DNA from: Lactococcus termiticola
GTDB lineage: Bacteria > Bacillota > Bacilli > Lactobacillales > Streptococcaceae
Length of the DNA stretch: 64,000 bases
Assembly (NCBI RefSeq): GCF_003116835.1
Contig: NZ_BFFO01000004.1
Span: 62,001-126,000 of the forward strand
Reading direction: 5' to 3'
Under the pieces are notes generated by a model. That model was not told the origin of the DNA. It searched no databases and saw nothing but the letters and a program-made list of their open reading frames with translations. The translations under genes were made by a program, and so were the position numbers. This document shows positions 1-64,000 of this stretch, piece by piece. Each line of letters starts with the position of its first letter. The first letter of the stretch is position 1.

Positions 1-127
1 CGTCGTCTTTGTTAATGAAGAAGAGCTCATGCACTTTTCATACATGCGTTTCCTTGAAAATCAAATCCGTAAGGCCTTTGTCTTTGAAGGAACCCCAATT
101 CACATGATTGCTAGAAAGCGGAAATAA
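1..127 (+). CDS. der: GTPase Der (EngA), C-terminal end only
   Basis: This is the last 41 codons of a gene that begins before the window; the frame starts at base 2 and ends with TAA at 125-127. The tail reads [16 protein letters not shown] and then [14 protein letters not shown], which is the end of the KH-like third domain of the ribosome-assembly GTPase Der. Der has two tandem GTPase domains and acts in maturation of the 50S subunit; neither G domain lies in the window. The stop codon directly abuts the start of the next gene, so the two are probably co-transcribed. The family call rests on the well-conserved FxxRFLENxIRxxFxFEGTPI tail. Confidence 0.88.
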
Positions 128-718
128 ATGGAATTCAGACTCGCCAGGCCAGAAGATGCAGCAGAACTGTTGGCCATCTACAAGCCCTATGTCGAAAAGA
201 CGGCGATTACCTTTGAGTACGAGGTCCCAAGTCTCGAAGCATTTGAAGCAAGAATCAAGAGCATTTCAGCTCTTTTTCCTTATATCGTCGCTGTTGATGA
301 AGAAAGCGGAAAAATCCAAGGTTACGCCTACGCTGGTCGTTATCGTGAACGCAAGGCCTACGACTGGGTCGTTGAACTCTCGATATACCTTGCCGAAGAA
401 GCCAGAGGAAAAGGCCTTGGTAAGCCCCTATATCACCGCCTCCTCAAGCTCCTGACTGCCCTTAACTATCAGCGTGCCTACGCCTGTATCACCGTCCCTA
501 ATCCCGGTAGTATCCATTTCCACGAGAAGCTCGGCTTCAGCTTGATTGGCCAATTTAACGGCTCAGGCTACAAGTTTGAGCAGTGGTACGGGATTGCTTG
601 GATGGAGCTGGTCTTGCAGGAGGAGCAGGTCAAGCCTGTTTTAGGGATTGCTGACTTGGATTGGGATGTGATTGCTAGGATTTTGAGGGATATTGAGAAG
701 AATAGTATTGAAGATTAG
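128..718 (+). CDS. GNAT N-acetyltransferase, phosphinothricin-acetyltransferase (Pat/Bar) type
   Basis: A 196-residue acetyltransferase of the GNAT fold. It opens with FRLARPEDA, typical of the family, and has the acetyl-CoA pyrophosphate loop RGKGLG at residues 93-98 and the NPGSIHFHEKLGF motif at about 125-137, the signature of the Pat/Bar/YwnH subgroup that acetylates small amino-group substrates such as phosphinothricin or methionine sulfone analogues. The true substrate cannot be read from sequence. The ATG directly follows the der stop codon (TAA then ATG), so translation is probably coupled to der. The last 20 residues run past the usual family end. A small frameshifted reading frame begins at its stop. 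Confidence 0.85.
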   Translation: MEFRLARPEDAAELLAIYKPYVEKTAITFEYEVPSLEAFEARIKSISALFPYIVAVDEESGKIQGYAYAGRYRERKAYDWVVELSIYLAEEARGKGLGKPLYHRLLKLLTALNYQRAYACITVPNPGSIHFHEKLGFSLIGQFNGSGYKFEQWYGIAWMELVLQEEQVKPVLGIADLDWDVIARILRDIEKNSIED

Positions 719-912
719 ATGAGGATTGATGCGGAGTTTTATGAGAATCAATCAGAGGAACAGTTCGCAGAAGGATTGGGCCTAAGTATAGATGACTATA
801 GGTTTTATCAACAGCATCATGAGTTAATATTAAAGTGTTTGATATCAATCGCTCAGATAACAAAATTCAAGACATGATAGCCCGCTACAAAGAAAAAAAC
901 AATCTCAAATAA
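719..912 (+). pseudogene. Frameshifted copy of a small acidic orphan protein
   Basis: From ATG 719 the frame reads RIDAEFYENQSEEQFAEGL, then LSIDDYRFYQQHHELILK, and stops early. In the -1 frame it continues KVFDINRSDNKIQDMIARYK to TAA at 910-912. Joined, the two parts match the intact 73-residue protein at 8438-8659 along its length (DAEFYE, a DYxFY core, a final DMIxxYKxKN). A single-base indel near 830-840 therefore appears to have broken a paralogue. The start overlaps no other gene and directly follows the acetyltransferase stop. No function is known. A sequencing error or programmed frameshift is possible but there is no obvious slippery heptamer. A structured repeat begins 15 bases downstream. 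Confidence 0.6.
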
Positions 913-927
913 TCAGACAGAGTGGAA

Positions 928-1041
928 GAAATCCCGCCCCAATGCTGTGAAAAAGACAAAAGTCGAGACCGAAAGGGCTCGACTTTTAGCAATGAAAGCG
1001 AAGCTTTGCTTGCGTGTCTCACAGCATTGGGGCGGGATTTC
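928..1041 (+). repeat. Three-stem intergenic element, copy A (forward)
   Basis: A perfect 23-bp inverted repeat (928-950 and 1019-1041) encloses two hairpins. The first is at 958-987: AAAAGTCGAG pairs with CTCGACTTTT and is capped by CC-GAAA-GG. The second is at 989-1013: GCAATG, AAAGC, loop GAA, GCTTT, GCTTGC. The outer ends carry GTGGAAGAAAT on the left and ATTTCTGGAACGG on the right. The same core with different arms recurs at 8279, 8705, 45098 and 45302, so this is a dispersed family. It could act as an RNA or as a folded DNA element. It may also terminate upstream transcription. Confidence 0.8.
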
Positions 1042-1118
1042 TGGAACGGTCCCTTTGCATAGAGATACCGCCTAATGTTCGCATTGCTACTTTAGCAGTA
1101 TCTTCTAAGCACCTGGAG

Positions 1119-1185
1119 GCTTGGAGATCTCAGGCCTTCAATGCTCCCCTCGGTCGCATTGCTAACTCAGAGCTCTAATCCAAGC
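1119..1185 (-). repeat. Minor repeat family, copy E1 (single-hairpin relative of the three-stem element)
   Basis: On the minus strand this reads GCTTGGATTAGAG, then AGCAATGCGACCGAG, GGGAGCATTGAAGG, and ends GATCTCCAAGC. CAATGC and GCATTG form the inner stem and GCTTGGA with TCCAAGC the outer one. The AGCAATG...ACCGA...GG stretch matches the second hairpin of the larger family, but the first hairpin is missing. Close copies lie at 4454-4511 and 15363-15420. A further short inverted repeat, AGATAC/GTATCT, lies just before it at about 1061-1112. No gene is visible between 913 and 1204. Confidence 0.55.
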
Positions 1186-1186
1186 T

Positions 1187-1216
1187 AAAAACCTTGAGCG
1201 AAGCTCAAGGTTTTTT
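1187..1216 (-). terminator. Bidirectional rho-independent terminator at the tetR 3' end
   Basis: AAAACCTTGAGC, loop GAA, GCTCAAGGTTTT is symmetric, with A and T runs on its two sides, so it works on either strand. On the minus strand it overlaps the last codons and stop of the TetR gene. Confidence 0.85.
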
Positions 1217-1783
1217 ACTAAGAATCTCAAAAGGTGCCATCTTCATCGCCTCAATAAACTTATCCGCAAAGAGCGACGAAGGCTCAGCCTTATCCGCCAT
1301 CAGCCAGGCTGAGGTAATCCCCATGATCTGCTTGACGATGATCCGGGCCAGAAACTCAGTCGGGACGTTCGAGTTATTCCCCTGGCGTTCGATATAGATG
1401 ACGGCCAGTGGCGTATATTTATCCTCCAAAAACTGAATCCAGTAGGGATCCATCCCCGTATAATACAAGAGCCTCATCCATTCCTTTTTACTATAGAGAA
1501 AGGGAAGAAAGTCCTGCTTGATGAAGTTAATCATGTCTTCTTCAGAACCTTTACCGCAGTCTAAGAAATCCTCAAACATCTGGGTCAAATCTTGCTCGAT
1601 AATCTTGTGGATGTGGTTGAGAATCGCATCCGTGTTCTTGAAATGGTACTTGATGATACTCTCTCGTCTGATGCCGATTTTTTCAGCAATCATCTTGAGG
1701 CTGATACGTTTTCCCTTCTTTTCTTCTGCCAATGAAAAATAGGCATCTATAATCTGTTGCTGCTTCTCCGTTGTAATCTTCAT
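1205..1783 (-). CDS. TetR/AcrR family transcriptional regulator
   Basis: A 192-residue protein with an N-terminal helix-turn-helix (about residues 10-55: IIDAYFSLAEEKKGKRISLK, then MIAEKIGIRRESIIKYHFKN) followed by an all-helical ligand domain. The HTH has the usual Y-x-H-F-x-N stretch of the TetR fold, though it starts from a KGKRISLKMIA helix rather than the classical G-x-x-x-T-T. The C-terminal domain has no recognisable subfamily signature, so the effector is unknown. It is transcribed away from the RNA gene and ABC exporter to its right. TetR proteins often repress a neighbouring exporter, so control of the 2307-4423 pair is possible but not shown. The stop codon lies within a terminator hairpin. 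Confidence 0.85.
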   Translation of the reverse strand: MKITTEKQQQIIDAYFSLAEEKKGKRISLKMIAEKIGIRRESIIKYHFKNTDAILNHIHKIIEQDLTQMFEDFLDCGKGSEEDMINFIKQDFLPFLYSKKEWMRLLYYTGMDPYWIQFLEDKYTPLAVIYIERQGNNSNVPTEFLARIIVKQIMGITSAWLMADKAEPSSLFADKFIEAMKMAPFEILSKKP

Positions 1784-1819
1784 AATATCCTAATTTTACC
1801 ACGAATGAAAACCCTCCAC

Positions 1820-1846
1820 AAAAAAAATGGGACACACCGTGTGTCC
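1820..1846 (-). terminator. Terminator-like hairpin on the minus strand without an obvious upstream gene
   Basis: On the minus strand GGACACA, loop CGG, TGTGTCC is followed by CA and eight T residues. It lies upstream of tetR, so it would stop minus-strand transcripts entering from the 1860-2250 region, where no minus-strand gene is visible. It may insulate the tetR promoter or end an antisense RNA. Confidence 0.5.
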
Positions 1847-1920
1847 TCTTATTCAAAAATGAAAGTTACGAAGCCTTGACACACGAATATCAAGGGCTAC
1901 AAGATGTGTCTCATTGATTA

Positions 1921-1949
1921 TTTTGCTTTATGAAATTGTGTGCTATAGT
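1921..1949 (+). promoter_or_regulatory. Promoter of the 1957-2250 RNA
   Basis: An extended -10, TGC-TATAGT at 1941-1949, lies 17 bp after a weak -35 TTTTGC (1921-1926). The predicted start is near 1957, where the first hairpin begins. A further inverted repeat, CCTTGA...TCAAGG, lies upstream at about 1874-1896 and could be an operator. Confidence 0.6.
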
Positions 1950-1956
1950 ATTATTT

Positions 1957-2250
1957 GTAAGCAAGTTTTATTCTAAATGAACCGCATGAGGACTGATCAT
2001 CCTCTGGCCAGAAGGTTGATTTTAGGGGGAGTTTTTCTTGCTTACACATAGATAGTTGACAAGCTTTTTGATGGGAGAGCAGGGACTAACACCTGTTTCA
2101 AAAAGTTGTCAGTTTAGGGGGCCCTATGAGAAGTGCGGCGGATGCGGTGTATCTTCCTACTTTCCTCGATAGAAACTACATTTTCGTCGCCCACTCATAG
2201 GTCTCTTCAATGGAAAATTACAGAAGCTTGTCTGAATAGACAGGCTTTTT
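1957..2250 (+). ncRNA. Candidate stand-alone structured RNA, about 290 nt, family unknown
   Basis: The segment has its own promoter and ends in a strong terminator (2224-2250: AAGCTTGTCT, GAAT, AGACAGGCTT, T run). Between them lie three consecutive closed stems. Stem 1 is GTAAGCAAG (1957) with CTTGCTTAC (2037), enclosing CTAAAT/GATTTTAG and GAGGA/TCCTC. Stem 2 is TTGACAAGCTTTTTGA (2056) with TCAAAAAGTTGTCA (2098). Stem 3 is CCTATGAG (2123) with CTCATAGG (2194). TTTAGGGGG occurs after stem 2 and inside stem 1. I do not see tmRNA, RNase P, SRP or 6S signatures. Two short frames (1977-2051, 24 residues; 2071-2172, 33 residues, Cys-rich) lack good ribosome binding sites and run through the stems, so I regard the product as RNA. 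Confidence 0.65.
2224..2250 (+). terminator. Rho-independent terminator of the candidate RNA
   Basis: AAGCTTGTCT, loop GAAT, AGACAGGCTT, then TTT, with one G-T pair. It separates the RNA from the promoter of the ABC exporter. Confidence 0.85.
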
Positions 2251-2256
2251 CCAATT

Positions 2257-2285
2257 TTGGAAATCAATATTTCAAATGATATAAT
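2257..2285 (+). promoter_or_regulatory. Sigma-A promoter of the ABC exporter operon
   Basis: TTGGAA (2257-2262), 17-bp spacer, perfect TATAAT (2280-2285). It is followed by the ribosome binding site AAAGGAG ahead of ATG 2307. Confidence 0.8.
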
Positions 2286-2306
2286 GAAGATAAGAAAGGA
2301 GTTTTT

Positions 2307-3218
2307 ATGACACTAAAAATCGAACAGCTCAGCAAGTCATTTGGCGAGAAAAAGGCCCTGGATGACCTCTCGATGACCGTTGAGCCCGGCCAGGTCATGG
2401 GCCTGATTGGCCAAAATGGGGCCGGCAAGACGACTTGTTTTAGGATGATTTTGGACTTTATCAAGGCTGATTCAGGGAGGATCAGCTTTCAGGGCAAGCC
2501 CATCGACCAGAAGGCCAAGCAAGGTATCGGCTTTCTGCCTGAGGAACGGGGCCTCTACCAGAAGCTGACCGTCGAAGAGCAGTTGCTTTATTTTGCAGAA
2601 TTGCATGGAATGAAACGCCAGGATGCGAGAAGCCAGCTCAAAGACTGGTTTGACCGCCTTCAGGTTGTCGGTAAGCTGACTGACAAGGTCCAGTCCCTGT
2701 CTAAGGGGAACGCCCAGAAGGTCCAGTTCATTGCGACCCTCCTGCATGAGCCGGATTTTCTGATTCTTGACGAGCCCTTTACCGGCCTCGACCCGGTCAA
2801 CACTCAGCTCCTCAGAGAAGAAATCAAGCGGGCCAGCAAGCGTGGGGCCGTGATTGTCTTTTCAAATCATAATATGTCTGACGTCGAGCTCTTGAGCGAC
2901 CAGCTGACCATGCTGAAAGCCGGAAAGACCGTCCTCCAAGGCGAGCTCCAGGCCATCCGTGACAGCTATGGCAAGACGCGGGTCTATCTGGAGTCAGAGC
3001 TGGCTGATGAGGCCCTACTTGCGATTTCTGGTGTGGAAAGCCTAGCCAAGCAGGGACCAGGCCGTCTGGCTATCTTGTCTGACGAGTCGGCCGGCCAGGA
3101 GATTTTTAAGCAGGTCACAGCAAAAGGCTATGTGCAGGCCTTTATGCAGTCGGCTCCGACATTGGATGAAATCTTCCGGATGGAAGCGACTCAAGAGCAT
3201 CAGGAGGTCAAGCGATGA
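2307..3218 (+). CDS. ABC transporter ATP-binding protein, NatA-like
   Basis: A 303-residue ATPase: Walker A GQNGAGKTT at 35-43, ABC signature LSKGN at 131-135, Walker B LILDEPFTGLDP at 152-163 and H-loop FSNHN near 188. The C-terminal 80 residues form the accessory domain typical of the Na+/drug exporter ATPases NatA, YhaQ and EcsA. The protein powers the membrane partner encoded next; the genes overlap by four bases (ATGA). The pair resembles the B. subtilis NatAB Na+ extrusion system, but the substrate could equally be a peptide or drug. The signature reads LSKGN rather than LSGGQ, a variant common in this subfamily. Its own promoter lies at 2257-2285. Confidence 0.9.
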   Translation: MTLKIEQLSKSFGEKKALDDLSMTVEPGQVMGLIGQNGAGKTTCFRMILDFIKADSGRISFQGKPIDQKAKQGIGFLPEERGLYQKLTVEEQLLYFAELHGMKRQDARSQLKDWFDRLQVVGKLTDKVQSLSKGNAQKVQFIATLLHEPDFLILDEPFTGLDPVNTQLLREEIKRASKRGAVIVFSNHNMSDVELLSDQLTMLKAGKTVLQGELQAIRDSYGKTRVYLESELADEALLAISGVESLAKQGPGRLAILSDESAGQEIFKQVTAKGYVQAFMQSAPTLDEIFRMEATQEHQEVKR

Positions 3219-4423
3219 GCTCACAAATCTGGCTGGTTGCCAAAAACATCTATCGAACTCGGGTCAAGGGGGCAGGCTTCTGGGCCCTGGTCCTCTCGCC
3301 CTTTATCGTCGCGGCTATTTCCCTTGGCATCGGCTTCATCATTGGCTCAAGCTCCAATGCCACGCCAAAGCTGGCCGTCGTTAATAACGCCAGCCTCCAT
3401 CAGCTTCTCCAGGCCGACGGCCGGCTCAATGCCGACCTGAGCGACAAGTCCAGTCTCGATGAAGCCAGGACCGCCCTTGACAAGGGCGACATCGATGGCT
3501 ATCTGACCGAATCTGACGGCCACTATAAAATCACGACCAGTAGTTCTGGTGTCGCTAAATTTGATGAAAAGAGCTTCCAGCAGGCCTTAAACCAGAGCAA
3601 GATGATGCAGGAAGCCCAGAGGCTGGGCCTCTCAGCTGACAATCTCAAGAGCCTGCTGAGTCCAGCCTCACTCAGCATTGAGACGGCAGGCCAGGCCTCA
3701 GGAGACGCCAGGCGGGGAGCCAATGCCGCTGTCGGTACGGTCTCTTCTATCTTGATTTTTATGTTCCTCATGCTCTATGTGGGCGTGATTGGCCAGGAAA
3801 TCGGGAATGAAAAGTCCAGCCGGATCATGGAGATTCTCCTGGCGGCGAGTTCTGCCAAGGTCCAGTATTATGGGAAGATTCTGGGCGTGATTATGCTGGC
3901 CCTGACCCAGATTGGCCTTTATGTATTGGGCTTTGGGGTCGCCTATCCCTTTGTCAAAAATCAGGAGACGGTCAAGCAGTTGTCTGGCCTTCTCGCAGGG
4001 ATTGACCTGAACTTTGGCCTTTATCTGATTGCCATGTCGCTGGTCGGCACTCTTGGCTATCTCTTCCTCGCCTCTATCGTGGCCTCTCTGGTTAATGAGC
4101 AGGCCCAGGTCCAGCAGGCAACCCAGCCGATTGCTTTTCTGTCGATGATTGGTTATATTGGCGGGATTGCCGGGGCTTCTGTGCCCTCCAATCTGATTTT
4201 GAAGGTCATGAGTTTCATTCCCTTTATCAGTCCGACTTTGATGACTAGCCGTTTCGCCATCCAGTTTTCATCGGCGACGGAGGCCTGGATTTCCCTAGGA
4301 CTCCAGCTTTTGGCGACGATATTGATTGCCAAGACCGGCGAGAAAATCTATGCGAGAAACGTGATTTCTTATAGTGATGAGAAGATTATGAAGCAGTTGC
4401 TTGCGAATATTCGTGGTAAATAG
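3215..4423 (+). CDS. ABC transporter permease, NatB/YhaP-like
   Basis: A 402-residue membrane subunit with an N-terminal segment (about 22-45), a large extracytoplasmic loop rich in polar residues (about 50-165), then five or so hydrophobic segments to about residue 380. The stretch IGNEKSSRIMEILLAASSA after the first C-terminal membrane segment is the characteristic E-K-x-S-R-I-x-E-x-L-L motif of ABC-2 type permeases. It overlaps the ATPase gene by four bases and ends just before a terminator, so the two form a bicistronic exporter. Substrate is not known; NatB homologues move Na+. Confidence 0.88.
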   Translation: MSSQIWLVAKNIYRTRVKGAGFWALVLSPFIVAAISLGIGFIIGSSSNATPKLAVVNNASLHQLLQADGRLNADLSDKSSLDEARTALDKGDIDGYLTESDGHYKITTSSSGVAKFDEKSFQQALNQSKMMQEAQRLGLSADNLKSLLSPASLSIETAGQASGDARRGANAAVGTVSSILIFMFLMLYVGVIGQEIGNEKSSRIMEILLAASSAKVQYYGKILGVIMLALTQIGLYVLGFGVAYPFVKNQETVKQLSGLLAGIDLNFGLYLIAMSLVGTLGYLFLASIVASLVNEQAQVQQATQPIAFLSMIGYIGGIAGASVPSNLILKVMSFIPFISPTLMTSRFAIQFSSATEAWISLGLQLLATILIAKTGEKIYARNVISYSDEKIMKQLLANIRGK

Positions 4424-4426
4424 ACC

Positions 4427-4453
4427 AAAAGCCTGCAGATGCCAGGCTTTTTT
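4427..4453 (+). terminator. Rho-independent terminator after the ABC exporter
   Basis: AAAAGCCTG, loop, CAGGCTTTTTT. It starts four bases after the permease stop. Confidence 0.88.
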
Positions 4454-4511
4454 GCTAGAAGTTTTGAGCAAGCAATGCGGCCAAGGGAAGCATTGAGGCC
4501 AAAAACACTTC
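4454..4511 (-). repeat. Minor repeat family, copy E2
   Basis: Directly after the terminator, GCTAGAAGTTTTGAGC leads into AGCAATGCGGCCAAGGGAAG and CATTGAGGCC, closing with an imperfect partner of GAAGTTTT. The same sequence recurs at 15363-15420 and, more diverged, at 1119-1185. Placement immediately after a terminator is the same for E2 and E3. Confidence 0.55.
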
Positions 4512-4571
4512 AAAGAAGCTGTCAGATGGAAAAAGCAGAGCCTTCTTCATTTTTGACATTTGCTTTTCTTT

Positions 4572-4579
4572 TTCGGATA
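4572..4579 (+). promoter_or_regulatory. Possible competence (ComX/cin-box) site before comEA
   Basis: TTCGGATA preceded by a T-rich run matches six of eight bases of the late-competence box TACGAATA of Streptococcaceae. It ends only six bases before the comEA ATG, so the transcript would be almost leaderless unless translation starts further in. I see no sigma-A promoter here. Confidence 0.35.
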
Positions 4580-4585
4580 AGAGGC

Positions 4586-5206
4586 ATGAATCAAGTCATA
4601 GAATGGATGAAGGAACATCTCAAGCTTTTAGCACTTATCGGCCTTGGCCTTATTGTTGTCGCAGGCTTTCTGATTTTCAGAAGTCCTAGGCCGAGCCAGG
4701 AGGCGGGACGACTGAAACCCGCTCAAAATTTGGAAACGAAGAGCTCTAACACATCATCGAAAACTTCAGGAGACGAGAAAGTCCGCGTCGACCTCAAAGG
4801 AGCAGTGAAAAGGCCGGGAGTATATGAGCTCTCGAAGAATGCCAGGGTCGAAGACTTGATAAAGCTGGCCGGAGGTCTTCTGGATGAGGCCGATAGCAAG
4901 TCCATCAATCTGGCAGCAAGGCTCCAGGACGAAGCCGTCATCTATGTGGCTAGACGAGGTGAAGCTGTTGTCGCTGAGGCAGGCCAGCCCGCTGGCTCAA
5001 CAACCTCCAAAGGCAAGGTCAACATCAACACAGCAAGCCTAGCCGAACTCCAGACTATCACAGGTGTCGGAGCCAAAAAGGCCCAGGACATCATTGATTA
5101 CAGGACAGAGCACGGCAAATTTCAAAAGCTTGAAGACTTGAGAAAGGTCAAGGGATTTGGGGAGAAGACGATTGAAAAGCTTAAAGAGCTCATTCGACTG
5201 GAATAA
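4586..5206 (+). CDS. comEA: DNA receptor ComEA
   Basis: A 206-residue protein: one membrane anchor (about residues 12-31, LLALIGLGLIVVAGFLIF), a linker, an SLBB-like domain (about 65-125, VRVDLKGAVKRPGVYEL) and two C-terminal helix-hairpin-helix motifs (about 140-206, KVNINTASLAELQTITGVGA). ComEA binds incoming double-stranded DNA at the outer membrane face and passes it to ComEC. The reading frame is open upstream to 4439, but that part runs through the preceding terminator and a repeat. ATG 4586 gives the canonical N-terminus with the anchor, so I start there; no strong ribosome site is visible. It overlaps comEC. Confidence 0.9.
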   Translation: MNQVIEWMKEHLKLLALIGLGLIVVAGFLIFRSPRPSQEAGRLKPAQNLETKSSNTSSKTSGDEKVRVDLKGAVKRPGVYELSKNARVEDLIKLAGGLLDEADSKSINLAARLQDEAVIYVARRGEAVVAEAGQPAGSTTSKGKVNINTASLAELQTITGVGAKKAQDIIDYRTEHGKFQKLEDLRKVKGFGEKTIEKLKELIRLE

Positions 5207-7418
5207 AGTTGTCAATTATCCTTGGATCTATCTGGTCTTTTTGACTGTCCTCCTTTACTTTTTAATCTTTCAGTTTAGTTGGTCACTATTAGTGGTCTTT
5301 TTCTTCCTGGTTGGAATGGCTATCTACAGGGGATACTATAGTCTTCCCCTGCTTTTAGTGCTTCCGGCCAGTTTTCTTTTTTTAACGCAGTGGACGGAGC
5401 AAAAGGCAAGGGCAGTCAAGCCAGAAGAAGTGCGAGCCATCAACATTGAGCCAGATAGCATAGAAGTAAATGGCGACAGTTTAAGCTTCCGGGGAAGTGC
5501 TGAGGGTCAGAACTTTCAGGCCTTCTACCGGCTGAAAAGCCAGGAGGAACAAGCCTTCTTCAAGGGCCTTGATCAAAAGGCCAGCCTTGTCATCGAAGGC
5601 GAAATCACAGTCCCAGAGGGGAAGAGAAACTTTGACGGCTTTGACTATCAAGCCTATCTGGCGAGTCAGGGCATCTACAGGCAAGTCAATATTCAGACCA
5701 TTAACGACATCAAGCTCAGCCAGGACTTTGACCTGCCACTGCTCAGACGAAAGTTTATCGTCTTCATCCAGTCGCATTTCCCAGAGCCTACGTCCTCCTA
5801 TATGACCGGCCTCCTGCTGGGCTACCTCCCTAAGTCCTTTAACGAGCAGGCCTCCATCTACACGAGCCTTGGTATCATCCATCTCTTTGCCCTTTCAGGC
5901 ATGCAGGTCAACTTTTTTCTGGATGGCCTGAGAAAATTCCTTTTGAGGCTGGGCCTTGTCAAAGAACACTTGCCCTGGCTTCTTATTCCTTTTTCCATCT
6001 TCTACGGCTTCATGACGGGCTGGGGGATTGCTATCTTTAGAGCCCTTCTTCAGAAGAACATCCCTCTGAGAGGTCTTGACAATTTTGCGGTGGCTTTCTT
6101 TATTCTGTTGATTTTCCGCCCGCATTTTCTCTTGACTATTGGCGGGAGCCTCAGCCTGGCCTTTGCCTTTGTCCTCGGCATGCTGGAGGGCAAGTTTCAG
6201 GACTGGCCGGCCTGGAAGCGACGGCTGGCCCATTCTGTGGCCCTGTCGACAGTGGTCCTTCCACTCTTGATTTATCATTTTTCCATCTTTCAGCCTTTTT
6301 CGATATTATTGACCTTCGCCTTTGCCATCCTCTTTGATTTTTTCCTCCTGCCTTTTTTGCTGGGAATATTCCTGCTTGCCTACATCACAGGCCTGAGCTG
6401 GGATGGCTTCAATCAGATTTTCATCGCCCTAGAGGACCTGGTCAAGCTGGTCTACGAGCTCCTGCCCCGTCCGATTGTCTTTGGCAAGCCGAGTTTGCTC
6501 GCCCTGATGGCCTTGCTCATCCTTGCTGGCCTCCTGATTGACCATTATAAAAAGAAGAGGTTCTGGCTGTTCTTGGCGATAGCCTTTATTTGCCTGTCTT
6601 TTTTAGGAAAATTCCGCCTAAGTCCCAGCATCACGATGGTCGATATTGGCCAGGGCGATAGCTTCTTGCTCCAGGATAAATTAAATCGCAAGAACATCCT
6701 CATTGATACAGGTGGCCGAGTGGAGTTTGGCCAGGATAGGGAGTCCTGGAGGCAGGGCGACAAGCGGGCCAATGCCGATTTCACGCTGATTCCTTATCTG
6801 AGGTCGAGAGGAATCAGCAGGCTGGACGTCCTGCTATTGACCCATGCGGACACAGACCATGTTGGCGACTTTTTAAGATTGGCAGAAAACTTTACTATCA
6901 AAGAAGTCTGGGTTTCCCCAGGTATGATGACCCGGCCGGATTTCCGAGCAAAGCTTGTAGCCTCAAGGCTCAAGGTCCACGAGGTCAGCCGAGGAGACAG
7001 GCTCCCCATCTTTGACAGCCAGCTTGAAGTCCTCAGTCCAGGCTATACGGGCAAGGGAGACAACAACGATAGTATCGTGAGCTACGGCCAATTTTACGGC
7101 AAGAGCTTCCTCTTTACTGGCGACCTGGAAAAAGCTGGTGAAGGCGAACTCCTCAGAGACTATCCCGACCTCAAGGTAGATGTGCTAAAAGCTGGACACC
7201 ACGGCTCCAAGGGCTCGAGCGACCCAGCCTTTATTTCTGCCATACAGCCTGAGATTGCCCTGATTTCCGCAGGACAAAGAAACCGCTATGGCCATCCGAC
7301 CAGAGAGGTCCTCAAAATCCTGGATGATGCGGGCGTGACAGTCTATCGGACCGACCAGCAGGGGGCCATCAGACTGGACTATAGCCAGGAATTTTGGGAA
7401 ATCAAAAAGACCCGCTGA
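5172..7418 (+). CDS. comEC: DNA uptake channel ComEC/Rec2
   Basis: A polytopic protein of about 748 residues that moves single-stranded DNA across the membrane during transformation. N-terminal hydrophobic segments and an OB-like DUF4131 region are followed by the Competence domain with many membrane spans (ALSGMQVNFFLDGLRKFLLR near 235). A metallo-beta-lactamase-like domain closes the protein: DIGQGDSFLL near 490, THADTDHVGD near 556 and GHHGSKGSSD near 674. The frame is open from TTG 5157, but GGGGAG at 5159-5164 lies seven bases before TTG 5172, which I take as the start. It overlaps comEA by 35 bases, so translation is probably coupled. The gene looks complete. Confidence 0.9.
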   Translation: MKSLKSSFDWNKVVNYPWIYLVFLTVLLYFLIFQFSWSLLVVFFFLVGMAIYRGYYSLPLLLVLPASFLFLTQWTEQKARAVKPEEVRAINIEPDSIEVNGDSLSFRGSAEGQNFQAFYRLKSQEEQAFFKGLDQKASLVIEGEITVPEGKRNFDGFDYQAYLASQGIYRQVNIQTINDIKLSQDFDLPLLRRKFIVFIQSHFPEPTSSYMTGLLLGYLPKSFNEQASIYTSLGIIHLFALSGMQVNFFLDGLRKFLLRLGLVKEHLPWLLIPFSIFYGFMTGWGIAIFRALLQKNIPLRGLDNFAVAFFILLIFRPHFLLTIGGSLSLAFAFVLGMLEGKFQDWPAWKRRLAHSVALSTVVLPLLIYHFSIFQPFSILLTFAFAILFDFFLLPFLLGIFLLAYITGLSWDGFNQIFIALEDLVKLVYELLPRPIVFGKPSLLALMALLILAGLLIDHYKKKRFWLFLAIAFICLSFLGKFRLSPSITMVDIGQGDSFLLQDKLNRKNILIDTGGRVEFGQDRESWRQGDKRANADFTLIPYLRSRGISRLDVLLLTHADTDHVGDFLRLAENFTIKEVWVSPGMMTRPDFRAKLVASRLKVHEVSRGDRLPIFDSQLEVLSPGYTGKGDNNDSIVSYGQFYGKSFLFTGDLEKAGEGELLRDYPDLKVDVLKAGHHGSKGSSDPAFISAIQPEIALISAGQRNRYGHPTREVLKILDDAGVTVYRTDQQGAIRLDYSQEFWEIKKTR

Positions 7419-7420
7419 CT

Positions 7421-7430
7421 ATGCTATAAT
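7421..7430 (+). promoter_or_regulatory. Extended -10 promoter of estA
   Basis: ATGC-TATAAT gives a TGn-extended perfect -10 element right after comEC. A -35 is not evident. No terminator separates comEC from estA. Confidence 0.55.
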
Positions 7431-7475
7431 GATAAAGTATCCGGTTTCATTAAATTGTCTAAGAAAGGAAGCATC

Positions 7476-8249
7476 ATGGCTTTATTAAAGATTGAATATT
7501 ACTCAGAGGTCCTCGAGATGAATCGACAGGTCAATGTCATTTATCCTGAAAGCTCAAAGGTGGAGGCCATCACAAAGAGCGACATCCCCGTCCTCTATCT
7601 CCTGCATGGCATGTCAGGCAATGAAAACTCTTGGCTACAACGCTCGGCCATCGAGCGTCTGGTCCGCCATAGCAACCTGGCGATTGTCATGCCTTCGACC
7701 GATTTGGGCTTTTATGTCAACACGACATACGGCATGCACTATTATGATGCGATTGCCAAAGAACTCCCTCAGGTCATCAGGAATTTCTTTCCGAACCTGT
7801 CTCAAAAACCAGAGAAGAACTTCATCGCTGGCCTGTCAATGGGCGGTTACGGTGCCTACCGGATTGCCTTATCTAGCAACTATTTCAGCCATGCGGCCAG
7901 TCTCTCTGGTGCCCTCAGCTTTGAAGGGATGGAGGCAGCACAAGAAGCCAACCCAGCCTACTGGAATGGTCTCTTTGGAAGCTTAGAAGCCTTTGAGCAA
8001 TCCGACAACAACCTCAATAAGCTTCTAAAAGCCCCAGCCAGCAAGCCAAAACTCTACGCCTGGTGTGGCCATCAAGACTACCTCTACCCAGCCAACCAAG
8101 CCATCGCAGAAAAACTCCAAAGCGCAGGCTTCGATCTGACCTACGAGACCGCCGACGGAACCCACGAATGGTACTATTGGGCCAAGCAAATCGAACGCGT
8201 CCTGGAATGGTTGCCGATTGATTATGTGAAGGAAGAGCGCTTGAGTTGA
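7476..8249 (+). CDS. estA: Tributyrin esterase EstA
   Basis: A 257-residue cytosolic alpha/beta-hydrolase of the esterase D/EstA family. Nucleophile elbow GLSMGGYG near residue 118, oxyanion region HGMSGNENSW near 45, acid region DYLYPANQAI near 200 and catalytic His in DGTHEWYYW near 229. The opening MALLKIEYYSEVLEMNRQVN is close to lactococcal EstA, which cleaves short-chain acyl esters and synthesises flavour esters. The open frame extends to TTG 7455, but AGAAAGGAAGC lies just before ATG 7476, so that start is preferred. It has its own extended -10 and no terminator before the next repeat. Confidence 0.9.
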   Translation: MALLKIEYYSEVLEMNRQVNVIYPESSKVEAITKSDIPVLYLLHGMSGNENSWLQRSAIERLVRHSNLAIVMPSTDLGFYVNTTYGMHYYDAIAKELPQVIRNFFPNLSQKPEKNFIAGLSMGGYGAYRIALSSNYFSHAASLSGALSFEGMEAAQEANPAYWNGLFGSLEAFEQSDNNLNKLLKAPASKPKLYAWCGHQDYLYPANQAIAEKLQSAGFDLTYETADGTHEWYYWAKQIERVLEWLPIDYVKEERLS

Positions 8250-8278
8250 TAGGCGCTCTGCTGGAGCCGTTTCGTTCC

Positions 8279-8396
8279 GGAAAACAGGGGAAAGCTACTA
8301 TGTGGCCCGCAAGCAAACCTTCGGTTTCATTGCTAAATGTCGAGCCCTAGCGGTCTCGCCATTTGCCTTATTCCATAGTAGTTTCCCCTGTTTTCC
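8279..8396 (-). repeat. Three-stem intergenic element, copy B (reverse)
   Basis: Arms at 8279-8302 and 8374-8396 pair over 23 bp with one bulged G. Read on the minus strand, the core is GGCGAGACC-GCTA-GGGCTCGAC, then AGCAATG, AAACC, GAA, GGTTT, GCTTGC. The outer boxes are GTGGAGGAAA on one side and TTTCCGGAACGAAACG on the other. The arm sequence is unrelated to that of the other copies while the core is nearly identical. It lies just upstream of the small acidic gene at 8438. Confidence 0.8.
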
Positions 8397-8437
8397 TCCA
8401 CTGCACTGTTGATGACTAGGTAATCAGGAGATATAAA

Positions 8438-8659
8438 ATGACTGATAGACCATTATCGCTGGAAGAAAAGTGGGTAAAGGATGCCGAGTTTTATGAATCT
8501 ATGTCCGACGAGGAGGCTGCTAAAAGCCTGGAACTTTCACTCGAGGATTATAAGTTTTATAAAGAGCATACGTTTGAAATCATAAGATTCGCAGAGCCTG
8601 GAAAGTTCAATAAGGCAATCGACATGATAGAACACTACAAAGCCAAAAATAAGATTTAG
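8438..8659 (+). CDS. Small acidic orphan protein, 73 residues
   Basis: The frame encodes a charged, helical, soluble protein without signal peptide or membrane segment. Features are LSLEEKWVKDAEFYESMSDE, an LSLEDYKFYKEH core and a basic tail DMIEHYKAKNKI. AGGAGATATAAA precedes the ATG at a normal distance. A broken paralogue lies at 719-912, which argues that the frame is real. I do not recognise a family. It is flanked by two copies of the three-stem element (8279-8396 reverse, 8705-8845 forward), and the broken paralogue is followed by a third copy. A functional link to the element, for example binding it, is only a conjecture. Confidence 0.65.
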   Translation: MTDRPLSLEEKWVKDAEFYESMSDEEAAKSLELSLEDYKFYKEHTFEIIRFAEPGKFNKAIDMIEHYKAKNKI

Positions 8660-8704
8660 CTACCGCTACTAAGAAACTCCAAACTTTAATAGCGACCAAA
8701 TCTC

Positions 8705-8845
8705 AGACCTGCAGAGCGGAATAAATATTGCAATTTACTGTGGCATCAGGCAGATTTGAAGACCTCAGGGCTTCAAATCTAGCAATGAAACCGAAGGTTT
8801 GCTTGTGGCCCCACAGTAAGTTGCAATATTTATGGAGCGAGGTCT
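8705..8845 (+). repeat. Three-stem intergenic element, copy C (forward)
   Basis: Arms at 8721-8743 and 8811-8833 pair over 23 bp with one G-T wobble, and AGACCT/AGGTCT adds a further outer stem (8705-8710 and 8840-8845). Hairpin one, AGATTTGAAG with CTTCAAATCT, is perfectly paired yet differs from the other copies. Hairpin two is GCAATG, AAACC, GAA, GGTTT, GCTTG. The outer box GGAGCG replaces the usual GGAACG. It lies 81 bases upstream of the atp promoter. Confidence 0.8.
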
Positions 8846-8925
8846 CCTAAAGCCGTGGAAATCGCTTCTTCAAATAAGCCCAAACCAGCCCTGTGAAAAA
8901 ACCCCAAAAAAAGCTGACCTTTATT

Positions 8926-8954
8926 TTGACATCAAAATTTTTTAGGTCTATAAT
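8926..8954 (+). promoter_or_regulatory. Strong sigma-A promoter of the atp operon
   Basis: Consensus TTGACA (8926-8931), 17-bp spacer, consensus TATAAT (8949-8954). The start of atpE lies about 50 bases downstream, behind AGAAAGAGG. Confidence 0.9.
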
Positions 8955-8992
8955 AATAGAGTAATTGAAAACGTGCATTAAAGCACAAATAG

Positions 8993-9220
<228 letters not shown>

Positions 9221-9268
9221 TTCTTTTAGAGGAAATGTTTCAAACAATTAGAATAGAAAGGAAAAGAT

Positions 9269-9982
9269 ATGGAATCTACATGGACATTTAATGTCGGCCC
9301 CATTGTTTTTGATGGGACGATTACAGTCATGACTGCCTTAACCGTAGTCATTGTCTTTGGATTGGTTTTCTGGGCTTCGCGTAAAATGCAGCTCAAGCCA
9401 ACAGGTAAGCAAAATGTCCTGGAGTGGGTGGTCGATTTCGTCGCTGGGATTAACAAAGATAATCTTGGCAGCCGCGAAGCCAGCCGCTTTACGCTCATGA
9501 GCTTTACCCTCTTTTCTTTCCTTTTGATTGCCAACACGATTGGTTTGGTGACGAAAATCGATGGGGCACATGATGTCGCATTCTGGAAGTCACCAACGGC
9601 GAATCCTACAATCGACCTGACCCTGGCCGTATTGATCATCGTCTTAGCCAATACGCTTGGCGTACAAAAATTTGGTTTTGTAGGTTATCTTAAAAATGCC
9701 TTCTGGAAGGCTCCAAAAGCGATGCTTCCTATGAATATCCTTGAAGAGTTTACAAACACACTCTCTCTTGGTCTTCGTCTTTACGGAAACATCTTCGCAG
9801 GTGAAGTCATGCTCGGCCTGATTGCACAAATGTTGCATCCAAGCTGGTTCATGCTTCCTGTGACTTGGATTCTTGGCGTGGTTTGGATTGGCTTCTCATT
9901 CTTTATCTCAGCCCTTCAAGCTTACGTCTTTGTCCTCTTGAGTAACCTCTACATCAGCCATAAAATTTTAGCAGAACATTAG
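9269..9982 (+). CDS. atpB: ATP synthase Fo subunit a
   Basis: A 237-residue stator subunit with about five to six membrane helices that forms the half-channels beside the c ring. The conserved arginine lies in LGLRLYGNIFAGE near residue 170, and the last helix carries the ALQAYVFVLL motif. AGAAAGGAAAAG precedes the ATG. Length and motifs are those of the lactococcal protein. Confidence 0.96.
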   Translation: MESTWTFNVGPIVFDGTITVMTALTVVIVFGLVFWASRKMQLKPTGKQNVLEWVVDFVAGINKDNLGSREASRFTLMSFTLFSFLLIANTIGLVTKIDGAHDVAFWKSPTANPTIDLTLAVLIIVLANTLGVQKFGFVGYLKNAFWKAPKAMLPMNILEEFTNTLSLGLRLYGNIFAGEVMLGLIAQMLHPSWFMLPVTWILGVVWIGFSFFISALQAYVFVLLSNLYISHKILAEH

Positions 9983-9998
9983 GAAAGGAGTATCTACA

Positions 9999-10502
9999 AT
10001 GATCACATTACTTGAAGCTGCTCCAAATACTGTCTTAGGCAATATTATTGTCGTGAGCGGGGCCTTTATCATTCTTATGATTTTGATCCGCACATTGGCA
10101 TGGAAGCAAATCACCAGCATTTTCACGGCCCGTGCCAAGAAAATCGCAGATGATATTGACGCAGCAGAAGAGTCAAACAAGCAGGCTGCAGAATTGGTAA
10201 AACAACGTCAAGATGAACTCTCAGGCTCTAAACAAGAAGCTGCACAGATCATCCAGACAGCCAATGACACAGCTCAACAAAACCGTGCGAAGATTGTGGC
10301 AACAGCAAACGAAGAAGCTGCAGCCATCAAGACACGCACACAAGCAGAAATTGACCAAGAACGTAAGGAAGCCCTAAGCTCTGTCAAGGGCGAAGTTGCT
10401 GGCATTTCTGTACAAATCGCTGAAAAACTCATCGGTAAAAGCCTTGACGCCAATGCCCAATCAGAGCTGATCGACAGCTATCTGACTAAGCTTGGTGAGT
10501 AA
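9999..10502 (+). CDS. atpF: ATP synthase Fo subunit b
   Basis: A 167-residue peripheral stalk protein: one N-terminal membrane helix (about residues 12-30), then a long charged coiled coil rich in Ala, Glu, Gln and Lys that dimerises and reaches to the F1 head. The hydrophobic anchor precedes WKQITSIFTARAKKIADDID. AGGAAAGGAG precedes ATG, and 16 bases separate it from atpB. Confidence 0.96.
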   Translation: MITLLEAAPNTVLGNIIVVSGAFIILMILIRTLAWKQITSIFTARAKKIADDIDAAEESNKQAAELVKQRQDELSGSKQEAAQIIQTANDTAQQNRAKIVATANEEAAAIKTRTQAEIDQERKEALSSVKGEVAGISVQIAEKLIGKSLDANAQSELIDSYLTKLGE

Positions 10503-10511
10503 GGAGAGCCT

Positions 10512-12565
<2,054 letters not shown>

Positions 12566-12578
12566 GGGAGGCTAGATT

Positions 12579-13454
12579 ATGCCAGCTTCACTTAACGAAA
12601 TCAAAACTAAAATCACTTCTACTGGGAAGACCAGTCAAATCACTGGTGCCATGCAGATGGTCTCTGCAGCCAAGCTCCAGAAGTCTGAATCTGCAGCCAA
12701 GTCTTATCAGGTTTATTCTAAGAAGGTCCACGATGTGACCGTCGACATGATCAGTCATGATACGGGAAGCAGTACAAATCCCATGCTGATCAAACGGCCA
12801 ATCAAGAAGACCGGTTATCTGGTCATCAGCTCTGACCGTGGCCTTGTTGGAAGCTACAATGCCAATATCTTGAAAAACGTCACTGCCCGTCTTGCTGAAC
12901 GGCATGACAAGCCTGAAGAATACGTTATCCTTGCCCTTGGTGGCATGGGGGCTGACTTCTTCAAGGCGCGCAATATTGACATTGCCTATGAGATGCGTGG
13001 CTTGACCGAGCAGCCGACCTTTGATGAGGTCCGTGAGATTGTCAAAGAGGCTGTTAGCCTTTATCAAGATGAGAGCTTTGATGAGCTCTATGTCTGCTAC
13101 AATCACCACGTGAACTCACTGATCAGCGAGCCTCGGATTGAAAAGATGCTGCCGATTTCAGTAGATGGACAGGAAGAAGGAGCAAGTAAGGACCTCACGA
13201 CCTTTGAGCTTGAACCAAGCCGTGAAGTCATCCTTGACCAACTCCTTCCCCAATATGCAGAGAGCATGATTTATGGTGCCATCATTGATGCAAAAACAGC
13301 AGAACATGCTGCAGGGATGACCGCTATGCGGACCGCGACTGACAATGCCAAGACCGTGATAAACGACTTGACCATCCAGTATAACCGGGCCCGCCAGGCA
13401 GCGATTACTCAGGAAATCACTGAAATCGTCGCCGGTGCATCAGCCCTAGAATAA
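12579..13454 (+). CDS. atpG: ATP synthase F1 subunit gamma
   Basis: A 291-residue rotor shaft. The N-terminal helix has the conserved pattern [20 protein letters not shown], the middle carries [13 protein letters not shown], and the C-terminal helix ends [20 protein letters not shown]. It transmits rotation from the c ring into the alpha-beta hexamer. AGGGAGGC precedes the ATG. Confidence 0.97.
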
Positions 13455-13459
13455 AATAA

Positions 13460-14881
<1,422 letters not shown>

Positions 14882-14895
14882 TAGGAGGTTGATGC

Positions 14896-15324
14896 ATGAC
14901 TGAAAATATCATGACCCTGCAGGTAATTACACCGGCAGGTATGGTCTATGATCACCATGCGACATTCATTCTTGCCCATACGACTGCTGGAGACATGGGG
15001 ATTTTGCCCAATATGATTTCGACCATTGCTGGCCTTGAAATCTCTGAGCTGAAAGTGAGACGGCCTGACGATGATGACCACGTTGACTATATTGCGGTCA
15101 ATGGCGGGATTATCGAGGTCAAAAATAGTCTGGTGACGATCGTTGCGGATTCCGCAGAACGTGACCGGGCCATCGACGTCTCCCGTGCTGAACGGGCCAA
15201 GCTCCGTGCAGAACGCAAGATTGAACAAGCAAAAACGGAACAAAAACCTGACGAAATCAAGCGGGCAGAAGTCGAGCTTCACCGAGCTCTTAACCGCTTG
15301 AATGTCGTGAGTCATTTGAAATAG
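14896..15324 (+). CDS. atpC: ATP synthase F1 subunit epsilon
   Basis: A 142-residue subunit with an N-terminal beta-sandwich ([28 protein letters not shown]) and a C-terminal helical hairpin rich in Ala, Glu and Arg that can inhibit ATP hydrolysis. It is the last gene of the operon and is followed by a strong terminator. Confidence 0.95.
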
Positions 15325-15337
15325 TCATTTTATGATG

Positions 15338-15362
15338 AAGCCTATCTTTGATAGGCTTTTTT
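15338..15362 (+). terminator. Rho-independent terminator of the atp operon
   Basis: AAGCCTATC, loop TTT, GATAGGCTTTTTT, 13 bases after the atpC stop. Confidence 0.93.
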
Positions 15363-15420
15363 GCTAGAAGTTTTGAGCTAGCGATAGGACCAAGGGGAGC
15401 ATTGAGGGCCAGAACTCTCC
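15363..15420 (-). repeat. Minor repeat family, copy E3
   Basis: GCTAGAAGTTTTGAGCTAGC, then GATAGGACCAAGGGGAGCAT and TGAGGGCC. The first 16 bases match E2 at 4454 exactly, and like E2 it starts directly after a terminator T run. It runs into the truncated three-stem element that follows. Confidence 0.5.
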
Positions 15421-15435
15421 AAGAGAATTTGAGGA

Positions 15436-15541
15436 TAAGGAAAACGCAGCTTTCCTCCTTCCATCGCTAAATGTCGAGCCCGCTGATCTCGCCAGTTGCC
15501 TGTTTTCAAAGCGGGTCCATGGAATTTCTTCCATTCCACTC
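15436..15541 (-). repeat. Three-stem element, degenerate copy D (reverse)
   Basis: On the minus strand this shows the outer box GTGGAATGGAAGAAAT, an arm GAAATTCCATGGACCCGC, then GGCGAGATCAGCGGGCTCGA and the start of the second hairpin, AGCGATG. The opposite arm is missing; the E3 repeat lies there instead. The element therefore looks recombined or decayed. Between 15541 and 15650 I see only AGTTATTTCTATAACT, a short palindrome. Confidence 0.5.
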
Positions 15542-15693
15542 CTGCTAGCTATACGGGTTTTAGTTATTTCTATAACTCCGAGCATTTCGACAGACCTCCG
15601 ACCACTGTCTATTCCATGGGCGAGTCGTCTGACAGTCACCTTCAAATATGTTAAAATATAAGGAGTTTATAATAGACAGAGAAAGGAGGAGCG

Positions 15694-16329
15694 ATGAAGG
15701 ATTTAGAGGAAATCCAGGCACTGAATAGGGCACTGGGGCAGCTGGAAGGTCGATACAAGGCCCTTCTCGATTTTGACAAGCAGTTGGAACAGCAGGCGGA
15801 GCTGAAGTTGAAGCGTAGGGCGGATGTGACGACGGGTCTTTTTATTGCCCTCTTTCTGATTTTTGGGGTCAAGCTCTTTGTCTTTGACGAGATTTTGGGT
15901 GATGATCAGATTGAGATTTTTGCCATCTTGTTTGCCCTTGGGATTGCCCTGGCCTGGATTGGTCTTTTGATCCACTTTTTATTGATGAAATCTGCCATGG
16001 CAAATGTCCTCTTGTTTGGCTACAAGCATACTCTCAAGAGACTGCAGAAGAAGCGCTCAAAGGAGAGGTCAGGACTGCTGGCTCAACTCTCATCAGCCCT
16101 GGAGCAGGCGAGACGCTATGATGCGACGGTCGATTCTGCTTATCTCAATAGTAAGTCTGTCGCCTATCTCATGCAGAGTCTGGAAAATGGTGAGGTCAAC
16201 AATGTCGACGAGGGGCTCCAGCTTTTGAAGATTGAGCTGGAAAATCCAAAGGCCAAGGCCAAGCTCTGGGAGGACAGCCTCCTCGAGCGTTCTGAAGACT
16301 TATTGACAGGAAATCTAGGAGGAGCCTAG
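15694..16329 (+). CDS. Uncharacterised two-span membrane protein with coiled-coil ends
   Basis: A 211-residue protein. The N-terminal 42 residues are charged and helical (LGQLEGRYKALLDFDKQLEQ), two membrane helices follow (about 46-65 and 73-97), and the remaining 110 residues are a soluble helical domain. AGAAAGGAGGAGCG precedes the ATG, and TATAAT at about 15671 could be its -10. One base separates it from the glycosyltransferase gene, so the two are probably co-transcribed. I do not recognise a family; a role tied to the membrane glycosyltransferase is inferred only from context. Confidence 0.7.
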   Translation: MKDLEEIQALNRALGQLEGRYKALLDFDKQLEQQAELKLKRRADVTTGLFIALFLIFGVKLFVFDEILGDDQIEIFAILFALGIALAWIGLLIHFLLMKSAMANVLLFGYKHTLKRLQKKRSKERSGLLAQLSSALEQARRYDATVDSAYLNSKSVAYLMQSLENGEVNNVDEGLQLLKIELENPKAKAKLWEDSLLERSEDLLTGNLGGA

Positions 16330-16330
16330 G

Positions 16331-17299
16331 ATGACGACAAGTGAAAAACAGCATCTGGACCTGATCATCCCCTGCTACAATGAAGCAGAGGGCCTGCCCG
16401 AGCTCTTTGCCCGGCTGGATGCCTTGAGAACAGCTCTGGACCTCCATCTTGAGCTTTATTTTATTGATGACGGCTCGACAGATGAGACCTTAGAGCTGGT
16501 GAAATCCTACCAGCCCCAGGCTAAGTCTGGCTTTGAGACGAGCGCTCACTACCTTTCTTTTTCAAGAAATTTTGGCAAGGAAGCAGCTCTACTAGCAGGT
16601 CTCCGGGCCAGTCGCTCAGAGCTGGTCGCTCTTATAGACGCCGACCTTCAAGACCCGCCTGAGCTCCTGATAGAAATGTTGCCCATGCTTGAGACCAGCG
16701 ACCTGGATACAGTCATCGCCGTCCGCAGTGATCGCAAGGGGGAAGCCTGGTTCGTCAGCCTGGCCTCTCGGCTTTTTTATGCCCTCATGAAGAAGCTGTC
16801 GAAGACCGAGATTATCTCTGGTGTCAGAGACTACCGCCTCATGAAACGTCCGGTTGTTGATGCGATTTTGAGCCTGGCTGAGTACAATCGCTTTTCTAAG
16901 GGCTTATTCAGCTGGGTTGGCTTTAAGAAGGCATATTTACCATATGATAATCAGGTCCGCAAGTCCGGCAAGAGCAAGTGGAATCTGACCAGCAAGATCA
17001 AATACGCCATTGACGGCTTTGTGAATTTTTCTGAAGCCCCGCTTGAAATTGCAACCTTTAGTGGCCTGAGTCTTGTCAGTATCACGATTCTGGCCATTAT
17101 CTTCCTGGTCGTCCGCCAGCTCTTTTGGCACCATTCGGTCAATGGCTGGACCTCGATGATTGTCATCATGCTCTTTTGCTTTGGCTTTGTCCTCTTGATG
17201 CTCGGCATCATTGGGAAATATATCAGTAACATTTTCCTGGAGACCAAGAGACGGCCTGTCTACATTATCCGGGAAGAAGATGAAAAAAATGCAAAATAA
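16331..17299 (+). CDS. Membrane-anchored family 2 glycosyltransferase, GtrB/DPM-like
   Basis: A 322-residue enzyme of the DPM1-like branch of GT2. The N-terminal GT-A domain has LIIPCYNEAEGLPELF at about 10-25, FIDDGSTDETLELV near 43-56 and the metal-binding LIDADLQDPPELL near 103. KSGKSKWNLTSKIKYAIDG near 216 is the typical undecaprenyl-phosphate glucosyltransferase stretch. Two C-terminal membrane helices lie at about 242-262 and 273-298. Such enzymes charge undecaprenyl phosphate with glucose or a similar sugar for transfer outside the cell, often by GT39-like multi-span enzymes; two of these lie at 48152 and 49746 and could be users of its product. Confidence 0.88.
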   Translation: MTTSEKQHLDLIIPCYNEAEGLPELFARLDALRTALDLHLELYFIDDGSTDETLELVKSYQPQAKSGFETSAHYLSFSRNFGKEAALLAGLRASRSELVALIDADLQDPPELLIEMLPMLETSDLDTVIAVRSDRKGEAWFVSLASRLFYALMKKLSKTEIISGVRDYRLMKRPVVDAILSLAEYNRFSKGLFSWVGFKKAYLPYDNQVRKSGKSKWNLTSKIKYAIDGFVNFSEAPLEIATFSGLSLVSITILAIIFLVVRQLFWHHSVNGWTSMIVIMLFCFGFVLLMLGIIGKYISNIFLETKRRPVYIIREEDEKNAK

Positions 17300-17312
17300 G
17301 CCCTCTTTAATC

Positions 17313-17341
17313 TTTACTATTGATTGAAAACGAGTTATAAT
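17313..17341 (+). promoter_or_regulatory. Promoter of the MucBP surface protein gene
   Basis: TTTACT, 17-bp spacer, TATAAT (17336-17341). The -35 is weak. Confidence 0.5.
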
Positions 17342-17384
17342 AGTTTTGTAATAAATAAGTCGAACTGAAATCTGGAGTCTTGTT

Positions 17385-19076
17385 TTGAAAAAGAAAAAAC
17401 TTCAATTTAATAGGATTTCCGGCTTACTCTTAACTTCAGTAATCATGGGGACCGTGGTCATGCCGACTGTCCCTGCCCTGGCTGCAGTGGCAAGCCAGGC
17501 CAACAGCATTAAGCCTGGAGAATCAGTAAGTGCAGGAGAAGCCGCATATCCATCAAGCGATTATTCGGCTTTTTCGAGCTGGCACCAATATGGTGCTGCA
17601 AGCCTTGCCCCTACCAACCGATTTTCTTCCGTCCTGGTCGACAATCAGCCCAACAGGGTCGGGACTGAGCTCTTTGCCGATGTCATGGACATGACCCGTC
17701 CCGCCAGCTTTTCTGGGACCTTTACGACCAGCTTGACCTCGGATAATCCTGGTGACAAGGCCAATAGTATGGATTCTGGCGATGCACTTGGTTTTATTTT
17801 AATGCCGGCTGGGATTAGTGATGAAACGCTCAGGGATGTTAATCAGACGGCTACGGGTGGAAGTCTTGGGCTTGCAGGCCTTGCTGATAGTAGCTTTATC
17901 GGCCGTGATTTCCATAGCAATCCAGGGACAGATGGAGAAGCTGTCAAACCTAGCACGCCAAAAGGCGGAGCCAGCAATCTCTCTATTCGTACGACTGATA
18001 GCAGAGGGACAATCAAGACGACTGGCTATGCCAATGCTGATGCCCCTGATGCCGGACTGCAGGAGCAGACAAGTCCTAGTCAATCCACGGCCCATTTGAC
18101 CAATCTGATGACGGTAACCTGGATTCCTGAGCTCAGAAGCCTGTCTGTTGACAATCAGACCTTGTCAGGAAGCCTGACTTATACAGTGTCAAGCCCGACT
18201 GCCCCAAGCTATCAACTCTCTTCAAGAATCACTGTTAAAACACAGATGAAGCTTGCCACAGTTGCCTCTACAGGTTCTAATTACTCAATGATGAGCTTTA
18301 TCAGTGAGGGGAACCACTTCTCAGTACAGAAGCCGAGCACACGTGTTCGTATCGAATACATTGATCAGGAGACAGGGCAGTCGATTGCCCCTTCAACAAG
18401 TCTGGTCGCCCCTATTGGGACAGCTATTGCCATCAATGCACCAGGCCAAGCTGGAGCTGACGGCAGGACGATTTTTGATGTGGAAAATGTCATGGGCTAT
18501 GCCTTTGTTTCAGCACCTGGTCGCATTAATATTAATGAAAATGTCAAAACTTATCAGGTTTTCTATAGAAAACTGAAGACGAAAAGTCCAACTGTGCCCG
18601 TTCAAGACAATAATAATAGCCAGTCCAATCAGGAAAGTCAAGGCAATCAAGCATCTGAGCAGTCAAAGAAGCCAACTAGTCCTATCCATAAGGAGCAGCT
18701 AATCCCTTCTCGAGATGTACAAGTCAATCATCTCAGGACAGTTCAAAATGAAAAGACGGAAAGTCAAAGTCCAATCGTCTCAGCTGTGCAAGAAGTGAGT
18801 CCAGAAGAAATGGCTCCAGCAGAAATCAAGCCGGACAATAAAGTCGCCGGAGCTAAGCCTTCAAGCCAGCAGGAAAGTCAGGCTAAGGTCGATTCCAAGA
18901 AGGAAAAAATCACAGGGAAGCAGGCCTCAGCCGAAAGCTTTAAGAAAGCCAGCAGTCCTGCTAAAGGAAGCTTCCGAGCCATTGGCGTTATGTCAGCAGT
19001 AGCAGGGGTAGCCGTTTCAGCGGGCATCCTCGTCCTCCTCAAAAAGCTCCTGGCCCTTGCGAAGTTTTTACGTTAA
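17385..19076 (+). CDS. Secreted surface protein with lectin-like N-terminal domain and MucBP domain
   Basis: A 563-residue protein started by TTG. A signal peptide covers about residues 1-33 (KKKKLQFNR, hydrophobic core, ALA-A). Residues about 55-300 look like an L-type-lectin beta-sandwich as found in Gram-positive adhesins (FSSVLVDNQPNRVGTELFAD, SGDALGFILMP, LMTVTWIPELRSLSV). A MucBP domain spans about 317-400 (VRIEYIDQETGQSIAPS, then GYAFVSAPGRI and YQVFYRKLK). A Ser/Gln/Lys-rich linker and a C-terminal hydrophobic helix with basic ends (about 533-563) follow. There is no LPxTG motif, so anchoring is by the membrane helix. A mucus- or glycan-binding adhesin role is inferred. Confidence 0.75.
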   Translation: MKKKKLQFNRISGLLLTSVIMGTVVMPTVPALAAVASQANSIKPGESVSAGEAAYPSSDYSAFSSWHQYGAASLAPTNRFSSVLVDNQPNRVGTELFADVMDMTRPASFSGTFTTSLTSDNPGDKANSMDSGDALGFILMPAGISDETLRDVNQTATGGSLGLAGLADSSFIGRDFHSNPGTDGEAVKPSTPKGGASNLSIRTTDSRGTIKTTGYANADAPDAGLQEQTSPSQSTAHLTNLMTVTWIPELRSLSVDNQTLSGSLTYTVSSPTAPSYQLSSRITVKTQMKLATVASTGSNYSMMSFISEGNHFSVQKPSTRVRIEYIDQETGQSIAPSTSLVAPIGTAIAINAPGQAGADGRTIFDVENVMGYAFVSAPGRININENVKTYQVFYRKLKTKSPTVPVQDNNNSQSNQESQGNQASEQSKKPTSPIHKEQLIPSRDVQVNHLRTVQNEKTESQSPIVSAVQEVSPEEMAPAEIKPDNKVAGAKPSSQQESQAKVDSKKEKITGKQASAESFKKASSPAKGSFRAIGVMSAVAGVAVSAGILVLLKKLLALAKFLR

Positions 19077-19092
19077 TGAAATAAAAAATAAG

Positions 19093-19112
19093 AAAAAGGC
19101 CTGGCCTTTTTT
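19093..19112 (+). terminator. Rho-independent terminator after the surface protein gene
   Basis: AAAAAGGC, loop CTG, GCCTTTTTT. Confidence 0.85.
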
Positions 19113-19159
19113 CTTTGTCTGACAATATCATAATCCCCATCAGCCAGCTTAAATTGTGA

Positions 19160-19165
19160 TAAAAT
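19160..19165 (+). promoter_or_regulatory. Possible -10 of the hem operon
   Basis: TAAAAT preceded by TGA, 20 bases before the hemA ATG. No good -35 is visible, so the promoter may be weak or activated. Confidence 0.35.
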
Positions 19166-19184
19166 ATACTTTAGGTAAAAAATC

Positions 19185-20450
19185 ATGGAATTAATTGCAA
19201 TCTCTATCAATTACAAGCAGGTCCCGGTCGAAGTGCGTGAAATGTACGCCTTCGCTGAGGGAGAACTGGCCGCTGCTATGGCCGAGCTCAAAAAGGAACA
19301 GTCCATCCTTGAGAATGTCATCCTCTCGACCTGCAATCGGACGGAAATCTACGCTGTGGTCGACCAAATCAGGCGGGGAGAAGACTACATCAAACGCTTC
19401 CTCGCCAACTGGTTTCACATTGACCAGCAGGAGGTCGAGCAGGTCCTCATCAGCCATCAGGGTTTTGATGAAGTTGCCCGCTACCTCTACCGGGTGGCCT
19501 GTGGCCTCGAGTCTCTGATTATGGGCGAGGAGCAGATTTTAGCCCAGGTCAAGGCCAGTCTTGCCTTTGCCCAGGAAAATCAGGCGACCAGCAGTATTCT
19601 GAACCAGCTCTTCAAAGAGGCAATCACCCTCTCAAAACGGGCCCATACTGAAACTGCCCTCAGCCGAAACTCCGTCTCTGTCGGCTCCGCTGCTGTCCAG
19701 CTGGCCAAACAGGAAGGCTTTGACTTTCACGGGGCCAAGGCATTGGTCATCGGGGCTGGCCAGATGGCTGAGCTTTCAGCGACCTATCTGCAGGCTCAGA
19801 AAATTGAGCGTCTTCATATCGCCAACCGGACGCTTGAAAAGGCTGAAAAGCTGGCTTCAAAACAGCAAGCTAGTGCAAGCAGTCTGGATGACCTAGAAGC
19901 CCAGCTCGTCAAGGCTGACATTGTCTTTTCGGCGACTTCAGCCAAGAAACCTTTGATTACTGAAAGCCTCATCCGGATTGTCCGTGAAAAGCGGGCCAAA
20001 GCTCCTCTTTATATCTTTGATTTGGCGGTGCCACGCGATGTGGAACCAGAGGTCCAGGCCTTTGACGAGGTCCAGGTCTTTGACGTGGATGCCATGCGAC
20101 AACTGATTGATGACAATCTGGTCGCCAGACAGGAGGCTGTCCAGGTCGTTGAAGGCATGATTGATGAAAAGGTCGTTGACTTTGAGACCTGGTTTAGTAG
20201 TCTCGAAGCGGTCCCCGTCATCAAGAGCCTCCAGGCCAAGGGCATGAAGGTCCAGGCCGATGTCTTTGACAACCTGACCAAACGCCTCCCTGAGCTGGAT
20301 GACCACCAGACCAAGGTCATTCATAAGCTGACCCGGAGCATTGTCAACCAGCTCTTGCGGGACCCTATTCTGGCTGTGAAAGACCTGAGCCAGCAGGAGG
20401 ATTCAGCAGAAAAGCTCGCCTTGATTGAGCAAATTTTTGCGATTAAATAA
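19185..20450 (+). CDS. hemA: Glutamyl-tRNA reductase
   Basis: A 421-residue enzyme that reduces glutamyl-tRNA(Glu) to glutamate-1-semialdehyde with NADPH, the committed step of C5 tetrapyrrole synthesis. The catalytic Cys lies in [12 protein letters not shown] near residue 50. [15 protein letters not shown] near 107 binds substrate. The NADPH fold has [15 protein letters not shown] near 190. The C-terminal dimerisation domain is present. The length is normal for the family. It is the first of five overlapping or closely spaced hem genes in an unusual A-B-L-C-D order. Most Lactococcus and Streptococcus species lack this gene. Confidence 0.95.
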
Positions 20451-20461
20451 AAGGAGAAAGT

Positions 20462-21445
20462 ATGAATTTATCATTTGACCGCCACCGCAGACTGAGAAGC
20501 TCTGCCGTCATGCGGGACATCGTCCGTGAAAACTACGTCCGCCGGGAAGACCTGATTTACCCGCTCTTTGTGACTGAAGGCCACAATATCAAGAATGAAA
20601 TCTCCTCTATGCCAGGCCAATATCAGTTTTCACTGGACCGCCTAGAAGAAGAAATGCGGGAAGTCGCAAGCCTCAAGATTCCAGCTGTCCTGCTTTTTGG
20701 GATTCCAGACAACAAGGACGCAGTCGGCTCAGAAGCTTACAATGACGAGGCTGTCCTCCAGTCTGCCATTCGGATGATTAAGGCGAAATTTCCAGACATT
20801 TTAGTCATTGCCGACACCTGCCTCTGCGAATACACCGACCACGGACACTGTGGACCACTTGATGGCCATGGCTGTGTCCTCAATGACGAGAGCCTGGAGC
20901 TCCTGGTCAAGACCGCCGTTTCCCAGGCCAAGGCCGGAGCTGACATCATCGCCCCATCAAACATGATGGACGGCTTTGTTCTCGCCATCCGTGAAGGCCT
21001 TGATGGGGCAGGCTACTGGGACATTCCCATCATGTCTTATGCCGTCAAATATGCTTCGGCCTTCTACGGACCTTTCCGCGATGCGGCAGATTCAGCCCCA
21101 CAATCTGGAGACCGCAAGGGCTACCAGATGGACCCGGCCAACAGCCGTGAAGCCTTGCGTGAAATGAACTCTGACATCAAAGAAGGGGCGGACATGCTGA
21201 TTGTTAAGCCTGCCCTGTCTTATCTCGACATCACCCGTCAGGTCCGAGACAACTGCGACCTGCCGATTGTCACCTATAATGTCTCTGGCGAATACAGCAT
21301 GGTCAAGGCAGCCGCTCAAAATGGTTGGATTGACGAAAAACGTATCGTCATGGAACAGCTTGTTTCTATGAAGCGGGCTGGAGCAGACATGATTATCACT
21401 TACTTTGCCAAGGATGTCGCCAACTGGCTCAAGGAGGAGGCCTGA
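20462..21445 (+). CDS. hemB: Delta-aminolevulinic acid dehydratase (porphobilinogen synthase)
   Basis: A 327-residue cytosolic enzyme that condenses two 5-aminolevulinate molecules to porphobilinogen. The zinc-site cysteines are in [12 protein letters not shown] near residue 120. The two active-site lysines lie in [17 protein letters not shown] near 200 and [13 protein letters not shown] near 249. The Cys-rich metal loop marks the Zn-dependent type rather than the Mg-dependent Asp type. AAGGAGAAAGT precedes the ATG; 11 bases separate it from hemA. The stop overlaps the hemL start. Confidence 0.96.
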
Positions 21446-22725
21446 TGTTTGAAAAATCAATCGCCGCATTTGAAGCAGCTAAAAAAGTCCTGCCAGGAGG
21501 CGTAGATTCACCTGTCCGTGCCTTTAAGTCTGTCGACATGGCACCCGTCTTTATTGACCATGGCAAGGGCTCAAAGCTCTATGATATTGACGGCAAAGAA
21601 TACATCGACTATGTCCTTTCTTGGGGTCCGCTGATTCTAGGGCACGCCAACGACCAGGTCGTCAAGAGCCTGCAAGAAACGGCCGTCAAAGGGACTTCTT
21701 TTGGGGCTCCCTCAGAAATCGAGACCAAGATGGCGCAGCTGGTCATCGACCGGGTGCCTTCTGTCGAGATGGTCCGTTTTGTCAACTCCGGAACAGAGGC
21801 GACCATGTCGGCCCTCCGCCTGGCTCGTGGTGTGACAGGCCGTGATAAAATCCTCAAGTTTGAAGGGGCCTACCATGGCCATGCTGACAGCCTTTTAGTC
21901 AATGCCGGCTCTGGTGTCGCAACGCTCGCTTTGCCAGACAGCCCAGGCGTGCCTAAGGACGTGGCTGCTGAGACTGTTACTGTGCCCTACAACGACCTGG
22001 ACGCTGTCCAGCTGGCCTTTGACCGCTACGGCGAAGAGCTGGCGGCGATCATCGTTGAGCCTGTTTCAGGAAATATGGGCTGTGTAGCGCCTAGTCCAGG
22101 ATTCCTTGAGGGCCTGCGTGATATTACGAAGGCAGCTGGTAGCCTCTTGATTTTTGACGAGGTCATGACTGGTTTTAGGGCTGGATTTTCTGGAGCCCAG
22201 GCTGTCTATGGCGTTGAGCCTGACTTGACCTGCTTTGGTAAAATCATTGGCGGTGGCCTCCCTGTCGGGGCCTACGGTGGCCCTCTTGCCTTGATGGAGC
22301 AGGTGGCTCCGGCCGGTCCTGTCTATCAGGCAGGGACCTTGTCTGGCAATCCACTGGCCATGACGGCTGGTTTTGAGACATTGAGTCAGCTGACCAAAGA
22401 AAGCTATGAGCAGATGGAAAAGCTGGTCTCAGAGCTCTTGGAAGGCTTGCAGAGCCTTGCTGACCGCTACGGGATTCCCCTTCAGACCTCTCAGGTCGGG
22501 GCCATGTTCGGCTTCTTCTTTACAGATGAAAAGGTCGTCAATTTTGAGACAGCGAAAACATCTGATACTGAGCGATTTACTAAGTTCTTCAAGGTCATGC
22601 TGGAAGAAGGCATTTATCTGGCCCCATCCCAGTTTGAGTCTGCCTTCCTGTCAACAGCCCACACTGAAGAAGATATCAAGGCGACCCTAGTGGCCGCAGA
22701 GAAAGCGTTTAAGACAATTTCATGA
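21445..22725 (+). CDS. hemL: Glutamate-1-semialdehyde 2,1-aminomutase
   Basis: A 426-residue PLP enzyme of the class III aminotransferase fold that turns glutamate-1-semialdehyde into 5-aminolevulinate. The opening [20 protein letters not shown] is the GSA signature. [20 protein letters not shown] near 112 binds the cofactor phosphate, FDEVMTGFR near 238 is the PLP contact, and the Schiff-base Lys is in [16 protein letters not shown] near 265. It overlaps hemB by one base and hemC by four, so it is translationally coupled. Its presence with hemA makes it the tetrapyrrole enzyme rather than a generic aminotransferase. Confidence 0.96.
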
Positions 22726-23591
22726 AAAAAATAAAAGTTGGGACTCGCAAGAGTCCTCTTGCTATGAAGCAAACAGAGCTGGTCATCAAGCAGATGATTG
22801 AGCTCCAGCCTGAGCTGGAAGTCGAAATCGTCGGCATCAGCACCCAGGGCGACCGGGATCAAGTCTCTCATCTGGCTGAAATCGGTGGTAAGGGCATCTT
22901 TGTCAAAGAGGTGGAAAAACAGCTCTTAGAAGGCAAGATTGACCTTGCGGTTCATTCCTTGAAGGACATGCCGGCTATTTTGCCTGACGAGCTGACCCTA
23001 GCCGCCTATCCCAAGCGGGCCAATCCTTATGACTGTATCGTCTACAATCAAGAACCTGACTATGAAGGTAAATTACGACTCGGCACCAGCTCGATTCGCC
23101 GGGGCAAACAACTGAAACAGCTTTTTCCAAATCTGGAAATCGAGCCTGTCCGTGGTAAGATTGAAACCCGGATTGAAAAAATCAAGACGCAGAACCTGGA
23201 CGCCGTCGTCCTCGCCTGTGCCGGCCTTGAGCGGATGGGCTATCTGGAAGGCTTGACCATCCGGGAATTTAGCCCAGAAGAATGCATCCCAGCTGTCGCC
23301 CAAGGCATCCTCGGCATCGAATGCCGGCGGGATGATCAGGAGCTCCTTGAGCTTCTAAGCCATCTCAACCACGCTGAGACCGAGCTGGCAGCCAAGACAG
23401 AACGCCATTTTTTGGCCTTAATGAATGGAAATTGCGAGATTCCGATCGGTGGTCTGGCTCTAAAGACAGCTGAAGGCTGGGCCTTCTCTGCCTTTCTGGC
23501 CAGTGACCTTGAAGACGAGGGCAGGACGGTCCGCCTGACAGGGCCTGACCCACTCGCGCTTGCCAATGAGGCATTTGAGAGATTAAAATGA
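22722..23591 (+). CDS. hemC: Hydroxymethylbilane synthase (porphobilinogen deaminase)
   Basis: A 289-residue enzyme that links four porphobilinogens to hydroxymethylbilane on a dipyrromethane cofactor. [17 protein letters not shown] opens the protein, VHSLKDMP near residue 81 contains the catalytic Asp, and [20 protein letters not shown] near 117 binds substrate. The cofactor-bearing Cys is in [11 protein letters not shown] near 238. It is slightly shorter than the roughly 310-residue average at the C-terminus. It overlaps its neighbours by four bases on each side. Confidence 0.95.
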
Positions 23592-24226
23592 AAAGAATTT
23601 TATTGATGCGGCCTGATAATCGTGAAGACAAGGCCTTTTTTGAGGCCAGGGATTATGAGGTCATGGAGCTTCCGCTCGTGCGTTATGAGCTTTTAGCCTT
23701 GAGCCCGGAAGCCCTGGCAGAGCTCAAGACTTCAGACTGGCTGGTCTTTACCAGTCAGCGACCGGTGGAGTCTATCCTTGCTCATCTGGAGCCCGGAGAG
23801 CTCAAGATTTCGGCCGTCGGGCAGAAAACAGCTGAAAAGATTGAAAGCTTAGGCTTTGCTGTGGATTTTATGCCAAGCATTGCCACAAAGGCCAGCTTCA
23901 TCAGTGAATGGCCAGCCCCTGGTCAGAAGATTTTCTATCCCAAGAGCAACCTGGCTGACGACAGCCTGGCTAGAACCCTGGGAGCCAAGGAAGTCGTCTG
24001 CTATGAACATCAGGAGGATGTTGCAAACTTAGAGTTGCTAGAGAATTTAATCAATTTTATGGCCCTGGATAGCGTCTATTTCACGAGCCCTTCAAGCTGG
24101 CAACGTTTTTACAAGATTTATCAAAAGCATCCCTTTCCTATAGACATCATCGCCATCGGGGAGACCACGAAAAAGGCCATCCAGGCTGATCTCTCTGTTG
24201 ATGTATTAGAGAAAGAGAAAATTTAA
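23588..24226 (+). CDS. hemD: Uroporphyrinogen-III synthase
   Basis: A 212-residue protein that would close hydroxymethylbilane with ring-D inversion. The family is very divergent; supporting features are WLVFTSQRPVESIL near residue 52, ISAVGQKTAEKIES near 77, VYFTSPSSWQRF near 160 and IIAIGETTKKAIQ near 187, which match the two-lobe HemD pattern. The position at the end of the hem operon, with a four-base overlap with hemC, is the strongest support. The product can lead to heme, siroheme or corrinoids; the next genes are not in this window. Confidence 0.88.
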   Translation: MKRILLMRPDNREDKAFFEARDYEVMELPLVRYELLALSPEALAELKTSDWLVFTSQRPVESILAHLEPGELKISAVGQKTAEKIESLGFAVDFMPSIATKASFISEWPAPGQKIFYPKSNLADDSLARTLGAKEVVCYEHQEDVANLELLENLINFMALDSVYFTSPSSWQRFYKIYQKHPFPIDIIAIGETTKKAIQADLSVDVLEKEKI

Positions 24227-24238
24227 TAATTTTATGAT

Positions 24239-24282
24239 TCAGCATGGTTAGATTTTGGGAAAATCTATGCTAAAATATTTTT
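24239..24282 (+). terminator. Possible terminator of the hem operon
   Basis: AGCAT, AGATTTT, GGG, AAAATCT, ATGCT forms an AT-rich stem at 24241-24271, followed by AAAATATTTTTATC. The T run is imperfect. The right half also holds TATGC-TAAAAT, a candidate extended -10 for the deacetylase gene. Confidence 0.4.
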
Positions 24283-24302
24283 ATCATATTTGGGAGTAGA
24301 AA

Positions 24303-25424
24303 ATGAAAAGGATAGGGAAGAAAAAGTACAACTACAGAAACATCACAATCGCAGTCATCGCGCTGCTTGTCATAGGCATCGGTGGCACAGGACTTGCCAT
24401 CAAGCTCAACCATGACCAACAGGTCTACGCCGCCCTAAAATCCAAGGAAGCTGACGCTGAAGAAAAGGCTAAAAAAAGTCGCAAGCCCGAAGACATCCAG
24501 CTTGCTCAAAAGCTTGCTGATGAGCTCAAGGACGGCGATAAGACCGTAGCCACAGAGCACATCAAAGACCTAAAGAGTGACCTGATCAAACTTAATAATG
24601 CCAGTTCTGCCGTAGATAAGGCTGATGCCAAGCCGACAGAAGAAGACACCAGTCTGGCTCAAAAATTGGTCGACCAGCTGTCAAGTGACTATCTGTCCAA
24701 AGACAAGGAAGGCCTGCAAAAGCGCTTGGACAAGGACAAGGAAGTCGTCGCCAAGCAAAAGGAAGCAGCAGAAGCTGCGAAAAAAGCTGCTGCTGAGGCT
24801 GCTAAGGTTGCAGAAGAAACCAAGGGTCAAAAACTCATCGCACTGACCTTTGACGACGGCCCCAATCCTCAGACCACACCTGGCCTCCTTCAAACGCTGA
24901 AATCAAAAGGCGTAGTCGCCACCTTCTTTGCCCTCGGCCAACAAGCCCAGGCAAATCCAGACATCATCAAGCAAGAGGCTGCTGCTGGCAACGAAGTCGC
25001 TAGCCACACCTGGGACCACAAGGACCTGACCACACTCAGTCCTGGAGCGGCAAAGCAGGAGATTCTTTCAGCTCACGATACGATTAACAGCCTCAGTGGT
25101 CAGAATACCAACATCTTCCGACCACCTTATGGTAGCTATAATCAGTCGACCCTCGCCCTGACTGACTTGGCCGCCGTCAACTGGTCCATCGATACCAACG
25201 ACTGGCGTTATAACAGCCCGGCTCCAGTGGTCCAAAATGCCATGTCTGCCGCCCATCCAGGGGCCATCATCCTCATGCATGACATTCATCCCTGGTCTGT
25301 GGCAGCAGTGCCCCAGATTATTGACCAGCTCAAGGCCCAGGGTTATACTTTTGTGACCGTGACGAAACTCCTTGAGGCTCGTGATGGCGGGGTTCAGGCT
25401 CATCAGGTTTATTTTGGTCAATAG
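24303..25424 (+). CDS. Membrane-anchored polysaccharide deacetylase, PgdA-like
   Basis: A 373-residue surface enzyme. One N-terminal membrane anchor (about 15-34) is followed by a charged stalk with two similar halves ([17 protein letters not shown] and [17 protein letters not shown]). A NodB deacetylase domain spans about 175-360 with all canonical motifs: LTFDDGP near 182, SHTWDH for metal binding near 235, RPPYGSY near 277, IDTNDW near 298 and LMHDIH near 322. It most likely removes N-acetyl groups from peptidoglycan GlcNAc, which confers lysozyme resistance; xylan or another polymer cannot be ruled out. Confidence 0.88.
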
Positions 25425-25447
25425 AGGCTCATAAATCATCAAAAATG

Positions 25448-25471
25448 AACGGGAATTCTCCCGTTTTTTTT
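25448..25471 (+). terminator. Rho-independent terminator upstream of deoB
   Basis: AACGGGA, loop ATTC, TCCCGTTTTTTTT. It closes the deacetylase gene. Confidence 0.88.
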
Positions 25472-25479
25472 GTTATAAT
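25470..25479 (+). promoter_or_regulatory. Promoter -10 of deoB-deoD
   Basis: TTTGT-TATAAT: the -10 sits directly behind the terminator T run, so terminator and promoter partly overlap. A -35 is not evident. Confidence 0.5.
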
Positions 25480-25513
25480 TAAGTCAGAACCTTTTATAGA
25501 AAAGAGAGAGATT

Positions 25514-26722
25514 ATGCCTAAAAAATTCAAGCGTGTGCACCTCATTGTCATGGACTCTGCAGGGATTGGCGAAGCACCTGATGCTGACCAATTTTTCAAT
25601 CAAAAGACACCAGACACTGGGGCAAATACCATCGGCCACATTTCTGAAAAAGTAGGCCTTGATGTGCCTAACTTCCAAAAACTGGGACTGGGTAATATCA
25701 CTGCCTTGAAGACGGTTGCTCCGACCGACAGCCCGCTTGGTTACAGCACCAAGTTGGAAGAGGTCTCACAAGGCAAGGACACGATGACTGGTCACTGGGA
25801 AATCATGGGCTTGGACATCAAGAACCCTTTCCCTGTCTATCCTGACGGCTTTCCAGAAGACCTGCTTGAAAAGATTGAAGCCTTCTCTGGTCGTAAGGTC
25901 ATCCGCGAGGCCAACAAGCCTTACTCAGGGACTGCCGTTATCGATGACTTTGGTCCCCGCCAGATGGAGACCGGCGAGCTGATTATCTATACTTCAGCTG
26001 ATCCAGTCCTCCAGATCGCAGCCCACGAAGATGTGATTCCAGTCGACGAGCTCATGAAGATTTGTGAATATGTTCGTTCAATCACACTTGTAGGTTCAGA
26101 ATGGATGCTGGGCCGGATTATCGCCCGTCCTTATGTTGGGAAGCCTGGCAACTTTGAGCGGACAGCCAACCGCCGTGACTTCGCCCTGGCACCATTTGGC
26201 GAGACCGTCCTCAACCACTTGGACGATGCGGGCTACCCGGTTATTTCAGTCGGTAAAATCCACGACATCTACGATGGCCAAGGGATTAACAAGGACATGG
26301 GCCACAATCTGAACGACATGGACGGCGTAGACCGGATGCTCAAGGCCATGGCCCTGCCTGACTTCAAAGAAGGTCTCCTATTTGTCAATCTGGTCGATAT
26401 GGATGCGAAATTTGGCCACCGTCGTAACCCAGAAGGCTACCGGGATGCTATCCAAGACCTCGACGGACGCTTGCCTGAAATCATGGAAGCTATGAATGAC
26501 GATGACCTCCTCATTATCACAGCTGACCACGGCAATGACCCGACCTTTGTCGGGACCGACCACACCCGTGAGTATATCCCATTTGTCAGCTATTCTAAGA
26601 GCTTTACAACACCTCAAGCTTTACCAATCGGTAACTTCGCAGACATTTCAGCGACGATTGCGGACAACTTTGACGTGAAGCCAGGCGAAATTGGGAAGTC
26701 AATCTTAGCAGACTTAAAATAA
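25514..26722 (+). CDS. deoB: Phosphopentomutase
   Basis: A 402-residue alkaline-phosphatase-superfamily enzyme that interconverts (deoxy)ribose 1- and 5-phosphate in nucleoside salvage. [20 protein letters not shown] opens the metal site, [12 protein letters not shown] carries the phosphorylated Thr near residue 90, and [20 protein letters not shown] near 336 supplies the second metal site. The frame is open back to 25445, but that segment is the terminator and promoter; AGAGAGATT before ATG 25514 fixes the start. deoD follows 29 bases later. Confidence 0.95.
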
Positions 26723-26751
26723 AAATACAGAAAAATTATAAAGGAGCAATT

Positions 26752-27456
26752 ATGCCAACACCTCATATCGAAGCCCAAAAAGGCGAAATCGCAGATAAAA
26801 TCCTCTTGCCGGGCGACCCACTCCGGGCAAAATTCATCGCAGAAAACTTCTTGGAAGATGCTGTTCAGTTTAATAATGTCCGTGGCATGCTCGGCTTTAC
26901 CGGGACATACAAGGGTGAACGGGTCTCAGTCATGGGTACAGGGATGGGGATGCCTTCTATCTCTATCTACGCCAATGAGCTCATCACGGAATACGGCGTG
27001 AAGAAGCTCATCCGTGTCGGAACTGCTGGCTCTATCAATGAAGACGTCCACGTTCGTGACCTGGTCATCGCTCAAGCTGCAGCGACCACATCAGCAGTCA
27101 TCCGCAATGACTTCCCACAATTTGACTTCCCGCAAATCTCTGACTTTGACCTCCTGGACAAGGCCTACCACATTGCCAAAGACATGGACTTGACCGCTCA
27201 CGTCGGCACTGTTCTGTCATCTGACCTCTTCTACGGAGGCCCAGACGGCGTGGCCCTTGGCAAGCTCGGTGTCAAAGCTATCGAGATGGAGGCAGCTGCC
27301 CTCTTCTACCTGGGTGCCAAATATAATGTGCAAACCCTTGGTATTATGACCATCTCAGACCACATCCTGACCGGCGAAGTGACAACTTCTGAAGAACGTC
27401 AAAACACCTTCACTGACATGATGAAGGTGGGGCTTGAGACTCTGATTGCAAAATAA
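26752..27456 (+). CDS. deoD: Purine-nucleoside phosphorylase, DeoD type
   Basis: A 234-residue hexameric-type phosphorylase that splits purine (deoxy)nucleosides with phosphate to base and pentose 1-phosphate, which DeoB then isomerises. [20 protein letters not shown] opens the protein, the phosphate site [16 protein letters not shown] lies near residue 63, RVGTAGSI near 87, [13 protein letters not shown] near 178 and the catalytic ISDH near 204. AAGGAGCAATT precedes the ATG. A terminator follows the stop. Confidence 0.96.
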
Positions 27457-27457
27457 A

Positions 27458-27481
27458 AAAATCGGGATAACCCGATTTTTT
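27458..27481 (+). terminator. Rho-independent terminator of deoB-deoD
   Basis: AATCGGG, loop ATAA, CCCGATTTTTT, right behind the stop. Confidence 0.92.
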
Positions 27482-27601
27482 CTTCTCTCACAGAAAAATG
27501 CTATAACTAGTTTTCTGGAGCAGCATATTGTCAAAAGTCTAGCAAAGGAGTTGATCCTTAAGACAAGTGAGAATTAGCCCAATAATAAAAATTTCAAAGC
27601 C

Positions 27602-27624
27602 AATCGGGTCATCCCGATTTTTTT
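27602..27624 (+). terminator. Second terminator with the same stem sequence
   Basis: AATCGGG, loop TCAT, CCCGATTTTTTT repeats the stem of the deoD terminator 140 bases upstream. The 120 bases between hold no reading frame but have TGC-TATAAC at 27499-27507, so a short RNA could be made here. The rest of the gap to 27760 shows only short hairpins and a spare TATAAT near 27700. Confidence 0.8.
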
Positions 27625-27759
27625 CAAAAACTATTCATTGTTTCTCAAGTTAATCTTTCTCATGCTCTCGCGGTTACTCTTTAGGACAAATCCATTTTCG
27701 TATAATTAGGACATTATCATTTTCCTTTGAGAGGTGTCAGAGCCTCATTGTTAAATTAT

Positions 27760-27786
27760 TTGACAAATTAAACGGGGGGTTATAAT
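27760..27786 (+). promoter_or_regulatory. Promoter of the chimeric secreted protein gene
   Basis: TTGACA (27760-27765) and TATAAT (27781-27786) are both consensus, but the spacer is only 15 bp and contains a G run. A repressor or DNA-distorting activator may act here. Confidence 0.6.
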
Positions 27787-27789
27787 TTA

Positions 27790-27815
27790 TTCGTAAACGT
27801 AACAAACGTTACGAA
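27790..27815 (+). promoter_or_regulatory. Operator-like palindrome just downstream of the promoter
   Basis: CGTAAC-AAAC-GTTACG at 27798-27813, with a second overlapping pair TTCGTAA/TTACGAA (27790-27815). It lies at or just after the transcription start, a typical repressor position. The binding factor is not known. Confidence 0.5.
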
Positions 27816-27839
27816 ACCTAAAAAGAAAAGAAGGAACAA

Positions 27840-28925
27840 ATGGAAAAAATTTGGAAAATCACCACGATGGCAGGAATTGTTTTAACAAGTGCCTTACTCG
27901 CAAGTGCAGGACTTTCTGCGAAAGCAGATACCACTGTTTATCGAAACTACAACACTGCGACAGGCGAACACCTTTACAGCTCTCACTACGAGTGGATTAC
28001 CCTGCCAACACAGTCTAAGGCTTGGCAGAAAGATTCAGTAACCTTTGATGAACCTGATAAAGGGACAAATGTTTATAGAATTTATAATCCAAAATCTGGT
28101 GAGCATGTTTTCACTAGCTCTAATTTTGAGAAAAATAGTTTGGTAAAACTAGGCTGGAAGTCCGAAGGCATTGCTTTTCATTCTGGAGGCTCAAAAACTG
28201 TTTATCGCCTCTATAACCCCGGAGCTGGAAATGGTGCTCACTTATATACGGCTAATGCATATGAAAAATCAGTACTTGTTTCGAAAGGCTGGAAATACGA
28301 GGGTGCTGCTTGGTATGCTAAAGCGAGTGGGGTGGCTTCAGAAAATAGTGGTAAGAATACGAGCGAGTCAATTTCTCCTTTGACTTTTCTAAAATCGGGA
28401 TTGCTAGTACAGAAATATGAAGGGAAAACTGTTGGAAGTGTAAAGTTTAATGGAGATGGTTCAATCAGTCAAGACTATAGTGCTACAACAAAGTTTAGAC
28501 AGAAAATCACTAATACTTCCTATAAAGTTTTAAACACCAATCAAGTTTTATTGAATTATACGCTTGAAAATAAAGACATATACCCAGGAGGACCATATTA
28601 TATCGGACCAGATTTTAATGGAGGCTATGAAGCTAGAGGAGCTCTAGTGTCAGGAGGTAATGGAAGTTTTGGATATTATAATGGTAAAGTTGAGAATCAA
28701 GTTTTAATAACTATTAATAAGGCAACAAAGAAAGTAACATTTACTAAAAGAATGCAGCGAGCCTATCCCAAGAGTGTGAAATTCTATGAAGGTGACAATT
28801 GGAATGATTATAAAAATAATCTAACTTCTTCTGATTTGTGGAGAAATGGTCAATTAAGATTAAATTCATTTACTCCGTGGTATAACCTAAATTCCTCATG
28901 GAATATTAGTTACGATATGGAATAG
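27840..28925 (+). CDS. Secreted protein with DUF5648-type repeats and an AT-rich unknown C-terminal domain
   Basis: A 361-residue exported protein. The signal peptide ends near residue 29 (AGLSAKA-D). Residues about 32-160 hold three repeats of the YRxYNxxxGEHLYxS ... GWxxEGxAWYA type, a domain found in lactic acid bacterial wall hydrolases and surface proteins (VYRIYNPKSGEHVFTSSNFE, VYRLYNPGAGNGAHLYTANA). Residues about 175-361 form an unrelated domain rich in Asn, Tyr and Lys that I do not recognise. The DNA of this second half is clearly more AT-rich than the first half and its neighbours, which suggests a recent fusion or transfer. AAGGAACAA precedes the ATG. Confidence 0.72.
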   Translation: MEKIWKITTMAGIVLTSALLASAGLSAKADTTVYRNYNTATGEHLYSSHYEWITLPTQSKAWQKDSVTFDEPDKGTNVYRIYNPKSGEHVFTSSNFEKNSLVKLGWKSEGIAFHSGGSKTVYRLYNPGAGNGAHLYTANAYEKSVLVSKGWKYEGAAWYAKASGVASENSGKNTSESISPLTFLKSGLLVQKYEGKTVGSVKFNGDGSISQDYSATTKFRQKITNTSYKVLNTNQVLLNYTLENKDIYPGGPYYIGPDFNGGYEARGALVSGGNGSFGYYNGKVENQVLITINKATKKVTFTKRMQRAYPKSVKFYEGDNWNDYKNNLTSSDLWRNGQLRLNSFTPWYNLNSSWNISYDME

Positions 28926-29063
28926 AACAAAAATTAATTGGATTTAATGAAGATAGAAATAAAAAATGTTTTAAGCAATCTGTATCACCCTGTTATTACT
29001 TGATAAATGCCTTATACAGCACAAAAAAACCGAACAATAATTTGCTCAATCTAGGCAATATAA

Positions 29064-29093
29064 AAAAAAGTATTCTTTGGAATACTTTTTTTT
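29064..29093 (+). terminator. Bidirectional-looking terminator before fhs
   Basis: AAAAAAGTATTC, loop TTTG, GAATACTTTTTTTT, about 140 bases after the secreted protein stop. Confidence 0.85.
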
Positions 29094-29128
29094 GTTAGAA
29101 TATGGTTAGAAAGCTTAAGGAGGCCGAG

Positions 29129-30799
29129 ATGAAGACAGACATTGAAATCGCACAGGAAACGACCATGAAGCCAATCGTTGAGATTGCCCAAAAGGCGGGT
29201 TTGACAGCCGATGATATCGAATTTTACGGGAAGTACAAGGCGAAAATCCCCTTCTCAAGCATGGAGAAAGTCAAGGACAATCCTGAAGGCAAGCTGGTCC
29301 TCGTGACCTCGATTAACCCGACACCAGCTGGCGAAGGCAAGTCTACGGTGACTGTAGGTCTTGCCGATGCCTTTAACCGCCAAGGCAAAAATGTCATGGT
29401 CGCCCTGCGTGAGCCCTCCCTCGGCCCTGTCATGGGCATCAAGGGTGGAGCGACTGGTGGTGGCTATGCCCAAGTTGTACCGATGGAAGAAATTAACCTG
29501 CATTTTACAGGAGACATCCATGCCATCACAGCGGCCAACAATGCGATTGCAGCCTTCATTGACAATTCACTCCAGCAGGGCAATCCTCTGAATATCGACC
29601 CCCGACGGATCAGCTGGAAACGGGTCGTTGACCTCAATGACCGGGCCCTCCGGCATGTGACGGTCGGCCTTGGCGGACCGCTCAACGGTGTGCCCCGTGA
29701 AGACGGCTTTGATATTACCGTCGCCTCTGAAATCATGGCGGTCCTTTGCCTTGCGACCTCGTTGACTGATCTGAAAGAAAGAATTGCTAGGATTGTTGTA
29801 GCCAGTACTTATGACCGTGAGCCTGTGACGGTAGCTGATTTGGGCGTGGCGGGAGCCATTGCCATGTTACTGAAAGAGGCCATCAAGCCGAATCTGGTCC
29901 AGACACTTGAAGGCACACCGACGCTGATACACGGCGGCCCCTTCGCCAATATTGCCCACGGCTGTAATTCGATTCTGGCGACCCGGACGGCCCTTAAATT
30001 GGCTGATATCGTCATTACTGAGGCCGGCTTTGGGGCTGACCTGGGCGGGGAAAAATTCCTGGATATCAAGACCCGCCAGCTTGGCAAGACACCGGATGCC
30101 ATTGTCGTAGTGGCAACCATTCGTGCCCTGAAGATGCACGGTGGCCTGGACAAGAAGGAGCTGACGACCGAGGATGTCCCTGCACTTGAGCGTGGTTTTG
30201 CCAATTTGGAACGCCATATCAAGAACATGAAGACCTACGGTCGGCCTGTTGTCGTTGCTGTCAATCAGTTTGCCGACGACACAGAGACAGAAGTGGCCAA
30301 GCTGACCGAGATGACTACTGAACTCGGTGTTGAAGTCAGCCTGACTCAAGTCTTTGCCAAAGGTGGTGAGGGAGGTCTCGACTTGGCCGACAAGGTTTCA
30401 GAAGCCATCGAAGGCCCAGCCCAAGACTTCCACTATCTCTACGAGCTGGACAAGTCAACGGAAGAAAAAATTGAAGCCGTCGTGACAAAAATTTACGGCG
30501 GAGCCAAGGTCAACTACAGTCCTAAGGCCCGTCGTCAGCTGCAGGAAATCGAGAAGAACGGCTGGTCTGAGCTCCCTGTCTGCCTGGCAAAGACCCAGTA
30601 TTCCTTCTCTGACAACCCTAGCCTACTTGCAGCACCGTCAGGCTTTGAGGTCACAGTGCGTGACCTAATTCCAAAGCTTGGGGCTGGCTTTATCGTGGCC
30701 CTGACTGGAGACGTCATGACCATGCCAGGCCTGCCCAAGGCCCCTGCAGCCCTGCGGATGGACATTGATGAGAAAGGCCTGATATCAGGATTATTCTAA
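29129..30799 (+). CDS. fhs: Formate-tetrahydrofolate ligase
   Basis: A 556-residue enzyme that makes 10-formyl-tetrahydrofolate from formate, ATP and THF, feeding purine and fMet-tRNA synthesis. The ATP loop [14 protein letters not shown] lies near residue 64, the [20 protein letters not shown] signature near 97 and [14 protein letters not shown] near 265. The frame is open to ATG 29102, but AAGGAGGCCGAG lies directly before ATG 29129, which fits the family start MKTDIEIAQ. It ends at a terminator shared with the convergent gene. Confidence 0.96.
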
Positions 30800-30802
30800 G
30801 CA

Positions 30803-30828
30803 AAAAAGAGCTCAAACAAGCTCTTTTT
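30803..30828. terminator. Shared terminator between fhs and the ArsC-like gene
   Basis: AAAAAGAGCT, loop, AGCTCTTTTT with A and T runs on both sides; it serves the two convergent genes and overlaps the end of the minus-strand one. Confidence 0.88.
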
Positions 30829-31171
30829 CATATGCCTCTTCCTTAAAGCCAATCTGCAAGAGCTGACCTGCCTCGTCTATTAGCAAAGGTCGCTTGACCA
30901 ACATGCCGTCAGAAGCCAGGAGCTCGGCCGCCTCTTGTTCATTCAAGCCTGCCAGCTTATCCTTGAGGCCAAGCTCACGGTAGACCAGGCCTGAGCTGTT
31001 AAAGAACTTCTTGACAGGAAAATTTCCCTGGGAAAACCAGGTCAAAAAGTCTTCAGCCTTTGGCGGATTTGCCTTGAGGTCGATTTCAGTGTAGTTGGCC
31101 TGATGGCGGTCAAGGACAGCCTTGGCCTTGCGACAGGTCGAGCATTTTGGATACCAGTAAAAAGTGTACAT
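30812..31171 (-). CDS. ArsC/Spx family thioredoxin-fold protein
   Basis: A 119-residue protein with YWYPKCSTCRKAKAVLDRH at the N-terminus, a C-x-x-C pair at about residues 10-13, and the ArsC-family tail VKRPLLIDE near 93-101. Spx itself usually has CxxC near residue 10 and binds RNA polymerase, but the RPLLID stretch and the FFNSSGLVYRELGLKDKL segment fit the YusI/YffB arsenate-reductase-like branch better. A reductase or redox-sensing role is inferred. The stop lies within a terminator shared with fhs. Confidence 0.82.
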   Translation of the reverse strand: MYTFYWYPKCSTCRKAKAVLDRHQANYTEIDLKANPPKAEDFLTWFSQGNFPVKKFFNSSGLVYRELGLKDKLAGLNEQEAAELLASDGMLVKRPLLIDEAGQLLQIGFKEEAYEKELV

Positions 31172-31250
31172 GAGTTCTCCTTATATTGTTTTAACTTTAT
31201 TATACTAAATGTTAAAATGAAATTAAAGATAAAAAAGAAAGGAGATGCTT

Positions 31251-31493
31251 ATGCTTTGGTCAATTATTATTGGTGCCCTGATCGGTCTGATTGCGGGAGC
31301 CATCACAGGAAAAGGCGATAAGATGGGCTGTATTGCCAATATCATCGCAGGGCTGGTCGGCTCCTGGCTCGGCCAGATGTTGCTCGGAAGCTGGGGGCCC
31401 CACCTGGCAGGCATGGCTTTGATTCCCTCCATTGTCGGAGCCATCATCATTGTCCTGATTGTCTCTGCCATCTTCGCCAAAAAGAATCAATGA
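31251..31493 (+). CDS. GlsB/YeaQ/YmgE family small membrane protein
   Basis: An 80-residue glycine-rich membrane protein with three hydrophobic segments: LWSIIIGALIGLIAGAITG at the start, then CIANIIAGLVGSWLGQMLLG and PSIVGAIIIVLIVSAIF. This is the transglycosylase-associated/GlsB stress family, often linked to general or envelope stress in lactic acid bacteria. The mechanism is not known. ATG 31245 is also in frame, but AAAGGAG sits right against it, so ATG 31251 with six-base spacing is preferred. A terminator follows. Confidence 0.88.
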   Translation: MLWSIIIGALIGLIAGAITGKGDKMGCIANIIAGLVGSWLGQMLLGSWGPHLAGMALIPSIVGAIIIVLIVSAIFAKKNQ

Positions 31494-31502
31494 AGCAATG
31501 AT

Positions 31503-31529
31503 AAAAGAGCTCAGATTGAGCTCTTTTTT
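31503..31529 (+). terminator. Rho-independent terminator after the GlsB-like gene
   Basis: AAAAGAGCTC, loop AGAT, TGAGCTCTTTTTT. Confidence 0.9.
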
Positions 31530-31571
31530 GATATCGACCCTTGTCTTGAGGAAATTCTACCTAAGTCAGCC

Positions 31572-31859
31572 TCAAGCCTCAGACATATGCTGAATCACAA
31601 TTTCCAAAAGCTCCTCGATATGCTTGTCAGCAAAGCGGTAAATCCGCTGTTTTCCGGCGATTTCAACCTTGAGAATCCGGCTTTCCCGCATGCTGGCAAG
31701 CTGGTGGGAGATGGCCGACTGGCTGAGGCTGACGCTTGCTTCAAGCTGGCTGACGTTCATTTCGCCAGCTTCTTTGATGGCCAGGAGAATCTTGAGGCGA
31801 TTTGGATTGGAGAAGACGCCAAAGAGCTCGCTCATTTGGCTGATGACTGTCTCTGACAT
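31572..31859 (-). CDS. ArsR/SmtB family metal-responsive repressor
   Basis: A 95-residue winged-helix protein. VFSNPNRLKILLAIKEAGEM starts the DNA-binding domain, the recognition helix is in LSQSAISHQLASMRESRILK near residue 45-64, and the tail DKHIEELLEIVIQHMSEA supplies Asp/His residues at alpha-5 positions used for zinc or cobalt by CzrA/SmtB proteins. No alpha-3N or CxCxxC cysteine site is present. It lies 27 bases downstream of the P-type ATPase gene on the same strand, so it is probably co-transcribed and represses the operon. Confidence 0.88.
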   Translation of the reverse strand: MSETVISQMSELFGVFSNPNRLKILLAIKEAGEMNVSQLEASVSLSQSAISHQLASMRESRILKVEIAGKQRIYRFADKHIEELLEIVIQHMSEA

Positions 31860-31886
31860 ACTGGCCCTGCTTTCATTAGAATAACT

Positions 31887-33746
31887 CTATTTTACAACAA
31901 TTTTATCTGGAAGTAAAAGTCTAAGACTGTTCAGGATGACAAGCAGGGTAGAGCCCTCGTGGGCCAGGACAGAGAGATTGATATTAGAATCGGCAATAAA
32001 ATTAAGACTGACAAGGAAGATGACCATGCAGAAGGAAAAAATCATGTTCTCCCAGACGATGCGATTCATTGACTTGGCAGTCCTGTGGGCGAGAACGAGC
32101 TTGGAGAGGTCGTTTTGCATGAGAACGACGTCAGCGACCTCAATGGCGACGTCCGTCCCCTGGCCCATGGCAATGCCGACATTGGCCTTGGCTAGGGCAG
32201 GGGCGTCGTTGACTCCGTCGCCAATCATGGCCGTAGGTCCTTCCTCCTTGAGCTCATCAATGATATGAGACTTTTCGCTGGGGAGGCGGTTGCTAAAGAC
32301 CTTGTCAATGCCCAGCTCATCAGCCAGGGCCTTAGCCGTTAGGCGATTGTCGCCCGTAAGCATGACCGGCTGAATCTTTTCCTGCTTGAGGTAGGAGATG
32401 GCGGATTGAGCCTTGGGATGGGGGAGGTCTCGAAAGGCTAGGAGGGCGACGCTTTCGCCATCTTTTTGAAGGTTGACGACGGTCTTGCCTTGGCTGGCAA
32501 GGCTCAGGACATTCTCCTCTTCCAACTCAGCCTTGAAGAGGCGGTAGTGATGGCCCTGATAATCTGCTAGGAGTCCCTGTCCTATCTTATTTTCGACCGT
32601 TAGATCCAGGATTGCCCCATCGGGCAGGGCCTCTCGGATAGCATCGGCCAAAGGATGGTTGGCCTCTTTTTCCATGCTGGCGATGATTATCCGGTAGAGG
32701 GCTTCATTGTCTTTATCTAGAAAAATTAGGTCGGTCAACTCAGGCTTGCCACGGGTCAGTGTGCCAGTCTTGTCAAAGACAATCTTTTGGATGTCAGTCA
32801 GCTCAGAGAGGTAGCTAGCTCCTTTGAAGAGGACGCCGGCCTTGGCCAGGCGAGAGAGGGCAGAAAGGCTGGCCGGAATGGCTGATGCCGCCAGGGCACA
32901 GGGGGAGGCAGCGACTAAGAAAATCAGACTTTTTTCATAAGAAGCATAGATAGAGAGGCCTGTGAGCATAAAAATTAAAAAGACAGCAGGGATCAGGTAG
33001 ATGACGGTCTTCACATAGAAGGGCTCAAGCTTTTTGATGCGGGAGGCTTTAGGGGTCAGATTCTTCTGGGCAGTCTCGACCATTCTAAGAATTTTAGAAA
33101 ATAGACTATTGAGGACCTCTTTTTCGACCTCCATGGTCAGACTGCCACTACCGTTGATGGTTGCAGCGTAGAGGGGACTGCCGGTCATCTTTTCCTTGGG
33201 CATGCTCTCGCCAGTGATGGTGGCCTCATTGACCGTGCTGTGACCAGAGATAACAGAGCCGTCGGATGCAATCTGGTCGCCTGGCAGGACCATGAGCCGG
33301 TCGCCGACTTGCAGACTGCTGACATCGACGCTCTGCCATTGATTATCCGGGCCAATCCGGCGGGCCTTTTGCGGGCTGATGGCCATGAGCTTCGTAATTT
33401 CTCGTCGGCTTTTGGCTTCAGCATATTCTTCAAGAAAATGGGCGGCCGCAAAAATCAGGATGAGGAGGCTGGCCTCCTCGAAGGCAGTGAGGAGGATGGA
33501 GCCAATAGCTGCCAACAGCATGAGGATATGGATATTAGGAATGAAATTTCTAGCTGCAATACTGGCCCTAATCGTTTCTCTAAAACCCTCATGAATCAGA
33601 TGTGAACCTGCCAGAAGCATCGATAGGAGGTAGCAGACGACTGCGATTCCGTAAGGCAGGAAGGGGAGAAAGGTTGCAAGGAGATAGAGTGCGAGGGCGA
33701 CTAGATAGAGCAAGAGATTTTTATTTTTATATGCTTTATTCATCAT
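31887..33746 (-). CDS. P1B-type metal-transporting ATPase (SPC motif)
   Basis: A 619-residue heavy-metal pump. The ion-site motif in the sixth membrane helix is SPC (VAASPCALAASA) rather than CPC, the mark of the P1B-4 group that exports Co2+, Zn2+ or Fe2+ (CoaT, PfeT, ZosA-like). The phosphorylated Asp is in VFDKTGTLTRG near residue 324, the HP motif in EANHPLADA, and the hinge is MIGDGVNDAPALAKANVGIA near 520. TGES lies in ATITGESMPKE near 198. There is no N-terminal CxxC metal domain. Transcribed with the ArsR repressor from the promoter at 33753-33781. Confidence 0.9.
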   Translation of the reverse strand: MMNKAYKNKNLLLYLVALALYLLATFLPFLPYGIAVVCYLLSMLLAGSHLIHEGFRETIRASIAARNFIPNIHILMLLAAIGSILLTAFEEASLLILIFAAAHFLEEYAEAKSRREITKLMAISPQKARRIGPDNQWQSVDVSSLQVGDRLMVLPGDQIASDGSVISGHSTVNEATITGESMPKEKMTGSPLYAATINGSGSLTMEVEKEVLNSLFSKILRMVETAQKNLTPKASRIKKLEPFYVKTVIYLIPAVFLIFMLTGLSIYASYEKSLIFLVAASPCALAASAIPASLSALSRLAKAGVLFKGASYLSELTDIQKIVFDKTGTLTRGKPELTDLIFLDKDNEALYRIIIASMEKEANHPLADAIREALPDGAILDLTVENKIGQGLLADYQGHHYRLFKAELEEENVLSLASQGKTVVNLQKDGESVALLAFRDLPHPKAQSAISYLKQEKIQPVMLTGDNRLTAKALADELGIDKVFSNRLPSEKSHIIDELKEEGPTAMIGDGVNDAPALAKANVGIAMGQGTDVAIEVADVVLMQNDLSKLVLAHRTAKSMNRIVWENMIFSFCMVIFLVSLNFIADSNINLSVLAHEGSTLLVILNSLRLLLPDKIVVK

Positions 33747-33752
33747 ATGACA

Positions 33753-33781
33753 ATTTTATCATGTAATGATTTTTGAGTCAA
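33753..33781 (-). promoter_or_regulatory. Promoter of the metal ATPase-arsR operon
   Basis: On the minus strand: TTGACT, 17-bp spacer, TAAAAT. ATCATTACATGAT within the spacer is an imperfect palindrome and could be the ArsR operator. Confidence 0.7.
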
Positions 33782-33829
33782 AGTCAATGCGATTACTTTT
33801 GTTAAGTGAGCTAGAAAAAATGATGAAAT

Positions 33830-33851
33830 AAAAAAAGTTGCCGAGGCAACT
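33830..33851 (-). terminator. Terminator of exoA
   Basis: On the minus strand AGTTGCC, TC, GGCAACT followed by seven T residues, about 75 bases after the exoA stop. Confidence 0.75.
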
Positions 33852-33925
33852 CTTAGTAAAGTGTAAAGCATCTGATTTTTTAATCTGGCTAGCTGTCCTC
33901 AAAAGATCTAAAACAGCGCTTTATC

Positions 33926-34765
33926 TCACAAGTCAACTTCTAAAAGAATAGGAAGATGGTCCTGCCGGGCCCCGGTATCGAGGACTTCAGACTTCTTGAC
34001 CTTGTCAGCGACCCGGTCAGAGGTCAACCAGTAGTCGATTCTCCAGCCGGTATTGTTGATTTTAGCCATCTTAGACCGCTGTGAAAACCAGCTGTAGACC
34101 CCTTCAATCTGGCCATGAAGATGACGGAAGCTATCAGTAAAGCCAGCCTTCAGAAGAAGGCCAAATTTTTCACGTTCCTGGTCGGTAAAGCCTGGATTAT
34201 TGCGGTTGTTATTGGGATTGGCCAGGTCAATCTCTTGATAGGCGGCGTTGAAGTCGCCTGAGGCAAAGACAGGCTTTTGCTGGTCTAAGCCTTCAAGATA
34301 GGCCCGGTAGGCATCGTCCCATTCGCCACGCAGGTCTAGCCGTTTGAGGCCATCGCCTGCATTTGGCGTGTAGACGGTTGTCACAAAGAAGTCAGGGAAT
34401 TCGAGGCTTACAATCCGTCCCTCACTGTCCATGGTGTCAGGGGCAGAGATTTCTGGGAAGCTCACGACAGGCTCTGGGAGGGCCTTCTTGTAGAGCATCA
34501 TGGTGCCGGCATAGCCTTTGCGGGCTGGTGGTGTCGAGATTCGGTGGACAATCTCATATTCTGGAAATTTTTCAGATAGTAAGCCTAAGATTTTATCTGT
34601 TTTCTTAGGGTCGTCATTGAGCTTGGTCTCCTGAATGGCTAGGACATCAGGCTTGAGGCCGGCCAGCTTGTCAACGACAGCCATAGATAAGGCTGCCCGT
34701 TCGCTGGTTCCTGTCAGGGCGGCGTTGAGACTGTCGATATTCCATGAAATAAAAGTATAAGTCAT
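33926..34765 (-). CDS. exoA: Exodeoxyribonuclease III / AP endonuclease
   Basis: A 279-residue Mg-dependent phosphodiesterase of base-excision repair that nicks at abasic sites and clears 3' blocks. FISWNIDSLNAAL opens the fold, the metal Glu is in VLAIQETKL near residue 45, the active-site Tyr and Asn are in TVYTPNAG near 112, GDFNAAYQEIDLANP near 170 carries Asp and Asn, and the catalytic pair is in DTGARQDHLPILLEV at the end. The length matches streptococcal ExoA. It is transcribed divergently from metG with back-to-back promoters. Confidence 0.94.
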   Translation of the reverse strand: MTYTFISWNIDSLNAALTGTSERAALSMAVVDKLAGLKPDVLAIQETKLNDDPKKTDKILGLLSEKFPEYEIVHRISTPPARKGYAGTMMLYKKALPEPVVSFPEISAPDTMDSEGRIVSLEFPDFFVTTVYTPNAGDGLKRLDLRGEWDDAYRAYLEGLDQQKPVFASGDFNAAYQEIDLANPNNNRNNPGFTDQEREKFGLLLKAGFTDSFRHLHGQIEGVYSWFSQRSKMAKINNTGWRIDYWLTSDRVADKVKKSEVLDTGARQDHLPILLEVDL

Positions 34766-34796
34766 TTTTAGTATCCTCTATAATATTATAAAAATC

Positions 34797-34837
34797 ATTA
34801 TAGCATAAAAGCATTTGCCCCGTGATTATGCTATAAT
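34797..34837. promoter_or_regulatory. Back-to-back extended -10 promoters of exoA and metG
   Basis: ATTATAGCATAA (34797-34808) and TTATGCTATAAT (34826-34837) form a perfect 12-bp inverted repeat with a 17-bp spacer. Each half is a TATGCTATAAT extended -10 element, one per strand, pointing away from each other. Neither has a clear -35. Confidence 0.7.
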
Positions 34838-34895
34838 TTTCTTTGAAACACTGTAAACAAGCGGGTCTCATTTGCCTGCTAATATGGAGAAAAAC

Positions 34896-36866
34896 ATGAC
34901 AGAAAACAAGACTTTCTACATCACGACGCCGATCTATTATCCTTCAGGCAAGTTGCATCTGGGCTCAACTTATACGACCATTGCCTGTGACGTCCTGGCT
35001 CGCTACAAGCGACTCATGGGCTACGAGACCTTTTATCTGACGGGACTCGATGAACACGGGCAAAAGATTGAAAACAAGGCCAAAGAGGCCGGCCTTACGC
35101 CTAAGCAATATCTGGACCCGATGGCTGAAGATGTCAAAAAACTTTGGGAATTATTAGATATAAAGTATGACAAATTCATCCGGACGACCGATGGCTATCA
35201 TGAAGAAGCTGTCCAGAAGATTTTTGAAAAGCTCCTGGCTCAAGATGACATCTATCTGGGCAAATACGCTGGCTGGTACTCTGTCTCTGATGAAGAGTTC
35301 TTCACAGAGAGTCAGTTGGAAGAGGTCTATCGGGACGCTGATGGCAAAATCACAGGCGGTGTCGCACCGAGCGGGCACGAAGTCGAGTGGGTCGAAGAAG
35401 AGTCTTATTTCTTCCGGATGGGTAAGTATGCAGATTGGCTGTTGGAATACTATGAAAGCCATCCTAATTTCATCGAGCCTGAAATTCGTAAGAATGAGAT
35501 GATCAACACCTTCATCAAGCCCGGCCTCGAAGACCTGGCCGTATCCCGGACGACCTTTACCTGGGGGATTCCGATCAAGTCGAATCCTAAGCATGTCATC
35601 TATGTCTGGCTCGACGCCCTCTTTAACTATGTAACAGCCCTGGGCTACCAAAGTGAAGATGACAGCCTTTATCAGAAATTCTGGCCGGGCGTGAACATGG
35701 TCGGCAAGGACATCCTCCGCTTCCATACCATCTACTGGCCGATTTTCCTGCATGCCCTGGGCATGGAGCCACCTCAACAGGTCTTCGGACACGGCTGGTA
35801 CCAGGTGAACGGTCGCAAGATGTCCAAGTCTTTTGGCAATGTCATCTACGCTGAGCCTCTGGTCGAACGCTATGGTCTCGACCCTTACCGTTACTACATT
35901 CTCCGGGCTATGCCTTTTGGAAATGACGGGAATTTCACGGCGGATAGCTACATCGACCGGATTAATTTTGACCTGGCCAATGACCTGGGCAACCTCTTGA
36001 ACCGTACCGTTGCGATGATTAACAAGTACAACGCTGGTGTAATTGAAAATACAGGTGTTGCCACTGAATTTGATGCTGACCTGGCTACAGTCCGTGAAAA
36101 AGCCCTGGCAGGCTACCACGCCGCCATGGACAAGTTTGAATTTTCTGTGGCCCTGTCAGACATCTGGAGCTTGATTTCTCGGACCAATAAATACATTGAT
36201 GAGACGGCACCATGGCTTCTGGCCAAGTCAGATGAGGATAAGGCAAAACTTAATAATGTCCTCTATCATTTGGCAGAAAATCTTAGAATCATTGCGGCGA
36301 CCCTGCAACCATTTATGCATGCGACATCAACTAAGATTTTCGGACAGCTTGGCCTGAGTCAAGAAAGCTTCTCACTGGAAGACTTGGAATTTGGCATGAC
36401 CTATACAAGTCCCGTCGTTGCCAAGGGAGAGCCTATCTTCCCACGTCTCGACCGAGATGAAGAAGTTGCATATATTAAGGCACAGATGACAGGAGACGAG
36501 ATGGCAGAAGAAAAAGAACTGATTCTCAATAAGTCAGAAATCGAATTCCCAGACTTTGACAAGGCTGAAATCCGGGTCGCTGAAGTGATTTCTGTCGAGA
36601 AGGTCGAAGGCTCTGACAAGCTTTTGAAGTTTGAGCTAAACGCTGGCGACAAGGGCACCCGCACCATCCTATCAGGCATTGCGAAATTCTATCCGAACGA
36701 ACAAGAGCTCGTCGGTAAGAAATTGCAAATTGTCGCAAATCTTAAACCTCGGAAGATGATGAAGAAGTATGTCTCTGAGGGCATGATTCTCTCTGCTGAG
36801 TTTGACGGCAAGCTCAAGGTCTTGACCGTCGACCCTGAAATCCCTGTTGGAGCGGATATTGGCTAA
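34896..36866 (+). CDS. metG: Methionyl-tRNA synthetase
   Basis: A 656-residue class I synthetase charging tRNA(Met). The HIGH-type motif is in [19 protein letters not shown] near residue 10-28 and KMSKS in [11 protein letters not shown] near 306. The zinc-knuckle Cys residues of MetG1 are absent, as in MetG2 enzymes. A C-terminal Trbp111-type OB domain covers about 548-656 ([20 protein letters not shown]). The frame runs back to TTG 34872, but GGAGAAAAAC before ATG 34896 fixes the start. The leader is only about 50 bases, so there is no T-box. Confidence 0.96.
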
Positions 36867-36881
36867 AATATGACTGCTTGT

Positions 36882-36936
36882 ACAACAAAAAGGAAAGCTC
36901 TAGCTAAAGCTCTTGGCCTTCCTTTTTGTTGTTTTT
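36882..36936 (+). terminator. Long-stem terminator after metG
   Basis: ACAACAAAAAGGAA pairs with TTCCTTTTTGTTGT and is followed by TTTT; AGCT pairs form an inner stem. Confidence 0.8.
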
Positions 36937-36960
36937 ACCCTAAATAGAATGAGGAAAAAT

Positions 36961-37200
36961 ATGACTTTTGAAGAAATTTTACCCCTGCTCAAGGCAGGCA
37001 AAAAGGCTGTTCGGACCCAGGGCTGGGGCGGAGCTGAAAACTATGTGAAGCTCTATGACAGCATTGAGACGGCCGGCCAAAGGCTTGACGTGACCCCTTA
37101 TTTCTTGATCAATGTAGACGGCGAAGGCGAGGGCTTTTCGATGTGGGCTCCGACCCCTTGCGATGTCTTGGCTGACGACTGGGAGCTGGTCGATGATTGA
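36961..37200 (+). CDS. DUF2829 domain protein
   Basis: A 79-residue protein of the DUF2829 family, short proteins common in Firmicutes and their phages with a conserved TFEEILPLLKAGKKAVRTQG start and a DWELVD end. The function is not known. The frame is open to 36913, but that part is the metG terminator; GAGGAAAAAT before ATG 36961 gives the family start. It overlaps the next gene by eight bases, so the two are co-translated. Confidence 0.85.
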   Translation: MTFEEILPLLKAGKKAVRTQGWGGAENYVKLYDSIETAGQRLDVTPYFLINVDGEGEGFSMWAPTPCDVLADDWELVDD

Positions 37201-37909
37201 TTTTTCAGGGAAACGGGTCCTAGTGACCGGGGCAGCAAGCGGGATTGGCCTTGCCCAGGCTCGGGCCTTTCAGAAGGCCGGGGCTGAAGTGATTGGGGTA
37301 GACCTGCAGGACTTGGCTGAGCCCGGTTTTCAGCTGGAGCTCTGTGATGTCTCGGATGAAGGAGCTGTCCAGCGCCTGTCTGAAAAATTAGGCCGGGTCG
37401 ATATTTTGCTCAATACGGCAGGTGTCTTGGACGATTACAGTGACATGTCGTCGACCAGTTTTGCCTATTGGAAGAAGATCTTAGAGACCAATCTGAATTC
37501 TGTCTTTCTCATGACTCAGGCTTTTTTGCCTCTGATGAAGGCCGAAAAGTCAGGGGTTATCATCAACATGGCCTCTGTCGCGGGCCTGGTTGCAGGCGGT
37601 GGTGGCCTGGCCTATACAGCCAGCAAACATGCCATTGTCGGCTTTACGAAGCAGTTAGCTCTGGACGAAGCGAAATCTGGCATTCAGGTCCTCGCCATCG
37701 CCCCAGGTGCCATTGATACGCCGATGAATGCCAAGGATTTTCTGGAAAATGACGGCGAGATGGCTAAATGGGTCGCCAGAGAGACGCCAGCAGGTCGCTG
37801 GGCTAAGCCCGAAGAGGTGGCAGAGCTGAGCCTGTTTTTGGCCAGCCCTGCAGCCAGCTATATGAGTGGAGCGGTTGTTCCTATTGATGGGGGCTGGACA
37901 ATCAAATAA
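37193..37909 (+). CDS. Short-chain dehydrogenase/reductase, FabG-like
   Basis: A 238-residue Rossmann oxidoreductase. The cofactor loop VTGAASGIGLAQ lies at about residues 9-20, LNTAGVL near 78, the catalytic Ser in NMASVAGLV near 127 and the Y-x-x-x-K pair in YTASKHAIVGF near 141-145. SGAVVPIDGGW closes the protein. It resembles 3-oxoacyl-ACP reductases, but it lies outside a fatty-acid cluster, so the substrate is uncertain. ATG 37193 behind GGGAGCTGGTCG is preferred over the upstream in-frame GTG/ATG codons inside the DUF2829 gene. Confidence 0.88.
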   Translation: MIDFSGKRVLVTGAASGIGLAQARAFQKAGAEVIGVDLQDLAEPGFQLELCDVSDEGAVQRLSEKLGRVDILLNTAGVLDDYSDMSSTSFAYWKKILETNLNSVFLMTQAFLPLMKAEKSGVIINMASVAGLVAGGGGLAYTASKHAIVGFTKQLALDEAKSGIQVLAIAPGAIDTPMNAKDFLENDGEMAKWVARETPAGRWAKPEEVAELSLFLASPAASYMSGAVVPIDGGWTIK

Positions 37910-37925
37910 AATGATGAAAAAAGAT

Positions 37926-37962
37926 AAAAGTCGAGTAGCTGTCAATAAGCCCTCGACTTTTT
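37926..37962 (+). terminator. Rho-independent terminator after the SDR gene
   Basis: AAAAGTCGAG, 16-base loop, CTCGACTTTTT. Confidence 0.8.
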
Positions 37963-38007
37963 CTGACGATTTTAGGATTTCCAAAACTATGAAAACCAGC
38001 CAGAATC

Positions 38008-38016
38008 TGCTACAAT
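38008..38016 (+). promoter_or_regulatory. Extended -10 of queT
   Basis: TGC-TACAAT, about 22 bases before the riboswitch aptamer. Confidence 0.45.
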
Positions 38017-38037
38017 AAAAAGGTCGCAAAAGCGATC

Positions 38038-38096
38038 CTTGGGACTTATCAACCTTTGCCCAAGCATATTAGAAGCAGCGAAGACTGCTAAAGGAG
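38038..38096 (+). promoter_or_regulatory. preQ1-II riboswitch
   Basis: CTTGGG (38038) pairs with CCCAAG (P2); the conserved CATATTAGAA follows, then a small hairpin GCAG/CTGC (P4), then TAAAGGAG. CCTTT in the P2 loop can pair with AAAGG at the end (P3 pseudoknot), which hides the ribosome binding site of queT when prequeuosine-1 is bound. Order, spacing and the CATATTA motif are those of the COG4708/preQ1-II class known from Streptococcaceae. It controls translation of the gene starting six bases later. Confidence 0.93.
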
Positions 38097-38102
38097 CATA
38101 TT

Positions 38103-38633
38103 TTGGAAAATACCAACTCACACTTTTCAGTCAACGGACTGGTGCGGGGGGCGATTGTTTGTGCCCTCTATATCATCGTGACCTATCTCATGGCCTCATT
38201 TAATCTGGCAGTCGGACCGATTCAGTTCCGCCTCTCAGAAATGTTTAATTTTATGGCCTTCTACAACAAACGCTATCTCTGGGCAGTCACGCTCGGTGTG
38301 GCCATCTCAAATGTCATCGTGCCTGGTAACCTTGGCCTGGTGGACTTTCTGGTCGGTGGAGGATCAACCCTGATTTTCCTGGGACTGGGTGTCCTGATTA
38401 CCAAGCGACTTGAAGGCAAGAGAATCCTTGGCGGTGCAGTCAATCTGCGTTTCCTGGTCTTCAGTGTCTTCTTTGCCATCAGCATGGTGACCATTGCGGC
38501 AGAGCTACACTTTATGCTTCAGCTGCCCTTCTGGATCACCTGGGCAACGCTGGCAGGCGGTGAGTTTGTCAGCCTGATCATCGGGATGTTTATCATCGAG
38601 CAGATTAACCGACATATTGATTTAAGGCAATAA
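38103..38633 (+). CDS. queT: Queuosine precursor (preQ1) transporter QueT
   Basis: A 176-residue membrane protein with about five to six helices, the substrate-binding S component of an ECF transporter for queuosine precursors. RGAIVCALYIIVTYLMASF opens it, GPIQFRLSEMFNFMAFYNKRY near residue 38 and GNLGLVDFLVGGGSTL near 75 are family hallmarks. It starts at TTG six bases behind the AAAGGAG of a preQ1-II riboswitch, which confirms the substrate class. A terminator follows directly. Confidence 0.94.
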   Translation: MENTNSHFSVNGLVRGAIVCALYIIVTYLMASFNLAVGPIQFRLSEMFNFMAFYNKRYLWAVTLGVAISNVIVPGNLGLVDFLVGGGSTLIFLGLGVLITKRLEGKRILGGAVNLRFLVFSVFFAISMVTIAAELHFMLQLPFWITWATLAGGEFVSLIIGMFIIEQINRHIDLRQ

Positions 38634-38635
38634 GA

Positions 38636-38660
38636 AAAGCAGCTTGGGCTGCTTTTTTTA
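38636..38660. terminator. Terminator between queT and the MFS gene
   Basis: AAAAGCAGC, TTGG, GCTGCTTTTTTT; it overlaps the 3' end of the convergent MFS gene. Confidence 0.9.
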
Positions 38661-39956
38661 GTTGGCTTCTTGGAAGTGTTTTCGGCCTCCAAGGAGGAGG
38701 AGGGCACCTAAGAAAAATAGAATGATAAGCGACAGGATACCAAATGAAGAGAAGCCTGTCATCAGTGTGGTTACTGCCATGAGTGCTGGTCCCAAAATTG
38801 AGGCGAAGCGATTGAAAATATTAAAGAATCCGAAATATTCATTGCTTCGTTCTGTTGGAATCATCCGGGCAAACTGGGAGCGAGAGAGGGCCTGGATACC
38901 GCCTTGGACCATGCCGACCATAAAGGCAACAATCCAGAAAATCATCTGGCCATGGCTGATGGCAAGGCCATGAGCAGGGCCGCTCGGGGCTGTCTCAATC
39001 ATCCGCCCCATCTCAAAGCCTAGAATACAAATGATAACGTAGATAGCAATCGCAATTAGGAGCATCCGAATAGCATTAAAACGTGTTGCCAGGCGACCAA
39101 AAATAATAGAAAATGGAGCAGCAACGGTCTGTGTAAGAATCAAAGCCAAAATCATCATAGATGAAGAGAGGCCGAGGGCGCTACCGTAAGATGTCGCCAT
39201 CGTAATCACGGTCGATACGCCATCGATATAGAAGAAGTAGGCCAGGACATAGAAACGCAGGCCCTTGTCTGCCCAAATATCCTTGAGGGTTGCCCAGAGC
39301 TCTCGGAAGAGTCCCCGGTCGAGTCCTCTTGGATTACTGTGGACCTGTTTGACATTCCTCAGCATCGGGATGTTAAAGACAAACCACCAGAGGGCGGTCA
39401 GTAGGAAACTCAGCTTGACGGCTAAAGGATTGCTCGTCCCCATCGTAAACAGGAGGACAGCTGAAATAATCAGTGTGACGAGGCCACCCCCAATATAGCC
39501 TACGGCAAAGCCCTGTGTAGACACCCGGTGCATCCGTTCTGGGGTCGTGACATCTGTGATAAAGCTATCATAAAAGAGAAAGGCACAGTTATAGGCAATA
39601 TTAGAAAGCACAAAGAAGAGCAGGAGGAGTTGCCAGCCAGAGGCAAAGACGAGGCCAAGGGTGAGGGCAGCACCTGAGAAGGCAAAAATGGCCCAGTAGC
39701 GTTTCTTTTTGCCGGGCAGGTCTCCAACTGCCCCGAGGATAGGACAGAGAAAGGCCGTCAGAAGCATGACGAAGCTTGAGGCAAAGCCTTTAAGCTCAAG
39801 CCCTAGGACGCTGTGTCCGACCACTGCATTAAAATAGATGGGAAAGATGGCGGTCAAGATGATGGTGGCGTAGGCGTTTGTCGTCAGGTCGTAGAGCATC
39901 CATGAACGTTCGGCCTTATTTGCCTTGGCCTTTATTGTGGGATGTGTGATTTCCAT
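38658..39956 (-). CDS. Major facilitator superfamily transporter, UMF1/Atg22-like
   Basis: A 432-residue protein with about 12 membrane segments. ERSWMLYDLTTNAYATIILT near the start, GAVGDLPGKKKRYW near 78 and GVQGGIQALSRSQFARMIP (here MVQGGIQ) near 355 are typical of the UMF1 family, which in yeast exports amino acids from the vacuole. The bacterial substrate is not known. The frame is open to TTG 39983 within the upstream gene, but ATG 39956 lies seven bases after its stop and gives the usual N-terminus. It is co-transcribed with the phosphodiesterase gene. Confidence 0.87.
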   Translation of the reverse strand: MEITHPTIKAKANKAERSWMLYDLTTNAYATIILTAIFPIYFNAVVGHSVLGLELKGFASSFVMLLTAFLCPILGAVGDLPGKKKRYWAIFAFSGAALTLGLVFASGWQLLLLFFVLSNIAYNCAFLFYDSFITDVTTPERMHRVSTQGFAVGYIGGGLVTLIISAVLLFTMGTSNPLAVKLSFLLTALWWFVFNIPMLRNVKQVHSNPRGLDRGLFRELWATLKDIWADKGLRFYVLAYFFYIDGVSTVITMATSYGSALGLSSSMMILALILTQTVAAPFSIIFGRLATRFNAIRMLLIAIAIYVIICILGFEMGRMIETAPSGPAHGLAISHGQMIFWIVAFMVGMVQGGIQALSRSQFARMIPTERSNEYFGFFNIFNRFASILGPALMAVTTLMTGFSSFGILSLIILFFLGALLLLGGRKHFQEAN

Positions 39957-39963
39957 ATTAAGT

Positions 39964-40713
39964 TTAAGCTTTCTTTTCTTCAAATTCTTGTCTTATTTTG
40001 AGGGCCAAATCAGGCTTATCTGTGATAATACTGTCAACACCAGCCTCAAACATGGCCTTCATGACCTCGCTATCATTGGCTGTCCAGACATTGACGCCAA
40101 TGCCCGCTTCATGACAGGCTTTGACCGTCTCAGGCAGATGCTGAATGACCTGATAGGGCGGATGAATATATTCAGCTCCGACATGCTGGGCATAGAGCCA
40201 GGGGTCGACCATGGCCAGCTCGTAGAGGAGGCCAATTTCTGACTTGGGCGAAATCGCCTTTGCTTCTTTGAGGCTGTAGTGATTAAAAGAAGAATAGAGG
40301 ATGCGGTCTGTGAGCTCAAACTCCTCGGCCAGCTTGATAGTGGCTTTGACGAGGCCAGGATAAAGGACTTCAGTGGTCTTAAATTCGCAGTTGACCGTGA
40401 GTTTGCTGTCTTTGATGAGGCTGTAGAGTTCTCGCAAGGTTGGGATTTCAGCCCGGTCCTGCTCTGGGAATTTCTGGTTGAAGTCAAAGGCCTTGAGCTC
40501 AGTCAGGCTGTAGTCTTTGATGTAGCCCTGCCCGTTTGAGACCCGGTCAATTTTTTCATCGTGGGCAACGACGATTTCTCCATTCTTGCTAAATTGGACG
40601 TCGATTTCAATTCCGTCAGCTCCCTGCGCTATGGCAAGTTGAAAGGCTTCAAGCATGTTTTCTGGCCGGTAGGCAGAGCTTCCCCGGTGGGCTAGGATTT
40701 TTGTTTGTGACAT
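39964..40713 (-). CDS. Glycerophosphodiester phosphodiesterase family protein
   Basis: A 249-residue TIM-barrel enzyme. ILAHRGSSAYRPENMLEAF at residues 6-24 holds the catalytic HRG and the Glu-Asn pair, GADGIEIDVQFSKNGEIVVA near 34 the metal Glu and Asp and HDEKIDRVSNGQG near 53 the second His. It splits glycerophosphodiesters to glycerol 3-phosphate and an alcohol. There is no signal peptide, so it is cytosolic. It is the first gene of a two-gene operon with the UMF1 transporter. Confidence 0.92.
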   Translation of the reverse strand: MSQTKILAHRGSSAYRPENMLEAFQLAIAQGADGIEIDVQFSKNGEIVVAHDEKIDRVSNGQGYIKDYSLTELKAFDFNQKFPEQDRAEIPTLRELYSLIKDSKLTVNCEFKTTEVLYPGLVKATIKLAEEFELTDRILYSSFNHYSLKEAKAISPKSEIGLLYELAMVDPWLYAQHVGAEYIHPPYQVIQHLPETVKACHEAGIGVNVWTANDSEVMKAMFEAGVDSIITDKPDLALKIRQEFEEKKA

Positions 40714-40803
40714 AAAATGTTCTCCTCTTATTTATTATAGCAGAAGATAAGCCTATTAAGATGTAAATAGTTTGTAAATATCTCGGATTCTTGGCCTTAA
40801 AAT

Positions 40804-40813
40804 ATGGTATAAT
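40804..40813 (+). promoter_or_regulatory. Extended -10 of rnc-smc
   Basis: ATGG-TATAAT, 37 bases ahead of rnc. No consensus -35 is visible. Confidence 0.5.
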
Positions 40814-40849
40814 AAAGGGTAAAACTCAAGCTGAACAAAAGGAGGAACC

Positions 40850-41539
40850 ATGGACCCATTACAAGAACACCTCAAAAGTGAATTTGGTATTGTCTTTGAG
40901 GACGAGAGCCTGCTCCAGAAGGCCTTTACCCACTCGAGCTATACCAATGAAGAACGCCTGCCAAAAATTGCAAACAATGAACGTTTGGAGTTTCTGGGAG
41001 ATGTGGCTTTGTCACTGACGATTTCAGAATACCTTTATCAGGAGTTTCCCCAGAAGCTCGAAGGCGAGCTCTCTAAGATGCGGTCGTCGATTGTCCGATC
41101 AGAATCGCTGGCGAATTTTTCACGCCGCTGTAAGTTTGGTGACTTTTTGCTCCTCGGTCGAGGCGAAGAAAAGATGCATGGTCGGGAGCGGGATACCATT
41201 CTTGAGAACCTCTTTGAGGCCTTTCTTGGAGCCCTTTATTTGGACGCTGGCCTTTCTGCTGTCCGGAAGTTTATCTACCGTGTGGTCGTGCCCCATGTGG
41301 AGGCGGACGACTATGTCCGTGTGGTCGACTACAAGACGACCCTCCAGGAAATCCTGCAGGTTCACGGCGATACACCGATTGAATACAAGATTCTCGAGCA
41401 AAATGGTCCTGCCCATGCCCTCGAATTTTTAGCTGCTGTCTACAATGACGGCAAGGAGCTCGGCCGTGGTGTCGGCAAGTCAAAGAAGTCTGCTGAGCAG
41501 GCCGCCGCTGAGAATGCCATCAAAGGACAGCAAGCATAA
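40850..41539 (+). CDS. rnc: Ribonuclease III
   Basis: A 229-residue double-strand-specific endoribonuclease that processes rRNA precursors and regulatory RNAs. The signature NERLEFLGDVALSL lies near residue 44-57, the second metal-binding stretch RDTILENLFEAFLGALYLDA near 114 and a dsRNA-binding domain at about 155-229 (LQEILQVHGDTPIEY, KSKKSAEQAAAENAI). AAAGGAGGAACC precedes the ATG. It overlaps smc by one base, an arrangement common in Streptococcaceae. It is a likely processor of the long hairpin RNAs in this window. Confidence 0.96.
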   Translation: MDPLQEHLKSEFGIVFEDESLLQKAFTHSSYTNEERLPKIANNERLEFLGDVALSLTISEYLYQEFPQKLEGELSKMRSSIVRSESLANFSRRCKFGDFLLLGRGEEKMHGRERDTILENLFEAFLGALYLDAGLSAVRKFIYRVVVPHVEADDYVRVVDYKTTLQEILQVHGDTPIEYKILEQNGPAHALEFLAAVYNDGKELGRGVGKSKKSAEQAAAENAIKGQQA

Positions 41540-44500
41540 TGTATCTGAAAAAAATGGAAATCGTCGGCTTTAAGTCATTTGCCGACCGGACAAAAATAGA
41601 ATTTGACCAGGGGGTCACCGCAGTTGTCGGTCCCAATGGTTCGGGGAAATCCAACATCGTTGAAAGCCTGCGTTGGGTCCTGGGTGAACAATCGGCCAAG
41701 AGCCTGCGTGGTGGCAAGATGCCGGACGTTATCTTTGCCGGAACCGAAAAACGCCGGGCGCTCAACTACGCCGAGGTCATTGCGACCTTTGATAATAGCG
41801 ATGATTATTTGGCTGGCCACGATGAGGATGATGAGGTCGTGATTAGCCGCCGTCTTTATCGCAATGGCGACTCAGACTTCCTGATTAACGGCAAGAAATG
41901 CCGTCTTCGGGACATCCATGACCTCTTTACAGATACGGGTCTGGGGCGTGATTCCCTCTCGATTATCTCTCAAGGGCGGATTGAGTCTGTCTTTAATTCT
42001 AAGCCTGAAGAACGCCGGAGCATCTTTGAAGAAGCAGCTGGAGTTTTGAAGTACAAAAATCGCAAGGCGGAGACAGAGTCCAAACTCGCCAGCACTCAGG
42101 ATAATTTAGACCGGCTAGAAGACATCATCTTTGAGCTGAATGGCCAGCTGACGCCCCTCAGGGCCCAGCGGGATGTGGCTTTGAAATTTCAAGGCCTGGA
42201 ATCAGAACGGGTCAGCCTGGCCCTGTCAGTCTTGATTGCCCAAATCGTCAATGAACGCCAGCAATACGAGCATATGAAGGCTGAGCTCAAGACGGTCAAT
42301 CAGGAGCTCGCCGAGCAGGCCAAGAACCAGTCAGCCTATGAAGCAGAAGTGGCCGGCCTCAAAGCCCGACGTAGCCAGGTTGAGAGCGACCAGGAAAAGC
42401 TCCAGGCTGAAAATTTCTCGCTGACCGAGCTCAAAAACCAGCTGGAGCGACAAATCGAACGCTTTGACCTTGAAAAATCCTCTTCTGAGAAGAGTCAGGC
42501 TGAACGGGAAGAGCGGGCCAAAGAGCTGGGCAGACAGGTCAGCCAGCTTGAAGCAGAGCTCGAATCATTGATCGAAAAGCAGGCCAAGCTCGAAGCAGAA
42601 AAAAGCAGGCTTGACCAGGAAATCCTAGAGCTCGAAGCTGAGGTCCAGGGTTTTTCAGAGAGCCCAGAAGCTGCATCAGAACGCCTCAGGACCAGTTATC
42701 TCGAGCTGGTCGAGTACGAGGCGGAACGCTCCAACCAGCTGACCCGCAACCAGGCCGAGCTCGACAGCATCAGAAAACGCCTGTCTGAGCAGTCTGAATC
42801 CGACAAGGAAAACCAAGAAAAATATGAGGCGCTAAGGCAAGAGCTCGAGAAGCTTGAAGCCTCACTCGCTGAGCTCTCAGCTGAAATCGAAAACCTGCTC
42901 GAAGACTACAAGAGCCAGTCAGCCAAGCTCGTAGCCATGTCATCCCAGGAAGAAAAACTGAGCCAGGACATGTACGCCAAGATGGATGTCCTCAACAAGC
43001 AGAGGGCAAGACTGGCCAGCCTTGAGAATATCCGGGACAGCCACAGCAACCTCTACCAGGGCGTCCGCTCTGTCATGCAGGCGGCAGGCAATATTGGCGG
43101 TATCATTGGCGTGGTTGCCGACCTCCTGACCTTTGACAGCAAGTACAATACGGCCATGGACATCGCCCTTGCTGGCGGTAGTCAAAACATTATCACAGAG
43201 GATGAGCAGGCCGCCAAGCGGGCCATTAACTACCTCCGAGAAAAACGCCTGGGACGGGCGACCTTCCTGCCACTGACAACCATCAAGCCCCGGGAATTCA
43301 ACCGCTACCAGCAGATTTCAGGCATGCCTGGTTTTATTGACCTGGCCATCAATCTGGTTAATTTTGACGACCGGCTATATAATGCGGTTTCTAGCCTCTT
43401 AGGGACGACGATTATCGTGGACACGACAGACCATGCGACAGCGATTGCCAGAAGCATGGGCTATTCAGTCCGGATTGTCACGCTTGAGGGCAGTCAGATT
43501 AACCCCGGTGGTTCTTATGCAGGGGGGGCTGGCAAGCGAAATAACACGACCTTTACCAGTTCTGAAATTGAACAACTTTCTAAGGAAATCAAGATTTCTG
43601 AAGCAACCTTAAAATCTTCAGAGCAGGCCCTGCAAGCCTTGCAGAAGGAAAAGACAGGGCTTGAGGAGAGGCTGACCGAAGCCCGTCAACTCGGTGAAGA
43701 CAAGCGATTTGCTGAAAAGAGTCTGTCCCTCCAAGTCGAGCAGTCCCAAAAGCAGAAGGCTAATCTTCAGGCCTTGATGAATCTCTCTGCCGAAGAATCA
43801 GGCACAGGCAGGATGTCCGAGCTTGAAGTTGATAACAGTGCTATTAAGCAGGAACTCGAAAAAATTGCCGGCCAAAAGGCCAAGCTTGACCAGGAGCTCG
43901 AAGAGGTCAAGTCCAACAGCCAGGCCTTCAACGCGCTTAAAAACACGAAGACGGACAGCCTCAACCAGGCTAAAATTCGCCAGTCTGAAATGGCGGGCGA
44001 GCTCCGTCACATCAGCTCTGACAGCAGTCGTATCAAGGCCAGTCTCAGCCAGCTCACAAGAGAAATCGAAGAGCTGACCAGCCGGGACGACCTGTCTCAG
44101 CTTGATGATAAGAGCCGTGAGCAGGCAGCCGCCCAGCTTCAGGAGACCGAAGAAAAACTCCAGGCATTCGCTGTCAAGCAGGTTTCCCTCCGCTTTGAGC
44201 GGGAGGATCTCCAGGCTCAAATGGAAGACCTGGAAGCCCAAAACCAGGAAGCCATCCAGCTCAATCAAGAACTCCATACTCAAAAGACCCGCCTAGAGCT
44301 CCAGTTGGAGCAGACCGAGGCAGGACTGAGAAAGGCTCAAGAACGCTTGGTTAGCGATTATGAAATGAGCTTTGATGAGGCGATGGCCAAGGCTGAAGCC
44401 CTCGATGTCGAGCTTGACGAAGCTGAAGGCCAGCTCCGTCGCCTAGAAAGGCAGATTCGGGCGCTTGGTCCGGTCAATCTCGAGGCCATACCTCAGTTTG

Positions 44501-45063
44501 ATGAGGTCAATGAACGCTATGAGTTTTTGGCAAGCCAGAAGGATGACCTTCTTGAGGCCAAGAACATGCTGATGGCGACGATTAATGACATGAATGATGA
44601 GGTCGTTGTCCGTTTTAAATCTACCTTTGATGCGATTCGCTCGAGCTTCCAGAGCACCTTCAGTCAGATGTTTTCTGGCGGGAAGGCGGATCTTGAGCTG
44701 ACCAGCGATGACCTGCTGACTGCGGGTGTCGAAATCAAGGTCCAGCCACCAGGCAAGAAGCTGGCTAGTCTTAACCTGATGAGTGGTGGGGAAAAGGCAC
44801 TGACCGCTCTGGCCCTGATTTTCGCCATCCTCCGTGTCCGGACCGTGCCATTTGTCGTCCTCGATGAGGTCGAAGCCGCCCTCGATGAGGCCAATGTCAA
44901 ACGCTTCGGAGACTACATGAACCACTTTGACAATAGCAACCAATTCATCGTCGTCACCCACCGCCGAGGGACTATGGCTGCGGCTGGAGCTATGTACGGT
45001 GTGACCATGGCTGATGCAGGGGTGTCTAAGATTATTTCTGTGCGCTTGGAGGATCATGTTTAG
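41539..45063 (+). CDS. smc: Chromosome segregation protein SMC
   Basis: A 1174-residue condensin ATPase. The head has Walker A GPNGSGKSN at 32-40, the Q-loop region GRDSLSIISQGRIESVFNS near 140, ABC signature LNLMSGGEKAL near 1080 and Walker B FVVLDEVEAALDEAN near 1105. Two long coiled coils (about 170-500 and 680-1000) flank a hinge at about 510-660 (GVVADLLTFDSKYNTAMDIA, GGSYAGGAGKRNNTTF). With ScpA and ScpB it compacts the chromosome. Full length; no frameshift. Confidence 0.97.
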   Translation: MYLKKMEIVGFKSFADRTKIEFDQGVTAVVGPNGSGKSNIVESLRWVLGEQSAKSLRGGKMPDVIFAGTEKRRALNYAEVIATFDNSDDYLAGHDEDDEVVISRRLYRNGDSDFLINGKKCRLRDIHDLFTDTGLGRDSLSIISQGRIESVFNSKPEERRSIFEEAAGVLKYKNRKAETESKLASTQDNLDRLEDIIFELNGQLTPLRAQRDVALKFQGLESERVSLALSVLIAQIVNERQQYEHMKAELKTVNQELAEQAKNQSAYEAEVAGLKARRSQVESDQEKLQAENFSLTELKNQLERQIERFDLEKSSSEKSQAEREERAKELGRQVSQLEAELESLIEKQAKLEAEKSRLDQEILELEAEVQGFSESPEAASERLRTSYLELVEYEAERSNQLTRNQAELDSIRKRLSEQSESDKENQEKYEALRQELEKLEASLAELSAEIENLLEDYKSQSAKLVAMSSQEEKLSQDMYAKMDVLNKQRARLASLENIRDSHSNLYQGVRSVMQAAGNIGGIIGVVADLLTFDSKYNTAMDIALAGGSQNIITEDEQAAKRAINYLREKRLGRATFLPLTTIKPREFNRYQQISGMPGFIDLAINLVNFDDRLYNAVSSLLGTTIIVDTTDHATAIARSMGYSVRIVTLEGSQINPGGSYAGGAGKRNNTTFTSSEIEQLSKEIKISEATLKSSEQALQALQKEKTGLEERLTEARQLGEDKRFAEKSLSLQVEQSQKQKANLQALMNLSAEESGTGRMSELEVDNSAIKQELEKIAGQKAKLDQELEEVKSNSQAFNALKNTKTDSLNQAKIRQSEMAGELRHISSDSSRIKASLSQLTREIEELTSRDDLSQLDDKSREQAAAQLQETEEKLQAFAVKQVSLRFEREDLQAQMEDLEAQNQEAIQLNQELHTQKTRLELQLEQTEAGLRKAQERLVSDYEMSFDEAMAKAEALDVELDEAEGQLRRLERQIRALGPVNLEAIPQFDEVNERYEFLASQKDDLLEAKNMLMATINDMNDEVVVRFKSTFDAIRSSFQSTFSQMFSGGKADLELTSDDLLTAGVEIKVQPPGKKLASLNLMSGGEKALTALALIFAILRVRTVPFVVLDEVEAALDEANVKRFGDYMNHFDNSNQFIVVTHRRGTMAAAGAMYGVTMADAGVSKIISVRLEDHV

Positions 45064-45097
45064 TTGTAATGTTTGTTCGTGAAGTACGTTGCGTTCC

Positions 45098-45213
45098 GGA
45101 AATTCTGAAAAAGCACTGTGAGGCCCACAAGCCAAGCTTCGCTTGCATTGTTAAATGTAGAGCCCTTGCGGTCTCGCCATTTGCCGTATTTCACAGTGTT
45201 TTTCAGAATTTCC
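45098..45213 (-). repeat. Three-stem intergenic element, copy F1 (reverse)
   Basis: Arms at 45098-45121 and 45191-45213 pair over 23 bp with a single bulged G at the same relative position as in copy B. On the minus strand the core is GGCGAGACC-GCAA-GGGCTC, with a GNRA-type loop, then ACAATG, CAAGC, GAA, GCTTG, GCTTG. The outer boxes are GTGGAGGAAA and TTTCCGGAACG. It begins 34 bases after the smc stop. Confidence 0.8.
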
Positions 45214-45301
45214 TCCACTCCACTCGTACCAATTTGATTTTACATAATATTGAACTTTCTGTATTGGAAAGGTGCAATCTATATGCCCCAAGTGAAGTGC
45301 A

Positions 45302-45415
45302 GGAAATCCGCTCGGAAGTAGTGAAAAAGGCAAGTTTGGAGACCGTAGGGCTCCGAACTTAGCAATGGAAGCCGGAGGCTTCGCTTGCGGGTCCACTGCA
45401 TCCGAGCGGATTTCC
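45302..45415 (+). repeat. Three-stem intergenic element, copy F2 (forward)
   Basis: Arms at 45302-45323 and 45394-45415 pair over GGAAATCCGCTCGGA plus AGTG. Hairpin one is AAGTTTGGAG with CTCCGAACTT; hairpin two is GCAATG, GAAGCC, GGA, GGCTTC, GCTTGC. The outer boxes are GTGCAGGAAA and TTTCCGGAACGAAACG. It lies head-to-head with F1, 88 bases apart; no gene lies between them. Confidence 0.8.
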
Positions 45416-45486
45416 GGAACGAAACGTCCACTTATAAAGGAACCAGTCACCCACTATTTGCAGATTTAAGAAGCATTTCAACCTAA

Positions 45487-45497
45487 TATGGTAAAAT
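45487..45497 (+). promoter_or_regulatory. Extended -10 of the ltaS operon
   Basis: TATGG-TAAAAT, 60 bases before ltaS. The -35 is unclear. Confidence 0.45.
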
Positions 45498-45556
45498 TGT
45501 AGTATATCTATATTTGATTAATTTTACAGAAAAATGATAACATTGAGGACTTTACC

Positions 45557-47764
45557 TTGAAAAAACTCATACACAGCTTTAATACAAGACTAGGCATCAT
45601 CGGTTATTCCATTCTTTTCATCTGGATTAAAACCATGCTGGCCTATTTTTTGGTGTTCAAAGGTCTCCACAGTGAAAACCTGGCTGACTACCTTTTAATG
45701 ATTGTGAATCCCCTCGGCTTCACGGCCTTCTTCCTGGCCACCAGCCTCTTTATCAAGCGGAGCCAGCTCTTTTACCTGGCCACGCTCATCTGGAACCTGC
45801 TGGGGAGCCTCCTGGTCTACGGGAACGTCCTTTACTTCCGTGAGTTTTCTGACTATCTTTCTATTAACACCATCTCAGGTGGGGCAGGTATGGTTGGCAA
45901 GGGTTTTGCCCTCGATTCCATCCCTGTCCACCTCTATGATTTGGCCTTCTGGATTGACATCATCATTGTTGTTGTCCTCTTTGCCTTCAAGAAAATCAAG
46001 ATGGATGACCGCCATATCGGAGCCTTCCAGGCCTTCAAATACTTCTCTGTTTCACTCATGGTCTTTGGCCTGACCTTCTGGGGGGGCGACATGACCGAGC
46101 ACCGTCTGGTCTCACGCCAGGCCCAGTATGATGACACCTATGTCGTCCGCTATCTCGGCCTTGGCCCCTGGCTCTTTACCAATGGCTGGTACACCCATGT
46201 GGCAAATCAAACCCGGGCACTCGCCTCAAAATCTGACTTTACCAAGGTCCAAGAATATATTAAGGCTGACCGCTATCTGGCTCCAAACGCCAGCACCTTC
46301 GGCATTGCTAAAAACCGCAATGTCATCATGATTCATCTGGAGTCCTTCCAACAGGACCTGATCGACCTCAAAATCAATGGACAAGAAGTCACGCCTTTCC
46401 TCAATTCCCTCTATAACAATAAGGGTACAGGTGGCTCTGTCTACGCCTTTAGCAATTTCTTCAACCAGGTTGGCCAAGGCAAGACCTCAGACGCTGAAAA
46501 CATGCTGGAGACCTCGACTTTTGGCCTTTCTACCGGCTCTCTCTTTACTCAGTCGGGTAGTACGCAGACCTTCCAGGCCATGCCTGCTATCTTGAAGCAA
46601 AACGAGGGCTACTCATCTGCCGTCTTCCACGGTAATGTCGGTAGTTTCTATAATCGTATCAATGTCTACCGAAACATGGGCTATCAAAACTTCTTTGACC
46701 AGTCCTTCTTCGAGCCAAACAGTCAAAACTCGACGGCCTGGGGGGTCAAAGACAAGTACCTCTTTGCTGACTCGATTCCATATCTGGAACAACTCCAGCA
46801 GCCCTTCTATACCAAGTATCTGACTGTCAGCAACCACACGCCTTACACCGGCATCGAACCTGACGAGCAAGACCCTAAGTTTAAGACGACCAACACCGGC
46901 AACGCCCTGGTCGACAATTACTTTGTCACTGCCCACTATCTCGACCAGTCGGTCCAAGAATTCTTCAACTACCTGAAGAAATCCGGCCTCTATGATAAGT
47001 CTGTCATCGTCCTCTACGGCGACCACTACGGGGTTTCTGGGGCTGATACTAAATACTTCGCCCAGGCCCTCGGCAAAGACCCTGAAAACTGGACTGACTT
47101 TGATAATACCATGCTCCAGCGGGTGCCTTTCATGGTCGATATTCCAGGCCACACCGATGGTAAGATTTCCAGCGAGTATGCAGGGGAAATCGATGTAATG
47201 CCAACCCTTGAGCACCTGCTTGGCATCTCGACCAACAACTACATCCAGTTTGGTCAGGACCTTTTGGCCAAGAATCGCCAGTCCTTCGTTGCCCTCAGAA
47301 ACCGGGGCTTCGTGACACCATCTATAACCAAGGCCTCTGCGACCGACAATGTCTACTATGATACGAAGACCGGCCAGCCAATCACGCTCAATGAACAGCA
47401 GAAGGCCTATGTCAAGTCTGTCCAAGAGAAGGTTAATACTTTGCTTGACATGTCTGACACGCTCAACACAGGCGATCTGCTCCGCTTCTATACACCAGCA
47501 GGCTTCAAGCCAGTTGACGCTGGAGATTACAGCTATACTAAGTCTGCGACCAACAAACGCCTGACCAAGGAGCAAGAAGACCTGAAGGCCAAGTCTACGT
47601 CACTCTTGTCTGAAAACCACGGTATCAGCACTCAGAGCCTCTTTGAGACCAATGAACCGATTCTTAAAGACCAGCTCTCCAAGCTCGCCCAAGAAAAAAT
47701 AACGCAAAATGCCGGGACAGCGACTTCATCAGCAACTGCCCCTAGCTCAACGACTAAAAAGTAA
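45557..47764 (+). CDS. ltaS: Lipoteichoic acid synthase (LtaS-type sulfatase-fold enzyme)
   Basis: A 735-residue polytopic enzyme started by TTG. Five membrane helices lie in the first 200 residues, followed by an extracellular sulfatase-fold domain. The catalytic Thr is in NQVGQGKTSDAENML near 313-327, a metal Glu in NVIMIHLESFQQD near 262, and the metal Asp/His pair in IVLYGDHYGVSG near 490. It polymerises glycerol phosphate from phosphatidylglycerol onto a lipid anchor. The C-terminal 100 residues are a charged, Ser/Thr-rich tail longer than in S. aureus LtaS. It is the first gene of a six-gene envelope operon. Confidence 0.9.
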   Translation: MKKLIHSFNTRLGIIGYSILFIWIKTMLAYFLVFKGLHSENLADYLLMIVNPLGFTAFFLATSLFIKRSQLFYLATLIWNLLGSLLVYGNVLYFREFSDYLSINTISGGAGMVGKGFALDSIPVHLYDLAFWIDIIIVVVLFAFKKIKMDDRHIGAFQAFKYFSVSLMVFGLTFWGGDMTEHRLVSRQAQYDDTYVVRYLGLGPWLFTNGWYTHVANQTRALASKSDFTKVQEYIKADRYLAPNASTFGIAKNRNVIMIHLESFQQDLIDLKINGQEVTPFLNSLYNNKGTGGSVYAFSNFFNQVGQGKTSDAENMLETSTFGLSTGSLFTQSGSTQTFQAMPAILKQNEGYSSAVFHGNVGSFYNRINVYRNMGYQNFFDQSFFEPNSQNSTAWGVKDKYLFADSIPYLEQLQQPFYTKYLTVSNHTPYTGIEPDEQDPKFKTTNTGNALVDNYFVTAHYLDQSVQEFFNYLKKSGLYDKSVIVLYGDHYGVSGADTKYFAQALGKDPENWTDFDNTMLQRVPFMVDIPGHTDGKISSEYAGEIDVMPTLEHLLGISTNNYIQFGQDLLAKNRQSFVALRNRGFVTPSITKASATDNVYYDTKTGQPITLNEQQKAYVKSVQEKVNTLLDMSDTLNTGDLLRFYTPAGFKPVDAGDYSYTKSATNKRLTKEQEDLKAKSTSLLSENHGISTQSLFETNEPILKDQLSKLAQEKITQNAGTATSSATAPSSTTKK

Positions 47765-47775
47765 AGGAGGTCCAC

Positions 47776-48180
47776 ATGGAATCTGGATATTTTCAACCAC
47801 TTCATAACCAGTTCAAGGTCGCTTGGATCTGGTGGGTCATTCTCCTTTCTTTTGAGCAGGTCCTCTATTATGAGAATAACCTTCAGTTCAACTGGTTGAC
47901 GGCCTTCCTCATGGTCTTAATCATTGCCTATCTCTATTTCTTAATCCGGCAACGGCGATTCTTTGCCAGCAAGCACCATCTCTATTTTACCCGGGATTTC
48001 CGGCTTGGCATGGTCAATATTGACCTGGCCTATATCAGCCATGTCCGCCTGAAGAAAAATAGCCTGAACTTCGTCTATATGGGCAAGGACTATCATTATT
48101 TTGTCATGGGCCGTTCAAATAAACTTCTCGAAGAAGTCTTAAAGGATAATCATGTTGAATTCAAAAGAAGCACAAAATAA
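47776..48180 (+). CDS. EbsA-like small membrane protein
   Basis: A 134-residue protein with two membrane helices (about 16-33 and 40-58) and a cytosolic beta-rich domain (FASKHHLYFTRDFRLGMVNI, DLAYISHVRLKKNSLNFVYM), reminiscent of the EbsA/PH-like family of lactic acid bacteria. The function is not known. AAAGGAGGTCCAC gives a very strong ribosome site. It overlaps the next gene by 29 bases. Confidence 0.65.
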   Translation: MESGYFQPLHNQFKVAWIWWVILLSFEQVLYYENNLQFNWLTAFLMVLIIAYLYFLIRQRRFFASKHHLYFTRDFRLGMVNIDLAYISHVRLKKNSLNFVYMGKDYHYFVMGRSNKLLEEVLKDNHVEFKRSTK

Positions 48181-49768
48181 GCGTCTGAAGCTGATTTGGG
48201 CGGGGATTTTTGCCCTGATTCTCATCGGCGTGAACATTTTCATCTTCTTTATGACCCGGCATTGGGCCATGAAAAATATTCTAGCAGTCATCATGGGGAA
48301 TATCCTCATGGTGATTTCTGCTAGTTATCTGGTCTTTATTTACAGGACGGCCAAGGCAGTAGAAGGTATGGCAGAAGAAGGGCTAAACAGCTTCTACAAG
48401 CGAAGTAGCTGGATTTTAGCCGGTCTCCTTTTTGTCCTCCCCTTCTTTTTTATCATCTGGGTGCCGGATTCTGCCCATAACTGGGACTTTTTCCAGCTCT
48501 ACCGGAATATCACGACCTTGAAGGGAGCCAGTTTTAGCCATCTGCCCTTCACACAGGGCTACGGCGACCTTTCCGGCCTCCAGTACTACCTGACCTATGC
48601 CAACCAGCAGTTTTATGCGATTATCCTAAATAGAGTCTTTGGGCCAATGACGGATTTCTTCCCGCCAATTTGGGCTATGACAGCGGTCGGAGCAGCTCTG
48701 ACTTCAGCTTCAGTCCTGGCCATGTCTAACATTGTCAAGACGATTTCAGAGAAGAAGTATGCCCTCCTCTTTAACGTCGCTGCCTTTGGTTTCTGGCCAT
48801 TTATCATCTTTGGGGCCCAGCTCTATACTGATACGGCCAGTCTTCCCTTTGTGGTCTTTGGCCTCCTCTTTATGGTATGGGCCTTGCGGGCAGAGTCTCT
48901 GCCTAAGCAAATCCTCTTCTGGCTCTTGGCCCTCGTCTTCATCTTTGTCGGCTATGTCATCAAGCCAACCGTGGCGATTGTCCTTGTTGCAGCCCTGATT
49001 TACCTGCTCCTAAATAAAAAGTGGAAGCAGTTGCTCATCGTCCTGCCTTTGCTCGTCGTGACCTTCTTTGCGACCAACAGCATGGCTAAGGCCGTGATCC
49101 ACTCAGAGCCTGCCTTTACAGAGACGGCCAATGCCAGATACAACCTGCCTCTCCTCCACTGGGTGACCATGTCTTTTGCTCCGGATAATAAGACTGGTGG
49201 CTACAACCACGCTGTTCTTGAGTATTCGATGAGCTTTGAAGACAAGACGGCCCGGCAGACAGCCGACCGTGAGCTCTTGATTGATAATCTCAAGCAAGAG
49301 GGCATCGGAGGCTTCCTCCGTCAGCTTGGCCGGAAAATCGTCTACACCTGGTTTAACGGCGACCTCAACGATTTCTTCTATACCTATCGCCACGCCAATC
49401 CCCTTATCAATTACTTCTTTGACTACACGACCTGGGAGCCAAATCCCCATGTCGGCAATATCACAGGCTGGCTCTTTACCCGGACCGCCCAGATGCTTTA
49501 TTGGCTTGCCCTGGTGCCACTGATGTGGTATGAAATCGGCCTGAGTCTCTGGCGGAAACGCAAGACGGAATGGTTTATCCTTGGCCTTGCAGTGGTCGGT
49601 CTCGCTGGCTTTCTCCTCATCTGGGAGGCCAATTCCCGCTACCTTTATAACTTCACGCCAATCATGGTGGCCTTGGCCAGCATGGGCCTGGTAGATTTTT
49701 TGAAGGGAAGACGAGCAAAAAAGCAGGAGAAGGAGGGGGCAAGCCATGCTAATGGAAAGACTCGCTAG
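48152..49768 (+). CDS. Multi-span membrane glycosyltransferase, GT39/PMT-like (GT-C fold)
   Basis: A 538-residue protein with about 11-12 membrane helices. The first large outer loop has WVPDSAHNWDFFQLYRN near residue 107, an acidic pair like those that bind the polyprenyl-phosphate sugar in GT-C enzymes. LLIWEANSRYLYNFTPIMVA near 490 is a typical end of this family. Such enzymes transfer sugars from undecaprenyl phosphate to teichoic acid or protein outside the cell. TAAAGGATAATC precedes ATG. It overlaps both neighbours, so it is translationally coupled. Confidence 0.78.
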   Translation: MLNSKEAQNKRLKLIWAGIFALILIGVNIFIFFMTRHWAMKNILAVIMGNILMVISASYLVFIYRTAKAVEGMAEEGLNSFYKRSSWILAGLLFVLPFFFIIWVPDSAHNWDFFQLYRNITTLKGASFSHLPFTQGYGDLSGLQYYLTYANQQFYAIILNRVFGPMTDFFPPIWAMTAVGAALTSASVLAMSNIVKTISEKKYALLFNVAAFGFWPFIIFGAQLYTDTASLPFVVFGLLFMVWALRAESLPKQILFWLLALVFIFVGYVIKPTVAIVLVAALIYLLLNKKWKQLLIVLPLLVVTFFATNSMAKAVIHSEPAFTETANARYNLPLLHWVTMSFAPDNKTGGYNHAVLEYSMSFEDKTARQTADRELLIDNLKQEGIGGFLRQLGRKIVYTWFNGDLNDFFYTYRHANPLINYFFDYTTWEPNPHVGNITGWLFTRTAQMLYWLALVPLMWYEIGLSLWRKRKTEWFILGLAVVGLAGFLLIWEANSRYLYNFTPIMVALASMGLVDFLKGRRAKKQEKEGASHANGKTR

Positions 49769-51839
49769 CATCATGCAGAAGAGCCTGCTGGTTCTCTTTG
49801 GACTGGCCTTTGTCTTCATGCTCCTCCAGCCTTTTTCAGATGTTGGCTTTGTAGAGCCCCTGTCTGTGATGATTCTTGCAGTTGGTCTCTTTTTTGGCCT
49901 GCGTTGGCTTTATAGAAAGCTTGAAGACAGTTCTGTTTCAAGGCTCAAAAAGGTCTTCATCGGGCTTTTCCTTGCCTTTGTCATCTTGCAGGTCCTGGTC
50001 ATCAACCTTTCCCACGCCGGTGTCTTTGGTGATCCCTGGCACATCCAGGCCCAGGCGACCCGGCTGATAGAAGGAGGCAGGAGCTGGGATATCTGGATTC
50101 AGATGTATCCCAACCTGGTGCCTCTGGTTGCCCTCTACATGCTCTTTATCAAGATGGCCGGCCTGACTCATCTGTCATATTATGCGATTTTCTATACTTT
50201 TAATATTCTGATCAATTCCAGCCTCTGGCTCCTGGTCATGCGGATTATTTGGAAGAAGAAGGCGAGCCTTGCTGTCTTCATGATGGCCCTGCTCTTGACC
50301 ATGGCTCCGATGTATGGCTTCTTGCTCAATGTCGCCTATTCTGACGGGATTGCTATGCTGAGCCTGGCGGTCATGGCCTGGATTCTGGACCGCTCCTTGG
50401 GGCGGGGACGGCTAAGCTTGGCTGGGTTCATTGGGACGGCCTTTGCCTTTGCCTTTGCCTACCTGACCCGGCCCAATGCAGTCGTAATCATGGTAGCCCT
50501 TGCCATCATTGGCCTTTTGGCCTGGAAAAAGCAGGGCAAATACCAGCCTTTGGTAAAAATCAGCTTCCTCATGATTCTCGGCTCAGTCCTAGGGATTGTC
50601 CTTGCTGTCCTTGCCAATCAGGGCATTGCATCCGCTGTCGGCTATGACCTCAATAATCCCCATGTCTTTCCCATCTGGAACTGGCTCTATGAGGGGCTGA
50701 ATCTTAGGTCGGGTGGCGAATGGACACCGACAGACCGAGATTATACCCTCTATCACCCAGGTTTTGCGACGGCTAAAGAAGCTGATATTGCAGGGATTGT
50801 CCAGCGTCTAAAAGATTATAATATTCTCATCATTCCCCTCTTTGTCGTCAAGTTTGCGACCCTATGGTCCAGCGGGACCTTTGCGACGGGGACGGACTAC
50901 ACCCTCTTTTCAGCAAGCTACAACTGGACGCACGGTCCTGCTTTCCTGATTCAAAACATCGGAGCCATCAACATCTTCTGGATGACCTATGCCAAGGCCC
51001 TGATGGCTGTTCTCTTGCTTGCGATTGTGCTGACGCTATGGAAAAAACGCGAGGACGTGGTTTCTCTTTACGGCTTCCTGCTCTTGAGCATCATGGGCAT
51101 CAGCCTCTTTCACAGCCTGCTCTGGGAGGTCAAGCCCCGCTATCAATTTATGACCTTTGGACTGCTTTTGATAGCGGTCGCCATGTCCTTGCCAAATCTT
51201 TTTGGCCTGAATGAAGCGGTCTTTGAGCCTAACAAGAAGAAGCTTGCCCTTCCCTGGATTATGGCAGGACTCTCTCTGCTTTCTGTCATTTTAATGGCCA
51301 CGGTAATGCAAGTCCAGCCCAAGCAGAAAATCGTCGTCAATTCCCAGCAACACTCGACGGAGAGCTATGGCTATGAGCTCTACGACTATTGGATGAAGCC
51401 GGGCGAGAGCCTGACCCAAGCCTTTAAGCTCCCTGTGCCTGCCGACCAGATCATCTGGGAGACAGCAAGCACAGGCAAGCTCAAGTTGGAGATTCAAAAG
51501 CAGACGGCAGAGGGCTGGCAGACTGTCGATAAGCAGGAACTCCCTCGCCTGGATATTCCGGCTGAAGACATCAGCCTTCCGATTATTACTGACTTGGAAG
51601 CTGGCAATTACCGCTTTAAGCTCAGCAATCCCAATCCGACAAAGACCAGCGTCCGCCTCTTGAATAATACGCAGACCCTGGACTATCCACAGTTAATTCG
51701 CCTGCCCAATCAAGAAACGGCCAGTCTTGGCTTTATCATTGGTCAGGACCAGGCTGTCAGTAAGTATCCGGTCGGCTTGATCATTGCCTTCGCCCTCCTC
51801 TTTATTCTGACGATTCTAGCCCTGATATTCCTTATCTAA
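49746..51839 (+). CDS. Multi-span membrane glycosyltransferase, GT39/PMT-like, with C-terminal beta domain
   Basis: A 697-residue paralogue-like partner of the previous protein. About 12 membrane helices (to residue 520) include the outer loop FGDPWHIQAQATRLIEGGRS near 95-115 and SLLWEVKPRYQFMTFGLLLI near 460, matching the acidic loop and R-Y end of the GT-C fold. Unlike its neighbour it has a soluble extracytoplasmic domain at about 530-660 (LKLEIQKQTAEGWQTVDKQE) and a final membrane helix. Probable role: second glycosyl transfer step on the same envelope polymer; this is inferred from context. Confidence 0.76.
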   Translation: MLMERLASIMQKSLLVLFGLAFVFMLLQPFSDVGFVEPLSVMILAVGLFFGLRWLYRKLEDSSVSRLKKVFIGLFLAFVILQVLVINLSHAGVFGDPWHIQAQATRLIEGGRSWDIWIQMYPNLVPLVALYMLFIKMAGLTHLSYYAIFYTFNILINSSLWLLVMRIIWKKKASLAVFMMALLLTMAPMYGFLLNVAYSDGIAMLSLAVMAWILDRSLGRGRLSLAGFIGTAFAFAFAYLTRPNAVVIMVALAIIGLLAWKKQGKYQPLVKISFLMILGSVLGIVLAVLANQGIASAVGYDLNNPHVFPIWNWLYEGLNLRSGGEWTPTDRDYTLYHPGFATAKEADIAGIVQRLKDYNILIIPLFVVKFATLWSSGTFATGTDYTLFSASYNWTHGPAFLIQNIGAINIFWMTYAKALMAVLLLAIVLTLWKKREDVVSLYGFLLLSIMGISLFHSLLWEVKPRYQFMTFGLLLIAVAMSLPNLFGLNEAVFEPNKKKLALPWIMAGLSLLSVILMATVMQVQPKQKIVVNSQQHSTESYGYELYDYWMKPGESLTQAFKLPVPADQIIWETASTGKLKLEIQKQTAEGWQTVDKQELPRLDIPAEDISLPIITDLEAGNYRFKLSNPNPTKTSVRLLNNTQTLDYPQLIRLPNQETASLGFIIGQDQAVSKYPVGLIIAFALLFILTILALIFLI

Positions 51840-51851
51840 GAAAGACAGATT

Positions 51852-52967
51852 ATGATTAAATTTATTCTAAAAAAATTTATCATTCCCATACTGCTTGCAG
51901 TAGCTGTCTTTTTTATTGTGGAGCAAAACAGCTTCCTTTATCAGGAGCCTGTCGGCCAGGTCATTCAGGTCAGGTCCAGCGAAAAAGCTAGGATTACTGA
52001 CAGTTTTAATAACCGGGATGTGAATGTCCAGCAAGTCTTAGAAATCAAGCTCTTAAACACAGGGAAGAAGGGCAAAGTACTCGAAATTACGAATACTGTC
52101 CCCCAATCCCAGGTCACTGGCCAGCTTTATCGGTCTGGACAGAAGCTCTTGCTTAAGGCCTCTCATGATAATACACAATTCCAGATTGTCGGCCAAAAGC
52201 GGGATGCTGTGATTCTTGCACTGGCAGTCCTTTTTATCGGCCTGCTCCTGAGCTTTGTCCGCTGGAAGGCTAGCCTCTTGCTACTTGCCAGCCTTCTGCT
52301 GAATCTCCTTTACTTCATTGTGGCCCTCCTCTTTGACATTCATCTGGCCAGCTCTAATGTGATTCTGATTTTCTCCCTCCTGGCCCTGGCATTTGCAGCC
52401 AGCTCGCTTTACTTTGTGCTGGGGGCGACCAGGCAGATGCTCTATAGTCTCCTGACGACCGTCCTGACCTGTCTTCTGACCTTTGGCCTGACGGGCATAG
52501 TCCTTCATTTGACGTGCAATGCTGGTGTTCACTTTGAATATCTGAATTATGTGACCCAAAATCCAAGTCAGTTCTTCTTTGTAGGTGCGATTATCTCGGT
52601 TTTAGGGGCCATTATGGACGGGACGGGCGACATCGTGGCCGGCCTCTTTGGACTCAAACGGCAGAACGACCTCAATGGCCAAGTCATGAGCCAGGGCCAG
52701 TATTTCCAGTCTGGTATTAACATTGGTCAGGAAATCGTCGGCACGCTGACCAACATCCTCTTCATGATTTTCATGGCAGAGACCATCCCGCTGACCGTCC
52801 TTCTTTTGAGAAACGGCAACAGCTGGTCATATATCGCAACGGTCGCCCTGAATCTCGGCCTTTTGCAGACGGTCATTTCGGCCATTGGTATCGTCCTTGC
52901 TGTGCCGGTCACAGCTTTGGTCGTCAGCCTTGCCCTAGCCAGAAAGGAGGGTCTTGCCCATGAATAG
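51852..52967 (+). CDS. YibE/F family membrane protein, long form
   Basis: A 371-residue protein. One N-terminal helix, a short extracytoplasmic beta domain (about 30-120, VGQVIQVRSSEKARITDSF), then about seven membrane helices. GAIISVLGAIMDGTGDIVAG near 251 is the YibE/F hallmark. The family is widespread in Firmicutes; function is not established, though a transport role has been proposed. It overlaps the next family member by 14 bases. Confidence 0.85.
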   Translation: MIKFILKKFIIPILLAVAVFFIVEQNSFLYQEPVGQVIQVRSSEKARITDSFNNRDVNVQQVLEIKLLNTGKKGKVLEITNTVPQSQVTGQLYRSGQKLLLKASHDNTQFQIVGQKRDAVILALAVLFIGLLLSFVRWKASLLLLASLLLNLLYFIVALLFDIHLASSNVILIFSLLALAFAASSLYFVLGATRQMLYSLLTTVLTCLLTFGLTGIVLHLTCNAGVHFEYLNYVTQNPSQFFFVGAIISVLGAIMDGTGDIVAGLFGLKRQNDLNGQVMSQGQYFQSGINIGQEIVGTLTNILFMIFMAETIPLTVLLLRNGNSWSYIATVALNLGLLQTVISAIGIVLAVPVTALVVSLALARKEGLAHE

Positions 52968-53715
52968 CTTCATTGTCCTCTTAGCTATCTTGGTCCTCTT
53001 GATGCTCTTTGTTTCAAAAAAAGAGGGCTTGCGAAATCTCTTTGGCCTGGCCATCAATTTTGGCCTGATTATTGTCATGATTAGTCTGATTGCCCTGGGC
53101 TTCAACGCTATCCTGGTCGTCATTGTCTTCTCGTTGATTATCCTGGCTGTCGCCATCTTTTTGTCATCAGAAGAGGCTGAGACTACGGATATCGCCTTCA
53201 AGAGCAGTCTGATTGTCATGCTGAGTCTGCTGGCCCTAGTCGTCCTCCTCCAGTACCTGGGCCAGTTTCAAGGCTTTGCCATTGAAGATACAGAAGAATT
53301 AGAAGAACTATCGACTGCCATAGGCGTTAATTTTTCTAATATTGCCATCGTTGTCATTGTCATCTCGATGATTGGAGCTGTGGCCGAAGCCGCTATGGCA
53401 CTGACTGCCAACCTCTTTGAGGTCATCGAGCAGGACGAGGCCATGACCCTCAGCCAGTTCCGCAATCAGCGACTGATCATCAGCCAGCAGATCCTGGGGA
53501 CAGCCGTCAACACGCTTTTCTTCGGCCTCCTCGGCTCATCTGTCGGCCTGGTCCTCTGGTTTGTCCGCCTGCATTATAAGCTTTCTGAGATTCTTAATTC
53601 AAAGCTTCTTATGGCTGACCTAGCCGCCATGCTCGTCGGGATGCTAGGGATTCTCCTAGCCATCTGGCTGGCTGGCTATTTCGTAGAGCGGGAATTTGAT
53701 AAGAAAAAAGCCTGA
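52954..53715 (+). CDS. YibE/F family membrane protein, short form
   Basis: A 253-residue protein with about six to seven membrane helices; it lacks the extracytoplasmic domain of the preceding member. VVIVISMIGAVAEAAMALTA near 130 corresponds to the IMD/AxAE signature region of the family. The two YibE/F proteins are commonly encoded side by side and probably act as one complex. It is the last gene of the envelope operon and ends in a terminator shared with modC. Confidence 0.84.
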   Translation: MPMNSFIVLLAILVLLMLFVSKKEGLRNLFGLAINFGLIIVMISLIALGFNAILVVIVFSLIILAVAIFLSSEEAETTDIAFKSSLIVMLSLLALVVLLQYLGQFQGFAIEDTEELEELSTAIGVNFSNIAIVVIVISMIGAVAEAAMALTANLFEVIEQDEAMTLSQFRNQRLIISQQILGTAVNTLFFGLLGSSVGLVLWFVRLHYKLSEILNSKLLMADLAAMLVGMLGILLAIWLAGYFVEREFDKKKA

Positions 53716-53730
53716 TTGTCAGGCTTTTTT
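53704..53730. terminator. Shared terminator between yibF-like gene and modC
   Basis: AAAAAAGCCTG, ATTGT, CAGGCTTTTTT; symmetric, serving both convergent operons and overlapping both gene ends. Confidence 0.92.
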
Positions 53731-54354
53731 AGTAATACTAATGATGTCGTCGCAGAGGGCCTCAAGCTCGCTCTTGCGATGGGAGACAATCAGGGTCGGA
53801 ATCTGAGCCTCTAGGATGATGCCTTTGATGAGGGCCATGCTTTGTTCAGTCGTTGCCTCATCGAGCCCGTTAAAAGGCTCATCTAGTAATAAGAGGCTGG
53901 GCTGGCTATAGAGGGCCCGGGCCAATGCCACCCGCTGTTTTTGTCCGCCAGAGAGCTTCTGGATGGGCTGATGGAGAAAGGCCTCAATCGAGAGCTCTTG
54001 GGCTAATTTTTCAATTAAATTAAGGTCTTCGCCCAGTGAAGCCTTTTCTTTTGTTCTTCTCGAAAAGGCGACATTATCAAGCACATTCATGTTGGGAAAG
54101 AGAGCGACCTCCTGCATAACATAGGCAAGATTCCGTTTGTGGGCGGGAACAAAGGCTTTCCTGTCCTCCCAGACCTGACCTTGAAAGGAAATCTCAGCCT
54201 GGTCAGCCCGGGTCAGGCCGGCGATGATATTGAGGATGGTCGTCTTACCAGCACCAGAAGGGGCAGAAATCCCTGTGATGAGCTGGTCGAGCTCAGCCTC
54301 AAAATCCAGCCGTTCAGGATAGAGTTGATGATGAATTTTTACAGACAAGCTCAT
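53719..54354 (-). CDS. modC: Molybdate ABC transporter ATPase ModC (short form)
   Basis: A 211-residue ATPase: Walker A APSGAGKTTILN near residue 31-42, signature LSGGQKQRVALARAL near 134, Walker B LLLLDEPFNGLD near 154 and H-loop SHRKSE near 192. The C-terminal TOBE (molybdate-binding) domain present in E. coli ModC is missing, so regulation by cytosolic molybdate must differ. It overlaps modB by four bases. Molybdate (rather than tungstate or sulfate) is inferred from modA nearby and from the nitrate reductase that needs molybdenum cofactor. Confidence 0.87.
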   Translation of the reverse strand: MSLSVKIHHQLYPERLDFEAELDQLITGISAPSGAGKTTILNIIAGLTRADQAEISFQGQVWEDRKAFVPAHKRNLAYVMQEVALFPNMNVLDNVAFSRRTKEKASLGEDLNLIEKLAQELSIEAFLHQPIQKLSGGQKQRVALARALYSQPSLLLLDEPFNGLDEATTEQSMALIKGIILEAQIPTLIVSHRKSELEALCDDIISITKKA

Positions 54355-55004
54355 GATATTTTTCTCCTATTGGTCAAGGCGTAGATCATCGAAAGGACGA
54401 GCAGGCCAAAGAGGACGTTGACAAGGCTCAGCTGGAGGGCCCGTGTATCCTCTCCATTTTGAACGGCAAAATAGATGGCATTGGCAATCGTGTCCGTCTT
54501 GCCAGGAATGTAGCCAGCCACCATCAGACTGGCCCCAAACTCGCCCAGAGCCCGGGAAAAGGATAGCAGGATGCTAGCCAGAACAGCCGGCCAACAGTTG
54601 GGTAGAATCACTCGAAAGAGGACCTCAAAAGGGCTGGCAGAAAGTGTGGCAGCGACATCAATCAGATTTTTAGGGACTGCAGCCATGGCCGACTTTAGAC
54701 CCTGATAGACCAAAGGCAGGATGATGATGCTACTGGCAATCACGGCTCCTGACAAATTAAAGATGATGGTCAGATTAAAAAAGTTAAGAGCCTGGCCGAG
54801 CAAGCCGTAGTGGCCAAAGGCCTGGAGAAGGTAAAGGCCGACCACAGTAGGTGGCAGGACCAGAGGGAGCAGAAGCAGGCTTTCGACGAGCCACTTGCCG
54901 GCGTATCGCTTAAAGGCCCCCAGATAGGCCAGGGGGAGCATGAGGATGAAGGCGATGGCTGTGGCGATGCTACTGACGATGAGCGAGTGAATGATGGGGG
55001 TCAT
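54351..55004 (-). CDS. modB: Molybdate ABC transporter permease ModB
   Basis: A 217-residue permease with about five membrane helices. The EAA loop ATLSASPFEVLFRVILPNCW near residue 125 couples to ModC, and SRALGEFGASLMVAGYIPGK near 155 is typical of ModB/CysW permeases. It overlaps the MerR gene upstream and modC downstream by four bases each, so regulator, permease and ATPase form one minus-strand operon. Confidence 0.9.
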   Translation of the reverse strand: MTPIIHSLIVSSIATAIAFILMLPLAYLGAFKRYAGKWLVESLLLLPLVLPPTVVGLYLLQAFGHYGLLGQALNFFNLTIIFNLSGAVIASSIIILPLVYQGLKSAMAAVPKNLIDVAATLSASPFEVLFRVILPNCWPAVLASILLSFSRALGEFGASLMVAGYIPGKTDTIANAIYFAVQNGEDTRALQLSLVNVLFGLLVLSMIYALTNRRKIS

Positions 55005-55372
55005 AAGTCTTGGTTTTGATAGTCTTGATAGGACTTTTTCTTGTTTTGGATAAAGGCGATATGCCCTTGGAGTTCTTGGATTTTAGCTTGTAGTAAGCCT
55101 TCTTGCTCATCGAGTAGAAGGAGGCGGGCCTCTATCGTGCTGTCGCCCTGCTCTCTGAGATGAGAATATTCGAGAATTTTATCTAATGACATGCCAGTAG
55201 CCTTTGCCTTTTGTATAAATTCTAGCCAGGAGAGGTCTTGCTCACTAAAGCTCCGGTAATTGCTCTGATTTCTCTGTGGCTTAATAAGACCGATTTCTTC
55301 ATAATAGCGAAGGGTGGCTACTGAAAAACCAGTCAAGTCCGCAATTTCTGAAATTTTATAGTTCTTTTTCAT
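55001..55372 (-). CDS. MerR family transcriptional regulator
   Basis: A 123-residue regulator with an N-terminal winged helix (YKISEIADLTGFSVATLRYY, EEIGLIKPQR) and a dimerisation coiled coil. It has no Cys in the C-terminal part, so it does not sense metals through thiols as MerR or CueR do; it resembles the NmlR/AdhR-like group often found with carboxymuconolactone decarboxylase genes. AAGGCATAAG before ATG 55372 is preferred over the upstream in-frame ATG at 55390. It is divergent from the decarboxylase-family gene and heads the modBC operon. Confidence 0.9.
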   Translation of the reverse strand: MKKNYKISEIADLTGFSVATLRYYEEIGLIKPQRNQSNYRSFSEQDLSWLEFIQKAKATGMSLDKILEYSHLREQGDSTIEARLLLLDEQEGLLQAKIQELQGHIAFIQNKKKSYQDYQNQDL

Positions 55373-55380
55373 CTTATGCC

Positions 55381-55418
55381 TTGCTATCAAGTTAACTTGA
55401 GGGTTTATAATGATTATA
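55381..55418. promoter_or_regulatory. MerR-type operator with overlapping divergent promoters
   Basis: On the plus strand TTGCTA and TATAAT (55406-55411) are separated by 19 bp, the long spacer diagnostic of MerR-activated promoters. The spacer holds a perfect 14-bp palindrome, TCAAGTTAACTTGA (55387-55400). On the minus strand TATAAT at 55413-55418 would drive merR-modBC. The two -10 elements are adjacent, so the promoters should exclude each other. Confidence 0.85.
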
Positions 55419-55441
55419 TCACATGAAAGGAGAAAATAGTG

Positions 55442-55813
55442 ATGACATATGAAAGAGGTCTAAAGACCAGGATTGAAGTGATTGGTAAGGCCAATAGTGA
55501 CCTGGTCACAGAGAGTTTGAAGGACCTGGCTCCTATCGTTGATGATTGGACTCAGAGAGCTTTTGAGGACGTGATTGACCGGCCAGTTTTAGATATAAAG
55601 ATGCGGGAGATGATTACCATTACGAATCTAGTCAGTCAGGGTGATACCGCCCCTCAGCTCAAGATTCATATTCAAGGGGCCTTGAACACAGGCTGGACAG
55701 TGGAAGAGATTCTTGAAGCCTTCATTCATCTGATTCCTTATAGTGGCTTTCCCCGGGTCTTGAATGGGATTCGGATAGCGAAAGAGCTGTTTGAAGAGAA
55801 GAAAAGCCTGTGA
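55442..55813 (+). CDS. Carboxymuconolactone decarboxylase (CMD/AhpD-like) family protein
   Basis: A 123-residue helical protein. KMREMITITNLVSQGDTAPQ near residue 58 and TVEEILEAFIHLIPYSGFPR near 87 are the CMD fold. The CxxC of AhpD is absent, so it is not a peroxiredoxin-type enzyme of that kind. The family is often controlled by a divergent MerR protein, as here. GTG 55439 is an alternative start with closer ribosome-site spacing. A terminator follows directly. Confidence 0.86.
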   Translation: MTYERGLKTRIEVIGKANSDLVTESLKDLAPIVDDWTQRAFEDVIDRPVLDIKMREMITITNLVSQGDTAPQLKIHIQGALNTGWTVEEILEAFIHLIPYSGFPRVLNGIRIAKELFEEKKSL

Positions 55814-55825
55814 GGGCTTTTTTTT
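55802..55825 (+). terminator. Terminator after the CMD-family gene
   Basis: AAAAGCCT, GTG, AGGGCTTTTTTTT. Confidence 0.85.
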
Positions 55826-55936
55826 AATTCACATCAGTTTGTCTTTGCTATAAATTTGTCTTTGGTTATAAGCGTTCACTTGAGATGAGTTTGGCTGCTT
55901 AACTTGAACTTGTAATTTATCAAATTTTTTGTAAAT

Positions 55937-55968
55937 AAAAATGAGGCAAAAATTTGCCTTCATTTTTT
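55937..55968 (-). terminator. Terminator of modA
   Basis: On the minus strand AAATGAAGGCAAA, TT, TTTGCCTCATTTTT; it overlaps the modA stop. Confidence 0.85.
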
Positions 55969-56761
55969 ATTTCTTACTAAATCCATAACTGGCAAAAATC
56001 TTCTGAGCCTTAGGACTCGATAGATAGTCATTAAAGACCTTGACCTGGCTATTATATTTAGTCGTCGTCACAGTCGCTGTATAATAACTGATTTTTTCAT
56101 GAAGATTTTCTGGCACTGTCGCTAAAATTTTAACATTCTTATTGTTCATGGCGTCAGTCTTGTAGACAAAGCCGACATCAGCATTACCAGCAGCGACGTA
56201 GGAGAGGACCTGGGTCACGTCTGAGGCCTGGACAAACTTAGACTTGAGGCTGGATAAGAGGCCGAGCTTGTCCAGGCTTTCTTCAGCGTATTTGCCGGCA
56301 GGGACGGTAGCAGGCTCGCCGATGGCGATTTTTTGGGCAGTCTTCAATGTATCAGTGATGCTGTCAGCTTCTTCAATATCCGAATTTTTATTTGCAATCA
56401 TCACTAGGCTGTTGCCGAGGACTGCCTGAGCCTCAGTGGCTTTCTTAGAGCTGGTCAGCTTTTCTGTATCGGCCTTTGAAGCCAAAAAGACTGCATCAAT
56501 CGGGGCTCCGGCCTCGACCTTTTCACGGACGGCACCAGATCCTGAAAAATCAAAGTCAATTTTAATTTTAGGATGCGTTTTTTCAAAGTTGGCATAGGCC
56601 TTGGTCAGTGACTTTTGGAGGCTGGCCGCAGCAGAGTAATGAAGATGGACGGCCGGGTCATTGTCATCAGAAGCCTGGTTAGCCTTGTTTGAGCAGGCAA
56701 CCAGTGAGAGGCCAGAGAGGGCGACTGCTGTGAGGGCGAGAAATTTGAAGTGACGTTTCAT
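55967..56761 (-). CDS. modA: Molybdate-binding lipoprotein ModA
   Basis: A 264-residue periplasmic-type binding protein. The lipoprotein signal ends in LSLVAC with Cys23. The mature protein has YSAAASLQKSLTKAYANFEK near residue 42, DFSGSGAVREKVEAGAPIDA near 75 and the PATVPAGKYAEESL hinge near 155, which are ModA hallmarks for oxyanion binding. It hands molybdate to ModBC, encoded 1.0 kb away and separated by the merR and CMD-family genes. Own -10 at 56787-56792; terminator right at the stop. Confidence 0.92.
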   Translation of the reverse strand: MKRHFKFLALTAVALSGLSLVACSNKANQASDDNDPAVHLHYSAAASLQKSLTKAYANFEKTHPKIKIDFDFSGSGAVREKVEAGAPIDAVFLASKADTEKLTSSKKATEAQAVLGNSLVMIANKNSDIEEADSITDTLKTAQKIAIGEPATVPAGKYAEESLDKLGLLSSLKSKFVQASDVTQVLSYVAAGNADVGFVYKTDAMNNKNVKILATVPENLHEKISYYTATVTTTKYNSQVKVFNDYLSSPKAQKIFASYGFSKK

Positions 56762-56786
56762 GTGACGGCCTTTCTAAAGCGTTTTA

Positions 56787-56792
56787 ATTATA
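56787..56792 (-). promoter_or_regulatory. Possible -10 of modA
   Basis: TATAAT on the minus strand, about 26 bases before modA. No strong -35. It would let modA be expressed apart from the upstream cofactor genes. Confidence 0.45.
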
Positions 56793-56826
56793 CTAACAAA
56801 TTAAGATTAAAAAATACTTAAGCTGA

Positions 56827-57075
56827 CTAATCGTAGTAATTTTCAAGGTCAATCTTGATGGTCGGGTCCAGCATGGCCTTGTAGTGGTCATAGTCTCTTG
56901 AGATAAGCAGAATGCTGTGATCAAGCTTTTCAAGCTCATCATCACGTTCCAGAGTGCGCATTTCTTTGTTGAGCTCTGCGACTTGATTTTCAAGAAGTGT
57001 CTTTTGGATAGCTAGGCTTTGGAGAGCAATGTGTAGAAGTTTTTGAAGGTCTCCGTCAGTGATGTTTTGAGGCAT
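56827..57075 (-). CDS. Small coiled-coil protein between moaB and modA
   Basis: An 82-residue soluble helical protein with heptad-like LLENQVAELNKEMRTLERDD and a C-terminal tail DHYKAMLDPTIKIDLENYYD. I do not recognise a family. The start overlaps the moaB stop by one base and the gene lies between molybdenum cofactor and molybdate uptake genes, so a role in molybdenum or nitrate metabolism is likely but unproven. Confidence 0.65.
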   Translation of the reverse strand: MPQNITDGDLQKLLHIALQSLAIQKTLLENQVAELNKEMRTLERDDELEKLDHSILLISRDYDHYKAMLDPTIKIDLENYYD

Positions 57076-57539
57076 TATTTTCTTCTTTCCTTGATGAGGT
57101 GATAGACTTCTTTATTGATAATTTCTTCCATAGCAAGCTTTACAGCAGCTGTTGAGCCGGGAAGAGCAAAGATGAGTTGGTCTTGTTTTGTGAAAAATGC
57201 AGTGGCGCGTGAAGCAATAGCGTGACTTCCAATATCTTGAAAACTCAGCATCCGGAAGAGCTCTCCGAAGCCTGGAATTTCTTGACTGATAAAAGGACTG
57301 AGGGCTTCAAAAGTCACATCACGTTTTGCAATGCCTGTGCCGCCATTGCAGATGATGACGTCAAAGTCTGGCCAGGACTTGATTGCTTTTTGGATTTCTA
57401 GAATGTCGTCTTTAACAATTTTCCTAGTGACTTCTTGTTGAAGTTGTTGAGTAATTTCATCACCAGAGCTGTCATTATCAAAGTTTCTAGTATCTGAAAT
57501 TGTCAAAACGGCGATTTTTAATTCGATTTTTTCAGACAT
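57075..57539 (-). CDS. moaB: Molybdenum cofactor biosynthesis protein MoaB/MogA
   Basis: A 154-residue protein of the MoCF-biosynthesis fold that adenylylates molybdopterin before metal insertion. IAVLTISDTRNFDNDSSGDE at the N-terminus, ICNGGTGIAKRDVTFEALSP near residue 62 and IFALPGSTAAVKLAMEEII near 122 are the MoaB/Mog hallmarks. Overlaps moeB-like gene by eight bases and the small coiled-coil gene by one. Confidence 0.94.
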   Translation of the reverse strand: MSEKIELKIAVLTISDTRNFDNDSSGDEITQQLQQEVTRKIVKDDILEIQKAIKSWPDFDVIICNGGTGIAKRDVTFEALSPFISQEIPGFGELFRMLSFQDIGSHAIASRATAFFTKQDQLIFALPGSTAAVKLAMEEIINKEVYHLIKERRK

Positions 57540-58524
57540 TGGCGATGACTCCTTCTAGTAACGCTTTGGCGTCGTTTTCTTCAAATTGATAGAAGAGGAG
57601 ACGGCCTGTCCGGAAAGCAGTAATACTGCGCTCTTCATCAATACTAATCCGGCTGGCAATAGGATTGCGTTTAAGTGGCCAGTCTTGACTTTCACAATAG
57701 GCTAGCCACTTGTCATTATCAAAGCTTGAAAATATTGCCTGATAGACACCGCCACAGCTCTTATCAAATTTCACCTTATTATTTTGACTTTGAACTTGAC
57801 AAGCTTCACAATTATCTCGCTTCTTGACTTTGAACTTATCAATACTGAGCCTCCAAGCATCTACGATATGAAGGCTTTCCCAGTCGACTTTTTCAGGTTC
57901 GATAAGAATTTGGAAGGCAAGAGAGACTTCTAAAGAAGCAATGAGTGGAAGAAGTGGGGTAATTACTCCTAAGGTTTCACAGTCTTTCTCAAGCTCCAGT
58001 AAGTCAGGGAAAACACAGCTCAAGCATGGCGAGTTTTGCCCGGGCTTTATCGCCATGACTTGCCCGTTTGTGCCAGCAGCTGATGCAAAAACAAAGGGAA
58101 GATGATAATAAAGGCAGAAGTCATTAATGGCCTGTCTTGCAAGGAAATTATCCGTACAGTCGAGCACAAGATCAACTTCTGAAAAGTTCTCAAAATGCTC
58201 AGCTTCAAATTTTTCTGAGTAGACATCAATTGTCAAATCAGGATTGATTGCAAGAAGTGCTTCTTTGCTAGCCTCTACCTTTAGGCGGTCAAGGTCACTG
58301 TTTTTGTAAAGGCTTTGCCTTTGCAAGTTGCTGAGCTCTATTCGATCGTCATCAAAGAGACTGATGCGCCCAATTCCGGCACGGGTCAGTTGCTCAGCGA
58401 CATTGCTGCCAAGACCTCCTGCACCGATGATGAGAACATGGGAGCTCGAAAGCTTTTCTTGCCCGTCTTGCCCGATTCTTCCGACACGGACTTGCCTGTC
58501 GAAACGTTCATTATTATATGTCAT
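57532..58524 (-). CDS. moeB: MoeB/ThiF-type sulfur-carrier adenylyltransferase
   Basis: A 330-residue E1-like enzyme. The ATP loop LIIGAGGLGSNVAEQL lies near residue 30-45, the RxxxxxxR/Asp region DDDRIELSNLQRQSLY near 57 and DCTDNFLARQAIND near 120. Two Cys pairs, CLSC near 173 and CEAC near 240, form the structural zinc site. It activates the C-terminus of a small sulfur carrier such as MoaD or ThiS; the MoaB neighbour favours MoaD. After the E1 domain there is an extra segment of about 70 residues that is not a rhodanese domain and that I do not recognise. First gene of the minus-strand cofactor operon. Confidence 0.88.
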   Translation of the reverse strand: MTYNNERFDRQVRVGRIGQDGQEKLSSSHVLIIGAGGLGSNVAEQLTRAGIGRISLFDDDRIELSNLQRQSLYKNSDLDRLKVEASKEALLAINPDLTIDVYSEKFEAEHFENFSEVDLVLDCTDNFLARQAINDFCLYYHLPFVFASAAGTNGQVMAIKPGQNSPCLSCVFPDLLELEKDCETLGVITPLLPLIASLEVSLAFQILIEPEKVDWESLHIVDAWRLSIDKFKVKKRDNCEACQVQSQNNKVKFDKSCGGVYQAIFSSFDNDKWLAYCESQDWPLKRNPIASRISIDEERSITAFRTGRLLFYQFEENDAKALLEGVIANV

Positions 58525-58619
58525 GGTTTGCCTTATTTCCTAAAAAGTGTTAAAAATAATAGGAATAAAAATTATATTCTTGTTCTATTTTATCATACGA
58601 GAGCAGGAAGAGGAGAAAC

Positions 58620-59195
58620 ATGGATATTAGAAAAGAATTTAGCAATGCTTTAACAGCATTTGAGCCAATCTTTAACGACACATTTGGACAACAGCGCCAG
58701 GCTGAGCAAGAGGATGTAGAAATCATCAAGATTCTCTCTGAACAAGAGGATACAGCTGAAAAAGAAGATGTCATTGCCAATATTGATAATCTGGAAAAAG
58801 TCTATGATGTTGTACAATTTCAGACCGAGATGATGGTAGAATATGTTCGGGCGACGGTTGGTAGTATTGCTGCTCGCTTTGACGACGAAGCGACACAGGA
58901 TGACGAACGTCTTCAAATGCTGCTTTTTGTCCATGAAAAGATGGTGAAGCTGCATAACCAACTGGATTTCTTCTTTTCATCTTTTGAAGAAGAAGATCTA
59001 AAAAAAGGTTTCAGTATTGCCCGTCGCTCAGTGACGGCAATGGCCTTTAAGAAAAATACGGAAAAAGATCAGATGATTGCCTTTGTCCGTGAGCTTCGGA
59101 GCAATACAATGAAATACCTAACCATCGTCAATAACATCCACGACTGGTTGCATAGCATTTTGGATATGCTGGACAAGGAGAATGCTCCGGCATAA
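58620..59195 (+). CDS. Uncharacterised helical protein between Moco genes and narG
   Basis: A 191-residue acidic all-helical soluble protein with no signal peptide. Recognisable stretches are FSNALTAFEPIFNDTFGQQ, a very acidic linker (residues 28-50), LHNQLDFFFSSFEEEDLKKG near 111 and FVRELRSNTMKYLTIVNNIH near 150. I do not recognise a family. AGAGGAGAAAC precedes the ATG. It lies alone between the divergent cofactor operon and narG and has its own terminator, so a role in nitrate respiration, for example as a chaperone or regulator, is inferred from position only. Confidence 0.68.
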   Translation: MDIRKEFSNALTAFEPIFNDTFGQQRQAEQEDVEIIKILSEQEDTAEKEDVIANIDNLEKVYDVVQFQTEMMVEYVRATVGSIAARFDDEATQDDERLQMLLFVHEKMVKLHNQLDFFFSSFEEEDLKKGFSIARRSVTAMAFKKNTEKDQMIAFVRELRSNTMKYLTIVNNIHDWLHSILDMLDKENAPA

Positions 59196-59229
59196 GATAA
59201 AAGCTTTTAACAGTGGTTTTTCAGAAAGG

Positions 59230-59258
59230 AGTTCAGCCTCATTAGGGCTGGACTTTTT
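59230..59258 (+). terminator. Terminator ahead of the nar operon
   Basis: AGTTCAGCC, TCATTA, GGGCTGGACTTTTT; it ends the helical protein gene, so narG needs its own promoter. Confidence 0.85.
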
Positions 59259-59326
59259 CTTTTTAAGTAGGAAATTGGCGGAGTTTTTCTTGTATCTTGG
59301 CCTTGAGCTAAAAACTTATCCTAGAC

Positions 59327-59359
59327 TTAACTGTGTTAAATAAGTTTGACACAGTTTAA
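59327..59359 (+). promoter_or_regulatory. Inverted-repeat operator upstream of narG
   Basis: TTAACTGTGT at 59327 and ACACAGTTTAA at 59349-59359 form an inverted repeat with a 12-base spacer. The centre lies about 55 bases before the expected start, a classical activator position. The core ACTGTGT...ACACAGT is not a good FNR box (TTGAT-N4-ATCAA), so the factor is unknown. Confidence 0.6.
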
Positions 59360-59385
59360 ATCTATCAACACAAAAAATTTGGCGT

Positions 59386-59396
59386 TATAATATAAT
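59386..59396 (+). promoter_or_regulatory. narG promoter -10
   Basis: TATAATATAAT offers two overlapping -10 hexamers. No -35 matches at 17 bp, consistent with activation from the upstream inverted repeat. Confidence 0.6.
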
Positions 59397-59452
59397 CAGT
59401 TAATTCTACAATGAAAGCCTTTTCCTCCCATCGAAAAGGTATGGAGAATCCT

Positions 59453-62400
59453 ATGAGAACCCCTAAATTTTTCTCAAAAGTCGAAAAGTTCAATGGCTCA
59501 TTTAGCCAGCTTGAAGAAAACAACCGCCGCTGGGAGAATATCTACCGGCGTCGCTGGTCACATGACAAGGTCGTCCGTACCACGCACGGTGTCAACTGTA
59601 CGGGTTCATGTTCCTGGAACGTTTATGTCAAGGAAGGACTGATTACTTGGGAACACCAAGCGACAGATTATCCGACCTGTGGCCCTAATATGCCTGACTA
59701 TGAGCCGCGTGGTTGTCCGCGTGGTGCCTCATTCTCATGGTATGAGTACAGTCCGCTTCGTATTAAGTACCCTTACATTCGTGGCGTCCTTTGGGGACTT
59801 TGGGAAGAAGCACGAAAAGCCAACAATGACGATCTTGTTAAAGCCTGGGCATCTATCGTAGAAGATCCAGCAAAAGCAGCAGAATACAAGGCTGCGCGTG
59901 GTCGTGGTGGGCTTGTCCGTGTGAAATGGGACGATGCACTGGAAATGATTTCGGCGATGCTGACCTATACTATTAAGAAATATGGTCCAGACCGGATTGC
60001 AGGATTTTCTCCAATTCCAGCCATGTCTATGATTTCTTATGCTTCTGGCGCACGATTCCTTTCACTGCTCGGTGGGGAATTGCTCAGTTTCTATGACTGG
60101 TATGCTGATCTTCCCCCTGCTAGCCCTCAAATCTGGGGTGAGCAGACGGACGTTCCTGAAGCAGGTGACTGGTATAACTCACAATACATCATGATGTGGG
60201 GTTCAAACGTGCCATTGACACGTACACCAGATGCTCACTTTATGACTGAAGCCCGTTACAAGGGAACAAAAGTTGTTGCGGTCAGCCCTGACTATGCTGA
60301 AAATGTTAAATTTGCAGATAACTGGTTGGCACCAAAACCTGGTACAGACGCAGCCCTTGCACAAGCAATGACGCATGTCATTCTTCAAGAATATTACCAA
60401 AATCAAAGCACTGAATACTTTACAAATTATGTAAAACAATATACTGACTTGCCTTTCTTGATTACTTTGGACAATAAAAATGGCGGTCATTTCCAATCTG
60501 GTCGTTTCGTTCGCCTGTCAGACCTCGGTCAAGCTGACGAACACGCAGAATGGAAGCCTGTCCTGATTGACGAAGTCGACGGACAAATCAAAGCGCCAAA
60601 CGGAACCATCGGTCAACGTTGGGAACACGGTCAAGACTGGAACTTGAAGCTTGACGGCATCAAGCCACAGCTTTCTATCGGTCTGGACAATATGGTCAAG
60701 ATTGACTTCCCTTACTTCGATGAAAAAGGCGCATCAATCCTCACGCGTAATGTTCCTTCAAGAACAATCCAGTTCGCAGACGGTACAGAACAGCGTGTAA
60801 CGACTGTCTTTGACCTGATGATGTCTCAATACGGGATTGACCGTACAGGCAATGATGAACTCGCTGCAAAAGGCTATGATGATGCGACATCAGCCTTCAC
60901 GCCAGCTTGGCAAGAAGCGATTACGGGTGTTAAGCAAAGCTTGATTATCCAAATCGCAGAAGAATTTGCACAAAATGCCCTTGAAACAGAAGGAAAATCA
61001 ATGGTTATCATGGGTGCCGGTATCAACCACTGGTTTAACTCAGACATGATTTACCGTTCTATCATCAACATGCTCCTGCTCACAGGTTGTGAAGGTGTCT
61101 CTGGTGGTGGTTGGGCTCACTATGTGGGTCAAGAAAAACTCCGTCCTGCTGAAGGCTGGGGAACGATTGCTTTCGCAAAAGACTGGACTGGCGGTGCCCG
61201 TCAACAACAAGGAACCTCATTCTTCTACTTTGCAAGTGACCAATGGAAATATGATGAGCTGGATAATGAAGCCCTGAAATCACCATTGTACACAGCTTCA
61301 AGCAATTCCTATAAACACCCTGCTGACTATAACCAAATGGCGATTCGCCTTGGCTGGCAGCCAAGCTATCCGCAGTTTGACCGCAACAGTTTGGACTTCG
61401 TCAAACAATACGGCACGACAGATGAAAAAGAAGTCGTTTCTAAACTCGTTGAAGAATTGAAAGCAGGCAGCCTAAAATTTGCTGCTGAAGACCCAGACAA
61501 GAAAGAAAACCAACCTAAAGGTCTCTTTGTATGGCGGAGTAACCTCTTCTCAAGTTCTGGTAAGGGTCAAGAATATTTCATGAAACACTTGCTCGGAGCT
61601 GAAAATGGTCTCCTTGCCAAGACAAATGACAACTTCCGCCCTGAAACAATGGAATGGCACGAGGAAGAAGTCCAAGGGAAACTCGATCTTGTCGTTGACT
61701 TGGATTTCCGTATGGTTGCCACACCAATGTACTCTGATATCGTCTTGCCAGCAGCAACTTGGTATGAAAAAGAAGACTTGTCTTCAACAGACATGCATCC
61801 CTTTATTCATCCATTTAACGCTGCGGTGAGTCCACTTTGGGAGTCTAAGACAGACTGGAATATTTTCCGCGAGCTTGCTAAGAAATTCCAAGCTTTGGCT
61901 GAAAAAGAATTCACAGAGCCTGTTTATGACTTGCATGCGAGTCCGATTGCTCACGATACGATTGGGGAAATTGCTCAACCAATGGGGCAAGTGAAGGACT
62001 GGAAGAAAGGTGAAATCGAAGCTATTCCAGGTCAAACCATGCCTAACTTTAAGCTCGTGAAACGTGATTATACTAAAGTTTATGACCAATACAATGCCTT
62101 AGGCCCACTCATGGAAAATGGTAAAGTGGGTGCGATTGGTTTGACTTATTCGATTGCTGATCAGTATGAAGAACTTAAAGCAACGCTCGGTACGACAAAA
62201 GATGGCTTGCCAAAACTTGATGATGCCAAGAAAGTTGCAGATGCCATTCTTACCTTGTCATCCACCACCAACGGTAAAGTTAATAACAAGGCTTGGGCGG
62301 CAGCTGAAGAAGAACACGGTGTGCCATTGAAAGACATTGGTCAGGACTATGGTTCTGTGCATATGAACTTCAAGAATATCACGGCTCAACCAATGGAATC

Positions 62401-63094
62401 TATTCCAACACCGATTGGAACATCAGCAAATACTGACGGCGAACGTTATTCTAGCTTTACCTTGCAGATTCGTCGTCTTGTACCCTTCCGTACTTTGACA
62501 GGACGTCAACAGTTCTATATTGACCATGAAATCTTCCAAGAGTATGGTGAAGCCTTGACGACTTATAAGCCAACATTGCCTCCACAAGTCATGGGTCCAA
62601 AAGACCAAGATATCGAAGCAGATGGCTCAGAAATTACGCTCCGTTACATGACGCCACACGGTAAGTGGAATATCCACACCATGTATCAGGACAATCTCAT
62701 GATGCTCACTCTTTTCCGTGGTGGACCAAATGTTTGGATTTCTGATGTTGATGCGAAGAAGGCTGGGATCAAAGATAATGACTGGCTCGAACTCTACAAC
62801 CGTAATGGGGTCATGACTGCGCGTGCTGTCGTTTCACACAGAATGCCAGAAGGCACAATGTATGCTTATCACGCACAAGATATGACAATCCAAGAACCGC
62901 TTTCTACGATCACAGGAAACCGAGGCGGTTCACACAACGCACCAACGCAAATCCACATCAAACCAACCCAAATGGTCGGTGGATATGCCCAACTCTCATA
63001 CGGTTTCAACTATTACGGCCCTATCGGAAACCAACGTGATCTCTACGTCAACGTCAGAAAACTCAAAAAAGTAGACTGGTCAGACGAAAATTAA
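59453..63094 (+). CDS. narG: Respiratory nitrate reductase alpha subunit
   Basis: A 1213-residue molybdopterin enzyme that reduces nitrate to nitrite on the inner side of the membrane. THGVNCTGSCSWNVYVKEGL near residue 45 gives the H-x3-C-x3-C ligands of the FS0 iron-sulfur cluster, with a further Cys in RGCPRGASFSWY. YDWYADLPPASPQIWGEQTD near 213 holds the Asp that binds molybdenum in NarG. The length matches the family. ATG 59411 is in frame but has no ribosome site; GGAGAATCCT before ATG 59453 marks the better start. The next subunit gene is separated by an unusual 629-base structured gap. Confidence 0.96.
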   Translation: MRTPKFFSKVEKFNGSFSQLEENNRRWENIYRRRWSHDKVVRTTHGVNCTGSCSWNVYVKEGLITWEHQATDYPTCGPNMPDYEPRGCPRGASFSWYEYSPLRIKYPYIRGVLWGLWEEARKANNDDLVKAWASIVEDPAKAAEYKAARGRGGLVRVKWDDALEMISAMLTYTIKKYGPDRIAGFSPIPAMSMISYASGARFLSLLGGELLSFYDWYADLPPASPQIWGEQTDVPEAGDWYNSQYIMMWGSNVPLTRTPDAHFMTEARYKGTKVVAVSPDYAENVKFADNWLAPKPGTDAALAQAMTHVILQEYYQNQSTEYFTNYVKQYTDLPFLITLDNKNGGHFQSGRFVRLSDLGQADEHAEWKPVLIDEVDGQIKAPNGTIGQRWEHGQDWNLKLDGIKPQLSIGLDNMVKIDFPYFDEKGASILTRNVPSRTIQFADGTEQRVTTVFDLMMSQYGIDRTGNDELAAKGYDDATSAFTPAWQEAITGVKQSLIIQIAEEFAQNALETEGKSMVIMGAGINHWFNSDMIYRSIINMLLLTGCEGVSGGGWAHYVGQEKLRPAEGWGTIAFAKDWTGGARQQQGTSFFYFASDQWKYDELDNEALKSPLYTASSNSYKHPADYNQMAIRLGWQPSYPQFDRNSLDFVKQYGTTDEKEVVSKLVEELKAGSLKFAAEDPDKKENQPKGLFVWRSNLFSSSGKGQEYFMKHLLGAENGLLAKTNDNFRPETMEWHEEEVQGKLDLVVDLDFRMVATPMYSDIVLPAATWYEKEDLSSTDMHPFIHPFNAAVSPLWESKTDWNIFRELAKKFQALAEKEFTEPVYDLHASPIAHDTIGEIAQPMGQVKDWKKGEIEAIPGQTMPNFKLVKRDYTKVYDQYNALGPLMENGKVGAIGLTYSIADQYEELKATLGTTKDGLPKLDDAKKVADAILTLSSTTNGKVNNKAWAAAEEEHGVPLKDIGQDYGSVHMNFKNITAQPMESIPTPIGTSANTDGERYSSFTLQIRRLVPFRTLTGRQQFYIDHEIFQEYGEALTTYKPTLPPQVMGPKDQDIEADGSEITLRYMTPHGKWNIHTMYQDNLMMLTLFRGGPNVWISDVDAKKAGIKDNDWLELYNRNGVMTARAVVSHRMPEGTMYAYHAQDMTIQEPLSTITGNRGGSHNAPTQIHIKPTQMVGGYAQLSYGFNYYGPIGNQRDLYVNVRKLKKVDWSDEN

Positions 63095-63102
63095 TTACCC
63101 TT

Positions 63103-63122
63103 GAGCGGGCAGCACTCTGCTC
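63103..63122 (+). repeat. First hairpin after narG
   Basis: GAGCGGGCAG, CACT, CTGCTC folds into a small stem nine bases after the narG stop, without a T run. Confidence 0.55.
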
Positions 63123-63678
63123 TTGGGATGTTTCTAGTAATGGGTGCTCGCGGAATTAGCTTCGAGTGTTGCTAAGCCCTGCTTAGCCAACAACCTCACA
63201 TCTTCGATATGAGGTCAGGCTGTCCCGGAAGTCTAAGTGCTAAAGCACTAAGACCCTCGGGCAGTCTCGCTTACGCGAGCCGTCGCAAGGCAAAGCAACA
63301 CTACTTGCGGATTTCCGCTCCGCGGATTACACGACAGCAGAGCTGTCGGTAATCCCACTACTAGAAAATCCCTCTGGGATTGGCCTTCGGCCGTTTGGCT
63401 AAGCCAAACCCGCGAAGCGGTCCGCCTTTCAAAGGCGGAAAGGCGAAGTCCTTATTCTAATAACGCGAAGCGATTCGCCGCAGGCGAGGGCGAAGCCCTA
63501 AAAAGGGGATTTTCTAATAATGGGAAGACAAGCAGCTTTGCTGCTTAGTCTTCTGCACAGGGGAGATCCGCAAGTACTATTTCTTAGGCTGATGACGGCT
63601 CCCGCAGGGAGACTAAATCAGACTTAGAAATAGTCGCAGCTAGCTTCCCGAGCACTCCATTATTAGAAATATCCCCAA
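63123..63678 (+). repeat. Nested inverted-repeat and hairpin array between narG and narH
   Basis: The outer arms 63123-63150 and 63649-63678 pair over about 27 positions (TTTCTAGTAATGG with CCATTATTAGAAA). Inner arms 63354-63372 and 63505-63524 (CTACTAGAAAATCCC with GGGGATTTTCTAATAATGGG) are related to the outer ones. So two elements, 63125-63372 and 63505-63676, each bounded by GGGATnTTTCTARTAATGGG-like ends, lie in tandem around a 132-base core of short hairpins. Local stems include CCTCA/TGAGG, GTCTAAGTGC/GCACTAAGAC, CGACAGC/GCTGTCG, GGCC-TTC-GGCC, TTTGGC/GCCAAA, CCGCC/GGCGG, GGGC-GAA-GCCC, AAGCAGC/GCTGCTT and a long ACTATTTCTTAG pair. No reading frame is evident. Confidence 0.8.
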
Positions 63679-63723
63679 GCCCGAAGGGCCAAAGCCGTAC
63701 GCAGTACGTATGAAAGGAAAAAT

Positions 63724-64000
63724 ATGAAAGTTAAAGCTCAAATCGGGATGGTCCTCAACCTCGACAAGTGTATCGGCTGTCATACATGTTCAGTAACATG
63801 TAAAAACACTTGGACCAATCGCCCAGGAGCAGAATATATGTGGTTCAATAACGTCGAAACCAAACCGGGTGTCGGCTATCCAAAACGTTGGGAAGACCAG
63901 GAACAATACAAAGGTGGTTGGAAACTCGACAAACATGGTAAATTGACCCTCAAATCTGGTGGTAAAGTAGAAAAAGCAGCCAGCCTCAAAATTTTCTACA
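63724..64000 (+). CDS. narH: Respiratory nitrate reductase beta subunit, N-terminal part
   Basis: The first 92 codons of the iron-sulfur electron-transfer subunit; the rest lies beyond the window. KVKAQIGMVLNLDKCIGCHT and CSVTCKNTWTNRPGAEYMWF give the first ferredoxin-type cysteine set C-x2-C-x2-C-x3-C and the NarH-specific TNRPGAEYMWFNNVETKPG. GAAAGGAAAAAT precedes ATG 63724, right behind a CGTAC-GCA-GTACG hairpin. narJ and narI are expected next. Confidence 0.95.
   Translation, partial: MKVKAQIGMVLNLDKCIGCHTCSVTCKNTWTNRPGAEYMWFNNVETKPGVGYPKRWEDQEQYKGGWKLDKHGKLTLKSGGKVEKAASLKIFY

What the first reader, a model, noticed from the sequence alone, without database searches (positions are those of the whole stretch)
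8279..8845. Small acidic gene framed by two copies of the element, and its broken paralogue next to a third
The 73-residue gene at 8438-8659 is bounded by copy B (reverse) and copy C (forward). Its frameshifted paralogue at 719-912 is followed after 15 bases by copy A. Two of two paralogues beside elements is suggestive: the unit could be a small protein plus structured RNA, for example an RNA-binding or toxin-antitoxin pair, or a mobile cassette.
Basis: inference. Interest (0 to 1): 0.68.

Follow-up and report, generated by a model that had tools for sequence, protein, structure and literature searches.

The report
Orphan gene inside a repeat pair
A small protein gene with no relatives found elsewhere sits between two inverted copies of a folded DNA repeat that occurs about 150 times in this bacterium; the gene looks like a passenger of the repeats rather than their working partner.

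Summary
A 73-codon gene (8438-8659) lies between element copies B (8262-8413, reverse) and C (8704-8850, forward); a frameshifted paralogue ends just before copy A (910-1059). The element is real: about 150 nt, about 150 copies (156 listed) in this 1.73-Mb genome, 95.7% of pair cells kept with strong covariation, no Rfam match. Close neighbours are nearly always divergent (44 of 45 under 400 nt), so B/C is one doublet of 44, unusual in its 290-nt spacer. The B-gene-C block (589 nt) interrupts a gene order that relatives keep with a 165-215-nt gap. The protein's only homologue found is the relic: none in 17 other genus genomes, 394 other genomes of the order, or the plasmid, phage, viral and species-genome scans; family genomes that carry the element lack it. 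Both paralogues lie beside elements, but n is 2, about 13% of ORFs do too, and 154 of 156 elements have no recognisable copy. A protein-plus-RNA or toxin-antitoxin unit is not supported; a repeat-bounded passenger is the best reading. The repeat is the more notable object: its core occurs across Streptococcus, and its long stems show no G.T over A.C bias, hinting at DNA-level folding.

The parts
8262..8413 (-). Element copy B, left half of the divergent doublet; its 3' end lies 12 nt after the stop of the gene read as estA (8249), its 5' end faces the 73-aa gene
   Evidence: R1 153.0 bits; sequence
8438..8659 (+). Orphan 73-aa acidic gene, predicted all-helical; AGGAG 7 nt before the ATG
   Evidence: AlphaFold2 mean pLDDT 79.9
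8704..8850 (+). Element copy C, right half of the doublet, 44 nt after the gene's stop
   Evidence: R1 132.4 bits; BLASTN with B
8250..9007 (.). Gap between the genes read as estA and atpE, 758 nt here against 165-215 nt in 12 relatives; 169 nt without 8262-8850
8926..8954 (+). TTGACA-17-TATAAT before atpE, intact downstream of C
   Evidence: a similar TTGACA box is visible in the relatives' gap sequences
686..912 (+). Broken paralogue: in-frame TAG 716-718 and frameshift near 840; its start is fused in frame to the acetyltransferase end
128..718 (+). GNAT (phosphinothricin acetyltransferase-like) gene, extended about 9 residues into the relic
   Evidence: 10 relatives' matches end at residues 172-191, seven of them at 186-187; four printed C-termini stop there; PDB relatives
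910..1059 (+). Element copy A, without a partner, directly after the relic
   Evidence: R1 146.1 bits
45081..45230 (-). Element copy D, left half of a second doublet in the window, without cargo
   Evidence: R1 153.5 bits
45285..45432 (+). Element copy E, right half of that doublet (54-nt spacer)
   Evidence: R1 121.2 bits

Best explanation
The 73-residue gene is a real but orphan gene carried as a passenger in the spacer of one divergent doublet of an interspersed, structure-conserved repeat. Shown: the repeat family, its doublet arrangement, and the B-gene-C block as extra DNA in a gene order that relatives keep. Inferred: the block arrived as repeat-associated DNA just after the stop of the upstream gene and spared the atpE promoter; no convincing promoter was seen for the gene, so it would be translated from read-through of the upstream gene, with folded B before it and folded C after it. 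Inferred with low confidence: the protein is a small DNA-binding (helix-turn-helix-like) protein that the elements do not need, and one of the two paralogues has already decayed, as expected for cargo.
For: Only two homologues found: two in the own genome, 0 of 17 other genus genomes, eight chance-level matches (E 0.024-0.052) among 294 other family genomes, 0 of 394 other genomes of the order, none confirmed in genome contigs, viral contigs, plasmids or phages. Elements number about 150 (156 listed), with 44 doublets. Of 15 relative loci with the upstream gene, 13 keep atpE next to it, gap 165-215 nt in the 12 measured by a simple start-codon rule. The only other wide-spacer doublet (331 nt, C6:94748-95078) also holds a small ORF, DUF6290/ribbon-helix-helix-like (below the curated cut-off) and broken by a stop. 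Gene GC 0.387 lies below the 2% quantile (0.398) of window ORFs. The relic is broken.
Against: Both paralogues, not one, lie directly before a same-strand element, a position shared by only 20 of about 1382 ORFs of 100 aa or more. A and C alone among 156 elements share CAGAG at -9..-5, which could mark joint duplication of gene and element. No target-site duplication was found and no empty site from the same species was available, so insertion as one block is not shown. Two of the 15 relative loci do not have atpE there, and the relatives are only 62-70% identical in the upstream protein, so exact edges cannot be read from them.
Confidence: 0.55

Rival explanations
1. Independent events: the gene came to the site first, and two elements later inserted on either side, giving a divergent arrangement by their usual orientation rule.
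For: The next-largest divergent spacer is 132 nt, so the two wide pairs (290 and 331 nt) stand apart. A rough estimate of my own, from no call (156 elements at random on 1.73 Mb, one neighbour in four divergent), expects about 1.4 divergent neighbours within 400 nt. Partner halves are no more alike than random halves (0.596 against 0.615).
Against: B lies 12 nt after the upstream stop, a common place for left halves of doublets, and the extra DNA equals B plus spacer plus C.
Confidence: 0.27
2. Gene plus downstream element is a minimal mobile cassette that moved twice, comparable in layout to an integron cassette (ORF followed by a folded recombination site).
For: Both paralogues are followed on the same strand by an element within 45 nt; CAGAG shared by A and C only; the relic joins the acetyltransferase end at about its own start codon.
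Against: A and C are not closer than average (0.623; 43% of pairs are more alike), nor are their 27-nt flanks (64% of pairs at least as alike), though gene and relic are themselves near saturation, so the test has little power. No convincing third relic lies beside any other element (best E 0.19).
Confidence: 0.1
3. A functional protein-RNA pair, for example a type III toxin-antitoxin or an RNA-binding regulator acting on the element.
For: Proximity of both paralogues; a structured element; gene and relic diverged under apparent purifying selection (dN/dS 0.25 over 45 codons, but dS 2.7 is close to saturation).
Against: One intact gene against about 150 elements; no tandem repeats; no family match; family genomes with element matches lack the gene.
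Confidence: 0.05
4. The ORF is a chance reading frame, not a gene.
For: No relatives found outside this genome.
Against: A paralogue similar in protein sequence (E 3.4e-8), a Shine-Dalgarno sequence, and a fairly confident helical model from one sequence.
Confidence: 0.03

Closest known systems
REPINs / REP doublets (PMC3116915; passages read)
   Same: Many intergenic hairpin repeats arranged as inverted doublets with a variable spacer, plus unpaired copies; compensatory changes
   Different: About 150 nt with a three-way fold; no Y1 transposase match in this genome; unpaired copies are not more diverged than paired ones
BOX, RUP and SPRITE repeats of Streptococcus pneumoniae (PMC3049150; abstract and sections 5, 7 and 9 read)
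   Same: BOX and RUP: over 100 folded interspersed repeats each in a Streptococcaceae genome; some BOX elements carry small ORFs that are transcribed; lineage-specific amplification
   Different: Those ORFs are made of repeat sequence, here the ORF is unique sequence between two copies; BOX is modular and BOX and RUP cause target-site duplications, none was seen here. The BOX models were not available for a direct test
Core in Streptococcus, e.g. between genes I read as purD and purE; possibly the pneumococcal sRNA SN47 (PMC2887815; passages read)
   Same: Same P2/P3 core by the covariance model, in L131 on the strand of both genes; SN47 is listed on the + strand between SP0051(+) and SP0052(+)
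   Different: Extra hairpin in the junction, different outer stem, few copies (5-25 matches in the five Streptococcus genomes searched more fully). That SP0051 is purD is recalled; the TIGR4 sequence was not compared
Integron gene cassettes with attC sites (recalled)
   Same: Short ORF followed by a site conserved in fold rather than sequence
   Different: Dispersed copies, many in divergent doublets, not an array; most elements do not follow an ORF closely

Membership tests
REPIN / RAYT system | Inverted doublets with short spacers | tested here: met
   44 of 45 neighbours under 400 nt are divergent, 42 of the 44 with spacers of 26-132 nt; 68 of 156 copies have no partner
REPIN / RAYT system | REP-associated tyrosine transposase (Y1_Tnp) in the genome | tested here: not met
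   0 matches to PF01797 at E 0.01 in the own genome (22 contigs); 6 of 14 control genomes ring
REPIN / RAYT system | Doublets more conserved than singlets | tested here: not met
   Mean identity 0.605 for 74 paired and 0.631 for 70 other copies in A3; some of the 70 have a weak partner outside A3, which blurs the test
BOX / RUP / SPRITE repeats | Match to the published repeat models | not tested
   The models are not held; Rfam 15 gives no match to B or C, even at E 5
BOX / RUP / SPRITE repeats | Target-site duplication (BOX, RUP) | tested here: inconclusive
   At most 2 of 34 doublets agree at any offset tried, but no empty site of the same species
Type III toxin-antitoxin | Tandem-repeat RNA antitoxin before the toxin gene (definition recalled) | tested here: not met
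   0 tandem arrays in 8200-9000
Type III toxin-antitoxin | Toxin of a known family | tested here: inconclusive
   No Pfam, NCBIfam, PHROGs or PADLOC match; absence of a match does not exclude a new toxin
Integron gene cassette | Tyrosine recombinase IntI | not tested
   No genome search was left for the integrase
Helix-turn-helix proteins | Significant fold match | tested here: inconclusive
   Best Foldseek E 1.4 in the PDB and 1.1 in viral models; best Z 3.2 to an NtrC1 DNA-binding domain, rmsd 3.4 over 43 residues

The most novel reading that the evidence does not exclude
The 73-residue protein is a small DNA-binding factor that recognises the folded element, and gene plus element is the minimal mobile cassette from which some 150 gene-free copies were spread, a folded-DNA mobility system without a known transposase.
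Probability: 0.05. Interest if true: 0.85.

Novelty: new variant of a known kind. Interest (0 to 1): 0.45.

Why it matters
The gene-element link itself is probably incidental. The repeat is not: a 150-nt, three-way, covarying element with about 150 copies, a near-strict divergent doublet rule, no Rfam match, and a core found in many Streptococcus genomes. If its pairing is kept at the DNA level, as the lack of strand bias in the long stems hints, it would be a case of folded-DNA repeats kept without a transposase that I could recognise; if kept as RNA, it would be an unusually amplified structured RNA in a small genome.

Tried and rejected
Protein family searches with the 73-aa protein: nothing in Pfam, NCBIfam, PHROGs, PADLOC. 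Weak family-level hits at E 0.024-0.052 in 8 genomes are what 295 searches give by chance, and were dropped. Fold searches: helix-turn-helix domains recur but never significantly. RAYT idea: no Y1_Tnp. Target-site duplication: none. Partner similarity within 37 doublets of A3: not raised. Promoter for the gene: only a 9-of-12 match that overlaps the start codon, and a terminator-like site at 8255-8267 that overlaps the edge of B, both at chance level. A third relic of the gene near other elements: best E 0.19, taken as chance. CAGAC near A and C is not special (7 of 156). First G.T/A.C counts by ungapped arms and by single folds were misaligned and not used; a count over all cells of the covariance alignment gives 138 and 109, and at isolated mismatches 100 and 84. 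Literature: six searches listed no paper that I recognised as describing this repeat; ScRE and sanguinis-hairpin in PMC2864571 (passages only) are named Streptococcus motifs without Rfam accessions and could be the Streptococcus core, which I could not check. PMC6212727 (passages) gave nothing on the purD-purE gap.

Rows dropped before counts: the 156 elements are 144 of the 148 genome matches (four below 30 bits dropped) plus 12 added (one of them at 23.7 bits; a few weaker or isolated ones left out). One of the 156 (window 15394-15546, 33 bits) may belong to another family. One search scored only 150 candidates, so it can miss copies. A3 holds 147 rows, 146 distinct, including a few repeats of one place and one antisense row; one search reduced them to 144 places. 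The ORF background uses a simple longest-ORF rule, not a gene caller.

Names: estA, comEC, atpE, purD, purE and rfbB are my reading of the translations, not family searches; only the acetyltransferase was compared with known proteins.

Full report
What is there. The window is part of a 1.73-Mb, 22-contig genome from a genus with 17 other held genomes. Genus g5 of the same family is Streptococcus: contig lengths of G083 and G089 equal those of S. mitis SK642 and S. peroris ATCC 700780. Copies A to E fold into the same form: conserved flanks, a variable outer stem of about 23 pairs, and two inner hairpins, P2 (GAGACC..GGGCTC) and P3 (AGCAATG..GCTTG). The flanks GTGGAGTGGA and GGAACGNAACGG are part of the fold: two 2-bp helices between purine-rich 3x3 loops, which covary as G-C to A-T and T-A to C-G.

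The repeat. Model R1 was built from 15 copies, A, B, C and D among them. It finds 148 matches in the own genome (at most 150 candidates scored) and none in the 17 other genus genomes. A search of 92 fetched stretches adds partners, giving 156 listed copies. On 146 distinct rows 95.7% of cells are paired, with 1710 double changes against a mean of 464 in shuffles; the alignment was fitted to the structure, so it leans that way, but sliding the partners by 1-3 columns drops the covariation score from 0.618 to 0.106 or less. Rfam has no match to B or C, even at E 5.

Doublets. Of 45 neighbouring copies under 400 nt apart, 44 are divergent, 5' ends facing, and one is tandem; 68 copies have no partner. 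B/C is one doublet, D/E another. Divergent spacers run from 26 to 132 nt except two: B/C (290) and one in contig C6 (331), and both of these hold a small ORF. Partner halves are no more alike than random copies (37 doublets, 0.596 against 0.615), and copies without a partner in the alignment are slightly more alike than paired ones (0.631 against 0.605), against the REPIN prediction. No target-site duplication was seen in 34 doublets.

Strand. At isolated mismatches inside helices G.T and A.C are about equal (100 and 84, p 0.27). The outer stem gives 59 and 60, P2 13 and 15, but P3 16 and 4 and the flanks 12 and 5. Selection on one RNA strand should favour G.U, so the long stems show no sign of it while P3 and the flanks may; four groups were looked at, so this is a hint in either direction.

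The gene. The ORF has a Shine-Dalgarno sequence. AlphaFold2 from the single sequence gives five helices, mean pLDDT 79.9. Fold matches are largely helix-turn-helix domains without significance. Gene and relic match with E 3.4e-8; pN 0.438, pS 0.729, dN/dS about 0.25 with dS near saturation. No homologue was found elsewhere: 17 other genus genomes, 294 other family genomes above chance, 394 other genomes of the order, genome contigs and viral contigs (these reach close relatives only), plasmids and phages.

The site. Relatives keep the order that I read as comEC-estA-atpE: atpE follows in 13 of 15 loci, with a gap of 165-215 nt in the 12 measured. Here the gap is 758 nt and would be 169 nt without 8262-8850. 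A perfect TTGACA-17-TATAAT lies intact beyond C. At the relic, the acetyltransferase matches of 10 relatives end at residues 172-191, seven of them at 186-187, and here the frame runs on to 196, about 9 residues into the relic. The TetR-like gene beyond A was not found in the fetched flanks of the relatives' acetyltransferase, so that site is probably rearranged.

Is the association real? An element lies within 200 nt of 178 of about 1382 ORFs. Two of two is suggestive at best, and the paralogues are not independent. The tighter rule, a same-strand element within 60 nt after the stop, holds for 20 of about 1382 and for both paralogues, but was chosen after seeing them. A and C share a flank pentamer found in no other copy (2 of 156), yet the copies as a whole and their 27-nt flanks are not closer than average. 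I therefore leave joint movement of gene and element open and do not claim it.

Elsewhere. Full-length matches to the element occur in genera g2 and g9 (21, 5 and 37 matches in G027, G040 and G062), with mostly core-length matches in five Streptococcus genomes searched more fully (5, 5, 11, 15, 25). In the family sample 177 of 295 genomes, the own one included, match at E 1e-4 with ten candidates scored per genome. In some Streptococcus genomes the core lies between genes that I read as purD and purE, or before another operon gene, with an additional hairpin; 55 named stretches, all Streptococcus, carry one core pattern, and records near the window's own genome may have been left out. A pneumococcal transcript, SN47, is listed between SP0051 and SP0052 and may be the same element; the sequences were not compared.

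Verdict. The proposed unit of protein and RNA is not supported. A passenger gene in a repeat doublet is the most likely reading, and the repeat deserves its own study.

Noticed in passing
Contig C6:94748-95078 (within L041): The only other wide doublet spacer holds a DUF6290/ribbon-helix-helix-like ORF on the minus strand with an internal stop (E 1.8e-5, under the curated cut-off).
   Followed up: partly
C6:21584, C1:115805, C5:44547, C3:130656, C14:23776, C3:26526, C6:48008, C12:24781 (own genome): Several copies carry extra sequence on the 3' side (TTAGCGAGCATGGAGA..GAGATGGC-like), perhaps a longer subfamily of the element or a nested second element.
   Followed up: no
window 4429-4513 and 15338-15422, perhaps 1080-1200: A second repeat family (79% identity over 85 nt) includes terminator-like hairpins; a weak R1 match (33 bits) overlaps the copy at 15394-15546.
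   Followed up: no
window 38006-38105 (+): PreQ1-II riboswitch, 69.9 bits.
   Followed up: no
L131-L136 and other Streptococcus loci: The core of the element lies between genes read as purD and purE, and before an rfbB-like gene, in Streptococcus genomes, with an extra hairpin.
   Followed up: partly
window 128-718: Acetyltransferase reading frame extended by about 9 residues into the decayed paralogue, a gene end created by insertion or deletion and decay.
   Followed up: partly
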